Shown here piece by piece: positions 1 to 64,000 of a stretch of DNA of 64,000 bases (within the stretch, counting starts at the first letter, position 1; each line of letters opens with the position of its first letter). The stretch spans positions 248,001 to 312,000 of the forward strand of contig NZ_ACJX03000001.1 in assembly GCF_000160455.2 (NCBI RefSeq), in the 5' to 3' direction. Source of the stretch: Acetomicrobium hydrogeniformans ATCC BAA-1850. GTDB lineage: Bacteria > Synergistota > Synergistia > Synergistales > Acetomicrobiaceae. The notes beneath the pieces were generated by a model, which was given only the letters and a program-made list of their open reading frames with translations, ran no database searches and was not told the DNA's origin. Both the position numbers and the translations under genes were made by a program.

Positions 1-1092
1 CGGAGCATCAGCTATCTCCTGATCTTTAAACATAATGGGCCACGACATGGCATTCGCATAGGTTGGAGCTCTGACCTTCCACCACGTAACGTTTTCCTGC
101 GCCTGAGTCAGTTTGATGACATGAGTATCATCTCCGCGAGGCGCTTCTATAGATGATTGACCTACACCATCAGCTGTCTTTAACAGGTTTAACAGTTTTG
201 CTGGTTTCGGCTCATGCATGATCGGCCCTTCCGGCAGGCCGTCCATGCACTGTTCTATAATTTCCAAAGACTGATAAACCTCCATGACCCTCACGAAAAA
301 TCTGTCGAAAACATCGCCCTGAGCATTGCCGAAGTAATCCTGCGGAACAATTGGCTCTACCTTCAAATCCTCGTAAGCCTCATAGGGGGAAGACCATCTG
401 AGGTCAACGCGCAATCCGCTGGCACGCGCCGTGGGGCCAACGGCACAATATCTCACGGCATCTTTTTCGGAAAGCACGCCAACGTTTCGCATCCTGGCTT
501 TGACGATAGGATCTTCGGTAACGGCATTATAAAAATACGAGAACTCCCGCTTGTAATATTCGACCATTTCTTTTATTGCTTCAGCCACTTGGAAAGTTAT
601 ATCCCGACGAACGCCCCCTATCGTACCGACGCCATAATTTACCCTATTGCCCGTCATGGCCTCCAATACGTCCATGACCTTTTCCCGAAGCAACATACCC
701 AAATTGAAGGCTGAGTCGTATCCGAAGGTATAACAAGCTACGCCAGCCCAGAGAATATGGGAGTGTATACGTTCAAGCTCCAGCAAGATAGTGCGTATAT
801 ACTTTGCCCTCGGAGGAACTGGAATGCTGGCTGCATCTTCTACAGCCCTCACAAAGGAAATTATGTGAGCAAATGAACAGATACCACATATCCTTTCCGC
901 CAGATATATGACTTGAATGGGATTTCTTTCCCTTGCCATATATTCAATCCCTCGATGTATTGCGCCAGGCCGTATGCGCACATCTACAATTCTTTCGCCA
1001 TCAACTTGCAGCCAGGCAGTAATCGGCTCCTTGAGGCCTACATGAACAGGACCGATCGGAATAGTATAAGTTTTTCCTTCTCCAATAGCCAT
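1..1092 (-). CDS. mbhL: Membrane-bound [NiFe] hydrogenase large subunit (MbhL type), 3' end outside window
   Basis: This is the catalytic large subunit of a group 4 energy-converting hydrogenase, related to NuoD. 364 codons are visible and the frame stays open to the left edge. The N-terminal nickel motif RICGIC (Cys70 and Cys73) is present in the usual place. The C-terminal DPCxxC pair would lie just past the edge, so full NiFe ligation cannot be confirmed here. The start is ATG at 1092, 14 bases after the mbhK stop. In the Pyrococcus furiosus operon mbhM (NuoH-like) and mbhN (NuoI-like) follow; both are expected left of this window. In the complex this subunit reduces protons with electrons relayed from ferredoxin. 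A sulfane-sulfur reductase (Mbs/Mbx) is the main alternative, and the missing C-terminus would decide. Confidence 0.9.
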   Translation of the reverse strand, partial: MAIGEGKTYTIPIGPVHVGLKEPITAWLQVDGERIVDVRIRPGAIHRGIEYMARERNPIQVIYLAERICGICSFAHIISFVRAVEDAASIPVPPRAKYIRTILLELERIHSHILWAGVACYTFGYDSAFNLGMLLREKVMDVLEAMTGNRVNYGVGTIGGVRRDITFQVAEAIKEMVEYYKREFSYFYNAVTEDPIVKARMRNVGVLSEKDAVRYCAVGPTARASGLRVDLRWSSPYEAYEDLKVEPIVPQDYFGNAQGDVFDRFFVRVMEVYQSLEIIEQCMDGLPEGPIMHEPKPAKLLNLLKTADGVGQSSIEAPRGDDTHVIKLTQAQENVTWWKVRAPTYANAMSWPIMFKDQEIADAP

Positions 1093-1106
1093 CGTTCATC
1101 ACCTTT

Positions 1107-1652
1107 TCAAGAAAGTTCCCGTATATGTTTGGGAGACAACCCGGAATCGTCACGCCGCCAGGGATGAACCTTTTCATCCCAATTTTCGGGCAAAAATACC
1201 AACGATTGATCCGGCAACCCCTCGAAAGACACGCCCAGCATCTCATGCATCTCTCGCTCGCTGTATTCAATGCCAGGAATCTTATCATAAAGAGAAGGCA
1301 TCGTAAGATCATTCTTTTGAACTTTTACAGAGACGACAACGCCCACTCTTTTGCCTCGTCCCGCACTGGTAAAGAGAGAGAAATGGTAATTCAGCAATAC
1401 GAAATCTCCCGCATCATCTCCGGATATCACATGAAATATAGGGAAATCGAGCATAAAGAGGGAGTCGACAAGATCAATAAAGGCACCTTTGTCGCATGTG
1501 ATCCACATGTCATAAAAGGACGTCTTTTCTTTTGCTCCAGCCACCCTCTCTCTTATTTCCAAGCTTTCCAGGTTATTAGTTAACCTTTCTTCCAAGAAAG
1601 ATTTTATCTCCTCAGGCGTTTTAGGAAGATGGTTCAGGCTGTATTTAAACAT
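1107..1652 (-). CDS. mbhK: Membrane-bound hydrogenase NuoC-like subunit (MbhK)
   Basis: This 181-residue protein resembles the 30-kDa NuoC subunit of complex I. It carries the family stretch GIEYSEREMHEMLGV and ends with an HPWRRDDSG-like tail, which in this family packs the large subunit against the small one. It has no cofactor ligands of its own. An upstream in-frame start at 1679 exists, but ATG 1652 follows a GGGAGG ribosome site by about 9 bases and overlaps the mbhJ stop by 8 bases, so I use 1652. The gene sits between the small and large subunit genes, exactly as in archaeal mbh operons. Confidence 0.88.
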   Translation of the reverse strand: MFKYSLNHLPKTPEEIKSFLEERLTNNLESLEIRERVAGAKEKTSFYDMWITCDKGAFIDLVDSLFMLDFPIFHVISGDDAGDFVLLNYHFSLFTSAGRGKRVGVVVSVKVQKNDLTMPSLYDKIPGIEYSEREMHEMLGVSFEGLPDQSLVFLPENWDEKVHPWRRDDSGLSPKHIRELS

Positions 1653-2133
1653 CGGCAATGCCTCCCGTCCCCGTCCCAAGAAGCTCGTTTCTTTTTTCCT
1701 CGAGCTTTGCGATCGCCTTAGTTACGCCATCGATGATCGCCTCAGGCCTCGGCGGACAGCCATGTACATAGACATCTACGGGAAGTATTTGATCCACAGG
1801 ACCGTCTAAGTTGTAGGATTTATAAAACACGTCCCCGGAGGCACCGCAATTTCCTACGACTATTACCACCTTAGGATTGGGCATTTGAGCATAAACTCTC
1901 CTCAACCTATCAGTCATATATTTCGTAACCGGTCCGGTGACCAATAAGGCATCGGCATGCCTTGGAGTCCCTACTAACTTCATGCCAAAGCGTTCTATGT
2001 CGTATCTGGGCGTAAGCAGGGCAACAATTTCTATATCGCAACCGTTACAGGACCCGCTGTTGCAATGAAAGGCCCATATCGACCTCGGCAAAATTCCAAG
2101 TTCTTTCTTTATGTCCACCTTAAACATATCCAC
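1645..2133 (-). CDS. mbhJ: Membrane-bound hydrogenase small subunit (MbhJ, NuoB-like)
   Basis: This 162-residue protein is the electron-transfer small subunit of a group 4 [NiFe] hydrogenase. It should bind the [4Fe-4S] cluster proximal to the NiFe site. Cys29 and Cys32 in SCNGCDIE, the Cys of VGNCG and the Cys of HGCPP make the four expected ligands. There is no signal peptide, as is normal for cytoplasm-facing Ech/Mbh hydrogenases. It overlaps mbhK at its 3' end and begins 6 bases after mbhI, so the genes are translationally packed. NuoB of complex I is the nearest relative outside hydrogenases; the operon context excludes a respiratory complex I. Confidence 0.92.
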   Translation of the reverse strand: MDMFKVDIKKELGILPRSIWAFHCNSGSCNGCDIEIVALLTPRYDIERFGMKLVGTPRHADALLVTGPVTKYMTDRLRRVYAQMPNPKVVIVVGNCGASGDVFYKSYNLDGPVDQILPVDVYVHGCPPRPEAIIDGVTKAIAKLEEKRNELLGTGTGGIADV

Positions 2134-2139
2134 GTCCTC

Positions 2140-2481
2140 CTATAAAAGAATCAAAATCGAAATGACGGCAACAGTTACGACCAAAATCCCCATGTAATCG
2201 GACAGTATTCCCGTGTGCATGCTCACCAACACATCGTAGAAACGGGAAAGCGCTTTCGTAAAACCCCAGTAGGACGAACTGGCGGGAATGGCCAAATCCT
2301 CGCCGTCTTGGGGAACCGGATTTCCTCCGTAAAATACTTCATCCTGATATGTGCCCTTTTCGTAGTCTCCTCTTCCCGTCGAGCGCAAGAATAAAACAAT
2401 AAGAGCTCCAAGGGCAAAGAACATAACCCAAGCATATACGTTCCAAAAGCCAAATCCTGTGTATACAGTCCCGAGAACCAT
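2140..2481 (-). CDS. mbhI: Membrane-bound hydrogenase subunit I (MbhI-like)
   Basis: This 113-residue protein has one hydrophobic segment near the N-terminus (residues ~10-30), a charged middle and a second segment at the extreme C-terminus. Size, topology and position between the large antiporter subunit and the small hydrogenase subunit match MbhI. In archaeal Mbh that subunit links the Mrp-like ion-pumping module to the hydrogenase module, related to the C-terminal lateral-helix part of NuoL. Its ATG overlaps the mbhH stop by one base. A short MbhI, rather than a second full antiporter protein (MbxH'), argues for an Mbh rather than an Mbx/Mbs layout. The call rests on position and topology more than on a diagnostic motif. 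Confidence 0.75.
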   Translation of the reverse strand: MVLGTVYTGFGFWNVYAWVMFFALGALIVLFLRSTGRGDYEKGTYQDEVFYGGNPVPQDGEDLAIPASSSYWGFTKALSRFYDVLVSMHTGILSDYMGILVVTVAVISILILL

Positions 2482-4040
2482 TATAGACCACTCCCCATTA
2501 CTGCCTGAATATAACTGGCTTGGTTAACTAAATCTCGGGCAGCAGGTTCAATTAAATTAGCTAACGCCCAATTTGGCATCAAGCTAAGAGAAATTATCAT
2601 GACGCAAAGGACCATCATGCCCACAATCATGCTCAAAGGTACTTCTCTGACGTTATTCAAGTCATCCCTCGACGGACCCAAAAAGCCCGACTGAAAGACC
2701 TTGACAAAAGAAGCGAGGGTCAATATAGAGGTTACCATCGCGACCACAGCCAAAAAGGGATGAACCACAAAAGAGGATTCGTATATCAAAAGCTTGGAGA
2801 CGAAACCGTTGAAGGGAGGCAAACCTGCAATAGCAGCCGCCGCAACCGCAAACATGAAGGTCGTATAGGGCATTTTCCTGGCCAATCCCCCAAGCTTGTT
2901 AAGATTCGTCGTCCCGGTAGCGTAAAAAAGGGAACCCGCTGTCAAAAAGAGCAATCCCTTATACATTGCATTGTTGATTATATGGAAAATACCGCCCTTC
3001 ATTGCCGTAAAACCGTATTCGCTCATGGCTTGCGAACTAGAAAGGGCGAGCAATCCCAAACCTATGCCCATAAGCATGTAACCCGTCTGCGAAATGCAGT
3101 GATATGCCATCAGGCGCTTCGCTTCCTTTTGTATAACTGCCATTATTACCCCTATAAACATGGAAAGCAAACCCAAAACTATTATCACCCATGCAAGCAC
3201 GTTGCCCTCAAAGGCCTGCCCGTAAACGGAAAAGGCAATTCTAAACATCCCGTAAAGCGAGGCTTGTCCGACCACAACGAGGAAACAAGAAACGCCTGCC
3301 GGCGCCTGACCGTATGCATCGGGCTCCCACATATGCAAGGGAACGGCCCCGCTTTTCATTGCCAAAGAAACGATAAAAAGCACCAATGCAAGTTTTTCCA
3401 GGAAACCCACCTGCATGTTTTTGGCTATTGCTGCCATATTAAGCGTCCCATACACACCGTACAGGATACCAACGCCTATCAAAAAAATGAGAGCCACAAA
3501 GGTCGACAATACGGCATATTTAAAGCTCGCTTCTATCGCTTCGGGTCTGTCGCGCCAAAAGGCTATCAATCCGAAGGACGCCACTGAAGCGATCTCGAGA
3601 AAGACGAAGAAATTAAAGAAATCTCCCGTCACCTCAAGGCCCAGCATGCCGGCAAAAAGGAGGAAAAATAGGGCCACAAACTTATTTCCATCATTAACAC
3701 GATCTAAGAACCTTACGGAGAACAAACCGCTGGCCAAGGTGGCTATAGACCCGGCAAGAGCCATAAAAGCCCCAAATGCATCGACCTCCATAATTATCCT
3801 GATGGGCAAGGTCATGCCCGAAGGAAGCGTAAGGTTCCATCTTTCGCCACCCATTACATAGACCAATGTACCGTTAATTGCGACGTGTCTCCACATAAGA
3901 AAGGCCAAAACTGTCGTAGCCACTAAAATTGTTGCAAACCATAAATTACGCAAGCGCGGTTTTACCATTGCAATAGAAATAAAGGCCCCTAGCAATGGGA
4001 CAGAAACTACCAAAGCGGGAAGGTGTACCTGCCAACTCAT
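2481..4040 (-). CDS. mbhH: Mrp/Mbh antiporter-like subunit (MbhH, MrpD/NuoN-like)
   Basis: This 519-residue polytopic membrane protein of the proton-conducting membrane transporter family (PF00361) shows about 14 hydrophobic segments. It is the ion-translocating core shared by Mrp antiporters and complex I NuoL/M/N. Family landmarks include a conserved Lys/His-containing stretch after MKSGAVPLHMWEPDAY, where K and W are typical, and GGIFHIINNAMYKGLLF. The gene overlaps mbhG by four bases (ATGA type) and mbhI by one. In this operon it would couple the redox reaction to Na+ or H+ movement; which ion cannot be told from sequence. Confidence 0.92.
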   Translation of the reverse strand: MSWQVHLPALVVSVPLLGAFISIAMVKPRLRNLWFATILVATTVLAFLMWRHVAINGTLVYVMGGERWNLTLPSGMTLPIRIIMEVDAFGAFMALAGSIATLASGLFSVRFLDRVNDGNKFVALFFLLFAGMLGLEVTGDFFNFFVFLEIASVASFGLIAFWRDRPEAIEASFKYAVLSTFVALIFLIGVGILYGVYGTLNMAAIAKNMQVGFLEKLALVLFIVSLAMKSGAVPLHMWEPDAYGQAPAGVSCFLVVVGQASLYGMFRIAFSVYGQAFEGNVLAWVIIVLGLLSMFIGVIMAVIQKEAKRLMAYHCISQTGYMLMGIGLGLLALSSSQAMSEYGFTAMKGGIFHIINNAMYKGLLFLTAGSLFYATGTTNLNKLGGLARKMPYTTFMFAVAAAAIAGLPPFNGFVSKLLIYESSFVVHPFLAVVAMVTSILTLASFVKVFQSGFLGPSRDDLNNVREVPLSMIVGMMVLCVMIISLSLMPNWALANLIEPAARDLVNQASYIQAVMGSGL

Positions 4041-4384
4041 CCCCTAAGCCTCCTTATCTCGTGGACGTCCAGTGTCCCGTAATGTTTGTAAAGAAGCATG
4101 ATCAACGTCAACAAAAGCGCAGTAGTAGCTAAACCAATGACTATTGCTGTAAGCGTCAAGGCCTGCGGTGTCGGCAAGACCATTTTTTTGAACTCGCCTG
4201 CCAATGTGTAAACGGGTATGGAACCTCCCGTCCGATAGCCAAGGACTATTAAAAAAAGGTTCGTGGACGACTCTATTATGCTAACAGCAATGGCTATTTT
4301 TATGATATTACGCTTAAACAAAACTCCATATAACCCAATGACGAACAATGCTCCGACTGTTAACATGGGAACGTTATTTATCAT
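4037..4384 (-). CDS. mbhG: MrpC/NuoK-like subunit (MbhG)
   Basis: This small integral membrane protein (115 residues, three hydrophobic helices) belongs to the MrpC/NuoK family. The middle helix carries the family pattern around IIESSTNLFLIVLGY. The stretch after it, with PTPQALTLTAIVIG, matches the conserved DPxPQALxLTAIVIG of MrpC, with D replaced by L. It belongs to the ion-transport module and overlaps both neighbours (mbhF upstream by 11 bases, mbhH downstream by four), consistent with coupled translation. Confidence 0.9.
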   Translation of the reverse strand: MINNVPMLTVGALFVIGLYGVLFKRNIIKIAIAVSIIESSTNLFLIVLGYRTGGSIPVYTLAGEFKKMVLPTPQALTLTAIVIGLATTALLLTLIMLLYKHYGTLDVHEIRRLRG

Positions 4385-4868
4385 CCTTTACCCCCTCCTT
4401 GCCGCCTTCAGAGACATAACGCATTCCTAAAAACATAAAGATGAGAATGGTCGAAAGACCACCCACGACTTCAAGGCCTACGGCTATATTGGCCAACGCT
4501 ATGGTGCCGGAGGTGTTCAGAACGCCCACATTGGGCCCTATAGGTACGGCAGATCCGAACAAGCCGCCTTTCAAAGCCAGAAAGTTATATAGAAAGGTCG
4601 TAGACAAGCCCAAAAAACCGACACATACGAAAGCAACCAACCCGGCGCCCTCAAAGGAGGAGAAAATTTCCTTTTTAACCCATCCCAAGAAGCTCTTTCC
4701 TCCATGCGCAACCAATAGAAGGGCTATAAAGGTGGCCACTATGGCTCCGCCCTGAAAACCGCCGCCAGGCGTCAGATGGCCGTGCAGTATTATGTAGGCT
4801 CCAAAGATTGCAACAAACCAGGCAAAAATATTGCAAATCGTTCTAACAACTATTGATAGGGGCCTCAT
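4374..4868 (-). CDS. mbhF: MrpB-type antiporter subunit (MbhF)
   Basis: This 164-residue protein has four hydrophobic segments and the MnhB/MrpB signature HGHLTPGGGFQGGA near residue 30, which is diagnostic for this family. In Mbh it is part of the membrane module derived from Mrp Na+/H+ antiporters. It follows mbhE with a 5-base gap and overlaps mbhG. A short charged tail (GGKEGVKDDK) faces the cytoplasm. Confidence 0.92.
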   Translation of the reverse strand: MRPLSIVVRTICNIFAWFVAIFGAYIILHGHLTPGGGFQGGAIVATFIALLLVAHGGKSFLGWVKKEIFSSFEGAGLVAFVCVGFLGLSTTFLYNFLALKGGLFGSAVPIGPNVGVLNTSGTIALANIAVGLEVVGGLSTILIFMFLGMRYVSEGGKEGVKDDK

Positions 4869-4873
4869 TGCTG

Positions 4874-5143
4874 CTACTCCTCCTTCCGAAAGAGAGCGGC
4901 CACAGACATTACCGCCGTAAAAAGTACCGCCGCTTCACCAAGAGTATCGAAACCTCTGTAATCAAACACTATTGACGTCACTACATTGTTGGCTGCCCGT
5001 TCGCTCTGGGCATTGTTTATGAAATAATCGTCCATAGCCGATACACGCGGTTCTCCAAAGGGATGGATATTATATAATCCCTGACACAAAATCCCCACAA
5101 ATATGACGAAGAAGATCAAAAAAATTACCCTAGGACCTTTCAT
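4874..5143 (-). CDS. mbhE: Membrane-bound hydrogenase subunit E (MbhE)
   Basis: This 89-residue protein has an N-terminal hydrophobic segment, a polar extracytoplasmic-type stretch and a C-terminal helix. The segment TSIVFDYRGFDTLGEAAVLF is the characteristic motif of MbhE and of the end of the fused MrpA subunit. In Mrp antiporters this piece is the C-terminal part of MrpA; in Mbh operons it stands alone, as here. It overlaps mbhD upstream by 14 bases. Confidence 0.88.
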   Translation of the reverse strand: MKGPRVIFLIFFVIFVGILCQGLYNIHPFGEPRVSAMDDYFINNAQSERAANNVVTSIVFDYRGFDTLGEAAVLFTAVMSVAALFRKEE

Positions 5144-5405
5144 TTTTATCGTTCCCCTTTCCGGGCCAACGAGATGACCGGCAAGCTTTGAGGGCCATTA
5201 TATAAATGGCTGTAGTAAGTCCGGCTCCTATGCCCGCTTCAGCAATCGCTACATCAGGAGCCTGCAAGATATAAAATTCCAGAGAGATGAGCAGGCTCAT
5301 AACGCAAAGCGAAATCACCGCATTCAGCAGATTATCAAACCAGATTGCGAAAAAAGCGGATATCACGATCATCAACAATATAGCAATATGGGCAATATCC
5401 ATCAT
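5130..5405 (-). CDS. mbhD: Membrane-bound hydrogenase subunit D (MbhD, DUF4040-like)
   Basis: This 91-residue membrane protein has three hydrophobic helices. The stretch QAPDVAIAEAGIGAGLTTAI is the conserved core of the MbhD/MrpA-C region (DUF4040). Together with mbhE it corresponds to the tail of full-length MrpA. It overlaps mbhC upstream by four bases and mbhE downstream by 14. The C-terminus is strongly basic (SSRWPGKGNDKNERS). Confidence 0.88.
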   Translation of the reverse strand: MMDIAHIAILLMIVISAFFAIWFDNLLNAVISLCVMSLLISLEFYILQAPDVAIAEAGIGAGLTTAIYIMALKACRSSRWPGKGNDKNERS

Positions 5406-5773
5406 GAGAACTTTTCACCCGCCTTTTCTTCCGACAACTTATCGACGATTCCAATTGGCTTTATCCCGCTTTTATGTGCTGCACGTGCTATAGCGTGGGC
5501 AGCCGTAGGATTGGTAATCAAAAGCGCAAATATTGCTATAATGACGTGAATGGTAAAGGTCATAAACCTGGGCTCTCCTGTCGTCACGTATTTGAATATC
5601 GAGTAAACCACTACAGATGCCGATGTAAATATAGAACCAAAGGTAGTACACTTCGTGGTTCCATGCAGACGAGTATATACATCGGGAAACCTATAAAGAG
5701 CAATAACGCCAAGGACATTGAAAGCCAACCCTATTCCCAACAGTATCTTTATAAAAATTGTTGAGCCATCCAC
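5402..5773 (-). CDS. mbhC: MrpG-type subunit (MbhC)
   Basis: This 123-residue protein of the MnhG/MrpG family has three hydrophobic segments and the signature ALYRFPDVYTRLHGTTKCTT near residue 27. It ends in a hydrophilic tail. In Mrp systems MrpG is a small structural subunit of the ion-translocating module. It starts one base after the mbhB stop and overlaps mbhD. Confidence 0.92.
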   Translation of the reverse strand: MDGSTIFIKILLGIGLAFNVLGVIALYRFPDVYTRLHGTTKCTTFGSIFTSASVVVYSIFKYVTTGEPRFMTFTIHVIIAIFALLITNPTAAHAIARAAHKSGIKPIGIVDKLSEEKAGEKFS

Positions 5774-5774
5774 T

Positions 5775-6029
5775 TTAGAAACCCCCTTCGATATAGCGCG
5801 CTATGAACAATGTGCCGACAAAGGACAGGGCAGCATAAACGATGGCAATGTCCACCATGACAATTGAATCGAACAACGCTCCCAGAATTACCATAGTGGC
5901 AACCACAAAAGTATTCAGCGTATCTAAAGCAACGACCCTATCCGGAACAGTCGGGCCCATAATCAAACGCCCCGACATGGCGAGTATAGCAAGGCTGAGT
6001 ATTAAAAAGGCAAAGGAAAACACGCTCAT
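5775..6029 (-). CDS. mbhB: MrpF-type subunit (MbhB)
   Basis: This 84-residue protein of the MnhF/MrpF family has three hydrophobic segments and the typical GPTVPDRVVALDTLNT motif around residues 26-41. The Asp in DRVVALD is the residue conserved across MrpF. It overlaps mbhA upstream by four bases. Confidence 0.92.
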   Translation of the reverse strand: MSVFSFAFLILSLAILAMSGRLIMGPTVPDRVVALDTLNTFVVATMVILGALFDSIVMVDIAIVYAALSFVGTLFIARYIEGGF

Positions 6030-6514
6030 TCTTCAACCACCTTCTTAGCCCAATCTTCAAAGGAACCATAAACATCTTTTCCGCTTGGTTCAACATTTTT
6101 AATGTTGATCCAGTGAATATAATAGGTGCCGCTTTCCTGATCCACGTCGACGGTTAAAGTACCTGGAGTCAAGGTTATTGAATTGGCCAACATAGTCATG
6201 GCGTAGGCATTTTTTAACGATGTTTGAACCCTCACTATACCGGGATTTATCTTCCCCGTTATGACTCTGTAGGCAACGTCGAAATTTGCCTTTGTCATTC
6301 CCCAGAGAAAGGGACCAAAGATAAAGGCAAGCAATTTAAACCATCTGTCGGGCCTTAGCGCAGTCATCCTGTATAACCCGGGGCTCCAAGAGCGACAAGC
6401 ATATGTTATGATCCCACCCAAGGCTATAGCGATGACTACTTCATTTAAGGGAATTGACCCTCCTGACCAAACGAGCAACAAATACATAATGACTGAAGCC
6501 AAAAAGATTACCAT
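6026..6514 (-). CDS. mbhA: MrpE-type subunit (MbhA), first gene of the hydrogenase operon
   Basis: This 162-residue MnhE/MrpE-family protein has hydrophobic N-terminal helices followed by a soluble domain. The soluble domain includes SITLTPGTLTVDVDQESGTY and the YIHWINI strand typical of MrpE. ATG 6514 follows an AGGGGGTG ribosome site by about 10 bases. It is the promoter-proximal gene of the operon; the nearest upstream gene (ABC permease) ends about 200 bases away. A strong hairpin lies in that gap. Confidence 0.9.
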   Translation of the reverse strand: MVIFLASVIMYLLLVWSGGSIPLNEVVIAIALGGIITYACRSWSPGLYRMTALRPDRWFKLLAFIFGPFLWGMTKANFDVAYRVITGKINPGIVRVQTSLKNAYAMTMLANSITLTPGTLTVDVDQESGTYYIHWINIKNVEPSGKDVYGSFEDWAKKVVEE

Positions 6515-6567
6515 TCATTAGACACCCCCTGGGTATATCTCTAATAAAAAACTTGCTAGACACACAA

Positions 6568-6609
6568 ACATCTTTTCAGTCATCTCTTTATGCATGACTG
6601 AAAAGATGT
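6568..6609. repeat. Perfect 16-bp inverted repeat between ABC operon and mbhA
   Basis: The left arm acatcttttcagtcat (6568-6583) is perfectly complementary to the arm at 6594-6609, with a 10-base loop. On the minus strand it lies 106 bases after the ABC permease stop and about 54 bases before mbhA. It is followed by a mixed rather than pure T run. It could be the terminator of the ABC operon, a leader hairpin of the mbh transcript or a protein-binding palindrome. The rest of 6515-6715 is AT-rich and shows no gene. Confidence 0.8.
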
Positions 6610-6715
6610 GACCATGGCTTTAAAACCATTCTAAAATATTAACAGCGATAAATCCAATTAAAAAATCTAATCTGATGATTAACTAAAAATAAAACTTCAC
6701 TTTGAAATCTATGCT

Positions 6716-7654
6716 CTATATGGATCTAATTTCTTTCCTCATAAACGCCAAATAAGAGACGGCAAAACATATGACCGAAGCAGCAATCAGGGCAACAAAT
6801 TGCGGCCACACCACTAACACACTCTGACCAAGCGAAAGAGGGGTCAAAATCAACCCTTTAAGCTGCGTTTCAAACATGGGACCAAAGACTCTGACTGTCG
6901 GATTTAAAAGGGCAGCAGATATTTCTTCCAAAAGAACGGCAGGAGAAAACCTGAGCAACATGGTCCTCAAGCTCTCGTGCTTTGCCAAAAGCTCCGGAGT
7001 AGATTGTTGCGTGATAGGATAGACCTCATCGGCTACAACACCTGCAATCATATATACAAAGAAGGACAGAAAAATCCACAAGGCTATGGAGGTCAAAGCA
7101 GATGTAGAACTTTTTTCAAAAATAATGGAAAAAAGTATCGCCAAACTCATCCAAAAGGCAATATATAAAATACAGGCAATAAAAAACAAAATCGCCCTCA
7201 CTACCTCTTGTCCGTTAGGAACGACTCCCAATTTCGCAATAGAGATACCGGCAATCATGACCATGATGCTGGCTATCATTATGGCCACCGTCGCTAAAGA
7301 GGCAAGAAACTTTCCGTTTATAATCGCATCGCGATAAATCGGCTGAGAAAGGATGAGACTCAAGGTGCCCCTTGTGCGTTCGCCGTTAATCGCATCAAAA
7401 CCCAAAATGATGCCCAGCAGAGGCCCAAAGAAGCTGATGAAAAACAAGAATGAAGGCAATCCTCCACCCGATGAAGTAAAAAGACCAAGGAATAAATACT
7501 CCTCGTTCAAAAACTGTTGTTCCTTCAACGCCTCAGAGGCTGTATATGAAGAAAAGAGCCCTGTGATAACTATGATCAAGGTTATCAACATGAACCTCTT
7601 ACTTCCAAACTGATCCGTGAGCTCTTTTAAAAACACGGGAAGTAATCCGCCCAT
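6716..7654 (-). CDS. ABC-2 type transporter permease
   Basis: This 312-residue membrane protein has about six hydrophobic segments and a large extracytoplasmic loop (residues ~205-270). The region around GFDAINGERTRGTLSLILSQ (residues ~85-105) is the typical cytoplasmic coupling stretch of ABC-2/NosY-like permeases. It starts 6 bases after the ATPase gene and completes an operon of NEW3-domain protein, ATPase and permease. The transported substrate is not evident. Cu-processing NosY and Na+ exporter NatB are distant relatives. Confidence 0.85.
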   Translation of the reverse strand: MGGLLPVFLKELTDQFGSKRFMLITLIIVITGLFSSYTASEALKEQQFLNEEYLFLGLFTSSGGGLPSFLFFISFFGPLLGIILGFDAINGERTRGTLSLILSQPIYRDAIINGKFLASLATVAIMIASIMVMIAGISIAKLGVVPNGQEVVRAILFFIACILYIAFWMSLAILFSIIFEKSSTSALTSIALWIFLSFFVYMIAGVVADEVYPITQQSTPELLAKHESLRTMLLRFSPAVLLEEISAALLNPTVRVFGPMFETQLKGLILTPLSLGQSVLVVWPQFVALIAASVICFAVSYLAFMRKEIRSI

Positions 7655-7660
7655 CCCGAA

Positions 7661-8593
7661 TCACTCCTCCCGAAAATATCTAATATATATCTCTTCTAAG
7701 CTATACTCTCTCCCCTTGACCTCTATAGGAAGGAAGCCTCTCATTACAACTTCGCGCACTATATCAAGTTTTTTATCCTCGTTAAATTTTAGAATGATCG
7801 AATGATTGTCAATTCTCTTCTCTACAATCCCTTCAATTCCGTCGAGATTATTTAATGCCTCCTCGTTAATATACTCGTATGACAGCTTCATAATCCCTTC
7901 ACGTTCGCCCAAGGCTTGCCGGCCTATTTCTTCTATGCTCCCCATGGCGACCATCTTGCCCTTAAACATTATGCCGACCCTGTCGCAAATCTGCTGAACT
8001 TGATATAAAAGATGGGAGCTGAGCAAAATACTGACACCCATTTCTTTGCTCATCTTATAAATTAAGCTTAATACCTGTTCTGTTCCTTCTGGATCTATCC
8101 CTGTAGTGGGTTCATCCAGGATAACCAGCTTGGGATCTTTGATAAGGACAGAGGCAAGACCCAGCCTCTGCCTCATTCCCTTGGAATATGTGCCAGTGAG
8201 CTTGTCCCTCACATCCGAAAGGCCCACCGTTTCTAAAATATCATCAATTTTTTTGAGAGCAACATCATCCGGGATGCCGTTCAACCTTGCAAGATAAAGC
8301 AAGTTTTCCCTCGCCGTCATATCTTCGTAGAAACCGACGTTTTCCGGCAAATAACCAGCAATCCGCTTGACTTTGAGGGGCTCCTTATTTGGGTCATATC
8401 CACAAACCTTTATTTCCCCTGTCGTTGGTTCTGTCATCCCCAAAAGCATCAATATGGTCGTAGTTTTTCCTGCGCCGTTAGGCCCGAGAAGCCCAAAGAT
8501 CTCGCCTTGGGCCACGTGAAAACTAATGCCATCTACCGCTTTGAAATCGCCATATTTTTTTTCGATATCCCGAGCCTCAACCACCAATTCCAT
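7661..8593 (-). CDS. ABC-2 type transporter ATP-binding protein
   Basis: This 310-residue ATPase has Walker A GPNGAGKTT (residues ~39-47), the signature YSKGMRQRLG, Walker B LVILDEPTTG and the switch His in LLSSHLL. A C-terminal extension of about 80 residues beyond the nucleotide-binding domain is common in multidrug/antibiotic-type ABC-2 ATPases. A longer in-frame start reaches 8677. ATG 8593 is preferred because it lies 2 bases after the upstream stop and gives the standard N-terminus. It partners the permease downstream. Confidence 0.9.
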   Translation of the reverse strand: MELVVEARDIEKKYGDFKAVDGISFHVAQGEIFGLLGPNGAGKTTTILMLLGMTEPTTGEIKVCGYDPNKEPLKVKRIAGYLPENVGFYEDMTARENLLYLARLNGIPDDVALKKIDDILETVGLSDVRDKLTGTYSKGMRQRLGLASVLIKDPKLVILDEPTTGIDPEGTEQVLSLIYKMSKEMGVSILLSSHLLYQVQQICDRVGIMFKGKMVAMGSIEEIGRQALGEREGIMKLSYEYINEEALNNLDGIEGIVEKRIDNHSIILKFNEDKKLDIVREVVMRGFLPIEVKGREYSLEEIYIRYFREE

Positions 8594-8595
8594 CT

Positions 8596-9834
8596 TTATC
8601 GCCTCTTGAGCTTTGCAAAAATTCCAAACAACAAAGCGATGACGATCAGGATAACACCTACGCCTATCCATCCCCACGTAGTGGGAACTTTGACCGTGGC
8701 TCTCAGTTCTATAGACTTTCTATCTTGGTCGCCTGCTGCTGTAAGCACTACTTGATAATCCCCGGGGATCGTCCTCTCGGGTGTTTTAAAAGTGATTTCG
8801 ACTATTTCCGGTTTTTCGGTCTTTGCAAGGGGCTCAAGCACGCCTATTTTATCGGGCTTAAAGGTTATTTCCCAATCCTCAGGCTTACTGGCCACCAAGA
8901 AAGATATGTTCTCTATTGGTGCCGATCCTTCGTTCCAGACGTAAAATACCTGCTGGCTTTCTTTCCCAGCTACCATATCGAAGTTGAGCCTTCTGCTCTC
9001 CGGTGCTATCTGCAATTTATAGGTTCCCTCGACGATAACTTTTAAATCCAATTTAACGTCACTGTCTCCAACCTTGGCATGAAACTCCAAAGGATACTCC
9101 CCTTTTTCGGATTCGATGGGAGGAACGACAGTAAAGTTCAGGGTCTCGCTAGAATTTGAGGCAATTTTAATCGAGTTTACGCGCTTTTCCGTCTCCCATC
9201 GGGGAGTCACATAGGCATTCCAACCCGACGGAGCAACAGTAACAAAATCTACTACCGCATCTTTATCGGAGTTATTTTTCACCTTAATCTCAAAACTCAA
9301 AGATTTGCCTGCAGCGCCCTCTAAAACGGGATACTTGGTTTCGAGTTCCAATTTCCCCGCACCCGAATCGACGGCAACTTTACCGCCTTTCAAATGCACA
9401 AAAATAGGATACTCTTTCGTAATTCCGTTAGCCGAAGCCTTCACTACGAACTTGTAATTTCCGGGTTCGGCATTTTCTCCAGGTTTGATATGCAACTTAA
9501 TTGCGACTTCTCTATTTTCCTCTCCGGTACCTAAACGAACCCTGTTGACGCCAAAACCACCCCATTGAGAACTTATGAACCTGACGTCCCAATTGTTCGC
9601 CTTTGGATCTCTCTCCAGGTTCAGCGCTACTTCAATATCGTTATTTGTGGCGTTCCTTAAATTTACATCGACGTTGACGTCATCTTCAGTACCCATTTCG
9701 ATGCCGGTAAAGGGTATGTGTAGCGTAAATCCTCCCTGCTGTGCAATCGCCGCACCGGCAAAAAGCATAAACGAAATACCAATTAGAAATGTAAGTAGGA
9801 TATATTTTTTATAAGCGCTAGCGAACATGTTCAT
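8596..9834 (-). CDS. Exported, membrane-anchored NEW3-domain (CARDB/Ig-like) protein of an ABC transporter
   Basis: This 412-residue protein has a signal peptide (hydrophobic residues ~12-30, cleavage likely after AIA). Three consecutive beta-rich repeats follow (roughly 35-130, 145-260, 265-385) of the NPCBM-associated NEW3/Ig-like kind, e.g. EKGEYPLEFHAKVGDSDVKL and RTIPGDYQVVLTAAGDQDRK. A C-terminal transmembrane helix ends in KLKRR. It should sit on the outer face of the inner membrane. The operon with an ABC-2 ATPase and permease implies a role in presenting or handling the exported substrate. The substrate is unknown. Confidence 0.75.
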   Translation of the reverse strand: MNMFASAYKKYILLTFLIGISFMLFAGAAIAQQGGFTLHIPFTGIEMGTEDDVNVDVNLRNATNNDIEVALNLERDPKANNWDVRFISSQWGGFGVNRVRLGTGEENREVAIKLHIKPGENAEPGNYKFVVKASANGITKEYPIFVHLKGGKVAVDSGAGKLELETKYPVLEGAAGKSLSFEIKVKNNSDKDAVVDFVTVAPSGWNAYVTPRWETEKRVNSIKIASNSSETLNFTVVPPIESEKGEYPLEFHAKVGDSDVKLDLKVIVEGTYKLQIAPESRRLNFDMVAGKESQQVFYVWNEGSAPIENISFLVASKPEDWEITFKPDKIGVLEPLAKTEKPEIVEITFKTPERTIPGDYQVVLTAAGDQDRKSIELRATVKVPTTWGWIGVGVILIVIALLFGIFAKLKRR

Positions 9835-10034
9835 GGATACCCCTCACCTTCCCGTTTAATTTATTTTCATATCCTTGGAAAGGATACCCCACTATCCATG
9901 AAAGTTCAAGGAGGACTCACAACTCATTTGTTTCGGCAGGCCCAAAGCCAATATACCTAGAGAAGTATTTTATAATAAGACTTAGACAGCTTGCCGCAAG
10001 TACTAAAACTACCTAACCAGCTAAAAGGTGAATA

Positions 10035-11909
10035 TCAATTTACCGTAACCGCCACTTTCTTCGCAGCCTTTTTGCGGTCTTCCTGCCGTAAAATGCTCTT
10101 CCTTACCCTTACGGAAAGCGGGGTCACTTCGACAAGCTCATCTTCGGCGATCCATTCAAGGGCTGCATCCAAAGTAAGCTTCCTTGGGACGTCGAGAATT
10201 ATCGGAGTATCCTTAGATGCGGAACGATGATTGGTAACGTGTTTCTTCTTTGTAGGGTTGCATGGCAAATCATTGGGCCTGGAATGCTCTCCGATGATCA
10301 TTCCCTCATAAACATGATCCATAGGCGATATAAATAGCGTACCTCTGTGCTGTAAATTATCCAGCTGATAACTCGTCGCCTCTCCTGTATCCATGCTGAC
10401 CATCGATCCTCTGTTTCGACCGGATATTTCCCCCCGCCACAAATCGTAACCTATAAATCGGGATGACATTATTCCCAAACCCCTGGTATCGGTAAGAAAT
10501 TCAGTCCGATAACCTATAAGCCCCCTGGTCGGAATGTTGAACTCCAAACGAAGCAAACCGGTCCCAAGGTTTTGAACGCTCATGAATTCTCCCTTTCTTT
10601 TGGAGATCTTTTCTATGACTACTCCCTGATATTCCTCGGGCACATCAATAATAAGTTGCTCAAGAGGTTCCAATAGATTGTTGTCATGGTCGTGTTTAGT
10701 AATTACCTCGGGTCGGGATACGCAAAATTCCATCCCTTCGCGCCGCATCTCTTCGATCAGAATAGCGAGATGTAGCTCTCCCCTGCCCGATACTTTCAGC
10801 CCGTCAGGTCTGCCGATATCCTCGACCTTCAGCGCGACATTTGCCCTTGCCTCTTGCATTAACCGTTCCTTCATTTGTCTCAAGGTGACGGGTTTGCCCT
10901 CCTTGCCTGCAAAGGGTCCGCTATTTACGAGAAAGAACATCGAGACCGTCGGTTCTTCTATGTCAAGCGGAGTGAGCACGGAATCCGCATTTTCTTCGAA
11001 GGACAGGGTGTCACCGATCATTATATCCTCAGGGCCAGCAATCCAAACCACATCGCCAGCAGATGCCTCCTCAACCTCCACTGGTTTCAATCCCTTTGTA
11101 AGCCAAAGATGGCTCACCTTCGCCAATTCTCGACCGGTTATTTCCCACTCGCCTTTATCCTTGTCCTGCCACCTGGTGCTCGTCCTGACGATCGCGTCGC
11201 CTTTTCTTATCTTTCCTTGCAGTATCCTTCCGCATCCGACTCTTCCTATGTAATTATTCCAGGTCAACGTAGTTGCCTGCATCAAAAATGGTTTGTTGAC
11301 GTCGCCAAGAGGAGCGGGCACGTAATTTATTATCGTCTCAAAGAGAGCGTCCATTCCCTCGCGTTCTTCATCTTCCATGTCTTTGACGAACCAGCCGTGA
11401 AGCCCCGAGCCATAAAGGACGGGAAAGTCCGCTTGTTCGTCCGTTGCACCTAATTCCAAGAATAAGTCGAAGGTGGCATTCAAAGCAGCTTGCACATTTG
11501 CGTTTGGCCGATCAACTTTGTTTAGTACCACGATGGGCTTAAGCCCGGCTTTCAAAGCGCGCATCAAGACATATCTGGTTTGAGGCATTGGCCCCTCGTT
11601 AGCATCCACCAAAAGCAAAACCGAATCTACCATGCACAGTACTCGCTCTACTTCCCCAGAAAAATCTGCGTGTCCGGGTGTATCGATGATATTTATCAAG
11701 TAATCTTTCCACTGAACGGAACAATGTTTGGACCTTATGGTTATACCTCGTTCGCGCTCTAGTTCATCGTTGTCCATTACCCGCTCTTCGACTTTCGCGT
11801 TTTCCCTAAACAGCCTCGTTGCCCTAAAAATAGAATCGAGGAGAGTGGTCTTACCGTGATCGATATGGGCTATAATGGCCACATTGCGTATCTTGGAGAT
11901 ATCATTCAT
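10035..11909 (-). CDS. typA: Translational GTPase TypA/BipA
   Basis: This 624-residue ribosome-associated GTPase is of the BipA family. G1 is [12 protein letters not shown]2 lies around ERERGITI, G3 is DTPGHADF and G4 is NKVD. The BipA C-terminal domain follows with [20 protein letters not shown]. The frame extends to 11939, but ATG 11909 ([13 protein letters not shown]) matches the family N-terminus. It is followed on the minus strand by about 200 bases (9835-10034) with no gene. Family knowledge links it to 50S assembly and stress adaptation. Confidence 0.95.
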
Positions 11910-12010
11910 AATTCTTTCCATTCCTTCTTTCCAATGCAATTTACACCCCGCTCAGAGGCAAACAAATTTGTATTATACAGCAAAATATACAAACCATATG
12001 CATACCAAAC

Positions 12011-12045
12011 AAAAAAGCAGCCCCCATATCCAGTTGGGGACTGCT
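12011..12045 (-). terminator. Rho-independent terminator of ssrA
   Basis: On the minus strand AGCAGTCCCC pairs with GGGGGCTGCT (one G-U pair), with a 10-base loop, followed by six T residues. It begins 11 bases after the tmRNA 3' end, so it terminates ssrA. Confidence 0.88.
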
Positions 12046-12055
12046 CGTTGTCTTC

Positions 12056-12408
12056 TGGTGGAGGCGGGGGGAATCGAACCCCCGTCCGACAAGGGCCAGC
12101 CGTGAAGTTCTACGGGCATAGTCCCTGTTTTAGTTTTCGGCTAAGCGCTCTCCCAGGGACAGGATCGCGCTTGCCTATCCTCCTGAAGTGTCCCCTCAGG
12201 CAGGGAGGAGCTGCCTGAGAACTAGCCACCTATTGTGACGCCTGTCGATATCGCGGTGGCGGCGACATCGCAGACGTGACTGCTAACTAAGCAGCCAGTG
12301 CGTAATTTTCGTTGGCAATTATTGTTTTCCCGCCTGTTTAACGAGGTTTGCGGGGACCTCGGCCCGCTCTTCACGACCCTCCTCTTGCCGTCGACACCAT
12401 TCGCCCCC
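12056..12408 (-). ncRNA. ssrA: Transfer-messenger RNA (tmRNA, ssrA), tag ANENYALAA
   Basis: This is a one-piece tmRNA of about 353 nt. The 5' end GGGGGCGA pairs with CGCCTCC before the encoded CCA end to form the tRNA-like acceptor stem. A GGTTCGATTCC T-loop lies just inside the 3' end. The tag frame at 12287-12316 reads ANENYALAA followed by TAG, a canonical degradation tag ending ALAA. It works with SmpB, encoded immediately upstream, to rescue stalled ribosomes. Confidence 0.97.
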
Positions 12409-12410
12409 GT

Positions 12411-12869
12411 TTAAGTTTTCGTAATCTTTCGTGCCCTTTCCATCTGAAGCCGGGCATCTCTTTCCGCTATGGCATGACGTTTATCGTAAACCTTCTTGCC
12501 CTGGGCTAACGCCAACTCGACCTTTGCCCATTTTCCGTTTTTTAAGTAGATTGAAAGCGGAATAAGTGTCAAACCTTGTTGCTGAGTTTTGCCGATGAGC
12601 CTTTTAATTTCGTCATTATGAAGTAACAACTTTCTCGGTCTCAGAGGGTCGTGATTGTAGTAGGTACCTTTTTCATAAGGTGATATATGAACATTATATA
12701 GCCAGCATTCGCCCTTTTCTATCTTGGCATACCCATCTTTTAAGTTAACTCGTCCCGCACGAATCGACTTGATCTCCGTGCCAGTTAAAACAAGACCAGC
12801 TTCATAGGTTTCAAGAATGAAATAATCGTGTCGGGCTCTTCTGTTTTGAGCAACTATTTTCTTATCCAT
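12411..12869 (-). CDS. smpB: tmRNA-binding protein SmpB
   Basis: This 152-residue protein has SmpB family blocks: [33 protein letters not shown] and KVYDKRHAI. The basic C-terminal tail (ARKITKT) enters the mRNA channel in known structures. ATG 12869 follows GGAGGAAGGGTG; a longer frame to 12917 lacks a ribosome site. The stop lies only 2 bases before the tmRNA 5' end, so protein and RNA partner are probably made from one primary transcript, with ssrA cut out by processing. Confidence 0.96.
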
Positions 12870-12932
12870 CACCCTTCCTCCGATGCTAATTCTAACAAAA
12901 CACAGCTTAATAGTCAATATTGATCAAAAAAA

Positions 12933-13010
<78 letters not shown>

Positions 13011-13100
13011 AGCTAGGAAATATTATCATCAAAAGAGGCTATTTTCAACTGCAATTTTTTGCCCATTACCCCCCTTCGTAGCGACATCTTCGATTGAGGG

Positions 13101-14426
13101 TTAAAACATCTCAATGCCATCTCTCCTGACAATCCCATATACGAGCTTCCTCCTGCTTTCTTTTTGCCCTGAAATCTTTATCGAAGCTTCCGCTTCTGGC
13201 AATACCTCTTGGAGGCGTTTTTCGTCGTTTCCGTAGAGTGTGGCTATATTTTCTCCCTTATTTACGTGTTCTCCTACCTTTTTGTTTAGAAATATACCTG
13301 CCGACAGGTCGATCCTGTCTTCTTTTTTCTCTCTTCCAGCCCCAAGCTTCATAGCGCATATCCCAAGCCCCTCGGCAGCCATCTTTGAGACGTAGCCATC
13401 TGCTTTTGCTTTTAGTTCGTATTTAAATCTTGCTTGAGGGAGTAAAGAATAATCTTCCAGCGCATTCACGTCACCGCCCTGAGCCATGACCATTTCTTTT
13501 AGCTTCATCATTCCCCTGCCGGAATTAAGCGCATCTCTCAATAGATCCAAGGCTTCCTCTCTGTCTTTCGCTACGCCAGCCAAGATAGACATTAAACTTC
13601 CAAGTGTAAAACATACCTCCATTAAATCGCTATTACCCCTGCCCTTCAACGCCTCGCAGGCTTCCATCACCTCCAGGGAGTTTCCGATTGCCTGTCCTAA
13701 AGGCTGATTCATATCTGTTATTACCGCCACCGTTTTTTTGCCTGCACTTTCGCCTATGTTAACCATAGTCTTCGCCAATTTAACAGCTTCATCAACATCC
13801 TTCATAAAGGCACCGTCTCCTACTTTTACATCTAATACTATGCCGTCAGATCCGCCGGCAATCTTTTTACTCATAATGGAGCTGGCAATGAGCGGAATGG
13901 AATCCACTGTGGCGGTAACGTCTCTCAGTGCGTAAAGCTTTTTGTCAGCAGGGACAAGATCTTCCGTCTGGCCAATTATAGAGATGCCTATAGTGTTTAC
14001 TATATCGATGAATTTCTCAAGGGGCAAAGAAACCCTCATACCCGGTATAGATTCGAGCTTATCCAAGGTTCCTCCGGTGTGTCCGAGCCCTCTTCCCGAC
14101 ATTTTAGCTATCGGGACTCCGCAAGCAGCTACAAGAGGACAAACGATTAAAGTTGTCGTATCGGCCACTCCACCTGTGCTGTGTTTGTCAATTTTAACGC
14201 CGTTTATGGAAGATAAGTCCACTATTTTTCCCGAATTGGCCATGGCTAAGGTGAAAGATGCAACTTCCTCGTAGCTCATACCCCTAAAATACGTGGCCAT
14301 CAAAAAGGCTGCTATTTGATAGTCAGGAATAACATCGGATGAACAACCCTTTATTAAAAAATTTATTTCTTCCTCCCTCAGGTGTATCCCGTCTCTTTTC
14401 TTCTTTATAATATCAACTGCTCTCAT
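13101..14426 (-). CDS. pdp: Pyrimidine-nucleoside phosphorylase
   Basis: This 441-residue protein is of the thymidine/pyrimidine-nucleoside phosphorylase family. Landmarks are KHSTGGVADT, MSGRGLGHTGGTLDKLESI and the phosphate/pyrimidine-binding stretch SSIMSKKIAGGSDGIVLDVK. It cleaves uridine, thymidine or deoxyuridine to base and (deoxy)ribose 1-phosphate in the cytoplasm. Length is that of bacterial Pdp/DeoA. It stands alone, divergent from the AOR cluster. Together with the cytidine deaminase elsewhere in the window it gives a pyrimidine salvage route. Confidence 0.93.
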   Translation of the reverse strand: MRAVDIIKKKRDGIHLREEEINFLIKGCSSDVIPDYQIAAFLMATYFRGMSYEEVASFTLAMANSGKIVDLSSINGVKIDKHSTGGVADTTTLIVCPLVAACGVPIAKMSGRGLGHTGGTLDKLESIPGMRVSLPLEKFIDIVNTIGISIIGQTEDLVPADKKLYALRDVTATVDSIPLIASSIMSKKIAGGSDGIVLDVKVGDGAFMKDVDEAVKLAKTMVNIGESAGKKTVAVITDMNQPLGQAIGNSLEVMEACEALKGRGNSDLMEVCFTLGSLMSILAGVAKDREEALDLLRDALNSGRGMMKLKEMVMAQGGDVNALEDYSLLPQARFKYELKAKADGYVSKMAAEGLGICAMKLGAGREKKEDRIDLSAGIFLNKKVGEHVNKGENIATLYGNDEKRLQEVLPEAEASIKISGQKESRRKLVYGIVRRDGIEMF

Positions 14427-14502
14427 ATCTATATTTGCAACCTCCCACCATCCTTGTCACATCTATCATAACAAAATTTTTTGTAAATTAGATTGTTATG
14501 TA

Positions 14503-14531
14503 TAGTTAAATAATAATTTATACTATATAAT
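14503..14531 (+). promoter_or_regulatory. Probable promoter of the ferredoxin-AOR operon
   Basis: A perfect TATAAT box lies at 14526-14531 in a very AT-rich stretch. The -35 region (about 14503-14508) is weak. The resulting leader of about 65 bases contains TCGCC and GGCGA segments that could pair, with a purine-rich loop; no known tungsten or molybdenum-cofactor riboswitch could be recognised. Confidence 0.5.
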
Positions 14532-14604
14532 TATGACACAGAGGCATTTCAGATTCGCCCTAGGGGGAAAGGAAATTTATAAGGCGACAAAAGGGGGGAA
14601 AGGG

Positions 14605-14988
14605 ATGAAATGGCTTGCAACATATCCGGAAAAATGCGTGGGATGCGAAAGTTGTATGTTAACCTGTTCAAAGACTTGGTTCAAAGAAGAGGACAAAGAA
14701 CTATCTAGGATTCAAGTAAGCAGCAGCGAATCGGGTTATGCTATCAACGTATGTAATCAGTGTGGCGAGTGCATCGATTATTGCCCTACTTTGGCCATCA
14801 AACGGGATAACAGCGGAGTGGTACGCATTGATGAAAGCAAGTGCGTCGGATGCCTCATGTGCGCAGGATTTTGCCCGACGGAAAGCATGTTCGTTGTCGA
14901 AAAAAGAGAAAAGCCTTTCAAATGTATAGCCTGCGGCATCTGCAGCAAAGAGTGCCCGTCGGAGGCGCTCGAGCTCAAGCAAGATTAA
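14605..14988 (+). CDS. 4Fe-4S polyferredoxin, electron partner of the AOR-family enzyme
   Basis: This 127-residue iron-sulfur protein has at least three CxxCxxC-type cluster motifs: CVGCESCMLTC, CNQCGECIDYCP, CVGCLMCAGFCP and CIACGICSKECP. That is enough cysteine for four [4Fe-4S] clusters, as in HycB/AOR-associated ferredoxin subunits. An in-frame extension to 14533 is possible, but ATG 14605 follows a GGGGGGAAAGGG ribosome site. It lies 17 bases before the AOR gene and presumably carries its electrons. Confidence 0.88.
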   Translation: MKWLATYPEKCVGCESCMLTCSKTWFKEEDKELSRIQVSSSESGYAINVCNQCGECIDYCPTLAIKRDNSGVVRIDESKCVGCLMCAGFCPTESMFVVEKREKPFKCIACGICSKECPSEALELKQD

Positions 14989-15005
14989 CAAAGGGGGGAT
15001 AATCC

Positions 15006-17174
15006 GTGGAGAAGATGAAGCTTCTTGCGGAATGGAAATACGAGCCGAAAAAAATCGAAAGAGGATATGCCGGAAGGACACTTTACGTCAACATTGGCGA
15101 TCGCTCTTTTAAAGAAAAACCAGTTACGGAAGATATGAAGGAAAAGTTCGTTGGCGGAAGGGGATTCGGACTTAAACTGCTCTGGGACGCAGTGAAGGAC
15201 ACCACAAAGTGGAACGATCCTGAAAACGAGTTAGTGATTTCAGGAGGTCCTTTGTGCGGCATCACCCAATACCCCGGCTCCGGAAAATGTTATACCGTGT
15301 TCATCTCACCACTGACAGAGCAGACCTACGACAGTAACGCAGGAGGCTATTTCGGTCCTTTGCTTAAATTTTCCGGGTGGGACGCCTTGGAGGTTCAGGG
15401 CAAATCCGATAGGGATGTAATACTTTTCATCGATGGAGACAACAATAAAGTTGAAGTTTACGAATCTCCCTTCGAAGATATAAATGCCGTTACCATTACA
15501 GAAGCTTTGCACGAGTATTTTGCAGACAGCGAAGAGGACAAACGCAACATATCGGTCGTATCAACCGGAAAAGGGGCAGAAACCACTAACTGGGGATGTC
15601 TCAACATGAGTTTCTACGACTTGAGGCGCAAAACCCCGCGCCTGAAACAAGCAGGAAGAGGAGGCGGCGGAACGGTCTTTAGAGATAAAAAACTCGCTGC
15701 CATCGTCGTTAGAAAAAGGGGCGTAGGTCCTGCCAGCAACAACCCTGCAGATATATCGGTGCTGCAAAGGACGGGCCTTAAGCTCCACAAAGAGATTAAA
15801 GACTTGGACGACCAACAGAACAAAATGCGCAAAGTGGGCACCCCTCATTTAAACGAAATAATGAACGAATATCATCTCCTGCCTGTTCACAACTATAAGT
15901 TCGGCCAACACCCCGAGGCTTCGAAAATCCACTCTAAAATATTCGAAAAACTATTCACGCAAGGAATACCTGACGGATGTTGGTATGGCTGCTCCATGGC
16001 TTGCGCGAAAGCAGTAGATGGTTTCGAACTAAAGACAGGTCCTTTGAAGGGCAAAAAAGTTACCGTCGACGGCCCTGAATACGAGACATGTGCAGGGTTG
16101 GGATCGAACATCGGCATATTCGACCCCGAATGGATCATTGAAGCAAACTTTTACGCAGATCATTACGGCATCGATACCATATCCTTGGGAACGGGGCTCG
16201 CTTTCGTATGCGAATGCTACGAATTGGGTTTTCTAAATAAAGATATCACCAACGGGCTCGAGCTGAAGTTCGGCTCTAAAGATGATCTTATGGAATTGAT
16301 ACACAGAATGGGTCGCGGAGACGATAAGTTTGCCAGCATCGTAGGGCTTGGCATACATAAAATGAAAAAGGTATTCGCGGAAAAATATGGAGCCCCCTTC
16401 GACGTGATGGAAAAGATAGGGATGGAAGGCCAGGGCATAGAAGTATCAGAGTACGTCCCGAAAGAATCCGTAGCTCAATGGGGCGGTTATTTCCTCACCC
16501 TTAAAGGCCCTCAACACGACGAAGCTTGGCTTATTTTCATGGACAGGGTAAACAAACAACTTCCCACCTTCGAGGATAAAGCCGAGGCGCTCCACTACTT
16601 CCCCAACTTCAGGCTATGGTTCTCCCTGGTTGGTCTCTGCAAACTACCATGGAACGATATCGAACCTGCGGACAACGTGATCAAATACAAAGGCATAGAG
16701 GCCGCAAAAGTTCCGGAACACGTACAAAACTACGTCGATCTCTTCAACGCCGTAACCGGGAAGAACATCACCAAAGAAGAGCTAATAGTCCAATCCGAAA
16801 GGGTATACAACTTCCAAAGAGTATTCCAACTGAGACTGGGCAAGGGAACTCGAAGAAACCACAACATACCCTTGAGGGCAATTGGACCCGTTTTTCCCGA
16901 AGAGTGGGAGGCCAGGGCGGAATATTACGATAACGAATTAAAGGCGGCAGGGATAGATTCTCAAGGTCTGACCACCGAAGAAAAGATCCGGAAATTACAG
17001 GAATATCGCCTGTCCCAATGGGAGCAGCTGGTAGATGCAGTGTACAAGCGCAGGGGCTGGAACAAAAACGGCATTCCAACAGTAGAGACCTTGAAACGTT
17101 TAGGAATCGACTATCCTGATGTCGTAGAAGTGGTGAGGAAACACTCAAAGCCCGAGGATAACTGGGAGGAGTAA
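15006..17174 (+). CDS. Aldehyde ferredoxin oxidoreductase family protein (tungsten enzyme)
   Basis: This 722-residue protein has the AOR N-terminal domain, including SNAGGYFGPLLKFSGWDALE and GRGGGGTVFRDKKLAAIVV, where the bis-tungstopterin cofactor binds. The alpha-helical AOR domains follow. Fe-S ligands are Cys325, Cys329 and Cys333 in CWYGCSMAC, plus probably Cys545 in LVGLCKLPW. The first three are spaced C-x3-C-x3-C, whereas the classic Pyrococcus AOR spacing is C-x2-C-x3-C. The protein is about 100 residues longer than typical AOR, mostly at the C-terminus. The start is GTG 15006 behind AAAGGGGGG. Family reaction: aldehyde plus water to acid plus two electrons to ferredoxin; a BamB-like or other subfamily role is possible. 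Confidence 0.88.
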   Translation: MEKMKLLAEWKYEPKKIERGYAGRTLYVNIGDRSFKEKPVTEDMKEKFVGGRGFGLKLLWDAVKDTTKWNDPENELVISGGPLCGITQYPGSGKCYTVFISPLTEQTYDSNAGGYFGPLLKFSGWDALEVQGKSDRDVILFIDGDNNKVEVYESPFEDINAVTITEALHEYFADSEEDKRNISVVSTGKGAETTNWGCLNMSFYDLRRKTPRLKQAGRGGGGTVFRDKKLAAIVVRKRGVGPASNNPADISVLQRTGLKLHKEIKDLDDQQNKMRKVGTPHLNEIMNEYHLLPVHNYKFGQHPEASKIHSKIFEKLFTQGIPDGCWYGCSMACAKAVDGFELKTGPLKGKKVTVDGPEYETCAGLGSNIGIFDPEWIIEANFYADHYGIDTISLGTGLAFVCECYELGFLNKDITNGLELKFGSKDDLMELIHRMGRGDDKFASIVGLGIHKMKKVFAEKYGAPFDVMEKIGMEGQGIEVSEYVPKESVAQWGGYFLTLKGPQHDEAWLIFMDRVNKQLPTFEDKAEALHYFPNFRLWFSLVGLCKLPWNDIEPADNVIKYKGIEAAKVPEHVQNYVDLFNAVTGKNITKEELIVQSERVYNFQRVFQLRLGKGTRRNHNIPLRAIGPVFPEEWEARAEYYDNELKAAGIDSQGLTTEEKIRKLQEYRLSQWEQLVDAVYKRRGWNKNGIPTVETLKRLGIDYPDVVEVVRKHSKPEDNWEE

Positions 17175-17178
17175 GAAT

Positions 17179-17376
17179 ATGATAAGAGTAAACGGCGAGG
17201 AGATGGAGTGGCGTCCGGGACTTACTGTAAAAGACATCCTCGAGGCCAAAAGGTTTGTCTTTCCCATGATCGGCGTTTGGATTAACGACAAACCCATTCC
17301 TCGTGACAAATTTGAGACATCCACCGTCAACGACGGCGATGAAGTTCAAGTAATACATATGATCAGCGGAGGGTAA
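17179..17376 (+). CDS. MoaD/ThiS-family sulfur carrier protein
   Basis: This 65-residue ubiquitin-fold protein ends in the diagnostic Gly-Gly (HMISGG), which is adenylated and thiocarboxylated in MoaD/ThiS proteins. It starts 4 bases after the AOR stop, with GGAGG in between. Its position in a tungsten-enzyme operon points to pyranopterin dithiolene synthesis for the AOR cofactor rather than thiamine synthesis. No MoaE is nearby. Confidence 0.85.
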   Translation: MIRVNGEEMEWRPGLTVKDILEAKRFVFPMIGVWINDKPIPRDKFETSTVNDGDEVQVIHMISGG

Positions 17377-17425
17377 TAGCCCCGCCATTAAGTTAAAAAA
17401 ATTTACCTTTCGCCATAAACATAAC

Positions 17426-17475
17426 TTTTCAATGGACACTTCGACAACGGCCGTTGTCGAAGTGTCCATTGAAAA
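17426..17475. repeat. 50-bp perfect palindrome (25-bp arms, no spacer)
   Basis: The arm ttttcaatggacacttcgac...(17426-17450) is followed immediately by its exact reverse complement (17451-17475). RNA from either strand would fold into a 23-24-bp stem with a tiny GGCC loop. Neither side is followed by a T run, so it is not a textbook intrinsic terminator. It sits between the MoaD-like gene and the nhaC ribosome site, 29 bases before the TTG start. Confidence 0.95.
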
Positions 17476-17504
17476 ATAACTACACAGGTTAGGGGGCGTT
17501 TTAA

Positions 17505-18932
17505 TTGGAAACAAAAGGAGAACCTAGGCCAAGGATCATCGATTCGTTGATCGCAATAGGGGCGCTCGTCTTCGTAATGGCAATCTGCCTCGCAGTATAT
17601 CACACAGATCCTCACGTTCCACTATTAATGGGATCGCTCTTTGCAAGCATTATCGCACTCAAGGTCGGTTACAAATGGAAAGATATCGAGATGGGCATGA
17701 TGCAGGGAATTACCCAGGCTTTACAAGCGATAGTGATACTTGCAATTATCGGAGTCCTTATAGGAGTGTGGATAAAAGCGGGCGTAGTTCCATCAATGAT
17801 TTATTACGGACTTATGGTCATCTCGCCAAAGTTTTTCCTCGTAGCGACATTGTTAATTTGTTCCATAGTGTCTCTAGCCACAGGTACTTCATGGGGAACC
17901 ATCGGGACAATGGGCATCGCCCTGATGGGTATAGGAGCTGGTCTAGGGATACCTCCTGCACAAACGGGAGGCGCAATAATAAGTGGCGCCTATTTTGGTG
18001 ACAAAATATCGCCTCTTTCGGACACGACCAATCTTGCTCCAGCAATGGCCGGAACAGACTTATTTACCCACATTAAACACACCCTGAAAGTCAGTGCAGT
18101 CTCTTATCCTTTGGCAATTTTGATATTTTTATTCTTAGGAATGAAATACTCCTCCACTAATGTCGATCTGTCTCAGATAAAATCTATACAAGATGCTCTC
18201 GCCCTGCAGTTCAACATCAATCCTCTGCTTTTATTGCCGCCAATAATAGTAATAATATGCATCGCCTTAAAGGCACCTGCCATTCCAGGTATCACAATCG
18301 GCATCATAGCAGGAGCGATTGCAGCAGCGATATTTCAAGATGTTAACTTCGGAGATATAGTTAACGCAGGATACAGCGGATACGAAAGCATTTCCGGCAA
18401 CGAAATGATCGATGAACTTTTAACCGCCGGGGGTTTGACGGGAATGATGTATTCGATATCCCTTACGATAATAGCAATGATGTTCGGAGGCATAATGGAA
18501 AGGACAAAGCAACTCGAGGTCCTTGTTGATGCCCTTCTCACCAAAGTCAAGACCACGGGCAATTTGGTTGCAGCAACAGCAGGGACATGCATAGCTTCAA
18601 ATATGCTACTTCCCGAACAGTACATTTCGATCGTCTTGCCGGGCCGAATGTATGCAAATGCCTACCAAAAAATGGGTCTTCACCCTAAAAATTTGTCGAG
18701 AGCTCTGGAGTGTTCCGGAACGGTTACGTCATCATTGGTTCAGTGGAACACCTGCGGAGCCTTCATAAAGGGAACATTAGGGATATCTCCCTTTATGTAT
18801 GGACCATATGCTTTTTTTAATATTTTGACCGTTTTGACTTTGATTATCTTCGGTTATTTCAATATCACCATGACCAAACTTGACGAAGAGCCCGAAACCG
18901 TATTACGACTTGTCCAAATGGCCGAAGAGTGA
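17505..18932 (+). CDS. nhaC: Na+/H+ antiporter, NhaC family
   Basis: This 475-residue polytopic protein has about 11-12 hydrophobic segments. NhaC-family blocks include ATGTSWGTIGTMGIALMGIG, the discontinuous-helix motif GAYFGDKISPLSDTTNLAPA and SNMLLPEQYISIVLPGRMY. The start is TTG 17505, placed by the AGGGGGCG ribosome site. It exchanges external H+ for internal Na+ (or malate/lactate with Na+ in some relatives) at the inner membrane. It is read in the same direction as the AOR operon, but the palindrome between them may separate expression. Confidence 0.92.
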   Translation: METKGEPRPRIIDSLIAIGALVFVMAICLAVYHTDPHVPLLMGSLFASIIALKVGYKWKDIEMGMMQGITQALQAIVILAIIGVLIGVWIKAGVVPSMIYYGLMVISPKFFLVATLLICSIVSLATGTSWGTIGTMGIALMGIGAGLGIPPAQTGGAIISGAYFGDKISPLSDTTNLAPAMAGTDLFTHIKHTLKVSAVSYPLAILIFLFLGMKYSSTNVDLSQIKSIQDALALQFNINPLLLLPPIIVIICIALKAPAIPGITIGIIAGAIAAAIFQDVNFGDIVNAGYSGYESISGNEMIDELLTAGGLTGMMYSISLTIIAMMFGGIMERTKQLEVLVDALLTKVKTTGNLVAATAGTCIASNMLLPEQYISIVLPGRMYANAYQKMGLHPKNLSRALECSGTVTSSLVQWNTCGAFIKGTLGISPFMYGPYAFFNILTVLTLIIFGYFNITMTKLDEEPETVLRLVQMAEE

Positions 18933-18949
18933 TTTATCTGGACCCTTTA

Positions 18950-18982
18950 AAAAATAGAGGGGGGTAACCCCCCTCTATTTTT
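18950..18982. terminator. Bidirectional intrinsic terminator after nhaC
   Basis: A perfect 15-bp stem of aaaaatagagggggg and its complement with a 3-base loop. A T run follows on the plus strand and the mirrored A run serves the minus strand. It separates nhaC from the convergent unknown gene whose stop is 2 bases away. Confidence 0.93.
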
Positions 18983-18984
18983 GG

Positions 18985-19620
18985 CTAAGATGTCTTTCCC
19001 TCATCGTTTCCCTTTTGAAGATGATTATTCCTTCTCCGAAACCTTTCTTTCCAAAGGAGACCGCGCTTTTCGTCTCCACTTATTTCCCTGAACAACGGAA
19101 TTTCCGTCCAGCCCCAGGGAGTCAAAAGGATGAAGCGAAGGGAAACGCCCATTTCCGTTAATGATTTTATGTGCTTTGAGTACTGAATTACATCGCTCAA
19201 TTCCCAATTTTCGGCAATAATCCATATCCTTCGGCATGTTCCTTTTGCAAACAGCGCCGCATGATCTATTGCCCATCTCATCGCTTCATCGTTATCGACT
19301 GGCGTAAATGAGAGAACGACGGCTTCCTCATGCCCGAAACCGTCTATCTCCGGACCTACAATGTCAGCGTATTCTCTAAGCCATGCCAACTGCTCCAATA
19401 AGTATTGCGGATCGTCGAGGTCGTAACCCTCCGAGGCCAATTCTTCTATTCTTTTAACCTCCTCGCCGTTGGAGACAAACCCCCACATGAAACCCTGAAT
19501 TTGAGAAAGCAACCTCTCAATGAATGGTGGATAATCTTGCATAGACATCATTTTAAGCAAATCCTCCACATAAAGTTGATTATCGTCGTTTGCACTACGC
19601 CTATCCTTCTTGTTTGTCAT
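18985..19620 (-). CDS. Conserved-looking protein of unknown function (211 aa)
   Basis: I do not recognise this protein. It is soluble and acidic in the N-terminal half, with helical stretches (LEQLAWLREYADIVGPEIDG). The C-terminal half is alternating alpha/beta (AVVLSFTPVDNDEAMRWAI, RRIWIIAENWELSDVIQY, VSLRFILLTPWGWTEIPLF), possibly a Rossmann-like fold, ending in a basic tail. ATG 19620 follows GGGAGGTG; a longer frame to 19734 would add an atypical hydrophobic start. It is transcribed alone and diverges from the isochorismatase-like gene. No signal peptide or cysteine motif is present. Confidence 0.6.
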   Translation of the reverse strand: MTNKKDRRSANDDNQLYVEDLLKMMSMQDYPPFIERLLSQIQGFMWGFVSNGEEVKRIEELASEGYDLDDPQYLLEQLAWLREYADIVGPEIDGFGHEEAVVLSFTPVDNDEAMRWAIDHAALFAKGTCRRIWIIAENWELSDVIQYSKHIKSLTEMGVSLRFILLTPWGWTEIPLFREISGDEKRGLLWKERFRRRNNHLQKGNDEGKTS

Positions 19621-19759
19621 GCCACCTACACCTCCCGCCACCATATACAACCGATGGCCGAAAGAGAATAACATAACGGGAATAAAATTTCCAGTGGAAA
19701 AATTACTGTATTTGAAGCAAAATAAATATGACAATCAATCAAAAGGAGGATCAGGCCGA

Positions 19760-20314
19760 ATGACGCCTTATACACTGAAAAAAGACAAATCCCAGCTGTT
19801 GATAATAGACGTACAGGAACGTTTGTTACCCGCCATCTTCGATAACACGTCAATTGTAAGAAATATCGAACTGCTTTTGAAGGCAGCCCAAGTGCTCTCT
19901 ATCCCGACGAAATATACAGAGCAATACCCGAAGGGTTTGGGCCCAACTGTTTCCAACATATTGGAGTTGCTTCCCCCCGAAACTCCCCGGTTTGAAAAAA
20001 TCCATTTTTCCTGTTGCGATGAGGGCAATTTCAAAGATTTTCTCGGACAGGAAAGGAAACAGGTAATATTAGCAGGCATAGAAACCCATATATGCATATT
20101 GGCCACGGCAATGGATCTGTTAAATGACGGATACCAAGTGGTGATCGCCATAGAGGGTGTAGGAAGCAGGCGTAAAGAGCATCATCTTGCTGCCCTCAAT
20201 GTCCTTTCGCAATTTGGTGCCATGTTATTGCCAACAGAAAGCATTATCTATCAGTGGTTGAGCAAATCGGGGACTTTCGAGTTCAAGGAAATGTTGCCTT
20301 TTTTTAAGGAGTAA
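19760..20314 (+). CDS. Isochorismatase-family (cysteine) hydrolase
   Basis: This 184-residue protein has the family catalytic triad: Asp17 (IIDVQER), Lys80 (FEKIHFSC) and nucleophile Cys112 (AGIETHIC). It is likely an amidase/hydrolase such as a nicotinamidase-like or general N-carbamoyl hydrolase; the substrate is not evident. ATG 19760 follows AAAGGAGG; an upstream frame to 19610 has no ribosome site. It is followed after 7 bases by the metallo-beta-lactamase gene, so an operon of three genes (19760-22391) is likely. Confidence 0.86.
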   Translation: MTPYTLKKDKSQLLIIDVQERLLPAIFDNTSIVRNIELLLKAAQVLSIPTKYTEQYPKGLGPTVSNILELLPPETPRFEKIHFSCCDEGNFKDFLGQERKQVILAGIETHICILATAMDLLNDGYQVVIAIEGVGSRRKEHHLAALNVLSQFGAMLLPTESIIYQWLSKSGTFEFKEMLPFFKE

Positions 20315-20321
20315 CTCCAAA

Positions 20322-21134
20322 ATGAACGATATTGCCGATCTATTCTTCAAGGGAGCATTCATTAAGTTTTTAGGTACAGGCGGCGCCAGGTTCGTAATGA
20401 TAAACCAAACCCGCTCCACGGGTGGCATTTGGCTTGGCCTTTTCGGCAACCACGTCTTAATTGATCCGGGTCCAGGTTCGCTGGTAAAAATTTGCGAAGC
20501 AGGTACACCCTTTACTCCGGAAATACTGGAAACGGTCATGCTTACACATAAACACCTGGACCATAGTAATGACATAAATGTTATGGTTGAGGCAATTACA
20601 CATGGCGGCTTTAAAAGACGGGGCACTCTCATCCTCCCTCAAGATGCTGCAATGGGAGAGGGGCAAATATTGCTTTCTCACTTCAACACAAAAATTGGCA
20701 AAATTCACTACTGGGAGGATAAAAGACTGATACCGCTCTGCGAGGGAATGTTGGAAGCGGTCCGGTTGATTCATCACGGAGTGGAGTGCTATGGCTTTAT
20801 ATTGAGATATCCCGAGATTGCTCCCTTTGGTTTTATAAGCGATACACGATACAATGAAGAAATAGTAAAAAGATATCATGGTTGCAAGGTTTTAGTAGTC
20901 AACATGACCTTCAATCACATCAGAAATGGTGTTGACCATTTAGCCGTCGATCATGTCGCTCTGATCAGAGACCTGGTGGCTCCGGAACTGATCATGCTAA
21001 ATCATTTTGGTCGAGGAGTAATCGATGCCGGTCCTGAAAAAATTGCCTCATCCTTGACTACCAAAAGCTGCAAGGTTATAGCACCCTTTGATGGCCAAAT
21101 GATTGATTTAAAATCTTTCGAATCTTTTTCTTGA
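20322..21134 (+). CDS. Metallo-beta-lactamase-fold hydrolase
   Basis: This 270-residue MBL-fold protein has metal-binding THKHLDHSND (HxHxDH type, with K for the middle small residue). Further ligand candidates are His in the MTFNHIRNGVDHL region and LNHFGRGV. A GTGGARF block near the N-terminus and IDPGPGSL complete the RNase Z/YycJ-like pattern. Substrate unknown; possibly a phosphodiesterase or RNA-processing relative. It sits between the isochorismatase-like and malic-enzyme-like genes with short gaps. Confidence 0.85.
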   Translation: MNDIADLFFKGAFIKFLGTGGARFVMINQTRSTGGIWLGLFGNHVLIDPGPGSLVKICEAGTPFTPEILETVMLTHKHLDHSNDINVMVEAITHGGFKRRGTLILPQDAAMGEGQILLSHFNTKIGKIHYWEDKRLIPLCEGMLEAVRLIHHGVECYGFILRYPEIAPFGFISDTRYNEEIVKRYHGCKVLVVNMTFNHIRNGVDHLAVDHVALIRDLVAPELIMLNHFGRGVIDAGPEKIASSLTTKSCKVIAPFDGQMIDLKSFESFS

Positions 21135-21146
21135 GGAGGATACTTA

Positions 21147-22391
21147 ATGTTAATGGAATGGCATCGTGCAATCGAACTGCACAAAAGAACTAAAGGCAAA
21201 GTTAAGACATACCCATCATTAAGGCTTCGCACCAAAGACGACTTGGCCTGTGCATACTTTCCAGGAAGCTATGCCGCCGCCGACCTGATAAGCAAGAACA
21301 ATGATGCTTCCTTTGAATACACGGGAAGGGGAAATTCAATCTTTGTAGTTTCAAACGGTTCTTCAATTTTGGGCCTCAAGGAACAGGATCCATTTGCAGC
21401 TTTGCCGATATTGGAGGGCAAATGCCTTATATACAAAGTATTTGGCGACATAAACGCCTTCCCCCTATGCCTTGAAGCCAAAAGCGCCGAAGAGATCATC
21501 GAGACATGTAAGTTGATAACTCCCACTGTCGGTGGAATAAACCTGTCCAACATATCGTCACTGACATCGTTTGAAATATTAAGGAAACTTCAAAGCTCAT
21601 TGGATATTCCTGTATCTTCCGATGATCATTACGGAATTGCCGTAGCCCTTTTTGGGGCTCTGAAAAACGCCTTACGCATAGTAGGCAAGGATCTTTCTGA
21701 TATCAAGATAGCTATATGGGGAGCAGGCAAGGCAGGCATATCGACAGCAAGATTACTGCTTTCAGCAGGAGCAAACCGAATAGCAATGGTAAACAGTCAT
21801 GGCATACTGACAAAGACAAACCCCTACATGAGCAAGGAACAAGCGGAATTGGCGGAAAGATTGGACCTAAACGTGGACTATCAAGATATTAAAGCAGCCA
21901 TATCTCAAGCCGATGTTCTAATAGGACTATCGACGAAGGACGCCTTCGAACCTGATTACATTAAGCTCATGAACCAAGACCCCATTGTATTTGCCTTAGC
22001 ACTGCCGGAACCGGAAATTAATCCCGCTTTAGCAAAAGAAAAGGGAGCTGCTATAGTGGCTAGTAGCTTATATTGGACTACGACCATCAATCCTATAGCC
22101 AGTTTTCAGGTATACCCGGGGATAATGAGAGGAGCCCTTGATGTCCGCGCAGCGACAATAACGACAAATATGCTTTTAAGGGCAGCCGACGGATTTGCCC
22201 AATCAATTGACGAAAAGCGGCTATCTCCCGACAACATAGTGCCGCCTCTTTTTTCCGACGAGGTTACTCCACGCATAGCGGAGGCCGTGGCCCAAGCTGC
22301 CATAGAAGAGGGGATCGCCCTTAACCCTCTTCCGAAAAATAAAGTGTATGCACAAACCTGGGAGAGGTTATTCGGCGGAAGGATTATTTAA
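21147..22391 (+). CDS. Malic-enzyme-like protein with substituted metal-binding residues
   Basis: This 414-residue protein has the malic N and NAD-binding domains in order. The YTGRGN Tyr, the LEGK and YKVFG segments and a GAGKAG nucleotide loop are retained. The usual SDGTAVLG reads SNGSSILG. The normally invariant metal ligands in NLEDI read NLSNI here (checked in the DNA: CTG TCC AAC ATA), although the third ligand region SDDHYG keeps its Asp pair. Classic oxidative decarboxylation of malate may therefore be lost or changed. ATG 21147 has GAGGAGG upstream. Its 3' end overlaps the convergent ogt gene by 24 bases. Confidence 0.8.
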   Translation: MLMEWHRAIELHKRTKGKVKTYPSLRLRTKDDLACAYFPGSYAAADLISKNNDASFEYTGRGNSIFVVSNGSSILGLKEQDPFAALPILEGKCLIYKVFGDINAFPLCLEAKSAEEIIETCKLITPTVGGINLSNISSLTSFEILRKLQSSLDIPVSSDDHYGIAVALFGALKNALRIVGKDLSDIKIAIWGAGKAGISTARLLLSAGANRIAMVNSHGILTKTNPYMSKEQAELAERLDLNVDYQDIKAAISQADVLIGLSTKDAFEPDYIKLMNQDPIVFALALPEPEINPALAKEKGAAIVASSLYWTTTINPIASFQVYPGIMRGALDVRAATITTNMLLRAADGFAQSIDEKRLSPDNIVPPLFSDEVTPRIAEAVAQAAIEEGIALNPLPKNKVYAQTWERLFGGRII

Positions 22392-22874
22392 TACCTTGGC
22401 TTCATAGGCTATAAGGGCTTCCTTTATTTTTATGCCCTGCGGACCTCCATAGCCCAATAAATCTCCGTCCTTGCCTATTACCCTATGGCAGGGCACAAAG
22501 GGGGGCCATGGGTTGTAGCGCATGATAGTGCCTACTGCCCGTGCTCCCTTTGGATTTCCCGCCAATGCGGCGACCTCCCCGTAAGTTTTTTTGTGCCCAA
22601 AGGGGATACCTTCCACTACTTCATATACCTTTTCAGAAAATCTAGATGGCCTTCTGGGCGTTCCCAACTTCACCTTAGGCCTTTCGCCCCTCCAAAATCT
22701 GTTCCACGCCTCGAGCAACCACAAAGGCGGATCTATGGAAGGCTCCAAATAGGAGGAAATCACGCGAAGGACAATATCCTCGATATATATAATTTCAAAA
22801 GAACAAGCAGGCGAAGGCAAAACACAACGGCTTAATATACTAGGTTTTTTGTTTATTACCACAAGTTCTGGCAT
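22368..22874 (-). CDS. ogt: Methylated-DNA-[protein]-cysteine S-methyltransferase
   Basis: This 168-residue suicide DNA-repair protein accepts the methyl group of O6-methylguanine on Cys of FVPCHRVIG. The helix-turn-helix region GEVAALAGNPKGARAVGTIM with an arginine finger and the glycine-rich YGGPQGIKIKEAL tail are present. ATG 22874 is chosen over GTG 22886; it lies just past the stop of the upstream gene. The first 60 residues are the less conserved N-terminal domain. Confidence 0.93.
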   Translation of the reverse strand: MPELVVINKKPSILSRCVLPSPACSFEIIYIEDIVLRVISSYLEPSIDPPLWLLEAWNRFWRGERPKVKLGTPRRPSRFSEKVYEVVEGIPFGHKKTYGEVAALAGNPKGARAVGTIMRYNPWPPFVPCHRVIGKDGDLLGYGGPQGIKIKEALIAYEAKVLNNPSAE

Positions 22875-22876
22875 CT

Positions 22877-23443
22877 TTACCACCACAATCTACTTATGAT
22901 CAACAAGCTCCCCACTATAGTTACCCGCAGAGAGTGTCTTTCGCTTTTTACCAGAACTTCCCGTGAGAACGGTCCTTTAATCTCCTCCATCTTCGGCCAC
23001 CTTTTTATAATTAAAGTCCCGGTTCTATCCCTATAACTAAGATATTCACTGCCGAATTTGTTTTGGAGAAACCCCTCCTCGTAGGGTATGATCAAAAGGC
23101 AATAGATTATATAAAAGGACAACAAAAAGATCCAAACGCTCAAACCGCCTGCCATAATCGCCCACCCCAAACCAATGAGGCCATTTCCCAGATAAAGGGG
23201 ATTTCTGACAAATGCATAGGGACCCCAAGTCGTTAATTTTGAAGCCTTTACCTCTACTCCTCTGTATAATCCAATCGAACCGGCTGCCCAAAACCTTATC
23301 GCCTGGCCTGCAGTAACGAAAATAAGCCCCCAAATAATGCTTTGATGGGTCGGCTTTGCCAAAAATAGTATAATCAAATAAAGGGCAGTCCATAGACCGC
23401 CTCTCCACTTAAAGGCTGTCTTCCTGACTTCCTGAAGATTCAT
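22877..23443 (-). CDS. Membrane methyltransferase, isoprenylcysteine carboxyl methyltransferase-like family
   Basis: This 188-residue protein has four to five hydrophobic segments and the SAM-binding signature GPYAFVRNPLYLGNGL (residues ~81-96). A C-terminal EEGFLQNKFGSEYLSYRDR block follows. This fold is shared by ICMT, phospholipid N-methyltransferases and NnrU-like proteins, and the bacterial substrate is generally unknown. It overlaps the YbhN-like gene upstream by 35 bases. Being next to LPS genes, a lipid or envelope substrate is plausible but unproven. Confidence 0.8.
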   Translation of the reverse strand: MNLQEVRKTAFKWRGGLWTALYLIILFLAKPTHQSIIWGLIFVTAGQAIRFWAAGSIGLYRGVEVKASKLTTWGPYAFVRNPLYLGNGLIGLGWAIMAGGLSVWIFLLSFYIIYCLLIIPYEEGFLQNKFGSEYLSYRDRTGTLIIKRWPKMEEIKGPFSREVLVKSERHSLRVTIVGSLLIISRLWW

Positions 23444-24473
23444 TTTCGCTTTTCCTCTCCAATATTTTAGTTATTATGTTCATTCCTATCGTTCTAATGG
23501 CGACGGCAACGCCTATTGCTATGGCTAAATAATGCGTAAAAAACCTCCATCCCAGCGACAAAAGACCTGCCATATTGAGAGGAACCAAGGTCTTATACAC
23601 CACCACACCGCCCCCCTCGGCTACACCGCTTGCTCCGGGAGTCGGTATGAAATATAGGACGAAAAAGAAAAGCCCCTGAAGTATCGTGGCTTTCATAAAG
23701 GATACACTCACGCCTAAGGCATAGGCGAGAAGAGGGAACACCGATACGGTAAAGACAATATAAAGCAAAGTTAAAAGGCAAACCAGCGATAACCTCAAAA
23801 ATCCGCTTTTTGTCAATAATTGCATATTATGCACATACAGATCGATTTGTCGATTCAAAAAACGAACTGCCGAGAAGATGCGCAAGTTGAAGACATTTAA
23901 CTTGCCAATGCGTATCGTAGTTACTTTAGCAATGTGTTTGATGGAATCTGACTTTGCTACACTTATGACAATTACAGCGCAAAACAAGATGACAAAGACA
24001 ACAGCGTAAAGAAACATGCCCTTCATCGTAAGGCTGTCGATAAAGGCTTCCGGAACCAGAAACATTGACAGAGGCACAAAAACGCTGAGTACGAGCACTG
24101 TTATTATCGTCCTCACTATGGTTAGGGCTACCCCTTTTCCGACAGACACCCCGTTGTTGTAAAGAGCATATATTACAAGGGGGCTTCCGCCGCTTTGAAA
24201 GGGGGTAACGGCAGAGCCAAAGGCATTCAAAAAGACCAGCGAAAGAGCCATCTTGAGGGAAACATTCTCGCCAATTATCGCTGCTATTGCCTGAATGCGA
24301 AGAGCATCAAATATCCAAGCTGCGATAGAAAAAATAAGGGCCAAAGACAGCCACGACATTTTGGCTGAAGCAAATAATCGCCATGTTTCCTCGTCACTGG
24401 TGTAATATAGGGCTAATACGCCAACGCATATTGTTAACCCGATAAAATATAATATTCCCCTCTTCAGCGACAA
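23409..24473 (-). CDS. YbhN/AglD-type (lysylphosphatidylglycerol synthase TM region-like) membrane protein
   Basis: This 354-residue polytopic protein of the LPG_synthase_TM/UPF0104 family has about eight hydrophobic segments. Family features include FGSAVTPFQSGGSP and FIPTPGASGVAEGG. Homologues act as flippase-like or lipid-handling membrane proteins. The soluble lysyltransferase domain of MprF is absent. The start is TTG 24473 with GGGAGG nine bases upstream. It follows the heptose/LPS cluster on the same strand after an 83-base gap with no other gene. Confidence 0.82.
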   Translation of the reverse strand: MSLKRGILYFIGLTICVGVLALYYTSDEETWRLFASAKMSWLSLALIFSIAAWIFDALRIQAIAAIIGENVSLKMALSLVFLNAFGSAVTPFQSGGSPLVIYALYNNGVSVGKGVALTIVRTIITVLVLSVFVPLSMFLVPEAFIDSLTMKGMFLYAVVFVILFCAVIVISVAKSDSIKHIAKVTTIRIGKLNVFNLRIFSAVRFLNRQIDLYVHNMQLLTKSGFLRLSLVCLLTLLYIVFTVSVFPLLAYALGVSVSFMKATILQGLFFFVLYFIPTPGASGVAEGGGVVVYKTLVPLNMAGLLSLGWRFFTHYLAIAIGVAVAIRTIGMNIITKILERKSENESSGSQEDSL

Positions 24474-24556
24474 AGGCTGCTTCCTCCCAACACGACAATA
24501 CGTTTAAAGAACAATAATATGTTCAAAAGGTACTTTTTGCCCTCTCCTCCAAAACC

Positions 24557-25141
24557 TCAAAGAGAACGTAAAGAAACATCGGATTTAATGTACAAAGCCG
24601 CCTCAAATAAATCATATTTAACGGCTTCGTATAGTGAAGTATCGCAAAAGGACTCCTTTGAGATCGAATGCAGATCATCATCTCTGTTGAGAAGTATACC
24701 TTTGCACCCTGCATTTCTTGCAAGTTGCACATCTACGAGCGAATCGCCTATTACCCAAGATTTGGATATATCTATATCATACTCACAGATAGCCCTTTTT
24801 ATCATCCCCGTTTTGGGCTTCCTGCAATCGCAATTAACATTGTAAGGTGGTAAGCCCTCCGTAGGATGGTGAGGGCAATAATAAAAGGCATCGATAGTAA
24901 CGCCATTATTCTTAAATAATCTACCTAAAATATCGTGAACATTTAGCACAAATTCTTCGCTGAAAAAACCTCTCGCAACTCCACTCTGATTCGTCACCAC
25001 AATCAAAAGATATCCCATCGACTTGAACAACTTCAAGCCGTCAACAACGCGCGGAAGGACTTTAATTTGAGAAATAGAAGAGAGATATCCTACATCCTCT
25101 ATTAAAGTGCCGTCACGATCGAGGAAAACCGCTGAGCGCAA
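24557..25141 (-). CDS. gmhB: D-glycero-D-manno-heptose 1,7-bisphosphate 7-phosphatase-like (GmhB)
   Basis: This 194-residue HAD-IIIA phosphatase has motif I FLDRDGTL (two catalytic Asp), VVTNQSGVARG, the zinc-loop cysteines in YYCPHHP and CDCRKPKTGM, and the motif IV Asp residues of VIGDSLVDV. It removes the 7-phosphate in the LPS-heptose pathway. The start is TTG 25141 after GGGAG. It shares the cluster with gmhA and an hddC-like gene, so the product would feed NDP-heptose. Histidinol-phosphate phosphatase is a relative, but the context excludes it. Confidence 0.9.
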   Translation of the reverse strand: MRSAVFLDRDGTLIEDVGYLSSISQIKVLPRVVDGLKLFKSMGYLLIVVTNQSGVARGFFSEEFVLNVHDILGRLFKNNGVTIDAFYYCPHHPTEGLPPYNVNCDCRKPKTGMIKRAICEYDIDISKSWVIGDSLVDVQLARNAGCKGILLNRDDDLHSISKESFCDTSLYEAVKYDLFEAALYIKSDVSLRSL

Positions 25142-25145
25142 ACCC

Positions 25146-25583
25146 TCATTCTCCCTTTGTCGCTATATCGTGAAGTTCGTCCACATAGGGCTTCATCTCC
25201 CTGAATTTGGGAAGTATTTCTTCGCGCAAACGATAGGCCAGCTCGAAAAATTTACCCTCTTGCAGGCAGGGCATGGCGTCTTCAAGGGAATGAGTCAAGG
25301 CTTGACTGGCATCGAGCAAATTCCCGTCTGCTATACTTTCGCCCTTTACGCCCAACAACATTATGCTGTTTTGTATAACTTTCATTACCCAGCTGATACC
25401 TTCCATGAGCTTCGACATCAACATTAAAGCTTCTTGCGTATCTTCGCTTTCGAGTTTCTGTGCGACGAGATCTACTCCCTGCACTACAACAGGAATGTAT
25501 TTTTTCGTCTCCTCCAAGGCCTCTATGACCAACTCCTTGACGTCCTTCTTTTCACCGTCGATATCCACATACACTGCAGTCAC
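25146..25583 (-). CDS. Unknown helical protein in LPS-heptose cluster (145 aa)
   Basis: I do not recognise this protein. It is predicted almost wholly alpha-helical and acidic, without membrane segments or signal peptide: VKELVIEALEETKKYIPVVV, SKLMEGISWVMKVIQNSIML, and LEDAMPCLQEGKFFELAYRL among others. It begins with GTG behind AGGATAGAGG. It lies between the epimerase and gmhB genes with gaps of 4 and 11 bases, so it is part of the operon. A chaperone-like or regulatory role, or a product unrelated to sugar synthesis, are all possible. Confidence 0.65.
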   Translation of the reverse strand: MTAVYVDIDGEKKDVKELVIEALEETKKYIPVVVQGVDLVAQKLESEDTQEALMLMSKLMEGISWVMKVIQNSIMLLGVKGESIADGNLLDASQALTHSLEDAMPCLQEGKFFELAYRLREEILPKFREMKPYVDELHDIATKGE

Positions 25584-25594
25584 CCTCTATCCTA

Positions 25595-26548
25595 TTATTT
25601 TAAATTTTCCCTCCACCATCTAACCATATCTTCAACCGTTTGCCTCAAGGAGAACCTCTGAACAAAGCCTGCTTCATCTTTCACTTTGCTAAGGTCGTTC
25701 CAGTATATGGGTTCATCCTTTTCGCGGACGAGATTTTTGTCCACAACAATTTTCACCTTGACAGGACAACCTTCGAGGACTATATCCAAAAGTTCCTTGA
25801 TCGAGCATGGCTTCTCTCCCGAAACATTATAGGCCTCTCCGCTCCTTCCGTGTTTTTCGAGGGACAAAAAACAATCGACGGCATCTCTTACGTCAAGGAA
25901 AGCCCTCTTCGTATGGAGGTTACCCACTCGAAACACGGGCTCTGTCATTCCAAGCTCTATTGCGGCCCTCCTATATGTGAAATCTGAAACTACTTCGCCT
26001 TTCCTGCCAGGACCTACGCAATTCCCAATGCGAAGCCTTATTATATCAAGCCCGTAAGAACTGAAATAGGTAAAGCCAAGCAGGTCCTGTGTTGCCTTTG
26101 AAACGCCATATACGTGGGCAGGCCTGAAGGGCTGATTTTCCTTCACGGGGGTTTCGGAAGGATCGATAAATCCGTAAGCCGCCGTCGAAGAAGCAAGCAT
26201 GATCCTTGTAGATTTCAGACCCAATTCCAGAAGGGACTCGAACAAATTTAAGGTTCCCAAGACATTGGTTTCCATTGTATAAGACGGGGCTTTGAAGGAC
26301 TCCATGGGATAGCTTTGAGCTGCCATGTGATACACTACATCAGGGTCGACTTCCTCTAAAGCTTCTTTAAGATGAGGCTTATATCTTACGTCAATGTTGT
26401 AGGTCTTAACCGCATAGGGTTTTACCATTTCTACGTCAGAAGTTGGACGAAAATAAGATCCATATACTTCATATCCGACTTCGGACATTTTTTTAGCCAG
26501 ATGAGATCCGATAAACCCCCCGATCCCAGTTATAAATGCTCTTTTCAA
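25595..26548 (-). CDS. NAD-dependent nucleotide-sugar epimerase/dehydratase
   Basis: This 317-residue extended SDR protein has the TGIGGFIG nucleotide loop (canonical GxxGxxG). The catalytic Tyr/Lys pair is in HVYGVSKATQDLLGF, with the SSTAAYG Ser/Thr upstream. It resembles GDP-mannose 4,6-dehydratase/GDP-4-keto-6-deoxyhexose reductases. Beside gmhA, gmhB and an hddC-like gene it could act on GDP-heptose. The start is TTG 26548, 8 bases after GGAGG; a TTG at 26554 is too close to that site. Confidence 0.8.
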   Translation of the reverse strand: MKRAFITGIGGFIGSHLAKKMSEVGYEVYGSYFRPTSDVEMVKPYAVKTYNIDVRYKPHLKEALEEVDPDVVYHMAAQSYPMESFKAPSYTMETNVLGTLNLFESLLELGLKSTRIMLASSTAAYGFIDPSETPVKENQPFRPAHVYGVSKATQDLLGFTYFSSYGLDIIRLRIGNCVGPGRKGEVVSDFTYRRAAIELGMTEPVFRVGNLHTKRAFLDVRDAVDCFLSLEKHGRSGEAYNVSGEKPCSIKELLDIVLEGCPVKVKIVVDKNLVREKDEPIYWNDLSKVKDEAGFVQRFSLRQTVEDMVRWWRENLK

Positions 26549-26560
26549 CTGCAAACCCTC

Positions 26561-27292
26561 CTATGAACCCAGAATATAAGGTATTTCCCTTTGAGCTTTA
26601 AAATAGTCCTCTGGCACGCCGATGTCTATGAAATAACCGCCCGAACGGAATGAGTAGACAACACCCCTTCTAACCAATTGCGGAACAACCTCCTTCTCCC
26701 AGGACAGGCGTCTCAATGGAAGCTCTTCCACGATATCTCTATCGACTACATAAAAACCCCCATTCACCAACCAAAAACCGCCTTCCTCTGGCGGGACGTT
26801 CTTTTCTCCGAAGGATACTACCTTGGATTCTTCATCGACCTTCAGGGGATCTACCCGGGTCAGATCCTTCCATGGCCTGGCTGCAATAGTCAGTTTTGCC
26901 CTTTTGTCGACATGAAAATCGAACATTTCACCCAAATCCATATCGAGCAAAGTATCTCCATTCATGAAGAAAAAGGTCCCCTCGTCGATATAGGGCAATG
27001 CATTTCGCAGTGCTCCGCCCTTGTCTAAGGGCTCTTTCTCCAGGCTGTAAGTCGCTTTAAGGTTCCATTTGCTCCCGTCTTCGACAAAGGCCATAATCTT
27101 ATCTGCACCATACCCCAGAAGCAGTAGAATTTTTGTAATCCCCCTGCAGCTTAACATGGTCAACAGCCAATCCAAAAAAGGCCTCCCCGCTATGGGCGCC
27201 AAGGCCTTGGGAACGTCCGAGACGACGCCTCTAAGACGTGTTCCCAAACCGCCGGCAAGTATTACAGCCAGTCTGCCTCTATTTTCTTTCAT
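26561..27292 (-). CDS. hddC: Sugar-1-phosphate nucleotidyltransferase, HddC-like
   Basis: This 243-residue protein has the nucleotidyltransferase signature ILAGGLGTRLRGVVSDVPKA near the N-terminus. The metal-binding FMNGDTLLDMD lies in the middle, and the C-terminus reads FIDIGVPEDY. Length and cluster position fit D-glycero-alpha-D-manno-heptose 1-phosphate guanylyltransferase (HddC). A mannose or glucose 1-phosphate transferase is an alternative. ATG 27292 overlaps gmhA by 14 bases; an ATG at 27304 sits too close to the GGAGG. Confidence 0.78.
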   Translation of the reverse strand: MKENRGRLAVILAGGLGTRLRGVVSDVPKALAPIAGRPFLDWLLTMLSCRGITKILLLLGYGADKIMAFVEDGSKWNLKATYSLEKEPLDKGGALRNALPYIDEGTFFFMNGDTLLDMDLGEMFDFHVDKRAKLTIAARPWKDLTRVDPLKVDEESKVVSFGEKNVPPEEGGFWLVNGGFYVVDRDIVEELPLRRLSWEKEVVPQLVRRGVVYSFRSGGYFIDIGVPEDYFKAQREIPYILGS

Positions 27293-27860
27293 TGAAAAGT
27301 CCATCCTCCACCAAACCGCAGATGATATGCCCCCAAAGCATGTGAACTTCCTGGATTCTGGGGGTATCTTCCGAGGGCACGCTCAAAAGGACATCACACA
27401 GGGAAGACATTGTATCCGCCTTTCGACCGGTAAAACCGATCGTCTTTAAACCCTTCTTTTTCGCATAATCCAAGGCCTTTAATACATTCGCGCTTTTGCC
27501 GCTGGTGGAAAGCCCTACAAGCACATCCCCGGGCCTACCGAAGGCCTCTATCTGCCTTACAAAGACATCGGAGTAGTCGTAGTCATTGGCGATCGCCGTC
27601 AATGCGCTTGTATTGGCATGCAAGGCCATGGCAGGAAGGGCTTTTCTTTCCCTTTTAAATCTCCCCACCAGCTCTGCTGCCAAATGCTGTGCATCAGCAG
27701 CTGAACCGCCGTTTCCGCAAAACAAAACCTTGCCTCCGCCTTTATAGGCAAGAATTATCAATTCGGCTGCCATCTTCACGCAACCAAGCAAATCGTCGCT
27801 CAAGAGCATCTTTTTTAATTCTATGGAATCATTTATCTGATCCTCTATGAATTTGATCAA
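27279..27860 (-). CDS. gmhA: Sedoheptulose-7-phosphate isomerase
   Basis: This 193-residue SIS-domain enzyme makes D-glycero-D-manno-heptose 7-phosphate, the first step of LPS heptose synthesis. GmhA signatures are FCGNGGSAADAQHLAAELVG, ALTAIANDYDY and GLSTSGKSANVLKAL. The start is TTG 27860 with AGGAG eight bases upstream; a nearby ATG is out of frame. It lies 14 bases after the heptosyltransferase gene. Confidence 0.93.
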   Translation of the reverse strand: MIKFIEDQINDSIELKKMLLSDDLLGCVKMAAELIILAYKGGGKVLFCGNGGSAADAQHLAAELVGRFKRERKALPAMALHANTSALTAIANDYDYSDVFVRQIEAFGRPGDVLVGLSTSGKSANVLKALDYAKKKGLKTIGFTGRKADTMSSLCDVLLSVPSEDTPRIQEVHMLWGHIICGLVEDGLFNERK

Positions 27861-27874
27861 TCATAACGCTCCTT

Positions 27875-28867
27875 TCATACTAAAAGCTCCGCACATGCAC
27901 TAAAGACCTCATCAACACCTATTTTTGACATGCATGCAAAATCCCCGTATACGCACTCTTTTCCGACACAGGGCGCGCAGGGCAATGAGGGGGCCACCAC
28001 CCTATGCCTCGTCCCCCAAGGGCCATATCTTTCTGGACTTGATGGCCCATAAAGGCCCACCACAGGGACGCCCACGGCGCTTCCTATATGCAATGTGCCC
28101 GTGTCGTTGGTAACGAAGAGGGAGGCCATACCAAGAAGAGCACCTAGCTCTGTCAGCGGAACCTTTCCCGTTAAATCAAGAGCGTTGATCTCTTGCAGCC
28201 CCTTCAGAACTTCCATGCCCAGGGCACGTTCTTCCTCGGAATATCCTATCACACCTATTACGGCACCGAATTCCGAGATCAAGCGCTTGCCCAAACTTAC
28301 AAACCCTTCTACAGGCCATCTCTTAGGTGGCCAGTTGGCTCCGGGGTTAAATATCACCAGTTTTCGATCCTTAAGCTCATCTTTATATTTTGTTTTAACC
28401 ATTTCTTTCGTCTCGAAAGGCACGAAAAACCTCAATTGCCTTATCCGTATTGGAATGCCAAGAGACGTCAAGGCCTGCAAAGTCCTTTCTGCTTCATGTA
28501 ATGTCTTGGGCAAAAATACCTCCCGCAAACCCCATAGGGGCGCGTAGCGGGCTCCCGAAAACAGGGGCATTGCAGTTGCCCTGAGGTCGACAATCAGGTC
28601 ATATTTCTCCTGCCTCATGAGCTTAATCGCCCTCAATCTCCCCTTGAATCCGGAAAATTCACCTCCCCTATCATAGATTCTTATTTTATCCCACATTGGG
28701 TCTTCGGAAAGGGCAGCTAATGCCCTTGGGCCCACCCATAGGGTAAATTCGGCCTTCGGCAAAAAAAGCCTCAAGTTCCACAATGCAGCAGAGGCCATAA
28801 CCATATCCCCAAGACATGAAAGGCCTATTACCAACACCCTTTCGATTTTATTCTGATCTATCCGCAA
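27875..28867 (-). CDS. Glycosyltransferase family 9 (heptosyltransferase, WaaF/WaaC-like)
   Basis: This 330-residue GT-B enzyme transfers heptose to LPS core. It has the N-terminal LVIGLSCLGDMVMASAAL, the GANWPPKRWP nucleotide-sugar loop, and FVTNDTGTLHIGSAVGVPVV with GLYGPSSPERYGP at the C-terminus. A much longer frame reaches 28984, but TTG 28867 has AGGAGG eight bases upstream and gives the family N-terminus. It is first in the LPS-core operon, divergent from fliD. Confidence 0.9.
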   Translation of the reverse strand: MRIDQNKIERVLVIGLSCLGDMVMASAALWNLRLFLPKAEFTLWVGPRALAALSEDPMWDKIRIYDRGGEFSGFKGRLRAIKLMRQEKYDLIVDLRATAMPLFSGARYAPLWGLREVFLPKTLHEAERTLQALTSLGIPIRIRQLRFFVPFETKEMVKTKYKDELKDRKLVIFNPGANWPPKRWPVEGFVSLGKRLISEFGAVIGVIGYSEEERALGMEVLKGLQEINALDLTGKVPLTELGALLGMASLFVTNDTGTLHIGSAVGVPVVGLYGPSSPERYGPWGTRHRVVAPSLPCAPCVGKECVYGDFACMSKIGVDEVFSACAELLV

Positions 28868-28986
28868 AGAAACTGCCTCCTGCCAAAAATACCTTTTTTC
28901 GCTGTTCCGACATGAATATTTTACCATCACGAACGAAAAAGCGAAGCTCGTGCCGTCATATCCTGACTCTGCTTGCCAAAGCACCT

Positions 28987-29014
28987 TAAAGGCAGATACA
29001 AAATATGTCGATAC
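28987..29014 (+). promoter_or_regulatory. Possible sigma-28 (FliA) promoter of fliD
   Basis: TAAAGGCA (28987-28994), 12 bases, then GTCGATAC (29007-29014). It resembles the flagellar sigma-28 consensus TAAA(GTTT)-N11-GCCGATAA, with six of eight matches at -10 and one base extra spacing. It lies 72 bases before the fliD start. The remainder of 28868-29086 holds no gene. Confidence 0.45.
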
Positions 29015-29086
29015 TACTTATAGCGTTAAACCATGTTATCATAAATAATGAAAATTTCTCCGATCAATAATAAGGAGGTTATCTCC

Positions 29087-30556
29087 ATGGCTACAATCGA
29101 CCCTCTCTTTCAGGTAACAGGCTTGGTCTCTGGGATAGATTGGGGCACGATGATCGATAAAGTTATGGAACAGGAGCGCAAGGTTACCGACATTTGGACT
29201 GCCGAAAAGGAAAAGCTGGAATTTAAAATAGATCTCTACAACGAATTCAGCGCGAATTTCAAAAGTTTGCGAACGACATTGACACCCCTAAAACTTGAGT
29301 CCACGTACAGAACCAAAACGGCCGAACTAACCAACGTTGGCAGCTCTCTGGACCCCTCTTCGGTTTTGAGTATAACGGCAACAGCCGATGCGGAAATCGC
29401 AAGATACGATATTGAAGTGTTGCAGCTGGCCAAAGCCCACAGCATCACCAGCAAAAGGCTTGACGATCCGACGCAGACCATAGGAGATCTAATAAACGAA
29501 TTTGCCGGGGGAAGCTTTGTTATAGGATCGGGAGATAAGACCACTACAATTCAGGTCACGGCCAGCGACACCCTCTCCTCTTTGGCATCAAAGATCAATT
29601 CGGCCACGACTGACGAGGGAGAGAGTATAGGTATATCGGCGAAGATAATGGATAACAGGTTAATAATTACCAGCAATGAGACGGGAGAAGCTAACGCCAT
29701 AACGGTCACAGATGACAATGGCATATTGAGCGCCCTGGAAATTTGGAATGGATCCGATTTTACTAATGAACTGCAGGCGGCACAGGATGCAAAAATTAAA
29801 ATTGACGGACTAGAAGTCCAAAGATCCGATAATGAGATTTCCGACCTTATAGAGGGCCTCACTTTAAAGCTCAACGGCACAGGCCATGTCGTGACCGATA
29901 TAGTATTGGATGCCGAAAAGGCGGTTAATGCCATCACTGACTTTATTGATGCCTATAATGCGGCCATGGATTGGATAAACATCAGGGTTTTGGAAAAACC
30001 TATCGAAGACCCACAGGAGGAATACCAAAAGAAGATAGGGTTACTCAGAGGAGATTCCCTGTTGTGGCAAACCAAGTCCAGAATGCGATCTTTAATCTCT
30101 GACCCCATCGCCACGGACGGTGTCTTCACAATGCTTTCTCAGATCGGCATTACAACCGAAGCCGTGGACTACGGCAAAAGCGGAATGTTGGAGTTCGACG
30201 TAGACAAGTTTATGAGCGCCATGACCACGAATTCCGATGATGTCGCAGCTTTAATGACAACGGTAATGTCAAAGATGGATACGTTCATCGGAAATACGAT
30301 AGACAACGTTCCTGTAGCAATCGGAAACACGACTGGCACCAAGGGACGCGTTGCAAGCCAGATAAATTACCTGAATAACAGAATTACGGCAATAGACAAA
30401 AGAATCTCAGATTTCGAAGAACGTCTTGCCATCAAAGAAAAGGGACTGATAGAACAATACAGCCAGATGGAAATCGTCCTCTCTCAGCTTACGTCTCAGG
30501 CTAATTGGCTTGCAGGAATTGTCACTCAATTGTCGTCCATAGGCTCTGGAGCTTAA
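29087..30556 (+). CDS. fliD: Flagellar hook-associated protein 2 (filament cap)
   Basis: This 489-residue protein has the FliD N-terminal domain (FQVTGLVSGIDWGTMIDKVM) and its middle domains. The C-terminal region forms the coiled-coil leg (KGRVASQINYLNNRITAIDK, ISDFEERLAIKEKGL), ending in a FliD-like SQMEIVLSQLTSQANWL. It caps the growing flagellar filament outside the cell. ATG 29087 has AAGGAGG at ideal spacing; a frame extending to 29048 lacks one. No fliS, fliC or other flagellar gene is adjacent. Confidence 0.93.
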   Translation: MATIDPLFQVTGLVSGIDWGTMIDKVMEQERKVTDIWTAEKEKLEFKIDLYNEFSANFKSLRTTLTPLKLESTYRTKTAELTNVGSSLDPSSVLSITATADAEIARYDIEVLQLAKAHSITSKRLDDPTQTIGDLINEFAGGSFVIGSGDKTTTIQVTASDTLSSLASKINSATTDEGESIGISAKIMDNRLIITSNETGEANAITVTDDNGILSALEIWNGSDFTNELQAAQDAKIKIDGLEVQRSDNEISDLIEGLTLKLNGTGHVVTDIVLDAEKAVNAITDFIDAYNAAMDWINIRVLEKPIEDPQEEYQKKIGLLRGDSLLWQTKSRMRSLISDPIATDGVFTMLSQIGITTEAVDYGKSGMLEFDVDKFMSAMTTNSDDVAALMTTVMSKMDTFIGNTIDNVPVAIGNTTGTKGRVASQINYLNNRITAIDKRISDFEERLAIKEKGLIEQYSQMEIVLSQLTSQANWLAGIVTQLSSIGSGA

Positions 30557-30573
30557 TTTCTGAGATTTGAAAC

Positions 30574-30612
30574 AAGCCAGCTTTTATTACGTTAAAGGCT
30601 GGCTTTTTCTTT
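30574..30612. terminator. Intrinsic terminator after fliD
   Basis: Stem aagccagctttt with aaaggctggctt (one G-U), an 8-base loop, followed by TTT-C-TTTT on the plus strand. It begins 18 bases after the fliD stop and extends into the last codons of the convergent symporter gene, so it also lies at that gene's end. Confidence 0.88.
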
Positions 30613-31965
30613 TATCCTTCCCCTTTGCAATATGTCGAATAGCATCAAAAGGGCCGAAAAAAACACGCCCATAAGAATTCCCTCTCCGGGAAGCTTCAAA
30701 AGGGGCCATAAACAGGCTGTTCCAATCCCCACCGCACCCGAAGCAAAGGCCATCGATGGAGACATCCCTCCGTAAAGGACCGTTGCAAGGAGTGGTACAA
30801 ATACCCCAGCTCCTCTGAGGCCCATGCTGAGATAGCTCCATTGAAGTATGAAAGAACCGGCAGCTTTAAGGCTCGCAATAAAAGCTATGAGTATCACGGC
30901 TAAAAGGCTTAGCCGGTTTACCAGAAGACTGACTCTGCTTGAAGTAATTTTTTTAAAAGAAACGAAAAGATCGTAAGATACTGTTGTGGCAACTCCCAAA
31001 GATAGACCCGCCGCAGTACCCAGCGAAGTGATAAAAAGCGTTGCCCAAGCTACCCCGCTGAACACTTTGGGAAAATAATTATACAAAAAATAGGGAAGCG
31101 CCTGCGAGGGTTCGATAATCACGCCCTCCCTCCTCAGGGCTAACCCTATCCAAATTCCAAGGAGACCTATAGGTGGCATTAAAATTGCTGATAGCAGCGC
31201 TCCCCTTTTTGCCGTGCTCTCGTTTGAGGCCGACAAAATGGCCTGGGCATAAATTTGCGTTCCCAGAGTTCCGACGATCAGCGAAAGACAGGCGTTCGAT
31301 TCCTTTAAAATACCCCTTGCAAACAAAGAGAAATAGGGAAATCTGGGAAGTTCTCTTATCAGGGCCCAGGGAGTGTGGCCCATGCCGTAGGCAACTACAC
31401 CGCAGGCAATGAGGGTGAGATATAATAAAATAAGCTTTGTCTGTCCTATAGCGCTATAGCTTTTTGTGCCCCCAGAATAGATAAATAAAAGTATAAGAAA
31501 AGCGACGAGCAAGCTCAAAGCCCAAGATGGCAAAGGCACTATGGCCGACAATAATGCGCTCGACGCAAGAAACTGGGCTACTACGGCCATAAGGGTCCCG
31601 ATGGCGGAACCCACTGCAGCCAACCTGCTCATCCGGAGGCCGTAGTGATTAGACAGAAACTGTGCTAATGTAGTGACCTTAGACTTTCTCAGGGGCTCGG
31701 CTATAAAGAGTGCCAAAAGAAGACATCCTATTCCTCCTCCAAGGGTAAACCACCAAGCTGATAAACCATAAACATAAGCCATCTCCGCAGTCCCGACTGT
31801 AGATGCTCCTCCCACGAGGGCGCCTAGCAATATTCCAGAAACCGCAAAGGGGCTTGCCCTTCTGCCCGCCAATGAATATCCTTCTTCGTCTATTTTCTTT
31901 CCCGATGCGATAACGCCTATGGATATAACGAATATCAACGTAATGACTACTGATAGAAAAAACAT
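30592..31965 (-). CDS. Sodium:solute symporter (SSS family)
   Basis: This 457-residue membrane protein has about 12-13 hydrophobic segments and the N-terminal SSS pattern (SLAGRRASPFAVSGILLGAL, GGASTVGTAEMAYVYGLSAW). The VVAQFLASSALLSAIVP and GTAAGLSLGVATTVSYDL helices are family-like. It should import an organic solute with Na+; the substrate cannot be read from sequence. ATG 31965 is preferred to GTG 31977, which overlaps the ribosome site. It fits the sodium-based energetics suggested by Mbh and NhaC. Confidence 0.85.
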   Translation of the reverse strand: MFFLSVVITLIFVISIGVIASGKKIDEEGYSLAGRRASPFAVSGILLGALVGGASTVGTAEMAYVYGLSAWWFTLGGGIGCLLLALFIAEPLRKSKVTTLAQFLSNHYGLRMSRLAAVGSAIGTLMAVVAQFLASSALLSAIVPLPSWALSLLVAFLILLFIYSGGTKSYSAIGQTKLILLYLTLIACGVVAYGMGHTPWALIRELPRFPYFSLFARGILKESNACLSLIVGTLGTQIYAQAILSASNESTAKRGALLSAILMPPIGLLGIWIGLALRREGVIIEPSQALPYFLYNYFPKVFSGVAWATLFITSLGTAAGLSLGVATTVSYDLFVSFKKITSSRVSLLVNRLSLLAVILIAFIASLKAAGSFILQWSYLSMGLRGAGVFVPLLATVLYGGMSPSMAFASGAVGIGTACLWPLLKLPGEGILMGVFFSALLMLFDILQRGRIKEKASL

Positions 31966-32028
31966 ATGACGTGCCACCCTTCACCGCTATAGTATTGATT
32001 TATTTTTTATGCACTAACTTTTATGCCA

Positions 32029-32622
32029 TCACAATCCCAATGCAAGGGGCACCAAGACGGGAACGAGAAGCGTCAGCAAAAAACCCGATATAAAAGAATA
32101 AATTGCAATATCAGGAGAATTGCTCTTTACGATAACCGGCAAGGCGGTATCCATTGCCGTTGCACCCGCCACGCCCACTGCTTCGAAGGATCCGATATAC
32201 CTGCTTATCAGCGGTATCGATATCAGGGCAATGACCTCTCTTATTACGTTCGAAAGAAAGGCTACGGTTCCCAGTTCTACGCTGTGCATCTGAGTGATAA
32301 GAACCCCTGAAAGAGAATACCATCCGAAACCGGCGCCAACTGCCAGGGTCTCATTTAAAGGCATTTTCAATAATATCGAGGCCAAAGAAGAACCAAACCC
32401 TGTCCCCAAAACCGTTGCCACAGGAACGATAAAAAGCTTTATCCCATCTTCTCTGATATTTCTAAGTGCTTCCTTATTGCAGCCAAGATCAATTCCCACG
32501 GAAAAGAGCAGCACGAACAATCCTAATGTGATAATCAAATTAGTTATGTTGCTTAAAGAAAATATCGCGAGCTTTCCAATTAAGATGCCGCCCGCTAAAC
32601 AGGCAACAATGATGACGATCAA
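32029..32622 (-). CDS. LysO-type lysine exporter, C-terminal component
   Basis: This 197-residue membrane protein matches the large second half of the LysO/YbjE (DUF340) family. GAGFGWYSLSGVLITQM and TAMDTALPVIVKS contain the conserved polar residues of the transport site. E. coli LysO is one protein of about 300 residues, whereas here the halves are separate genes. The start is TTG 32622, reading 7 bases after the stop of the first component. It probably exports L-lysine or a related cationic amino acid. Confidence 0.8.
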   Translation of the reverse strand: MIVIIVACLAGGILIGKLAIFSLSNITNLIITLGLFVLLFSVGIDLGCNKEALRNIREDGIKLFIVPVATVLGTGFGSSLASILLKMPLNETLAVGAGFGWYSLSGVLITQMHSVELGTVAFLSNVIREVIALISIPLISRYIGSFEAVGVAGATAMDTALPVIVKSNSPDIAIYSFISGFLLTLLVPVLVPLALGL

Positions 32623-32629
32623 TGATTCA

Positions 32630-32935
32630 TCATTCCCTTTTTGTCAGAAATCTGACGAATATATTTATACAAAATATTGTACCCAAAACAGACAAAAAAG
32701 AAACCGCGGCAGCTTTATAGCCCAAGTTACCTAACGCCTTGAGCACTTCTTTGTTGCTTCCAATCTCAATACCTATAGCCAGGAGTAATAAAATAAGACA
32801 TAACGTCTGAACTCTCCCGTTATGCCTTTTTATAAAGTTTGGAACTCTTCCGAAATATCCTACTAGCGCTCCCGCCAACATAAAGGCAACGTAAAAATAA
32901 ACGCTGTTGTCAATCAAAAAACGAAGGATTTTCAT
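32630..32935 (-). CDS. LysO-type lysine exporter, N-terminal component
   Basis: This 101-residue protein has three hydrophobic helices and corresponds to the first part of LysO. The segment LLLLAIGIEIGSNKEVLKAL parallels LFSVGIDLGCNKEALRNI in the partner, showing the internal duplication of the family. ATG 32935 is clear. Both pieces together equal one normal LysO. A sequencing frameshift is less likely because each gene has its own start and both reading frames end cleanly. Confidence 0.78.
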   Translation of the reverse strand: MKILRFLIDNSVYFYVAFMLAGALVGYFGRVPNFIKRHNGRVQTLCLILLLLAIGIEIGSNKEVLKALGNLGYKAAAVSFLSVLGTIFCINIFVRFLTKRE

Positions 32936-33142
32936 GCCGGCCCGATCACCTTTGTGTTTTTATATTTAAGAAAACCTGGACATATTACCTAATAGCTCTT
33001 TGTGATTTCTTGCCTACACATCATTTGAAAATATCCTATTGCAGAATATACTTTACTTCAAGGCTTAAAAAGCTTTTATTCTTTGTCTCAGTTATTGTAA
33101 TTCATATTACATACATATTAATATCTCAGCGTGGTGATGTGG

Positions 33143-33853
33143 ATGTTCGATTTACCCGAGAAGATCAAACGCGGCGTCGGTGAAGCGGTGTGCGCCTACT
33201 CCATGATCGAAGAAGGCGATAATGTTTTAGTGGGCTTATCCGGAGGGAAGGACAGTTCGTTGCTCCTCATTGCTCTAAAACACTTACAAAGAGTAAGCCC
33301 CATCAGATTTAATATAGAAGCCATGATTGTAGATCCAACGGGCGGGCAGTTTGATCCCGCAGGGCTTAAGGAGTTTTGCGAAAGCCTCGATGTACCCTTT
33401 ACACATTATGCCTATCCTATATTTGAAATTATAAAAATCAGAAGGGAAAAATCCCCCTGCAGTTTTTGCGCGAACATGAGAAGGGGGATTTTGAGCGGGA
33501 TCGCAAAGGACAGAGGGTTTAGGAAGATAGCTTTAGGACATCATCTAACCGATGCCACCGTTACGTTAATGTTGAATATTTTTTTCTCCGGAAGACTTCA
33601 TACGCTACAGCCAAAAACGTGGCAAAGCAGAACGCAAACATGGGTTATCAGGCCATTGATATTCCTTCCTGAGGAAACTTTGATATCGGCAGCTTCCGAG
33701 ATGGACCTGCCGGAACGGGGACCAAAATGTCCTTACGGGGACGACACGAAGAGAAAGAGAATAAATGAAATCCTGAAAAATATACTTGAAGAAGCGCCAC
33801 AAGGAGAATACAGCACTTTAAGGGCACTTCGTAAGACACTTTGGGCTACTTAG
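33143..33853 (+). CDS. TtcA-like ATP-PP-loop tRNA thiolase family protein
   Basis: This 236-residue protein has PP-loop LSGGKDSSLL and the two-cysteine motif CSFCANMRRG. The helical GHHLTDATVTLMLNIFFSG corresponds to GHHxDD of TtcA, with TD instead of DD. TtcA adds sulfur to C32 of tRNA using a [4Fe-4S] cluster. Start candidates are GTG 33131, ATG 33137 and ATG 33143; I use the last. The 3' end overlaps the convergent cytidine deaminase gene by 8 bases. The upstream 32936-33142 gap is AT-rich with no gene. Confidence 0.85.
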   Translation: MFDLPEKIKRGVGEAVCAYSMIEEGDNVLVGLSGGKDSSLLLIALKHLQRVSPIRFNIEAMIVDPTGGQFDPAGLKEFCESLDVPFTHYAYPIFEIIKIRREKSPCSFCANMRRGILSGIAKDRGFRKIALGHHLTDATVTLMLNIFFSGRLHTLQPKTWQSRTQTWVIRPLIFLPEETLISAASEMDLPERGPKCPYGDDTKRKRINEILKNILEEAPQGEYSTLRALRKTLWAT

Positions 33854-34226
33854 GCAAGCGAAAGGACTGAGGAAGAAGCTCTGAAAGGCGGTTTCGCTGA
33901 AACTTACCTTCCATATCAAACGATATTATTTCCATATCACCAAATTCGGCCATTACCTGAAGACACGCTCCACAGGGGGGAACTATAGAGTCGGCACATA
34001 TAATCATCATCTCGAAGACCCGCTCTCCCTGAGCGACGGCAGAACACAGAGCAACCCTTTCGGCACAAATAGTTAGTCCGTAGGAGGAATTTTCAACGTT
34101 ACATCCGGCGTAAATGCGGCCCGATTGGGCGAGCAAAGCGGCACCCACCGAAAAACCGGAGTAGGGGGCATGAGCATTTTCCCGCCCCCTCTTTGCCACA
34201 TCATAAAGTTTCGACACTATATCCAT
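33846..34226 (-). CDS. cdd: Cytidine deaminase
   Basis: This 126-residue homotetrameric-type enzyme has zinc ligands in TICAERVAL (Cys with catalytic Glu) and PPCGACLQVM. The substrate-binding GCNVENSSYG is typical. It converts cytidine/deoxycytidine to uridine/deoxyuridine, feeding the pyrimidine-nucleoside phosphorylase encoded at 13101-14426. It starts 13 bases after the SufB/D-like stop on the same strand. Confidence 0.95.
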   Translation of the reverse strand: MDIVSKLYDVAKRGRENAHAPYSGFSVGAALLAQSGRIYAGCNVENSSYGLTICAERVALCSAVAQGERVFEMMIICADSIVPPCGACLQVMAEFGDMEIISFDMEGKFQRNRLSELLPQSFRLPK

Positions 34227-34239
34227 TGCGACATCAGAC

Positions 34240-35175
34240 CTACCTCAAAAGGCCCGAAACGATAACGTCAATAGCTTCGTTCTCGGTCAAACCCTTGGCC
34301 ATCAGACCCCACAGCTTTTCGTTGGCTATACGGCCTATGGCAGCTTCGTGGGTTATCTCGGCTCCGGGATGAACCACGGAGACGACGGGAACGGCTTCCG
34401 CTTTCGCATTTCCCTGCACTATTTCAGTGCAATCGACATGACCTTTCGCTCCGTCAGCAGCTCCTTGCACTTCTCCGTAGAACTTGCCGAAGCTGTTGTC
34501 TTTCAATACAACTCTAGCTTTGGCTAATCCGCTAGACTTTTCCCCGGATAGCCTTATCGTATCTTTAACGTTGCAGATATCGTCGTATTTTCCGTAAACT
34601 TTAGAGGTTATCTCCGCACTCCCAAGCCGACCGACGACATCTACTTCCACGTCGAGGGACAGAATCCCTACCCTTCCCTCGATTAACGAAAAATTGCTCA
34701 CGTACCTGCCCTTTTCATCCACTACGACGCGGGTCAGCGGCCTGACTTCGATCTTTCCCTCAGGTCCGTGAACGTGCACTTCTTCATAAGTCATGTCAGC
34801 ACCTTTGCCCACTACTATATCGCCTTCCATCGCATGGAGGAATTTTACAGCATTCGGAAAAATACAGTGGGAGTAAAATTTAGCTTTCGCGCCTTCTTCC
34901 AGCACGATCCTGCTTTCTATGACTTGCTTTCCCTCTTTGCCAAGGTGGCCGAAACAAAGATGTACTGGTTTCTTTAAAATAGCTCCTGCTTTTACGGTAA
35001 AGGATGCCCTAATACCAAATTCAGTCTCTTCGGCGTCGATTTCAAGACCGGGAATGTCTTTTGCAGCGATGATATTATTGGCATGAACTATAACATGAGC
35101 CTCATCGGTCCTGATGGGTTCTCCCGCCTTTTCGGCTATTTCTATCAGTGACATATATTCATTACTGAGATTCAT
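34240..35175 (-). CDS. SufB/SufD-family Fe-S assembly scaffold
   Basis: This 311-residue protein of the SufBD family has a beta-helix core and the C-terminal HEAAIGRIANEKLWGLMAKG typical of archaeal/anaerobe SufB. It is the only SufB/D here and shorter than the 450-residue E. coli proteins, lacking their N-terminal region. It overlaps sufC by 14 bases. With SufC it should form a minimal SufBC scaffold that assembles iron-sulfur clusters, heavily needed by the hydrogenase, AOR and NuoEF-type enzymes in this window. Confidence 0.87.
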   Translation of the reverse strand: MNLSNEYMSLIEIAEKAGEPIRTDEAHVIVHANNIIAAKDIPGLEIDAEETEFGIRASFTVKAGAILKKPVHLCFGHLGKEGKQVIESRIVLEEGAKAKFYSHCIFPNAVKFLHAMEGDIVVGKGADMTYEEVHVHGPEGKIEVRPLTRVVVDEKGRYVSNFSLIEGRVGILSLDVEVDVVGRLGSAEITSKVYGKYDDICNVKDTIRLSGEKSSGLAKARVVLKDNSFGKFYGEVQGAADGAKGHVDCTEIVQGNAKAEAVPVVSVVHPGAEITHEAAIGRIANEKLWGLMAKGLTENEAIDVIVSGLLR

Positions 35176-35914
35176 TGGAAATCACCCCTCCGGCTAAAAG
35201 TGGGTCTGAACAGGGACTACACAGCGATATAAAGTATTGCTTTACGGCAATTGGCTGTCCCTCGAGCATGACCTTGCCGTTGCAAAGCAGGTAAGCCCTA
35301 TCGCAAGCCGAAGCTATGTCATCTCTATGGGTAATTACCAATACGCTGCTACCGAAATCTATTAATTTTTTAAAAAGCTTTATCACATCGCCCAAAGCCA
35401 GAAGATCTACTCCCGAATCGGGTTCGTCTAAGATGGCAAGCTTGGGCCTCATTAAAAAGATAGACGCAAGCTCCAGCCTTTTTCTCTCTCCTCCGGATAG
35501 AGCCTTGTCGACAAAACGATCCAGGTAAAAGGGTTCCATCTGAATAAAGTCCAAAGCCTCTTCCAGTTCTCTTCTCGTTGCATCCTTACGCGACAACCTC
35601 AAATATTCGGCAACGGTAATTCCTTCATATCTAGCCGGATATTGCCATGCTAAAGTTATCCCTAATCTCGATCTTTCGGTAATCGAAAGATCGGTAATAT
35701 CCTTTCCTTCAAAGAAAATCCTGCCGGAATTGGGCCTATAGGAAGGAAGGCCCATAACAGTATGGGCTAACGTCGTCTTTCCCGCACCGTTTCGGCCCAA
35801 CACTCCAGTTATCTCTCCATGCTCGACTCGCAAATTGACTTGATCGAGAAGTTTTTTTCCGTTTTCTCGGGTTACCGTTACTTCATCTACTTGAAGCAAG
35901 GGGGTATCTGTCAT
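35162..35914 (-). CDS. sufC: Fe-S cluster assembly ATPase SufC
   Basis: This 250-residue ABC-type ATPase has Walker A GRNGAGKTTLA, the signature LSGGERKRLELA and Walker B PKLAILDEPDSGVDLLAL; the PDSG D-loop is characteristic of SufC. ATG 35914 follows GGAGG. It powers conformational change of the SufB/D scaffold encoded directly downstream. No sufS, sufE or sufU desulfurase gene lies nearby. Confidence 0.94.
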   Translation of the reverse strand: MTDTPLLQVDEVTVTRENGKKLLDQVNLRVEHGEITGVLGRNGAGKTTLAHTVMGLPSYRPNSGRIFFEGKDITDLSITERSRLGITLAWQYPARYEGITVAEYLRLSRKDATRRELEEALDFIQMEPFYLDRFVDKALSGGERKRLELASIFLMRPKLAILDEPDSGVDLLALGDVIKLFKKLIDFGSSVLVITHRDDIASACDRAYLLCNGKVMLEGQPIAVKQYFISLCSPCSDPLLAGGVISNESQ

Positions 35915-35950
35915 TTATAACTTCCTCCGTTATGAATTCCAAACTTGGAA

Positions 35951-37327
35951 TCATATTATAATCTCCGTATTTTGGCATGCACCAAAATATTCTTCAACTT
36001 CCTTCACATATTCCTCGTATCCCCTGCGGCCCATGAGCGAATATATATACCGTTTCCCCTGTTCCACTCCAGGTTGATCGAAGGGATTGATTTTCATCAA
36101 AAAACCGACAAGAGCTGTTACATATTCATAAAAGAACACCAAAGCACCAATATATCTCTCAGAAACTTCAGGAATGTTAAGGTAAATAACCGGCTTTCCA
36201 GCTTTTACCAAAGCCGAAGCCGTCGAACGAGCCTCTATACTCAACAGATCTCCGAGGGCCTTTCCGTATAAAAACTCCAAATCCTTCAATGCATCTATAT
36301 CTACGACGTCCGGCAATAGGAATAACGGCCTATTTTTTACGTCGATGATCGTAATTAGCTTATCGTCAGGGCCTTCCGCGTAAAGTTGAAGCTGGGAATG
36401 CTGATCTATAGCTCCGAGAGCACGCACAGGAGTGGTGCCGTATCCCTCTTTGCCAAGGCTTTCTCCCCAAAGCTGAGCAAACCATTCGGCAAAATCGGCA
36501 AGATCGTCTCCATAGGGCATCATAACGGCCATATTACGGCCGGCTTTAGCGTGCAACAGGTTAATGCAGGCCAATAGCCATGCGGGATTTTCCCAAAGGT
36601 GCGACCGCAAGACAAGCCTTTGATCCATCTCCTTGGCACCTTGAACCAGCTTTTCGATGTTGATACCCAAAGCGGAAGCCGTTGCCAACCCTACCGAGGA
36701 AAGAACAGAATACCTGCCCCCCACGCTTTCTGGAATATTCAAACTCCTACAACCTGTAGATTTGGCAAATTTGCGCAGAATGCCCTTTCTAGGATCGGTA
36801 ATTATCAAAAAATTGTCGCTTGCCCTTTCTCCTATCTTTTCCCTGACCTTTTGCCATGCCCATAAAAAGTGCGCAGCCGTTTCCGTCGTGCTTCCCGATT
36901 TGCTGACGACTATAAATGCTGTCTTCGACAAATCAAGCCGATCCAGTAAAGATACTGCCGTCTTGGGATCCGGATTTTCCAGCAGATAAAACTTGGGGGC
37001 CTTTCTGACGGAAGCATCAAGTTCGTTGTAAAAAGGGGGAAGGAGTGCCTTTGCAAGCATTCTGTTTCCCAAAGCAGATCCGCCAATGCCTATTTGCACG
37101 ATGGCTTCAAAGCCGGAAAGCCAACGCCCGATTTTAATCGTTTCGGACAAATCCTGATAGGGCAGGTTAATCCAACCAAAGCCCTCAACGTCGTCCCTCC
37201 CTTTTTCCCGCAACAGGACATCGGCTTCTTCCACCATTTTTGAAAGATCATCGATATTTTCTCTCAAGACGGGACGATCTCCACCTACAAAAGCAGCTCC
37301 GACGCTTACGCTCAACAGCTCGTCCAA
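35951..37327 (-). CDS. pgi: Glucose-6-phosphate isomerase
   Basis: This 458-residue bacterial-type PGI has IGIGGSALGNRML, VVSKSGSTTETAAHF (phosphate loop), VGGRYSVLSSVGL and a C-terminal lysine region (INPFDQPGVEQGKRY). It interconverts glucose 6-phosphate and fructose 6-phosphate. The start is TTG 37327 with GGGGGAA upstream. It lies 25 bases after the glutaredoxin gene and just before sufC on the same strand. Confidence 0.95.
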   Translation of the reverse strand: MDELLSVSVGAAFVGGDRPVLRENIDDLSKMVEEADVLLREKGRDDVEGFGWINLPYQDLSETIKIGRWLSGFEAIVQIGIGGSALGNRMLAKALLPPFYNELDASVRKAPKFYLLENPDPKTAVSLLDRLDLSKTAFIVVSKSGSTTETAAHFLWAWQKVREKIGERASDNFLIITDPRKGILRKFAKSTGCRSLNIPESVGGRYSVLSSVGLATASALGINIEKLVQGAKEMDQRLVLRSHLWENPAWLLACINLLHAKAGRNMAVMMPYGDDLADFAEWFAQLWGESLGKEGYGTTPVRALGAIDQHSQLQLYAEGPDDKLITIIDVKNRPLFLLPDVVDIDALKDLEFLYGKALGDLLSIEARSTASALVKAGKPVIYLNIPEVSERYIGALVFFYEYVTALVGFLMKINPFDQPGVEQGKRYIYSLMGRRGYEEYVKEVEEYFGACQNTEIII

Positions 37328-37352
37328 AAGGTATTCCCCCTTTAAAATTAAG

Positions 37353-37598
37353 CTAATCTAATATGCTGTTATCCTTTAAAAGCTCCTTAATTGCCTCAGG
37401 ATCATAACCAACAATAAACTTATCGCCTATGAAGGTTACGGGCACACCCATTTGGCCAGTTTGCCTCACCATGTCCATAGCAGCAGCCCTGTCTTTGCTG
37501 ACGTCTACCTCCTCATACTCGACACCCAAGTCTTTTAAATATTCTTTTACCTTTGTACACCACGGACATGTGGGAGTACTATAAACTTTCACAGTCAT
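37353..37598 (-). CDS. Glutaredoxin-like (NrdH/Uxx-type) redox protein
   Basis: This 81-residue thioredoxin-fold protein has the active site TCPWCTK near the N-terminus, the cis-Pro stretch MGVPVTFIG and FIVGYDPEAIKELL. It serves dithiol-disulfide exchange, perhaps with a thioredoxin reductase elsewhere. The 37599-37788 interval upstream shows no gene and is shared with the divergent NuoE operon. Confidence 0.9.
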   Translation of the reverse strand: MTVKVYSTPTCPWCTKVKEYLKDLGVEYEEVDVSKDRAAAMDMVRQTGQMGVPVTFIGDKFIVGYDPEAIKELLKDNSILD

Positions 37599-37730
37599 AT
37601 TCTACACCTTCCTCTGATTTGAAAAATTAGGGTTACCAAACATACGTAAAGAATATAGCATAATACCCGCAAAGGCGCAACAACTCGCGATAAAAAAAAG
37701 CCCGAGGATCTTCTAAGTACGAATCAATAG

Positions 37731-37739
37731 TGTTATATT
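37731..37739 (+). promoter_or_regulatory. Possible extended -10 promoter of the NuoEFG-like operon
   Basis: TGtTATATT is an extended -10 element (TG, one base, TATATT) about 50 bases before the ATG of the NuoE-like gene. No convincing -35 box is visible, which fits extended -10 promoters but keeps confidence low. Confidence 0.35.
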
Positions 37740-37788
37740 ATCCCTAAATTCATTTTTTTGACCAGCTTTTCAAATAGGAGGGAAGCCC

Positions 37789-38289
37789 ATGCTTTCAACA
37801 AAACAAGATGACGAGCAGGCTTTACAGAACATTATCGAGACCTTTAGGGGTAAAAAGGGCATCACAATTTCGCTTTTATCGAAAATACAAGAAAGTTACG
37901 GCTATTTGCCACAAGAAGTATTGAGCAGGGTAGCCAAAGAGCTCGATATTCCCGAAGCAAGTCTCTATGGTGTAGCGACATTTTATGCCATGTTTAGATT
38001 TAAACCTTTAGGCAAATATACCATAAAACTCTGCAGAGGAACGGCTTGTCATGTACAGGGATCCTTGCTGATAGCCCAAGAAGTGATGAGACATCTGGGA
38101 ATTTCGGAAGGAGAGACGACAGACGACGGACTTTTTACGTTGGAGCTTGTCGCCTGTCTCGGATGCTGCAGCCTGGCTCCTGTTATGATGGTCGGAGAAG
38201 ACGTTTATGGTCGCCTGACACCAGATAGGGCCGTAAAGGTTCTGGATAGCTACAGAACGAACAAAAGAGGTGAAGGCAATAATGGCTAA
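37789..38289 (+). CDS. NuoE-like [2Fe-2S] subunit of an NAD(P)H-linked flavin complex
   Basis: This 166-residue protein is of the 24-kDa NuoE/HydC/HndA family. It has an N-terminal helical bundle (KIQESYGYLPQEVLSRVAKE) and a thioredoxin-like domain holding a [2Fe-2S] cluster via CRGTACHVQGS and ACLGCC. In bifurcating hydrogenases it passes electrons to or from the NuoF-type subunit. ATG 37789 follows AGGAGGGAAG. It overlaps the next gene by 8 bases. Confidence 0.9.
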   Translation: MLSTKQDDEQALQNIIETFRGKKGITISLLSKIQESYGYLPQEVLSRVAKELDIPEASLYGVATFYAMFRFKPLGKYTIKLCRGTACHVQGSLLIAQEVMRHLGISEGETTDDGLFTLELVACLGCCSLAPVMMVGEDVYGRLTPDRAVKVLDSYRTNKRGEGNNG

Positions 38290-40054
38290 TACAATAGTGC
38301 GCGTTGGAATGGCAAGCTGTGGTTTGGCATCGGGGGCAGACTCCGTCTATGAGGAACTCTCCAAAGTGCTTGTCGGAGACGAAAATACTATTTTAAAAAA
38401 GGTCGGATGTATTGGCCTGTGCTCATATGAACCTTTAGTTGAAGTAGAAATCGAGGGCAAGAGAACCATTTATGGATACATGACACCCGAATTGGCCAAG
38501 GAATTGGTCGGCTCCTCCTTTCGCCCCACTTCAGCCCTAAAAGAAAAGATTATATACAGCGATGAGGAAACTCAGGCGCCGGAAAATAATAGGATGGCAA
38601 AACAGGTCAGGATAGTTCTCAGAAACTGCGGGATAATTGACCCGGAAAAAATAGACGAGGCCATTTCCAGAGGGGCTTATGAGGCGTTTTCAAAGGCCGT
38701 GAAGGAAATGTCTCCCGATGAAGTCATAGATGAAGTGTACAGATCAGGCCTTAGGGGTCGTGGTGGTGCAGGATTCCCAACGGGGCTTAAGTGGAAATTT
38801 ACGCGACAAGCCAAGGGAGAACCCAAATATGTGATTTGCAATGCCGACGAAGGAGATCCGGGCGCCTTTATGGACAGGTCCGTATTGGAGGGTGACCCCC
38901 ACACCGTCATAGAGGGAATGGCTATATGCGCCTACGCCGTCGGTGCTTCTCACGGTTATATTTATTGTCGAGCAGAATACCCTTTGGCCATAAAAAGGCT
39001 AAACATAGCTCTTGACCAGGCACGCGAAAGAGGCTTTTTGGGAGACAACGTTTTTGGCAGCGGCTTTAATTTCGATATAGAGATAAAAGAAGGGGCCGGG
39101 GCATTTGTTTGCGGCGAAGAGACAGCCCTGATAGCCTCAATAGAAGGAAAACGGGGAATGCCGCGACCCCGACCTCCCTTTCCAGCCGAAAGCGGCGTTT
39201 GGGGAAAGCCGACCAACATTAACAACGTGGAAACCTATGCAAACGTGCCGTGGATAATACGACATGGAGCATCGGAATTCTCAGCTTTTGGTACGGAAAA
39301 AAGCAAGGGAACGAAGGTATTTGCCCTCGCCGGCAAGGTAGCCAAAGGAGGCCTCATCGAAATTCCAATGGGAATGCCCATCAGAGAAGTAATATATGAT
39401 ATTGGCGGCGGAATCGCCGACGGAAAAGAGATCAAAGCAGTGCAAATGGGCGGGCCGTCGGGAGGATGCATACCTTCCTGGCTCCTCGATACACCTGTAG
39501 ATTACGAATCCATAACAGCCACGGGAGCAATCATGGGTTCCGGAGGTATGATCGTTTTGGACGAAACAAGCTGCGTCGTCGATGTGGCAAAGTTTTTTCT
39601 GAACTTCACACAACGCGAATCCTGCGGAAAATGTCCCTTTTGTAGAATAGGTACAAAAAGAATGCTAGAGATATTAGAACGCATCAGCAACGGAGAGGGA
39701 AAGATGGAGGATCTTGATCTGCTTTATGAACTGGCATTACAGGTAAAGGAAGGTTCCCTATGCGGTCTTGGACAGACGGCCCCAAACCCTGTGTTGACTA
39801 CGCTAAAATACTTCAGAGAGGAATACGAAACTCATGTTAAGGACAAGAAATGTCCCGCAAAGGTGTGCCCTTCTCTCATTCGCTACACAATAAATACCGA
39901 TCTATGCATAGGTTGTACTAGATGTGCCAGGATATGCCCCGTTGGCGCAATTAGCGGCAAAGTTAAGGAACCCCACGAAATAGACGACGCCAAATGCGTG
40001 AGATGCGGGCAATGCAAACAGACCTGTCCTGTCTCTGCTATATTTGTTGATTGA
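38282..40054 (+). CDS. NuoF-like FMN/NAD(H)-binding subunit with extra Fe-S domains
   Basis: This 590-residue protein is of the HydB/HndC layout. An N-terminal thioredoxin-like [2Fe-2S] domain (ASCGLASGAD, VGCIGLCSYEP) comes first. The NuoF core follows with GRGGAGFPTGLKW (FMN) and NADEGDPGAFMDRSVLEGD (NAD), the N3-type [4Fe-4S] motif ESCGKCPFCRIGT, and a C-terminal 2x[4Fe-4S] ferredoxin domain (CIGCTRCARICP, CVRCGQCKQTCP). This is where NAD(H) exchanges electrons, and the likely bifurcation site in HydABC-type enzymes. ATG 38282 follows AGAGGTGAAGG. Confidence 0.92.
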   Translation: MANTIVRVGMASCGLASGADSVYEELSKVLVGDENTILKKVGCIGLCSYEPLVEVEIEGKRTIYGYMTPELAKELVGSSFRPTSALKEKIIYSDEETQAPENNRMAKQVRIVLRNCGIIDPEKIDEAISRGAYEAFSKAVKEMSPDEVIDEVYRSGLRGRGGAGFPTGLKWKFTRQAKGEPKYVICNADEGDPGAFMDRSVLEGDPHTVIEGMAICAYAVGASHGYIYCRAEYPLAIKRLNIALDQARERGFLGDNVFGSGFNFDIEIKEGAGAFVCGEETALIASIEGKRGMPRPRPPFPAESGVWGKPTNINNVETYANVPWIIRHGASEFSAFGTEKSKGTKVFALAGKVAKGGLIEIPMGMPIREVIYDIGGGIADGKEIKAVQMGGPSGGCIPSWLLDTPVDYESITATGAIMGSGGMIVLDETSCVVDVAKFFLNFTQRESCGKCPFCRIGTKRMLEILERISNGEGKMEDLDLLYELALQVKEGSLCGLGQTAPNPVLTTLKYFREEYETHVKDKKCPAKVCPSLIRYTINTDLCIGCTRCARICPVGAISGKVKEPHEIDDAKCVRCGQCKQTCPVSAIFVD

Positions 40055-40068
40055 GGAGGCTTTTGGGT

Positions 40069-43000
40069 ATGGAGCGAAACATTAGAGTATTGCTAAACGG
40101 TCGTGAAGGCTACGGTTACCCGGGACAGACGATATTAGATCTGTGCAAGGATTGTGGCGTGGACATACCTTTTCTGTGTTACGATCCGCATCTTTCGACA
40201 CACGGAGGATGTTCTGTTTGCCTGGTGGAAGTGAAGGGGGCCAAGGCTTTGGTACGAGCCTGCTCCAATAAGATATCCCAAGGCATGGAGATATACGCCA
40301 ATACGGAAAGAACTATCGCGGCAAGGAGGACAGCTCTGGAGCTTTTGCTATCGGATCACGTTGGAGATTGCAGACCGCCCTGTACTCTTGCCTGCCCTGC
40401 CAGAGGTGATGTTCAAGGTTACGTAAACTTAGCTGCCTCCGGCTTTTATAAAGAAGCCTTGGACTTGCTCCACGAAAACGTTACCCTTCCTGCTTCCATA
40501 GGACGAATTTGTCCTGCACCCTGCCAGGAAAAGTGCAGACGCAATTTCGTCGACGAAGAACCTGTTTCCATAAGGGAGATCAAGCGTTTCGTAGGAGACT
40601 GGGCCATAGAAAACGGCATGCTGGGCCACATAGACGAAATACAGGAAAACGGCCACAGCGTAGCTATTGTAGGGGGAGGCCCCGCTGGATTATCGGCTGC
40701 CTTTTTCTTGAGAAAAAAAGGTTATGCCGTAACTATTTTCGAGAAAGAATCGCATCTGGGAGGCATGATGCGATACGGGATCCCAGAGTACAGGCTGCCC
40801 AGAGATATCCTGCAGAAAGAAATAGACTGGTTGCTGTCGTGGGGCATAAAGGTCCAGACGGACACTGCCCTTGGACGAGATATAACTTTAGAGCAATTGC
40901 GCAGGGAATTTGATGCCATATTGCTCGCCTTTGGCTGTTGGCAAAGCACACCTTTACGCGTCCCGGGAGAGAACCTAAAGGGAGTATTTGGCGGAATAAA
41001 TTTCCTGTATCAGGTGAATAACCATCTTCCCGTAGAGATAGGCAAGAAAGTCGCTGTCATCGGGGGAGGAAATACCGCAATGGACGCCTGTCGATGCGCC
41101 AAAAGGCTTGGGGCTGAAGAAGTTACAGTAGTTTACAGACGCACAAGACAGGAAATGCCGGCCGAGGACGCTGAAATCGAAGAGGCAATGGAAGAAGGGG
41201 TAAACTTTATTTTCCTTGCAGCACCCAAGGAAATCTCAGGTGACGAGTCGGTCCGTGAACTTGTGTGCGAAAAAATGGTCCTTGGCGAGCCCGACGAATC
41301 GGGAAGAAGAAGACCCATTCCTACGGGAGAAACATTTACCTTGACTGTAGATACCGTAATAGCTGCAATAGGACAAAGGGCCGTACTCGACTTTCTGCCG
41401 CCTGAAATCCACGACGGCCGAAAGATTTTAGACGATGACAACTACGCCACCCCTCTCGAAAAGGTATTTCTATGCGGAGATTTGAGGACCGGACCCGATA
41501 TAGCAATTGCGGCTATAGGGGAAGGCCATTTTGCTGCTGAATCTATACATCATTTTATTACTCGCGGATATCCCAAGCGCCCCTTTGAATGCGACGTCAC
41601 AAGAGAAGACCTAGGGCCCGAAGATTTTAGGGACAAGAAAAAACAACCCAGGGAAATCCCTAAAATCTTCCCGGCAGAGGAAAGACTTGAAAAACCCTTC
41701 GAAGAATTCAACATGGGGCTCACGGAAGAGCAGGTAAAAATAGATGCCAGCCGATGCATGGAGTGCGGATGTCCCGACGTCTTCGAATGCAAATTGCGCT
41801 CTTATTCGATCGAATATGAGGCTTCGCCTACACGGCTTAGCGGAGAAAGGATAAAGCGCCTTGAGGAAAAATTGAAATACTTCGACAGAAACATGGATAA
41901 ATGTATACTTTGTGGAAGATGCGTCAGGACCTGCGATGAGATCGTCGGACTACATGCCATTGATTTTGTAAGCAGGGGATTTGTCTCGACAATACACGAT
42001 GCATACATGAAGCCCTTGGACGAATCGGAATGCACGGGGTGCGGCCTTTGCGTGCAGCTATGCCCCGTCGGCGCTCTTACCGAGAAACGAATAGAGCGTT
42101 GGCCTCACAGTGAAATCCCGACGGCCACAAAGACCACCTGCGGTGAATGCTCTCTCGGGTGCGAGATATATGTAAATGCCGACAAGGGGAAACGTAACGT
42201 AGTGCGGGTTACCACAGAGTTGGGTTCCCCAACTTCGCCCACTCGCGGGCTGTGTTGTTTCAAGGCGCGAACTTTCCATTTAAAAAGACAAAGGCCGGAA
42301 ATAAATAAAGATATCAAGGAAACTTTGCCTGAACTTGTCGACTTCCTTCATTCCGAAGGAGTTGTCTCGCTATTTTTAGGGAACTCGCTGAGCAACGAAG
42401 AATATGAGTCCATAAAAGAGTTTTTAAACCGTAAAGGGCAAAATATCGCAGTCTCAATTTTGGAAGCCGATGACTTTAAAGCTTTCACATCCCTTGCCGA
42501 GGAGGCAAACTTGAAGAGATGTAGGCTGGGACAAATCTATGAATCCGATGTCGTCTTCGTTATTGACGAAAACATGGATCAGGAAGTACCTTTGATCACC
42601 ACGATGTTACGCAAAAATGTCAGAGAAGATGGCTTAAAGGTAATTTACTTGGGAAGCGATCCTGGATTGCTCGACAGGGGTACCACAATTTTACTGAAGA
42701 CCGATGTAGCGGAAATATATCCTATACTCGAATCTTTCACGGATGAAAGGCTGATCAAAAAGACATCGGAGCTGTCGGGGATAAAGGAGACAACGCTTGT
42801 CAGGGCAATAAATACACTAAAATCAGCCAAATATCCCATTTTCTTGGCGGGACCAAAAGTCACCTCAAATGCCTCTTCAGCCAAGGCGTTCGTAAAATTA
42901 TGTTCGACCCTGGATAAATGCTCCTACATACCTCTCTATCGGGGTGCTAATACAGAGGGAGCTTTACGCGTACTTGGAGATCTTTTAACTCCGACAATCG

Positions 43001-43302
43001 ATAATCTGAGCATGATCAAGAAGGGCCAGGTAACGAAGCTGATGTTGGTCGAACCCGATCAAGCCACCGTTGAAGTCCTACAAGGGGTCAATGCGGACAA
43101 TCGTGCCAAATGTGCCCTCTTGGCATCGAGATCATTCGAGGATATTAAAGCAGATCTGGTAATGCCAATTGCGGGTTGGTACGAAAGGCAGGGAAAGGTA
43201 ATAAACGTATCGGGAGAGATCTTGAAACAAGAAATAACCGTAATACCTCAGAAAAAGAGCAAAACCCTGTCTTCGTTAATCAAAGCACTCACAGAAATCT
43301 GA
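40069..43302 (+). CDS. NuoG-GltD fusion flavoprotein (putative bifurcating/transhydrogenase A subunit)
   Basis: This 1077-residue multidomain protein contains, in order: a [2Fe-2S] ferredoxin domain (1-~80, LCYDP, GGCSVC); a GltD-type Fe-S helical domain (~100-190, CRPPCTLACPARGD, CPAPCQEKCRR); FAD/NAD(P) domains (~195-530, GGGPAGLS at ~200, GGGNTAMD at ~325, LCGDLRTGPD at ~470); a 2x[4Fe-4S] domain (CILCGRCVRTCDE ~614, CTGCGLCVQLCP ~655); and a molybdopterin-type Fe4S4 entry (CGECSLGC ~690) with a shortened NuoG/FdhA-like tail. No FeFe-hydrogenase H-cluster motif is present. It should transfer electrons between NADP(H), ferredoxin and the NuoEF pair. ATG 40069 follows GAGGAGG. Confidence 0.88.
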   Translation: MERNIRVLLNGREGYGYPGQTILDLCKDCGVDIPFLCYDPHLSTHGGCSVCLVEVKGAKALVRACSNKISQGMEIYANTERTIAARRTALELLLSDHVGDCRPPCTLACPARGDVQGYVNLAASGFYKEALDLLHENVTLPASIGRICPAPCQEKCRRNFVDEEPVSIREIKRFVGDWAIENGMLGHIDEIQENGHSVAIVGGGPAGLSAAFFLRKKGYAVTIFEKESHLGGMMRYGIPEYRLPRDILQKEIDWLLSWGIKVQTDTALGRDITLEQLRREFDAILLAFGCWQSTPLRVPGENLKGVFGGINFLYQVNNHLPVEIGKKVAVIGGGNTAMDACRCAKRLGAEEVTVVYRRTRQEMPAEDAEIEEAMEEGVNFIFLAAPKEISGDESVRELVCEKMVLGEPDESGRRRPIPTGETFTLTVDTVIAAIGQRAVLDFLPPEIHDGRKILDDDNYATPLEKVFLCGDLRTGPDIAIAAIGEGHFAAESIHHFITRGYPKRPFECDVTREDLGPEDFRDKKKQPREIPKIFPAEERLEKPFEEFNMGLTEEQVKIDASRCMECGCPDVFECKLRSYSIEYEASPTRLSGERIKRLEEKLKYFDRNMDKCILCGRCVRTCDEIVGLHAIDFVSRGFVSTIHDAYMKPLDESECTGCGLCVQLCPVGALTEKRIERWPHSEIPTATKTTCGECSLGCEIYVNADKGKRNVVRVTTELGSPTSPTRGLCCFKARTFHLKRQRPEINKDIKETLPELVDFLHSEGVVSLFLGNSLSNEEYESIKEFLNRKGQNIAVSILEADDFKAFTSLAEEANLKRCRLGQIYESDVVFVIDENMDQEVPLITTMLRKNVREDGLKVIYLGSDPGLLDRGTTILLKTDVAEIYPILESFTDERLIKKTSELSGIKETTLVRAINTLKSAKYPIFLAGPKVTSNASSAKAFVKLCSTLDKCSYIPLYRGANTEGALRVLGDLLTPTIDNLSMIKKGQVTKLMLVEPDQATVEVLQGVNADNRAKCALLASRSFEDIKADLVMPIAGWYERQGKVINVSGEILKQEITVIPQKKSKTLSSLIKALTEI

Positions 43303-43320
43303 AAAACGTCAGAAAATGCA

Positions 43321-43356
43321 AATAATTAAGCGGGAGGATCCTCCCGCTTAATTATT
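43321..43356. terminator. 36-bp perfect palindrome, bidirectional terminator
   Basis: Aataattaagcgggagga is followed immediately by its exact reverse complement (18-bp arms). The GC-rich centre and AT-rich flanks (TTAATTATTAT) on both strands act as terminator tails. It lies 18 bases after the fusion-protein stop and 25 bases before the EF-G stop, serving both convergent transcripts. Confidence 0.88.
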
Positions 43357-43381
43357 ATATTCGAGCTAGGGCAAAGTATAT

Positions 43382-45466
43382 TTACTCTTCTTCCGCCTCA
43401 GCTTGAGCCTGAGCTATTATCTTTTTGGCCAGGTCTTGAGGGACTTCTTCGTAGTGAGAATATTCCATGGAGAAACTGCCTCGGCCCGAAGTCATGGAAC
43501 GAAGGACGATGGCATACCTGAACATTTCCGCAAGAGGCACTTGGGCCTTAACCACCTGGAATCTCCCTCTGCTCTCGATACCCATAATTCTCCCTCTTCT
43601 AGAGTTCAAATCGCCCATGACATCGCCCAGATACTCCTCGGGCACTACCACTTCCACGTTCATGATCGGTTCAAGCAAGACGGGAGAGCCTTCCATAAAA
43701 CACTTCTTGAAAGCCATTGAAGCTGCTATTTTAAAGGCCATTTCTGAAGAATCGACTTCATGGTAAGAGCCGTCGTAAAGAACGGCCTTAAAATCTATGG
43801 CAGGATAGCCGGCAAGGACACCCTTTTGAGCTGCCTCCCTTAGTCCTTTTTCGACGGCAGGAATGTACTGCTTGGGAACGACCCCACCGACAATGCGATC
43901 CTCAAACTCTACACCGCTGCCCCGCTCTGTAGGCTGCAACTCAAGCCACACGTCCCCGTATTGTCCTCGGCCACCGGTTTGCTTCTTGTATTTGCCTTGC
44001 GCTTTAGAGGGCTTTTTGATGGTCTCTCTATATGGAACTTTGGGTAAACGAGTTTCGAGTTCCACGCCATATCTTTCTTTAATGCGCGACAGGACTACAT
44101 CCAGATGTAAATCTCCCATGCCTGAAAGGAGGTGGTCTCCGGTTTCAACGTTTTTCTCATAGCGCAACGTGGAATCCTCTTCGAGCATGCGATGAATAGC
44201 GTTAGACAGCTTATCTTCGTCAGCCCTGCTTTTAGGAACGACTGCCAGGCTATAAATGGGGTTCGGAAATTGGATCGCGGGAAACGTAAAATCGACTCCC
44301 TTGACTGCAACGGTATCCCCAACACCGGCGTTTTGCAACTTGGGGATAGCCACAATGTCTCCCACTGTAACTTCCTTAACGTCCTTCCCTTCCTTGCCCC
44401 TCATGAACCTCAGAGAGCTTATCCTTTCCTCGACCTTTTTATTTACAATGAATACAGATTGATCCGAAGTCAAGGTCCCTGAAAATACTCTAACGAATGA
44501 TAGCTTTCCCACATAGGGATCGACCATGACTTTAAAACAGAGAGAGCTGAATTTCTCATTGGGATCGGGCTTCACTTCTACTTCATTGCCCTCTGCATCT
44601 ATCCCCTTTCTGGGAAACATATCTACTGGGGAGGGCAGAATATCGGTTATGGTATCTAAAAGCTGGAATATTCCGATATTCGCAAGAGCCGAACCGGGCA
44701 ATACGGGCATCACTATCCTGTTTAACACCGCCTTTTTCAATGCCTCTACCAACTCTTGTTCTTCCAGTTCTTCTCCGTCGAGGTAACGCATCATCAGCTC
44801 ATCGTCAACTTCGACTACCCTCTCCACCAAGGCTTCACGGGCAGAGGAAAGCCCTTCCTCGAGTTCGGAGGGACAATCAGTCTCCTCATACTCTCGACTT
44901 CCATCGCCTTTATATATAAAGGCCTTTCCGGTCAGCACATTTACTAAGCCTTTAAAATTTGTTTCTTGACCGACGGGCAAAAACAACGGAAGTGCTTTAT
45001 CCGTCAAAACCTCCTGAATTTCTTTCAATGTCCTGTAAAAATCAGCATTTTCCCTTTCCACTTTATTTATAAAAAACAGTACGGGTACGGAAAAATCCTC
45101 GGCAAAATCGAAGGCCTTTTCAGTTTGAACTTCCACGCCATCGACTCCGCTTACAACTATAACCGCCGAGTCAGCCACTCGCATTCCCGAACGCAGATCT
45201 CCAATGAAATCGGCATAACCAGGGGTATCAAGAACAAACATCCTTTTGCCATTATAGTCGAAGGTTGCGACAGATGTATTGATAGAAATCTGTCTCTTCT
45301 GTTCTTCGGCGTCATAATCGCTGACGGTATTGCCATCCTCTACTTTACCTAAACGTCCAATAACTTCCGCATCGAACAACATTGCCTCGACCAGCGATGT
45401 CTTTCCTGCACCTCCGTGAGCTGCTACCGCAATCGTTCTCGTATCCTCAGGTTTGTGCGCTCCCAT
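43382..45466 (-). CDS. EF-G-like translational GTPase (EF-G2 paralogue)
   Basis: This 694-residue protein has all five EF-G domains. The G1 loop is AHGGAGKTSLVEA, not the AHIDAGKTTTTE of standard EF-G. G3 is LDTPGYADF, and G4 reads FINKVERENADF (NKVE for NKxD). Those are hallmarks of the EF-G2/EF-G-like paralogue found in Thermotogae, Synergistetes and others; its role in translocation versus recycling is unsettled. It is the last gene of the long minus-strand run, 17 bases after gatB. Confidence 0.92.
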   Translation of the reverse strand: MGAHKPEDTRTIAVAAHGGAGKTSLVEAMLFDAEVIGRLGKVEDGNTVSDYDAEEQKRQISINTSVATFDYNGKRMFVLDTPGYADFIGDLRSGMRVADSAVIVVSGVDGVEVQTEKAFDFAEDFSVPVLFFINKVERENADFYRTLKEIQEVLTDKALPLFLPVGQETNFKGLVNVLTGKAFIYKGDGSREYEETDCPSELEEGLSSAREALVERVVEVDDELMMRYLDGEELEEQELVEALKKAVLNRIVMPVLPGSALANIGIFQLLDTITDILPSPVDMFPRKGIDAEGNEVEVKPDPNEKFSSLCFKVMVDPYVGKLSFVRVFSGTLTSDQSVFIVNKKVEERISSLRFMRGKEGKDVKEVTVGDIVAIPKLQNAGVGDTVAVKGVDFTFPAIQFPNPIYSLAVVPKSRADEDKLSNAIHRMLEEDSTLRYEKNVETGDHLLSGMGDLHLDVVLSRIKERYGVELETRLPKVPYRETIKKPSKAQGKYKKQTGGRGQYGDVWLELQPTERGSGVEFEDRIVGGVVPKQYIPAVEKGLREAAQKGVLAGYPAIDFKAVLYDGSYHEVDSSEMAFKIAASMAFKKCFMEGSPVLLEPIMNVEVVVPEEYLGDVMGDLNSRRGRIMGIESRGRFQVVKAQVPLAEMFRYAIVLRSMTSGRGSFSMEYSHYEEVPQDLAKKIIAQAQAEAEEE

Positions 45467-45483
45467 CGTCCTACCCCCCTAAT

Positions 45484-46941
45484 TTAAATCTTGCTCATGA
45501 TGAGCGATTGCACCTCTTTCGGATCTGCCTGTCCTTTCGTTTCTCTCATGACAATGCCCTGTAAAAATTTAACTTTTTTACCTTTTTTATCCTTGCCAGC
45601 TCTTATCTCTTCTACAACCTCAGCGTTTTCAGCTAGAACTTTGACGACAATTGCTTCCAAATCGGAGCCTGTTAATTTACCTGTGCTTAACCCTAAAGCT
45701 CTAATGGCGTCATCGACATTTAATGATTTTTCCAACATCATGGCGAAAACCTCTTTCGCAGCTGTCGTCGAAAGATCCCCTCTATCGATTCGAGACAAAA
45801 GAAGGGCCATCTCATCCGGCGGTATCGTAAGCTCCTCTGCAGAAATTGCTCTCTCGTTCAATACCCTCATTATTTCAGTCCTTATCCAGTTTGACGCCAC
45901 TTTAACGGGAGATCCTCGTTTGACTAGATCATCCATGAGAAGAGCCACATCGCGCCGCTCCGTAAGTACCTCCGCCTCTTCGAGGGATAAACCGTAATCG
46001 CTGATAAATCTGTCCCTTACTTCCCACGGAAGTTCGGGCAGTTCCTTGCACAACTGAACTATGGTTCTCTCATCCACGACAAGGGGAGGAAGATCGGGAT
46101 CGGGAAAATATCTGTAATCCTCTGCTTCTTCCTTGCTGCGGCTTGAAATGGTCTTACCCGAATCGTCATCCCAATGCCTGGTCTCGCGAACTATCGTCTC
46201 CCCTTTGCTTTTAACTTCCTTCTGCCTTTCGTATTCGTACTCCAGGGCTCTCTCTAAAGCTTTTAGGGAGTTCATATTTTTTACTTCCACCTTTTCACCC
46301 CATTTGCCGCCCGGTTCCATTATCGAAATGTTTGCGTCAACTCTCAACGATCCCGACTCCATGTCGCCGTCGGAAACCCCGAGATATCTGACCAATTGAC
46401 GCAATCTAGACACAAACTCCCTTGCCTGCTTTGGGGATGTTATGTCAGGTTGGGTGACTATTTCCATCAAAGGAACTCCCGACCGGTTATAATCTACAAG
46501 AGAATAATCAGCACCCATCAACCTTCCGCCGATAGCAGCATGGACAAGTTTTCCGGCATCTTCTTCCAAATGAAGTCTTTGTATTCTGATCTTGTGCGCC
46601 TTTTCGTCATCATTTACCTCAAGATGACCATCAACGGCGAGGGGCAAATCGTATTGGCTTATCTGGTAGGCCTTGGGAAGATCGGGATAAAAATAATGTT
46701 TTCTATGGAACACCGTATGGGTATTGACTTTGCACCGCATAGCCAAGGCCATCCTGACTGCATACATTATGGCCCTTTCGTTAATGACCGGAAGAGATCC
46801 CGGCAAACCCAGGCAGATAGGGCATACATGACTGTTTGGCCTGGCGCCAATATAATCAGTCGAACAAGAGCAAAACATCTTGGATTTCGTCGATAATTGA
46901 ACATGAATTTCCAGTCCTATTACAGGAATAAATTCGTTCAC
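45484..46941 (-). CDS. gatB: Asp/Glu-tRNA(Asn/Gln) amidotransferase subunit B
   Basis: This 485-residue GatB has the kinase-like cradle (GLEIHVQLSTKSKMFC), zinc-binding cysteines (FCSC, HVCPICLGLPG), DYNRSGVPLMEIVTQPD and the C-terminal YqeY-like tail (VKFLQGIVMRETKGQADP). It phosphorylates and amidates misacylated Glu-tRNA(Gln)/Asp-tRNA(Asn). The start is GTG 46941 and overlaps the gatA stop by four bases (GTGA). Confidence 0.96.
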   Translation of the reverse strand: MNEFIPVIGLEIHVQLSTKSKMFCSCSTDYIGARPNSHVCPICLGLPGSLPVINERAIMYAVRMALAMRCKVNTHTVFHRKHYFYPDLPKAYQISQYDLPLAVDGHLEVNDDEKAHKIRIQRLHLEEDAGKLVHAAIGGRLMGADYSLVDYNRSGVPLMEIVTQPDITSPKQAREFVSRLRQLVRYLGVSDGDMESGSLRVDANISIMEPGGKWGEKVEVKNMNSLKALERALEYEYERQKEVKSKGETIVRETRHWDDDSGKTISSRSKEEAEDYRYFPDPDLPPLVVDERTIVQLCKELPELPWEVRDRFISDYGLSLEEAEVLTERRDVALLMDDLVKRGSPVKVASNWIRTEIMRVLNERAISAEELTIPPDEMALLLSRIDRGDLSTTAAKEVFAMMLEKSLNVDDAIRALGLSTGKLTGSDLEAIVVKVLAENAEVVEEIRAGKDKKGKKVKFLQGIVMRETKGQADPKEVQSLIMSKI

Positions 46942-48419
46942 TTTCGATCGCCCCCTAAAGCAGTTGCAGCCGGTCCTACGACCTGTTCAATAACCGAAGC
47001 CGCTTTTAAAATATCGCCTTCTCCAAACTTCTTCCCTATCAATTGAACGCCCACGGGCAGCCCGGACTGGCTCATCGATGCTCTCATCGACAAAGCTGGC
47101 AAGCCCGCCAAATTAACGGGTATAGTAAAAAGGTCTGCCATGTAGGCTTTGACGGGGTCAGTCAGCTTCTCGCCTCGTTTAAAGGGCAACGTAGGCGTTG
47201 CAGGAGTTATCAAGACATCGGCTTTTGAAAAGGCTGCATTGAATTCTCTGATGATGAGCTGTCTCACCTTCTGTGCCTGCAAGTAATAGGCATCGTATCT
47301 GCTGGAACCTAGGACGAAAGTCCCGATCAGTATTCTCCTTTTTACTTCGGGGCCGAAACCTGAGCCGCGGCTTTTGAGGTACAGTTCCTTCAAATCATCG
47401 GCAGCCACGGAAAAACCGTATTGCACTCCGTCGAAACGGGCCAAATTGGAGCTTGCTTCGGCTGGCGCTATAGTGTAGTAACAAGGAAGGCCGTATCGTG
47501 TCGATATCGGCAAATCGACCTCCACTATTTCAGCACCAGACTCCTTGCATATTTCTATGGTTTGGGAAATTGCTCTTTTTATCTCATCATCAATTTCTAG
47601 GGATTCATAACCCGCCAAATATCCAACCTTAAAACCTTCAAGGGAAGTTACGTTTAAAAATTCGGCGTAATTCGGCCTTTCCTTTCTGGTACATGTAGCA
47701 TCTCTGGCGTCAGGTTCAGATATGACCTGTAAAATTGCCGCTACATCCTTCAAACTTCTGGCAAAAGGGCCAATTTGATCCAACGAAGAAGCAAAGGCAA
47801 TTAAGCCGAATCTGCTGACTAGGCCGTATGTCGGCTTTAATCCATAGACCCCACAAAAGGCAGCAGGTTGCCTAATGGAGCCACCGGTGTCACTTCCCAA
47901 AGCAATGGGAGCATAACCTGCAGCAACGGATGCAGCGCTACCTCCCGAGCTTCCCCCAGGCACTCTGGACAAATCCCATGGGTTCAAGGCCGGGCCAAAG
48001 GCAGAAAACTCCGTAGAGCTTCCCATAGCAAATTCATCCATGTTGGCTTTGCCAATTATCACCGCTCCGGCGCGCTCTAAGCACTCAACTACATGTGCAC
48101 TGTAGGGAGAAATCCAATTTTCCAGCATCCTACTTCCGCAGGTAGTCCTTACCCCGTCGACTGTAATGTTATCCTTCACTACAACGGGCACTCCGAAAAG
48201 GGACCCCAACTCTTCGCCCCTCGCTAAAGCAGCATCCAACATCCACGATCTGGAACGGGCCTCTTCGTAGAGAGGCGTTATAAGGGCGTTCAAATTTCTT
48301 TCGTTAACCTCTATGTATTCCAGGGCCGTCTCTATTACATCTGAAACCGTGAAATCACCTTTTTTGTAACCTTCCACAAGATCTAAAGCCGATAACTTCA
48401 AAAACTCGCTATTTTTCAT
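46938..48419 (-). CDS. gatA: Asp/Glu-tRNA(Asn/Gln) amidotransferase subunit A
   Basis: This 493-residue amidase-signature enzyme has the catalytic Lys in VVVKDNITVDG and the Ser-cisSer-Lys serines in PGGSSGGSAASVAAG and GSDTGGSIRQPAAF. It releases ammonia from glutamine for GatB. ATG 48419 overlaps the gatC stop by 11 bases; a frame running up to 48548 is coding space of gatC, not a longer start. Confidence 0.96.
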   Translation of the reverse strand: MKNSEFLKLSALDLVEGYKKGDFTVSDVIETALEYIEVNERNLNALITPLYEEARSRSWMLDAALARGEELGSLFGVPVVVKDNITVDGVRTTCGSRMLENWISPYSAHVVECLERAGAVIIGKANMDEFAMGSSTEFSAFGPALNPWDLSRVPGGSSGGSAASVAAGYAPIALGSDTGGSIRQPAAFCGVYGLKPTYGLVSRFGLIAFASSLDQIGPFARSLKDVAAILQVISEPDARDATCTRKERPNYAEFLNVTSLEGFKVGYLAGYESLEIDDEIKRAISQTIEICKESGAEIVEVDLPISTRYGLPCYYTIAPAEASSNLARFDGVQYGFSVAADDLKELYLKSRGSGFGPEVKRRILIGTFVLGSSRYDAYYLQAQKVRQLIIREFNAAFSKADVLITPATPTLPFKRGEKLTDPVKAYMADLFTIPVNLAGLPALSMRASMSQSGLPVGVQLIGKKFGEGDILKAASVIEQVVGPAATALGGDRK

Positions 48420-48726
48420 CGTGATCGCCCTCCACAATTCGCGGCACCTTAAAGTAGCCCTCTTCGGAGACCGGAGCTTGGGAAAGCACCTCGCTGTATC
48501 TGTTCCACGCCACAACTTCATCTTTACGCCAGGGCATGGGTTCCACATCCTCTAAACTAAAGGGATTTATATCCTTTGCATTAAGTTCGCTTAAAGTCTG
48601 AAGCTGATCTAAAATATTTTTAAATTGCGTACCGATATGTTTAATTTCATCTTCATTGAGCTCCAGCATGGCCAATTTGGCTACGCGTCTTATTTCTTCG
48701 ACTAGTCCATCCGATGTCCCACTCAT
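48409..48726 (-). CDS. gatC: Asp/Glu-tRNA(Asn/Gln) amidotransferase subunit C
   Basis: This 105-residue GatC has the family pattern RRVAKLAMLELNEDEIKHIG, a helical middle with FKNILDQLQTL and the C-terminal PWRKDEVV. It stabilises the GatA-GatB contact. ATG 48726 has GAGGAGG upstream; the longer frame to 48855 lies inside ligA. Confidence 0.94.
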   Translation of the reverse strand: MSGTSDGLVEEIRRVAKLAMLELNEDEIKHIGTQFKNILDQLQTLSELNAKDINPFSLEDVEPMPWRKDEVVAWNRYSEVLSQAPVSEEGYFKVPRIVEGDHDEK

Positions 48727-48739
48727 AGCACAAACCTCC

Positions 48740-52255
<3,516 letters not shown>

Positions 52256-52275
<20 letters not shown>

Positions 52276-53245
52276 TCATTGCTTCCTCCTTAGCGCAAAA
52301 GTCACTAAAATTATTGGCAAAAGAATTAAATATTTCAAAGGCTTGTGTAATGCCATGGGCTCTTGCCATAGAAGATCGCAATTGTGAAGCCCCAGGCATT
52401 CCTTTAAAAATACATGATAAGAAGCGACGAAGCAAGTGCATGGCTAAATTATCCTTAACTTGACACAAATCGGATAGAAAAGAACGAAATATCTCCCTCT
52501 GAAATTCAAAGGTAGCTTTTCTGTCATTTCGAAAGCCCAACTTCGCCAGGGCATCTAAAACGATGAAAGGATCTTTCAAGGCACCTCGCGCCACTAAAAC
52601 CCCTATGCAGCCCTTTTCTAGATAATCGAGTACGTCGTCTGAGGTAAAAACGTCTCCTGTACCCGTTATTTTACCAGGGAAAGCTCTGGCTACCTCGCCG
52701 ATAATATTTCTGTCGGAACTTCCCTTATACCCCTGCGAAACGGTTCTTCCATGCAAAGCTACGTTCTTGGCGCCAGCAGAGATCAATAGATCACACCAAC
52801 TTGCTACATCCTTCAAATTGCGACTGGGAATTCTGGTTTTAACCCATATCGGAAATCCTAAATTTTTGGCCTGTCTAATCATCTCAGCGGCCACATGGGG
52901 GCGATTTATTAATGACGCGCCGCCACCGGATGCCATAACTTTTTTCGAAGGACAGGCCATGTTAATGCTTAAGGCCTCAAAGGAGCTAATTCGGAAGGCT
53001 TCCTGAGCTGCTTCCAAAAGGGAAGCCACATCTCCAGAAAAAAGCTGCAACACCAACGGACCCTCGTCATGATGCCGTTGCAATGAATAAAATGCAGAGG
53101 AATGTCCTTCCATCAAAGCTCTGGAAGCAACCATCTCTGTATGGGCCAAACCGACACCTACCCGAAAAAACATCTTCCTGACGGGCCAGGATGTTATATC
53201 TGCCATTGGGGCAAGCCATAGAGGGTTATTTGGCATTTTGTTCAT
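52256..53245 (-). CDS. dus: tRNA-dihydrouridine synthase
   Basis: This 329-residue FMN-dependent TIM-barrel enzyme has LAPMADITSWPVRKMFF, catalytic Cys in INMACPSKKVM, a substrate Lys in WVKTRIPS and the phosphate-binding CIGVLVARGALKDPF. It reduces uridines in tRNA D-loops. It overlaps coaX upstream by 20 bases and lysS downstream by 20, an unusually interlocked arrangement. Confidence 0.93.
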
Positions 53246-53990
53246 ATATAAGCCTCAAGCCCTCCAACGTTAAATTGGAATCAACTGTATTTATTCTACT
53301 CGACCATCTAGCGACTATCTCGGCATGCCCTCCCGTAGCAATGACTTTTGGCGTTTCCTTCTGCTCTTGCGACATTCGATCAACTAAACCATCTATCAAA
53401 CCTGCATATCCTATAAGTATACCTGACCTCATCGATTCTGACGTAGATCTGCCAACGACCCTCTTTGGAGGCTCGAGAGTGACGAGGGGGAGTTTTGCCG
53501 TCTTTCCGAATAGCGCCTCTATGCTGGCAAGCAAGCCAGGTGCTATTGCACCACCGAGGTAAACGCAGTTTGACGTCACGTAATCAAGGGTAACTGCCGT
53601 GCCAAAATCGACAACTATTACAGGACATCCATAATGATGAACAGCCGCCACCGCATTTACAAGCCTGTCTGCTCCGATTTCGGCCGGTGCTTCGTACCCC
53701 ACTTCGATCCCAAGATCAAGCTCTGAATTTACAACCATAGATTCGATGCCCAAGTATTTGCATATGCCACGGCTCCAGGCAGCTTCCAACGGCGGAACTA
53801 CGCTCGATATTATTGACCCTGAGATGAGATCTTGACTTATTTTAGTCATATTAAGCAATCCCGTAAGGTATATCCCCAGCTCGTCTTCGGTACGCCTTTC
53901 AGAGGTGAGCCTCCAATCGGCGATCAGGCAAGCGCCATCGAAGATACCAACGCAAGTGTGGGTATTTCCTATATCTAGCACAAGAAGCAT
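53226..53990 (-). CDS. coaX: Type III pantothenate kinase
   Basis: This 254-residue ASKHA-fold kinase has the P-loop VLDIGNTHTCVGIF, the pantothenate-binding PAEIGADRLVNAVAAV and DFGTAVTLDYV. It makes 4'-phosphopantothenate, the first step of coenzyme A synthesis. Length and motifs are those of CoaX, which lacks feedback inhibition by CoA in characterised members. It lies 20 bases after the ComEC-like stop. Confidence 0.95.
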   Translation of the reverse strand: MLLVLDIGNTHTCVGIFDGACLIADWRLTSERRTEDELGIYLTGLLNMTKISQDLISGSIISSVVPPLEAAWSRGICKYLGIESMVVNSELDLGIEVGYEAPAEIGADRLVNAVAAVHHYGCPVIVVDFGTAVTLDYVTSNCVYLGGAIAPGLLASIEALFGKTAKLPLVTLEPPKRVVGRSTSESMRSGILIGYAGLIDGLVDRMSQEQKETPKVIATGGHAEIVARWSSRINTVDSNLTLEGLRLIYEQNAK

Positions 53991-54010
53991 TGCAAAAACC
54001 TCCCATTAAA

Positions 54011-55420
54011 TCAAGATAATAACAGCATATAAACGAACAACCCACAACATGAAAGACAAAAATTCCTAAAATTGTTAAAATTTAATCTTTTGGCCAATAT
54101 AATAAAAAATATTCCAAGGGAAATAAAGGGCCAGGGCCAAACTTCCGTAAGTGTTGCAGGCATCAAAGATGAAATCAGATCAAGCGCCCTTTCAACGGCT
54201 ACCAACACTCCCTCTGTCAAGAGAAGAAAAGGCCTGCCCATTTCGAAGGGCAAGAAAGCAAATGGAGCAAAAAGAATTACTGTCAAAAACAAAATACCGA
54301 ACATCGGAATGGCAATAGGATTAATTACAAGCCCTGCCAACGGCAGCGTTCCAAATGTTGCAAGGACACAACCGGCATTAACAACCCAAAGGAGAGAACT
54401 CAGTATAAAGGGCAAAAACTTTTTGGGGAAAATGTCCATGCAACCGATTGTCAGAGCAGACATCACGGATAATTTCCATCCGATATCCCACACGAACCAC
54501 GGTCTCCACAATATTAAGGATATGGCCGCTAAGCTGACGGCCTGAAGAAGCTTTATCGGTCTTCCGATCAACTTACCGATCAAAGCGAAGGCAACCATCA
54601 ATCCGGCACGGGTAGCGCTCGCTGCAAAACCTGTAAAGATCAAGTATACAAATAAAAAAAGAATGGATATTTGTACCTTGAGCCTAGATCCTCTTAAAGT
54701 CGAAAAGATTACCCCCACAAGAAGGGCGACGTGGAAGCCGGAGACAGCCAACAAGTGGGAGGTGCCCCAGCTTGAATGGAGTTTCACCAATTCCGGGTCC
54801 CTCACGCCCAAAAGCATTGCCAAAAGATATCCCCGAATTCTTGGAGGATAATTCAGCAGTATCCATTCTTTCAACGATGATCGCCAACGATAAACGCTCA
54901 AAGGAGAGCTCTTGCGGGACTTTTTCACTTGAAGGCCTACCAGACGACCCACTACACCCCTAGACCTCCAATAAGTATAGGGATTAAATCCTATATTCCT
55001 GCGCTCTATCGGCAATACCGACGCTTTTATACCGACGGAGTCTCCTTCCTTTAAAGCTAAAGATGGAGATGTAAAACCGACAAATTTTCCCGTAGGTGTT
55101 TTGAATACGACTGCCCTTTTGCTGCCCCAGGGCCTTTCGAAAGCAACAACGGCCTTTTCCTCGAGCCTGCCGCTTAAAAAGAGATCGGTCTCTACCCTAT
55201 AGCTCGACCACAGGCTACCAAACATGCTAACGACAAAGCAGAGGATTAAAATATACGAAGAATTCGGTGTTCCATCGTGGGCACAAAATCCTAAGCCCAA
55301 AAAAATAAACCCTGAGACAATGCCCGACAGCCAAAAAGGGAATCCTTTTCCCGTCAAAAGGATGGAAATCACTAGGGATAATAACAAGGATAAACAAGGA
55401 GCTTCTCTAAATAACTTCAT
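54011..55420 (-). CDS. comEC: ComEC/Rec2-family DNA uptake channel, without nuclease domain
   Basis: This 469-residue protein has N-terminal membrane helices, an OB-like region (GDSVGIKASVLPIERRNIGF) and the competence domain. The conserved HLLAVSGFHVALLVGVIF and helices after FTGFAASATRAGLM identify the family. The C-terminal metallo-beta-lactamase domain of full-length ComEC (about 750 residues) is missing; the protein ends in hydrophobic segments. It should translocate single-stranded DNA during natural transformation. It overlaps comEA by four bases. Confidence 0.88.
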   Translation of the reverse strand: MKLFREAPCLSLLLSLVISILLTGKGFPFWLSGIVSGFIFLGLGFCAHDGTPNSSYILILCFVVSMFGSLWSSYRVETDLFLSGRLEEKAVVAFERPWGSKRAVVFKTPTGKFVGFTSPSLALKEGDSVGIKASVLPIERRNIGFNPYTYWRSRGVVGRLVGLQVKKSRKSSPLSVYRWRSSLKEWILLNYPPRIRGYLLAMLLGVRDPELVKLHSSWGTSHLLAVSGFHVALLVGVIFSTLRGSRLKVQISILFLFVYLIFTGFAASATRAGLMVAFALIGKLIGRPIKLLQAVSLAAISLILWRPWFVWDIGWKLSVMSALTIGCMDIFPKKFLPFILSSLLWVVNAGCVLATFGTLPLAGLVINPIAIPMFGILFLTVILFAPFAFLPFEMGRPFLLLTEGVLVAVERALDLISSLMPATLTEVWPWPFISLGIFFIILAKRLNFNNFRNFCLSCCGLFVYMLLLS

Positions 55421-56184
55421 CGATAGCCGACGGTAATCAGAGGCCTGATTTTTTCCATCTTCTTGGGACCTATTCCCTTTACTTCAAGCAGCTCCTCGAC
55501 AGAACGAAAACCTCCCTTGTCTTCCCGATAGGATAATATCGCTTGAGCTGTCTTGGGTCCTATTCCGGGCAGCGACTGCAACATCTCGGCAGTTGCACTG
55601 TTCAGATCTACTAAATCGGAACTACCATGATAGTCCTCAAAGGTAGCTCCATCGATTTTCGAAGGCCCCAATTTACCCTTTTGGTCTATAAAGACCGCTC
55701 CCTTTTGCTCACTCAACGTTAGCTGGATATGTTCTCCTTTTTCTGGTACATGGACGTGACACCCATCCTTCAAGTTCGCCGCTAAATTGACGGCAACTGA
55801 ATCGGCTTTCTCGGTAAGCCCCCCTGCTTCTGCCACCAATTCGTATACCCTGGATCCTTCCGGGAGTTTGTATACGCCCGGACTTTTAACTGCTCCCGTG
55901 ATATACAAAACCCACACCTTCTCGGGAATGGACGTTCCTGCACCATTTGCGTCGTTTTCTCTTTTTGCTCCTTCGGATTTGGCGTTTATAAGCTCATCGA
56001 GGCCGTAATATTTTCCATCTGTTTCATGGACTTTCGATTTGCCTAACAAATAGGCTGTCGAAACACCGATTGCCAAGATTAAGCATAGAAAAGCTGCAGC
56101 TATCCCTTTGAATCTTTTCCCTTTGCTGTATTTTTCAATTTTTCTTTTCGCTTCCTGTATTTTAAATTCTGACTTCGAGGACAT
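55417..56184 (-). CDS. comEA: ComEA-like DNA-binding competence protein
   Basis: This 255-residue protein has a membrane anchor at residues ~25-47, an SLBB domain (WVLYITGAVKSPGVYKLPEG) and tandem helix-hairpin-helix motifs at the C-terminus (VDLNSATAEMLQSLPGIGPK, LLEVKGIGPKKMEKI). It binds incoming duplex DNA outside the membrane. It overlaps miaB by 23 bases and comEC by four, so the competence genes are embedded in a housekeeping run. Confidence 0.93.
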   Translation of the reverse strand: MSSKSEFKIQEAKRKIEKYSKGKRFKGIAAAFLCLILAIGVSTAYLLGKSKVHETDGKYYGLDELINAKSEGAKRENDANGAGTSIPEKVWVLYITGAVKSPGVYKLPEGSRVYELVAEAGGLTEKADSVAVNLAANLKDGCHVHVPEKGEHIQLTLSEQKGAVFIDQKGKLGPSKIDGATFEDYHGSSDLVDLNSATAEMLQSLPGIGPKTAQAILSYREDKGGFRSVEELLEVKGIGPKKMEKIRPLITVGYR

Positions 56185-57514
56185 CGCTAAAATCTCTAAA
56201 AGATACTATTTCGCCATATAAATACCAATTAGACGCACCAGTTATGCGCACTTCGCACAATTTGCCGAGCATGCTTTCATCTCCCGGCACAAGCACCACC
56301 TTATCCGTAGGCGTCCTGCCCTGCAACATACCTTTGCCCTTAGGGGCAAAGTCGTCGAGCAATACTTCAAAAAACTTACCCTCTAAGATTTTGTTTTTTT
56401 TAAATGAAATAGCGTCTTGTAATTCGTTTACGATTGAAAGTCTTCTCTTTTTTTCTTCTTCAGGGATTTGATTGGACATATTGGCTGCCGGAGTACCCTC
56501 TCTCGGAGAATAAGAAGCGGTATGAACTAAGTCGAATTCCATCGTTTTCAACATCTCCAACGTGCATTGAAAGTCTTCCTCCGTCTCACCAGGGAAACCA
56601 ACGATTAGGTCGCTGGTTATAGAAACTTCGGGCAGGGCCTCTCGCAGGCGCTTTATTATTCTTCCGTAGTCCTCAACAGTGTAACCCCTGTTCATTTTCT
56701 TCAAAATCCTGTCGCTTCCAGACTGAATCGGAAGGTTAACGGCCGGACAAATTTTCGATTCCTCTGCCATTGCTTCTATTACGTCTTCGGTGAAGTCGCG
56801 TGGATGAGAAGTGGTAAAACGAACTCTCAATAGTCCGGGAACCTTAGCCACATCTTGCAGGAGATTAGAAAATCGATAACTCTCTTTAAGATCCTTGCCG
56901 TAGGAGTCGACGTTCTGCCCTAAAAGAGTGACCTCGAGGACACCATCATCTACGAGCTCGGATACTTCCTTTAATATCTCGCCAGGTCGCCTCGACACAA
57001 ACCTCCCCCGCACATAGGGCACAATACAATAAGTGCAGAAATTGTCGCATCCATGGGCAATGGTTACGAATGCCTTATAGGGATTGCTTCTGATCATTGG
57101 AGCATCATGTAGATCTATCATTTCCCTGGGATCTTCGTCGAGATATAAGACAGTTTTATGCCTCATTGCATTCTCTAAAGCATCGGGAACCCATCCTATA
57201 TGTCTTGGTCCTGCTACGACCTTAACTTGAGGAAACCTCCGAAGCAAATCAGCCCCCATGTTCTGGGCCATACATCCGATAACTGCCAAAAGAGGCTTAC
57301 CCTTTGTCTTGTAGAGTTTCCCGTAACGCCCAATCTCGCTCAACACCTTTTGCTCGGCCTTTTCTCTAATGCTACAGGTCACAATTACCACTGCATCAGC
57401 TTCGTTTCTATCGGTCTCAATCCAGCCTCTTCGTATTAAGGATGTTCTCAACCGATCTCCATCGTATTGATTCATCTGACAACCGTATATATCGATAGCG
57501 AAACTAAAAGCCAT
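56162..57514 (-). CDS. miaB: tRNA-2-methylthio-N6-dimethylallyladenosine synthase MiaB
   Basis: This 450-residue radical-SAM methylthiotransferase has N-terminal cluster cysteines (YGCQMN, VIVTCSIREKA, VIGCMAQ), the radical SAM motif CDNFCTYCIVPYVRG and a C-terminal TRAM domain (LCEVRITGASNWYLYGEI). It modifies A37 of tRNAs. ATG 57514 is preferred over upstream ATGs for spacing to AAGGGA. It is first in the long minus-strand run. Confidence 0.94.
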   Translation of the reverse strand: MAFSFAIDIYGCQMNQYDGDRLRTSLIRRGWIETDRNEADAVVIVTCSIREKAEQKVLSEIGRYGKLYKTKGKPLLAVIGCMAQNMGADLLRRFPQVKVVAGPRHIGWVPDALENAMRHKTVLYLDEDPREMIDLHDAPMIRSNPYKAFVTIAHGCDNFCTYCIVPYVRGRFVSRRPGEILKEVSELVDDGVLEVTLLGQNVDSYGKDLKESYRFSNLLQDVAKVPGLLRVRFTTSHPRDFTEDVIEAMAEESKICPAVNLPIQSGSDRILKKMNRGYTVEDYGRIIKRLREALPEVSITSDLIVGFPGETEEDFQCTLEMLKTMEFDLVHTASYSPREGTPAANMSNQIPEEEKKRRLSIVNELQDAISFKKNKILEGKFFEVLLDDFAPKGKGMLQGRTPTDKVVLVPGDESMLGKLCEVRITGASNWYLYGEIVSFRDFSDVLEVRI

Positions 57515-57580
57515 TGACATCATTCCCTTTGCTGATCTTATCTTACAAAGACATTATAGGCACTTATCCATGGTCTAACA

Positions 57581-58324
57581 TCACAGACTTAACAACATCC
57601 TTATGGCGCTTACCGTCACCACAACAGACAGTATCAACCTTAACCACCTATTTCCTTTTAAAATGGCAAAATGCGCCCCTGCAATACCCCCCATGAAATT
57701 GCCTATTGCCAAAACGACACCTAATGGAAAGTTAACCATCCCGTTAAGGAGGAAAATCGCTAAGCTTAATGTGGTGAACATTGCTATGACTACGACTTTT
57801 AACGCATTGGCGTGAAGAAGATCCTTACCTCCCAGCCCGACAAGTGCCCATAAAAGGAAAAAACCTACACCCGCCTGTATAAATCCTCCGTAAACCCCTA
57901 TTAGAAACATGGCAAGGATCAAAACCCATCTGGGCAAGGAAATCTCGCGTTCGCGCTCCCACATATCCGGCTTCAATACCAAAAGTACGGCCATGCAACA
58001 TATCAACACTGCTACTGCTATCCTCAAATATCTCTCATCCAAACTAACCGCTCCAAATGTGCCCAAGGCAGCACCTAAAAGAGAGGGCAACCCAAAAAAC
58101 AAACAATCTTTGAGTCGAAAAAGTGATTTTTTATGAAAGTGTTGGGCAGCAAAGACGTTTTGAAACAAAACACCAACGCGATTGGTTGCGTTAGCCACCG
58201 ATACATCTAAACCCATAAAAACTAAAAGAGGTATGGTGAGCAGGCTTCCCCCTCCAGCTAACACGTTCAAAAAACCTGAGCAAAAACCAACGGCAATCAC
58301 TAATGCAACAGACAATATTGACAT
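57581..58324 (-). CDS. TSUP-family (TauE/SafE) anion exporter
   Basis: This 247-residue membrane protein has about seven hydrophobic segments. Repeated TauE/SafE motifs include GFLNVLAGGGSLLTIPLLV near the start and VYGGFIQAGVGFFLLWAL in the second half. It probably moves sulfite, sulfonates or other organic anions. ATG 58324 follows GGAGG; the longer frame to 58369 is not needed. It diverges from the secreted His-rich gene across 209 bases with regulatory sites. Confidence 0.88.
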   Translation of the reverse strand: MSILSVALVIAVGFCSGFLNVLAGGGSLLTIPLLVFMGLDVSVANATNRVGVLFQNVFAAQHFHKKSLFRLKDCLFFGLPSLLGAALGTFGAVSLDERYLRIAVAVLICCMAVLLVLKPDMWEREREISLPRWVLILAMFLIGVYGGFIQAGVGFFLLWALVGLGGKDLLHANALKVVVIAMFTTLSLAIFLLNGMVNFPLGVVLAIGNFMGGIAGAHFAILKGNRWLRLILSVVVTVSAIRMLLSL

Positions 58325-58473
58325 TAAGGTTCCTCCGATATTTTCAAAAAATTTTAATGAAATGTGCATGATAATTAAACCAAGCCATATGACTTTGTCA
58401 AGTATTGTTTTGCTTTAATATCCTGCCATTACACTCATTATCGCCTTCACCATCGGAAATCGCTGTGAAACCA

Positions 58474-58502
58474 TTGAAATTCTCTCCATTTTGGGATACA
58501 AT
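58474..58502 (+). promoter_or_regulatory. Sigma-70-type promoter of the His-rich secreted protein gene
   Basis: TTGAAA (58474-58479), 17-base spacer, TACAAT (58497-58502): both boxes differ from consensus by one base at ideal spacing. The start site would be near 58509, about 25 bases before the ATG. Confidence 0.78.
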
Positions 58503-58518
58503 TTAGGTAAACCTAAAT
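58501..58518. promoter_or_regulatory. 18-bp palindromic operator over the promoter
   Basis: ATTTAGGTAAACCTAAAT is a perfect palindrome (8-bp arms plus a central AA). It covers the end of the -10 box and the predicted start site, the usual place for a repressor. The half-site TTAGGT/ACCTAA resembles those of DtxR/IdeR-type metal regulators, though the arm spacing is shorter than the classic 19-bp DtxR box. Confidence 0.7.
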
Positions 58519-58533
58519 TAGAGGTGACATACC

Positions 58534-58950
58534 ATGAAAAAATCAGCAATAGCGGTGTTAGCGGTAACAATACTGATATGCTTTTTTGGCTTAGCTTTGG
58601 CTCAAGGAAGTTATGGATTCAATGGAAAACATTTAGGTTATACACAGCACAATATTTTTACTCCTAATACGATAAAAGAATGGAACCACGGACATGCGAC
58701 AAATCATATTGCAGGATACAGATATTATTCTGCCGTCGTGCCATATAAAGTCAAAATCCCCACTTACATAAACCATAACATACGTCACATACAACAACAT
58801 CGATTTAACTTACGATCAACATTGTATACAGATCCGGCAAACAGATTTAGGATATATCGTCTTCACGAATCGATGTTATCTCTTCAAAACGAAATCGATA
58901 GTTGGAAATCAAGACAAAAAATCAAACTGCACGACTTATATGAAAAATAA
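58534..58950 (+). CDS. Small secreted histidine-rich protein of unknown function (138 aa)
   Basis: I do not recognise a family. There is a clear signal peptide (positive start, hydrophobic residues ~5-22, cleavage after ALA). The mature part of about 115 residues is rich in His, Asn and Tyr; about ten histidines include WNHGHATNH and NHNIRHIQQH. The C-terminus is helical and charged (HESMLSLQNEIDSWKSRQK). It is monocistronic, preceded by a strong promoter, a palindromic operator and an AGAGGTG ribosome site. A periplasmic metal-binding role is inference from composition and from the operator's likeness to metal-regulator boxes. Confidence 0.8.
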   Translation: MKKSAIAVLAVTILICFFGLALAQGSYGFNGKHLGYTQHNIFTPNTIKEWNHGHATNHIAGYRYYSAVVPYKVKIPTYINHNIRHIQQHRFNLRSTLYTDPANRFRIYRLHESMLSLQNEIDSWKSRQKIKLHDLYEK

Positions 58951-59015
58951 ATAGCCACATCCAGTAAAGGAAGACCCTCAACCTCGTCATTTCACGGGCA
59001 ATTACGATGTTTCGA

Positions 59016-59043
59016 TTGACATAGCCGATAAATGTTGTAAAAT
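59016..59043 (+). promoter_or_regulatory. Sigma-70-type promoter of greA
   Basis: A perfect TTGACA (59016-59021), 16-base spacer and TAAAAT (59038-59043), about 50 bases before the greA ATG. Confidence 0.75.
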
Positions 59044-59094
59044 TCTTAAAGCCTAAGCGATCCATAAAGCTCTTTCCTCAAGGAGGTAAGGTAT

Positions 59095-59589
59095 ATGTCG
59101 ACACAGAGAACCCAACAAGACGATGTCATCCTTATGACACGTGAAGGATATCAGAAGTTGAGGGCCGAATTGATTAAACTAAGAAGCGAAGGCCGATCGG
59201 AAATATCTCAGCAACTCGAAGAGGCCAGATCCTTTGGCGATTTGAGCGAAAACGCAGAATATCATGCAGCTAAAGAGGCCCAGGCAAAACTAGAGGCCAG
59301 AATTCAACAGTTGGAAACACAGTTATCCAAAGCTAAAGTGATAGAGAACGACCAAATAGATACCAGCCAGGTGACTTTAGGGACCAAGGTAACATTGAAA
59401 GATTTGGACTTGAATAGAGAATTCACCTATGTAATCGTTAATTCGGAAGAAACCGATCCCAATAATCACAAAATTTCTGTCTCCAGTCCCGTAGGGCAGG
59501 CGATAATAGGAAAGAGCGTGGGAGATGAGGTTATAGCAAGGGCGCCTCGCGGCGTTAGACGTCTTAAAATTCTTAATATAGAAGTGTAA
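59095..59589 (+). CDS. greA: Transcription elongation factor GreA
   Basis: This 164-residue factor has an N-terminal coiled coil (EARSFGDLSENAEYHAAKEA; the acidic tip D and E rescue stalled RNA polymerase) and a C-terminal FKBP-like domain (ISVSSPVGQAIIGKSVGDEV). It stimulates transcript cleavage by RNA polymerase. AAGGAGG lies before ATG 59095. It is single-gene, convergent with ddl. Confidence 0.96.
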   Translation: MSTQRTQQDDVILMTREGYQKLRAELIKLRSEGRSEISQQLEEARSFGDLSENAEYHAAKEAQAKLEARIQQLETQLSKAKVIENDQIDTSQVTLGTKVTLKDLDLNREFTYVIVNSEETDPNNHKISVSSPVGQAIIGKSVGDEVIARAPRGVRRLKILNIEV

Positions 59590-59651
59590 AGACAAAATAT
59601 TTAAAGAAAGCTTATAAGCGTCTTTTCTTTTCTCTTTATGTCTAATTTTAA

Positions 59652-60602
59652 TTAGAGCTTTTTATTCAGCGTATTTTGGATAAGTTCTTTCACAAATCTG
59701 TCGAAATCCCATCCGATCGCCTTTGCAGCTTTAGGGACCAAACTGGTACTCGTCAGTCCTGGAACAGTATTGACTTCCAATACATAGGGATTTCCTTGGG
59801 TATCGAGGCGCATATCTACCCTGCTGTACAGCTCACACCCCAAGCTGATATGGGCCATGAGCGCGGCCTCTTGAGCCTTTTTGGCGATCGAATCCTCTAA
59901 TTGCGCCGGCACGAAATATGCGCTGTTGCCGGGTGTATATTTCGCTTTATAGCTATAAAGCGAATTTTTGGGGACTATTTCGATTATAGGAAAGGCTTGT
60001 GGCTTGCCGTCATCCCAAACAGCAACGGTTATCTCTTTTCCAGAGATGTAACGCTCTGCAATGATAAGGCTATCGTAGCTTGAAGCCAGCTGAACAGCTT
60101 CATATAAGTCGCTGGAGGATGTAATGACGGAAACGCCCAATGTACTGCCACACCTCGCCGGTTTGATGACCATTTTACCGCCATTCAAAAAATAATCGTA
60201 GTATTCCAAGATTTTTTTGCAAGCGCCATTGATCCCCTCTTGAAATAAGTTGGCCTCAACACCATCGGGGGTGGGAATTCCGTCTCTTTGAAACCTGTAT
60301 TTACTCAATACTTTATTCATAGCAAGCATACATGCTTCAGATCCCGACCCTGTGTAGGGGATGTCGTAAAAATCAAGAAAGGCCTGCAACCTGCCATCTT
60401 CTCCCCAGCTTCCGTGTAAGGCTATAAATATTACATCGCAATCACGCTCATTCATCAGCCTAACTACGTCTTTGACCGTTTCAACACAGCCATCCAATAC
60501 ATCGAACCCACACCTTGAAGCTGCTTCCAATACAGCCTTCCCACTCGCCAAAGAGACCTCACGTTCCGGGCTATCGCCTCCATACAACACTAAAACTCTC
60601 AT
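59652..60602 (-). CDS. ddl: D-alanine--D-alanine ligase
   Basis: This 316-residue ATP-grasp enzyme of peptidoglycan synthesis has VLYGGDSPEREVSLASG at the N-terminus, ALHGSWGEDGRLQ, GSGSEACMLAMNKVLSK and YVLEVNTVPGLTSTSLVPKA. It joins two D-Ala in the cytoplasm. Its ATG overlaps the lptD stop by four bases, linking peptidoglycan and LPS-export genes in one transcript. Confidence 0.95.
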   Translation of the reverse strand: MRVLVLYGGDSPEREVSLASGKAVLEAASRCGFDVLDGCVETVKDVVRLMNERDCDVIFIALHGSWGEDGRLQAFLDFYDIPYTGSGSEACMLAMNKVLSKYRFQRDGIPTPDGVEANLFQEGINGACKKILEYYDYFLNGGKMVIKPARCGSTLGVSVITSSSDLYEAVQLASSYDSLIIAERYISGKEITVAVWDDGKPQAFPIIEIVPKNSLYSYKAKYTPGNSAYFVPAQLEDSIAKKAQEAALMAHISLGCELYSRVDMRLDTQGNPYVLEVNTVPGLTSTSLVPKAAKAIGWDFDRFVKELIQNTLNKKL

Positions 60603-62308
60603 TTTATAAAACCAACCTCCTGGGCCGGACTTCTTATCTCTTCGACCTCTCCTCCAAAGGTAATATTGCTCTCAGGGAAAGCTTTTATAACCAACCTCAA
60701 GCCGATCCAGTCGTCTTCATCATCGGAATATAACGGTCTCTCATCTTTATATATTATCTCCCAGGCATAACAATGCTCATCGTATACTAGGCTTCCCACA
60801 ACCTCATCCAAATGTTCGTCCCTAAAATCGTAAGCCATCCTTACGGCAACCCTCCAGCGACTGCCCAAAGGAATCCCAACAGTCTGGAAGATCTCTCGCC
60901 TATCGCTGTAATTGTCCCAACTCATCGGCGATTCGCCCGTCGTCCAACGCTGAGCATAGCTTGTCACCATGGGGAATTCCCCGATACGGTAACGCAAACC
61001 CCATATTGCATCGATAATTTCCTGACGTTGACTTGGGTCATCGTACTTGAACCACTGATACCTAGACCAAATGAAGGGAGTGAAATTATTGTTCTTTTTA
61101 TCCAGGGGCGAAAAAGAAGTAGAAAAGTCGAAACCGTAACCCCATCTGTCGACCGATGCCTCATCTCCACCTCTAACTCCCATAGCTTCATAATGTCCCC
61201 AATAAAGGGCGAGCCGCGATTTAGTCTTTGAGGTCAGATCGATCCAGGGAGTGAACAACTCGACTTCGGGAGACCGCCAAAGTATGCCCTTGTAAGTTCT
61301 TCCCGATTCTTTTTTTATAGAAACGCTTTCTGCCTGAGTCCAATGAATCCTTCCGGAAAATCCTGCATTATGGTAGCCTGCACCCCAGCTGGGACGATAT
61401 CTCTTTTCGTCCTCATCCGAATTATATAAATAGGCTGCCGAGGCAAACAAATTCCACTGATCGGTAAGAACGTAACTGCCCGATAATATCCACTCTTCAT
61501 TCATATCAGACCAATAAGCCAGATGGGCATTTACGGACAGCCTGTCGTCCGTGACGATAGGGCCGTATCCTATGATTCCCGTTCCCTTGTCCGAGTCGTC
61601 CTTGAATTGATAAACGAAGGGACCGCCCGGCTTTCCTTCTTTTAAACTGACTTCATAGTTAAAAATATATGTGAAGAGCAATTTACCGTCCATATAAACC
61701 TTGGGACGCTTTAGAACCACTTTATTTCCCGGTATTACAGTCATTTTCGTAGTATAAAGGTGATAATGAGGTTGAGGCGCATCGCAAGTCGTATAGTTCG
61801 CCCTTTCCCAGACGGCGACGTGGACCTCTTTGTCGGTCTTTTTTAAATCCTCCTTGCCCAACCAACCTTTCTCTAATGCCGCCTCTGCGGGCGCTACCAT
61901 GACATCCCCGCCATATACGTAAACAGGGCCTTCTTGGCCCGATCCGTTTTGCATTACACCCTCCTGAGTCATTAAGTTGTACTCTAATTTATCTCCCCTT
62001 AAAATCCTTTCGCCCCATTCTAAAACGACAGGCTCGTTATCCTTGCTCTGGGCAAATACCATTGAGTCATTTACGTAATACTCAACGTAAGGAGCTGTAA
62101 GCGTCATATCGGCTCGCTTTATGACAACGCTCCCTTCGGCCTCGGCACGGTTCTCAGCCTCAAAAAAAACCACCCTATCCGCTTCCAGCGTGATTGGCAA
62201 GGAAGCATCTTGAGCAACGGCACAAGTGCTTGCGAAAGATACAAAAAATATCAATAAAAAAATATAAATACCTTTTTTGCGTAGACTCGAATGGTCGCGT
62301 CTCATCAT
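60599..62308 (-). CDS. lptD: LptD-like outer-membrane LPS assembly protein
   Basis: This 569-residue protein has a signal peptide (hydrophobic residues ~13-31, ending VAQ). An OstA/LptA-like periplasmic beta domain (residues ~35-180, LEADRVVFFEAENRAEAEGS) follows. The long C-terminal part of alternating amphipathic strands typical of a beta-barrel includes NLFASAAYLYNSDEDEKRY and WRVAVRMAYDFRDEH. It is shorter than the ~780-residue E. coli LptD. It should insert LPS into the outer leaflet. ATG 62308 follows AAGGGG. It is in an operon with lptC and ddl. Confidence 0.82.
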   Translation of the reverse strand: MMRRDHSSLRKKGIYIFLLIFFVSFASTCAVAQDASLPITLEADRVVFFEAENRAEAEGSVVIKRADMTLTAPYVEYYVNDSMVFAQSKDNEPVVLEWGERILRGDKLEYNLMTQEGVMQNGSGQEGPVYVYGGDVMVAPAEAALEKGWLGKEDLKKTDKEVHVAVWERANYTTCDAPQPHYHLYTTKMTVIPGNKVVLKRPKVYMDGKLLFTYIFNYEVSLKEGKPGGPFVYQFKDDSDKGTGIIGYGPIVTDDRLSVNAHLAYWSDMNEEWILSGSYVLTDQWNLFASAAYLYNSDEDEKRYRPSWGAGYHNAGFSGRIHWTQAESVSIKKESGRTYKGILWRSPEVELFTPWIDLTSKTKSRLALYWGHYEAMGVRGGDEASVDRWGYGFDFSTSFSPLDKKNNNFTPFIWSRYQWFKYDDPSQRQEIIDAIWGLRYRIGEFPMVTSYAQRWTTGESPMSWDNYSDRREIFQTVGIPLGSRWRVAVRMAYDFRDEHLDEVVGSLVYDEHCYAWEIIYKDERPLYSDDEDDWIGLRLVIKAFPESNITFGGEVEEIRSPAQEVGFIK

Positions 62309-62341
62309 GTTTATTCCCCTTCTATTGGAACGAAAGTGATG

Positions 62342-62896
62342 TCATTTGTTTGCCAAGTCTTGCGCTTTATATACTACTTTAACCCTTTCAGACAATTGCA
62401 TTTCACCGGAAAGGCGCACCACTCCTCTCTGGGACTCTATTTCTATCAAATCGCCAAAGGCACGAATGCCGTTATCAAAGAAAAAAAGTTTTTCGTCAGG
62501 TTTCCAGTGTATCTCAGGGGATTCCCAATGATACTTATCCGAACTTACCTGTGTAATGCCTTTGGCATCCTTTAAACTGACAACACCCCCGGACAATTCG
62601 GGAACGCTCCCCTTCTTAGCCTGCACCTTCCATTCGGTATCGCTGCTTCCTTTAATGGAAATACTAATATCTTCAAGAACATACATATCTTTCGTCTTCC
62701 ATCCTTTTTTAGCGTCCAATATATACAGACTGTCGTCAATTATATTTTGATAATGGATATTTTCTACTGCAAAGACATTTTTATTACCGTCATCACTTTC
62801 GACAGTCAAATACAAATCCCTCACCAAAAAAGCAGCGAAGAAGCCGGCAAAAACGATAAAAAGAATTATAAGCCACAGCCTCTTTTTACCAAACAA
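62342..62896 (-). CDS. lptC: LPS export protein LptC-like
   Basis: This 184-residue protein has a single N-terminal membrane helix (residues ~6-26) and an LptC/YrbK beta domain in the periplasm. Repeating strand patterns include SIKGSSDTEWKVQAKKGSVP and ESQRGVVRLSGEMQLS. It bridges the inner-membrane LptBFG transporter to LptA/LptD. TTG 62896 with AAGGAG upstream is my choice; an in-frame GTG at 62926 would overlap the upstream gene by 41 bases. Confidence 0.8.
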   Translation of the reverse strand: MFGKKRLWLIILFIVFAGFFAAFLVRDLYLTVESDDGNKNVFAVENIHYQNIIDDSLYILDAKKGWKTKDMYVLEDISISIKGSSDTEWKVQAKKGSVPELSGGVVSLKDAKGITQVSSDKYHWESPEIHWKPDEKLFFFDNGIRAFGDLIEIESQRGVVRLSGEMQLSERVKVVYKAQDLANK

Positions 62897-64000
62897 TTCG
62901 CCATCTTCTCCTTTCTTCGACAACACCTAACACCTTACTTCGTTCAACTTTTAAAAGGAGCATTTTCTGAATCCCGCTAATTTTTACTCTGTTGTCATTG
63001 ATCCACGCGAGATCATATCCATCGCTAAAGGCCCATCTGATGTTGGACTCCATCGCTGCTTTCTTAAAATCTTCAAATGAATAGGCATTTTGGCTTTCAG
63101 TCGATAGAAGCTCATACATAGTTTCAGTATCTCCGGCTATCCAGCTTTCTACAAAAAGCCTTACAACCTCCTCTTTGGTCATGGAAGTTTCTTTTTCGAT
63201 ATCCTTCAAAATGTTCTTCAAAAGAACGTCCGTATCTGTCTCTTGCGGTTCTTGTACCCTAAGCAACGGATCGGGCCCGGGGGGTATCCTCGGCACAACA
63301 ATCTTGTCGCTTTCACCGGCGACATCCTCTTTTTCAGAAGGAATTGTTTCATCAGGGGCTTTCTTCTCCTTCATTCCTGTTTCTTTATCGTCACTTTCTA
63401 CCGTGTGTTTAGCGGGAAGCTCTACCACGATCTTCTCAAATTCCGGTTTTTCCCCAGCATTTTCGCTACCATGCCAGGTTTCCTCTGCCTTTGTATGTTT
63501 TTGAATGTCGGCCTCTGCTTGTAATGTTTTCGACCCAAAAGGGAAAAGCATTTCTCTCGGCTCAAGCCCGCCTAAAAGGACGGTAAATTCTTCGGCGTCG
63601 ATTTTTGGAAAATATACCAAACCCTGCAATAAACCGTATATGGGTTCATCGAAGCTGCTGTCATAAGCCAACAGGCTCAAGTTCTCTCCGTCTTTTTTCA
63701 AAAATAGATGTTCTGATAAAGGATTCAAAGACAGAGGCTTTATGCCGAAGTTATATATCGTAAGGAGAAAAGGCTCGCTTTCATCGAGCCTTAAATCCTT
63801 GACAAAGGCCCGGCGATACTTTTCTTTATCTTGTTCGCCGAACCCTTGTCTTTTAGCTTCAATGGAAACCCAAGGGTCTACAATATCTTCGGGATAATGG
63901 ACCAGCCATACCAGGCAATCCGTACCCCAGCAAAAGGCCGTGCTGCCTTGGAGCTTTTCCACCAGTTCTATGGCAACATCTTCTGCCCACGCCGACCCCG
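62886..64000 (-). CDS. Exported protein of unknown function, 5' end outside window
   Basis: The frame is open to the right edge. The first visible residues (GSAWAEDVAIELVEKLQGS) look like the end of a signal peptide (A-x-A before ED), so the true start lies beyond 64000. A mixed beta-type N-terminal domain (to ~residue 160) is followed by a low-complexity, Glu/Lys/Pro-rich linker. A C-terminal domain of about 95 residues beginning EEVVRLFVESWIAGDTETMY looks NTF2-like. It is first of the visible LPS-export operon and overlaps lptC. Function unknown; envelope location likely. Confidence 0.7.
   Translation of the reverse strand, partial: GSAWAEDVAIELVEKLQGSTAFCWGTDCLVWLVHYPEDIVDPWVSIEAKRQGFGEQDKEKYRRAFVKDLRLDESEPFLLTIYNFGIKPLSLNPLSEHLFLKKDGENLSLLAYDSSFDEPIYGLLQGLVYFPKIDAEEFTVLLGGLEPREMLFPFGSKTLQAEADIQKHTKAEETWHGSENAGEKPEFEKIVVELPAKHTVESDDKETGMKEKKAPDETIPSEKEDVAGESDKIVVPRIPPGPDPLLRVQEPQETDTDVLLKNILKDIEKETSMTKEEVVRLFVESWIAGDTETMYELLSTESQNAYSFEDFKKAAMESNIRWAFSDGYDLAWINDNRVKISGIQKMLLLKVERSKVLGVVEERRRWRIVW

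Follow-up and report, generated by a model that had tools for sequence, protein, structure and literature searches.

A candidate DtxR-type operator at the promoter of an exported, distantly ZraP-like protein in Acetomicrobium hydrogeniformans

What reads an inverted repeat that lies across the promoter of a single small gene, and what might the exported, histidine-rich product of that gene do? Both questions are raised by a locus in the anaerobe Acetomicrobium hydrogeniformans ATCC BAA-1850, within a stretch of 64,000 nucleotides referred to here as the window (G000:C1:248001-312000 of the 2.12-Mb genome). To our knowledge, the crossing of the periplasm by Fe(II) on its way to FeoB is not well explained in most bacteria. 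An exported protein whose gene carries a feoAB-type operator would be a concrete candidate for this step or, in an alternative role, for protection of the envelope at times of strong iron uptake. No published metal regulon for the phylum Synergistota was found in the open literature searched, and the sites described here offer a testable candidate iron regulon for this phylum, built on single-dimer DtxR sites. The reading favored here, which we consider probable, is that limitation for iron (or manganese) relieves DtxR-type repression of FeoAB and, at a single-dimer operator, of this gene, whose product would be a ZraP-like protein of the periplasm.

Promoter, inverted repeat, and conservation

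Features of the locus, with counterparts in another Acetomicrobium genome (G001), are as follows.

58474..58479, plus strand: -35 hexamer TTGAAA; same hexamer and 17-bp spacing in the G001 orthologue
58497..58502, plus strand: -10 hexamer TACAAT, with TTAGG directly 3'; TAAAAT in the G001 orthologue
58500..58519, plus strand: operator inverted repeat AATTTAGGT-AA-ACCTAAATT, overlapping the -10 and the probable transcription start
58503-58516, plus strand: operator core TTAGGTAAACCTAA, which fits the DtxR/IdeR single-dimer consensus TTAGGNNNNCCTAA
58519..58527, plus strand: Shine-Dalgarno region TAGAGGTGA; counterpart TAGGGGGTGA in the G001 orthologue
58534..58950, plus strand: gene for a 138-aa exported, basic, His-rich, apparently distant ZraP-like protein; the stop ends at 58950
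57581-58369, minus strand: TauE/SafE gene, the divergent left neighbor
59095-59589, plus strand: greA, the right neighbor

The promoter described in the original prediction, TTGAAA and TACAAT separated by a 17-bp spacer, is located at 58474-58502, and a Shine-Dalgarno sequence (AGAGGTGA) precedes the ATG at 58534. The inverted repeat said to overlap this promoter is also there, with arms of 9 bp; its center, however, is the asymmetric pair AA, and ATTTAGGTAAACCTAAAT departs from its own reverse complement at two central positions, so that calling it a perfect palindrome was slightly wrong.

Inverted repeats of such quality are not by themselves rare in the window, where 9-bp arms gave 13 overlapping matches at six places (versus 0-4 in Markov samples). 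It is because of its conservation that this operator is taken to be more than chance. The exact operator sequence occurs at one place in the 2.12-Mb genome; across the 101 Synergistales genomes searched, the exact 18-mer and TTTAGGTNNACCTAAA appear only at orthologous promoters, in three Acetomicrobium genomes. Promoter and operator are unchanged in G002 and G003, which says little because the whole stretch is ~98% alike. In G001, greA and miaB flank the syntenic orthologue as they flank the window gene, and its protein is only 35% identical to the window protein. Even so, 19 of the operator's 20 bases agree, and TTGAAA-17-TAAAAT is at the corresponding position; agreement falls to 16/30 in the 30 bp upstream and to 19/60 in the 60 bp before those. 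Each of the five Acetomicrobium genomes with an orthologue has a single copy of TTTAGGTAAACCTAA; the sixth, G004, where a protein search found no close match to the window protein, has none. On this comparative evidence, the operator is under selection.

A search for related loci in genome contigs returned only the Acetomicrobium MAGs UBA3949 and UBA5826, and a literature search with the 14-mer gave no match. The G001 locus (L037:2866-4098) is otherwise syntenic and has an amidohydrolase/carbamoylase-like gene in place of TauE/SafE; the neighbor has thus been exchanged while the operator-controlled gene stays. Further short-looped inverted repeats, their arms at least 9 bp long (such as TTCGACAACGGCCGTTGTCGAA, GCCTTTATATATAAAGGC, and TCGCTTTATAGCTATAAAGCGA, the last of which falls inside a D-ala-D-ala ligase gene) lie in the window at 17440-17461, 18956-18976, 43328-43349, 44906-44923, and 59942-59963.

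A DtxR-family regulator and its candidate sites

The suggestion that the repeat is a DtxR/IdeR-type operator is well supported, as a candidate assignment, by an exact core, a regulator encoded in the genome, a site in the same place at feoA, and the co-occurrence of that site with the regulator. DtxR and IdeR dimers bind repeats of CCTAA, with one dimer binding a half site in a study of IdeR, and TTAGGNNNNCCTAA has been proposed as the minimal consensus for a single-dimer IdeR site (PMC8464063). The window core TTAGGTAAACCTAA matches this consensus at 10/10 positions. As in the single-dimer operators of DtxR, IdeR, and MntR, it belongs to an inverted repeat that overlaps a promoter in a genome encoding the regulator, whereas the 19-bp DtxR/IdeR box contains a second, overlapping repeat that the window site lacks.

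The DtxR-family regulator that the original prediction called for is a protein of 164 aa (G000:C1:2025145-2025636), found in all six Acetomicrobium genomes, with both Pfam domains above cut-off (PF01325, 51.9 bits; PF02742, 71.3 bits). It is of the short two-domain type, without an SH3-like domain, and its best PDB relatives are SloR, MntR, and IdeR. Metal-site residues D13, C105, E108, and H109 and recognition-helix residues P42-T43 are invariant among 15 regulator orthologues; from a reading of the sequence, we take them to be the equivalents of DtxR M10, C102, E105, and H106 and of P39-T40. At D13 the protein resembles MntR and at C105-x-x-E108-H109 DtxR, and with this mixed set of Asp and Cys ligands both Fe and Mn are possible as the metal sensed. 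The same genome holds a remnant of a second DtxR-family gene (G000:C1:2031121-2031342; L047), an open frame of 74 aa, interrupted by TGA and TAA, that is 59% identical to the intact regulator and also occurs in the same-species genome G101.

The original prediction was to fail if the genome lacked both a DtxR-family regulator and further sites near metal genes; this check did not refute it, since the regulator is encoded and related sites lie near feoA, although no identical 18-mer was found elsewhere. In all six Acetomicrobium genomes, the -10 box of the feoA promoter is immediately followed by TTTGG(C/T)TAGGCTAA (also written AAATTTGG(C/T)TAGGCTAACTT), a position that parallels that of TTAGG after TACAAT in the window; these sites fit the core at only 8/10 positions. 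In the related family f8, the -10 of the feoA promoters runs straight into an exact TTAGGCATGCCTAA/TTAGGCAGGCCTAA, for example in TATAAG-TTAGGCATGCCTAA. Among 30 Synergistales feoA promoters, the pattern TT[ATC]GGNNNN[CG]CTAA was found in 14/16 genomes with a regulator orthologue and 3/14 without (Fisher p = 6e-4, for related genomes and with kinship ignored), or, counted by family, in 4/5 families with the regulator versus 0/4 without. Two of the three regulator-less genomes with a site are MAGs, 56% and 73% complete. The pattern had no match on the same strand in 94.6 kb of control sequence from feoB and downstream. Because it was loosened after some sites had been inspected, and because the genomes are related, the co-occurrence supports the pairing of site and regulator but does not prove it.

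Only about three candidate sites were found in the A. hydrogeniformans genome, and looser matches to the degenerate motif run near control level. The third exact site, TTAGGGTTACCTAA, stands just after the -10 of the TTGACA-17-TAAAAT promoter of a nitroreductase gene (L199:2401-3102; G000:C1:996900-997601). This gene is convergent with a neighbor encoding a rubrerythrin-VIT1 fusion (ferritin-VIT1), presumably of the type described as iron exporters and here a possible iron exporter. A one-mismatch site at tpx (thiol peroxidase), TTTAGCTAGACCTAAA, was considered as a second target and dropped because its sequence has decayed in G001 and G004 and its position is upstream of the probable promoter. 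Upstream of tpx (L002:1448-1516; G000:C1:727375-727443) there are also two to three stacked inverted repeats (GTTTATGTAAATTTACATAAA, AAATTTAGCTAGACCTAAATA), kept in close relatives only. A core-exact site near an acetamidase-like gene (L003), TTAGGGATACCTAA, is left out of the set of repressor sites because it is upstream of the likely -35. No such box was found upstream of the znuA operon. A Fur-family gene lies directly upstream of znuA (L100:945-1421, G000; closest models IrrA/PerR), with a counterpart beside znuA in G001, G003, and G004, and is likely a local zinc regulator.

Two other accounts of the repeat deserve weighing. It may be a real operator read by a different dimeric repressor dedicated to the window gene (for example of GntR, MarR, or TetR type), its resemblance to DtxR sites being coincidental. 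Such a repressor would suit a full 18-mer that is single copy in each genome and has no regulator gene adjoining it, and other winged-helix regulators must exist in the genome; yet the core is an exact match to the published half site of DtxR/IdeR and shares its register relative to the -10 with the feoA sites, which themselves track the DtxR-family regulator, and we regard the alternative as unlikely. Far less credible is action in RNA, as a 5' stabilizing hairpin AAUUUAGG-UAAA-CCUAAAUU. An 8-bp stem with a 4-nt loop could indeed form from the repeat, but because the left arm shares bases with the -10 hexamer, transcription from the expected start at about 58509 would leave out most of that arm. 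Moreover, sites of this type at other promoters have different stem sequences.

The exported protein and its distant relatives

The original prediction of a small exported protein with about ten histidines agrees with the 138-aa product, which has a visible signal peptide (about residues 1-23, with an A-x-A site whose two alanines are invariant in relatives), a mature part of 115 aa with ten His (33, 39, 52, 54, 58, 81, 85, 89, 111, 133), and a computed pI of 9.9. In the AlphaFold model, residues 77-99 and 104-137 are helical, for the most part with pLDDT >90, and residues 22-65 are disordered. Foldseek found no significant structure match for it (none below E 1.7; CnrX at E 4.9).

The view that it belongs to no recognized family holds for curated models, none of which reaches cut-off in Pfam or NCBIfam, but not for more distant relatives: the protein is one of a Synergistales group, found in 16/61 genomes searched, with profile homology to ZraP. 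Members share an A-x-A signal peptide, a variable middle that is H/M/G/W-rich or disordered, and the conserved hairpin LHEKMLSLxxEIxRW. The group profile matches E. coli ZraP 66-113 at 88.6% (hhalign, E 2.6e-6 over 48 residues) and CpxP, Spy, and the control Skp at 0.8-3% (CpxP and Spy about 1%, Skp 3%). The best PDB profile match is ZraP (3lay, E 0.022). For PF13801 (Metal_resist), on which E. coli ZraP scores 82 bits, the window protein gives no match and 3/20 relatives appear at E 0.02 or worse, none past cut-off. A Pfam CoV_S2 match (E 0.042) was set aside as chance coiled-coil similarity. Overall, the protein looks like a very diverged relative of ZraP-like proteins.

ZraP, the zinc-resistance-associated periplasmic protein of enterobacteria, binds zinc in the periplasm and is upregulated by ZraSR (PMC3852070). 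The window group resembles it in small size, Sec export, and the conserved hairpin, and the N-terminal H/G/W-rich stretch of the paralogues recalls HGGHGMW of ZraP. In contrast, the window gene has no adjoining ZraSR-type system and, being under a DtxR-type operator, is predicted to be on at low metal, unlike ZraP. CpxP and Spy are similar in size, export, and helical character; one relative stands beside an OmpR-type response regulator, and some match CpxP models weakly (NF009391, E 0.005). No LTxxQ motif, however, was seen.

Predicted control and possible function

Under the favored reading, the repeat would serve as a single-dimer operator for the 164-aa regulator. With enough Fe(II) (or Mn), the metal-loaded protein bound at TTAGGTAAACCTAA would cover the -10 and the start and block transcription; metal shortage would derepress the window gene together with feoAB. 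Since the operator is of the same type as that of the ferrous-iron importer, the protein is probably made when iron runs low. It would leave the cytoplasm by the Sec route and act in the periplasm as a small helical-hairpin protein descended from ZraP-like proteins; while Fe(II) uptake is switched on, its likeliest task would be to bind or buffer a divalent metal or to shield envelope proteins.

The NHGHATNH cluster is kept only in 90%-identical relatives; the G001 orthologue has five His rather than ten, with essentially H89 in common. Because the cluster is lost in this 35%-identical orthologue, metal binding is plausible rather than proven. By dN/dS estimates (about 0.5-0.6 for relatives against the window gene and >1 between two relatives), the gene is evolving fast.

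Another possibility shares the DtxR-type control and differs only in the role of the protein, which would be an envelope chaperone of the ZraP/Spy kind or have a structural function in the periplasm, its His being incidental. We hold this to be a serious contender, though doubtful as it stands. The lost His cluster fits it, as do an N-terminal half predicted to be disordered and a family whose conserved part is the hairpin rather than the His-rich part; against it, paralogues are H/M/W/G-rich and near metal-transporting ATPases, and ZraP is itself a binder of periplasmic zinc (PMC3852070). At the other extreme, the protein may have become a periplasmic carrier or buffer of Fe(II) (or Mn) from a ZraP-like ancestor, co-induced with FeoAB by way of a one-dimer DtxR-type operator and handing Fe(II) to FeoB. 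This is a long shot; if true, it would give Feo a periplasmic partner not described before.

In other genomes, paralogues and relatives have P-type metal ATPases close by or, in one case, an OmpR-type response regulator alongside. Within A. hydrogeniformans, ~700 bp separate a G/W/M-rich paralogue (L038:8185-8631; G000:C1:702184-702630) from a P-type ATPase of the copper type (HMA + E1-E2). Three relatives (L016, L027, and L028) have in common an upstream block like GGGGTATACT...GAATACCGAGG, which may be another metal operator.
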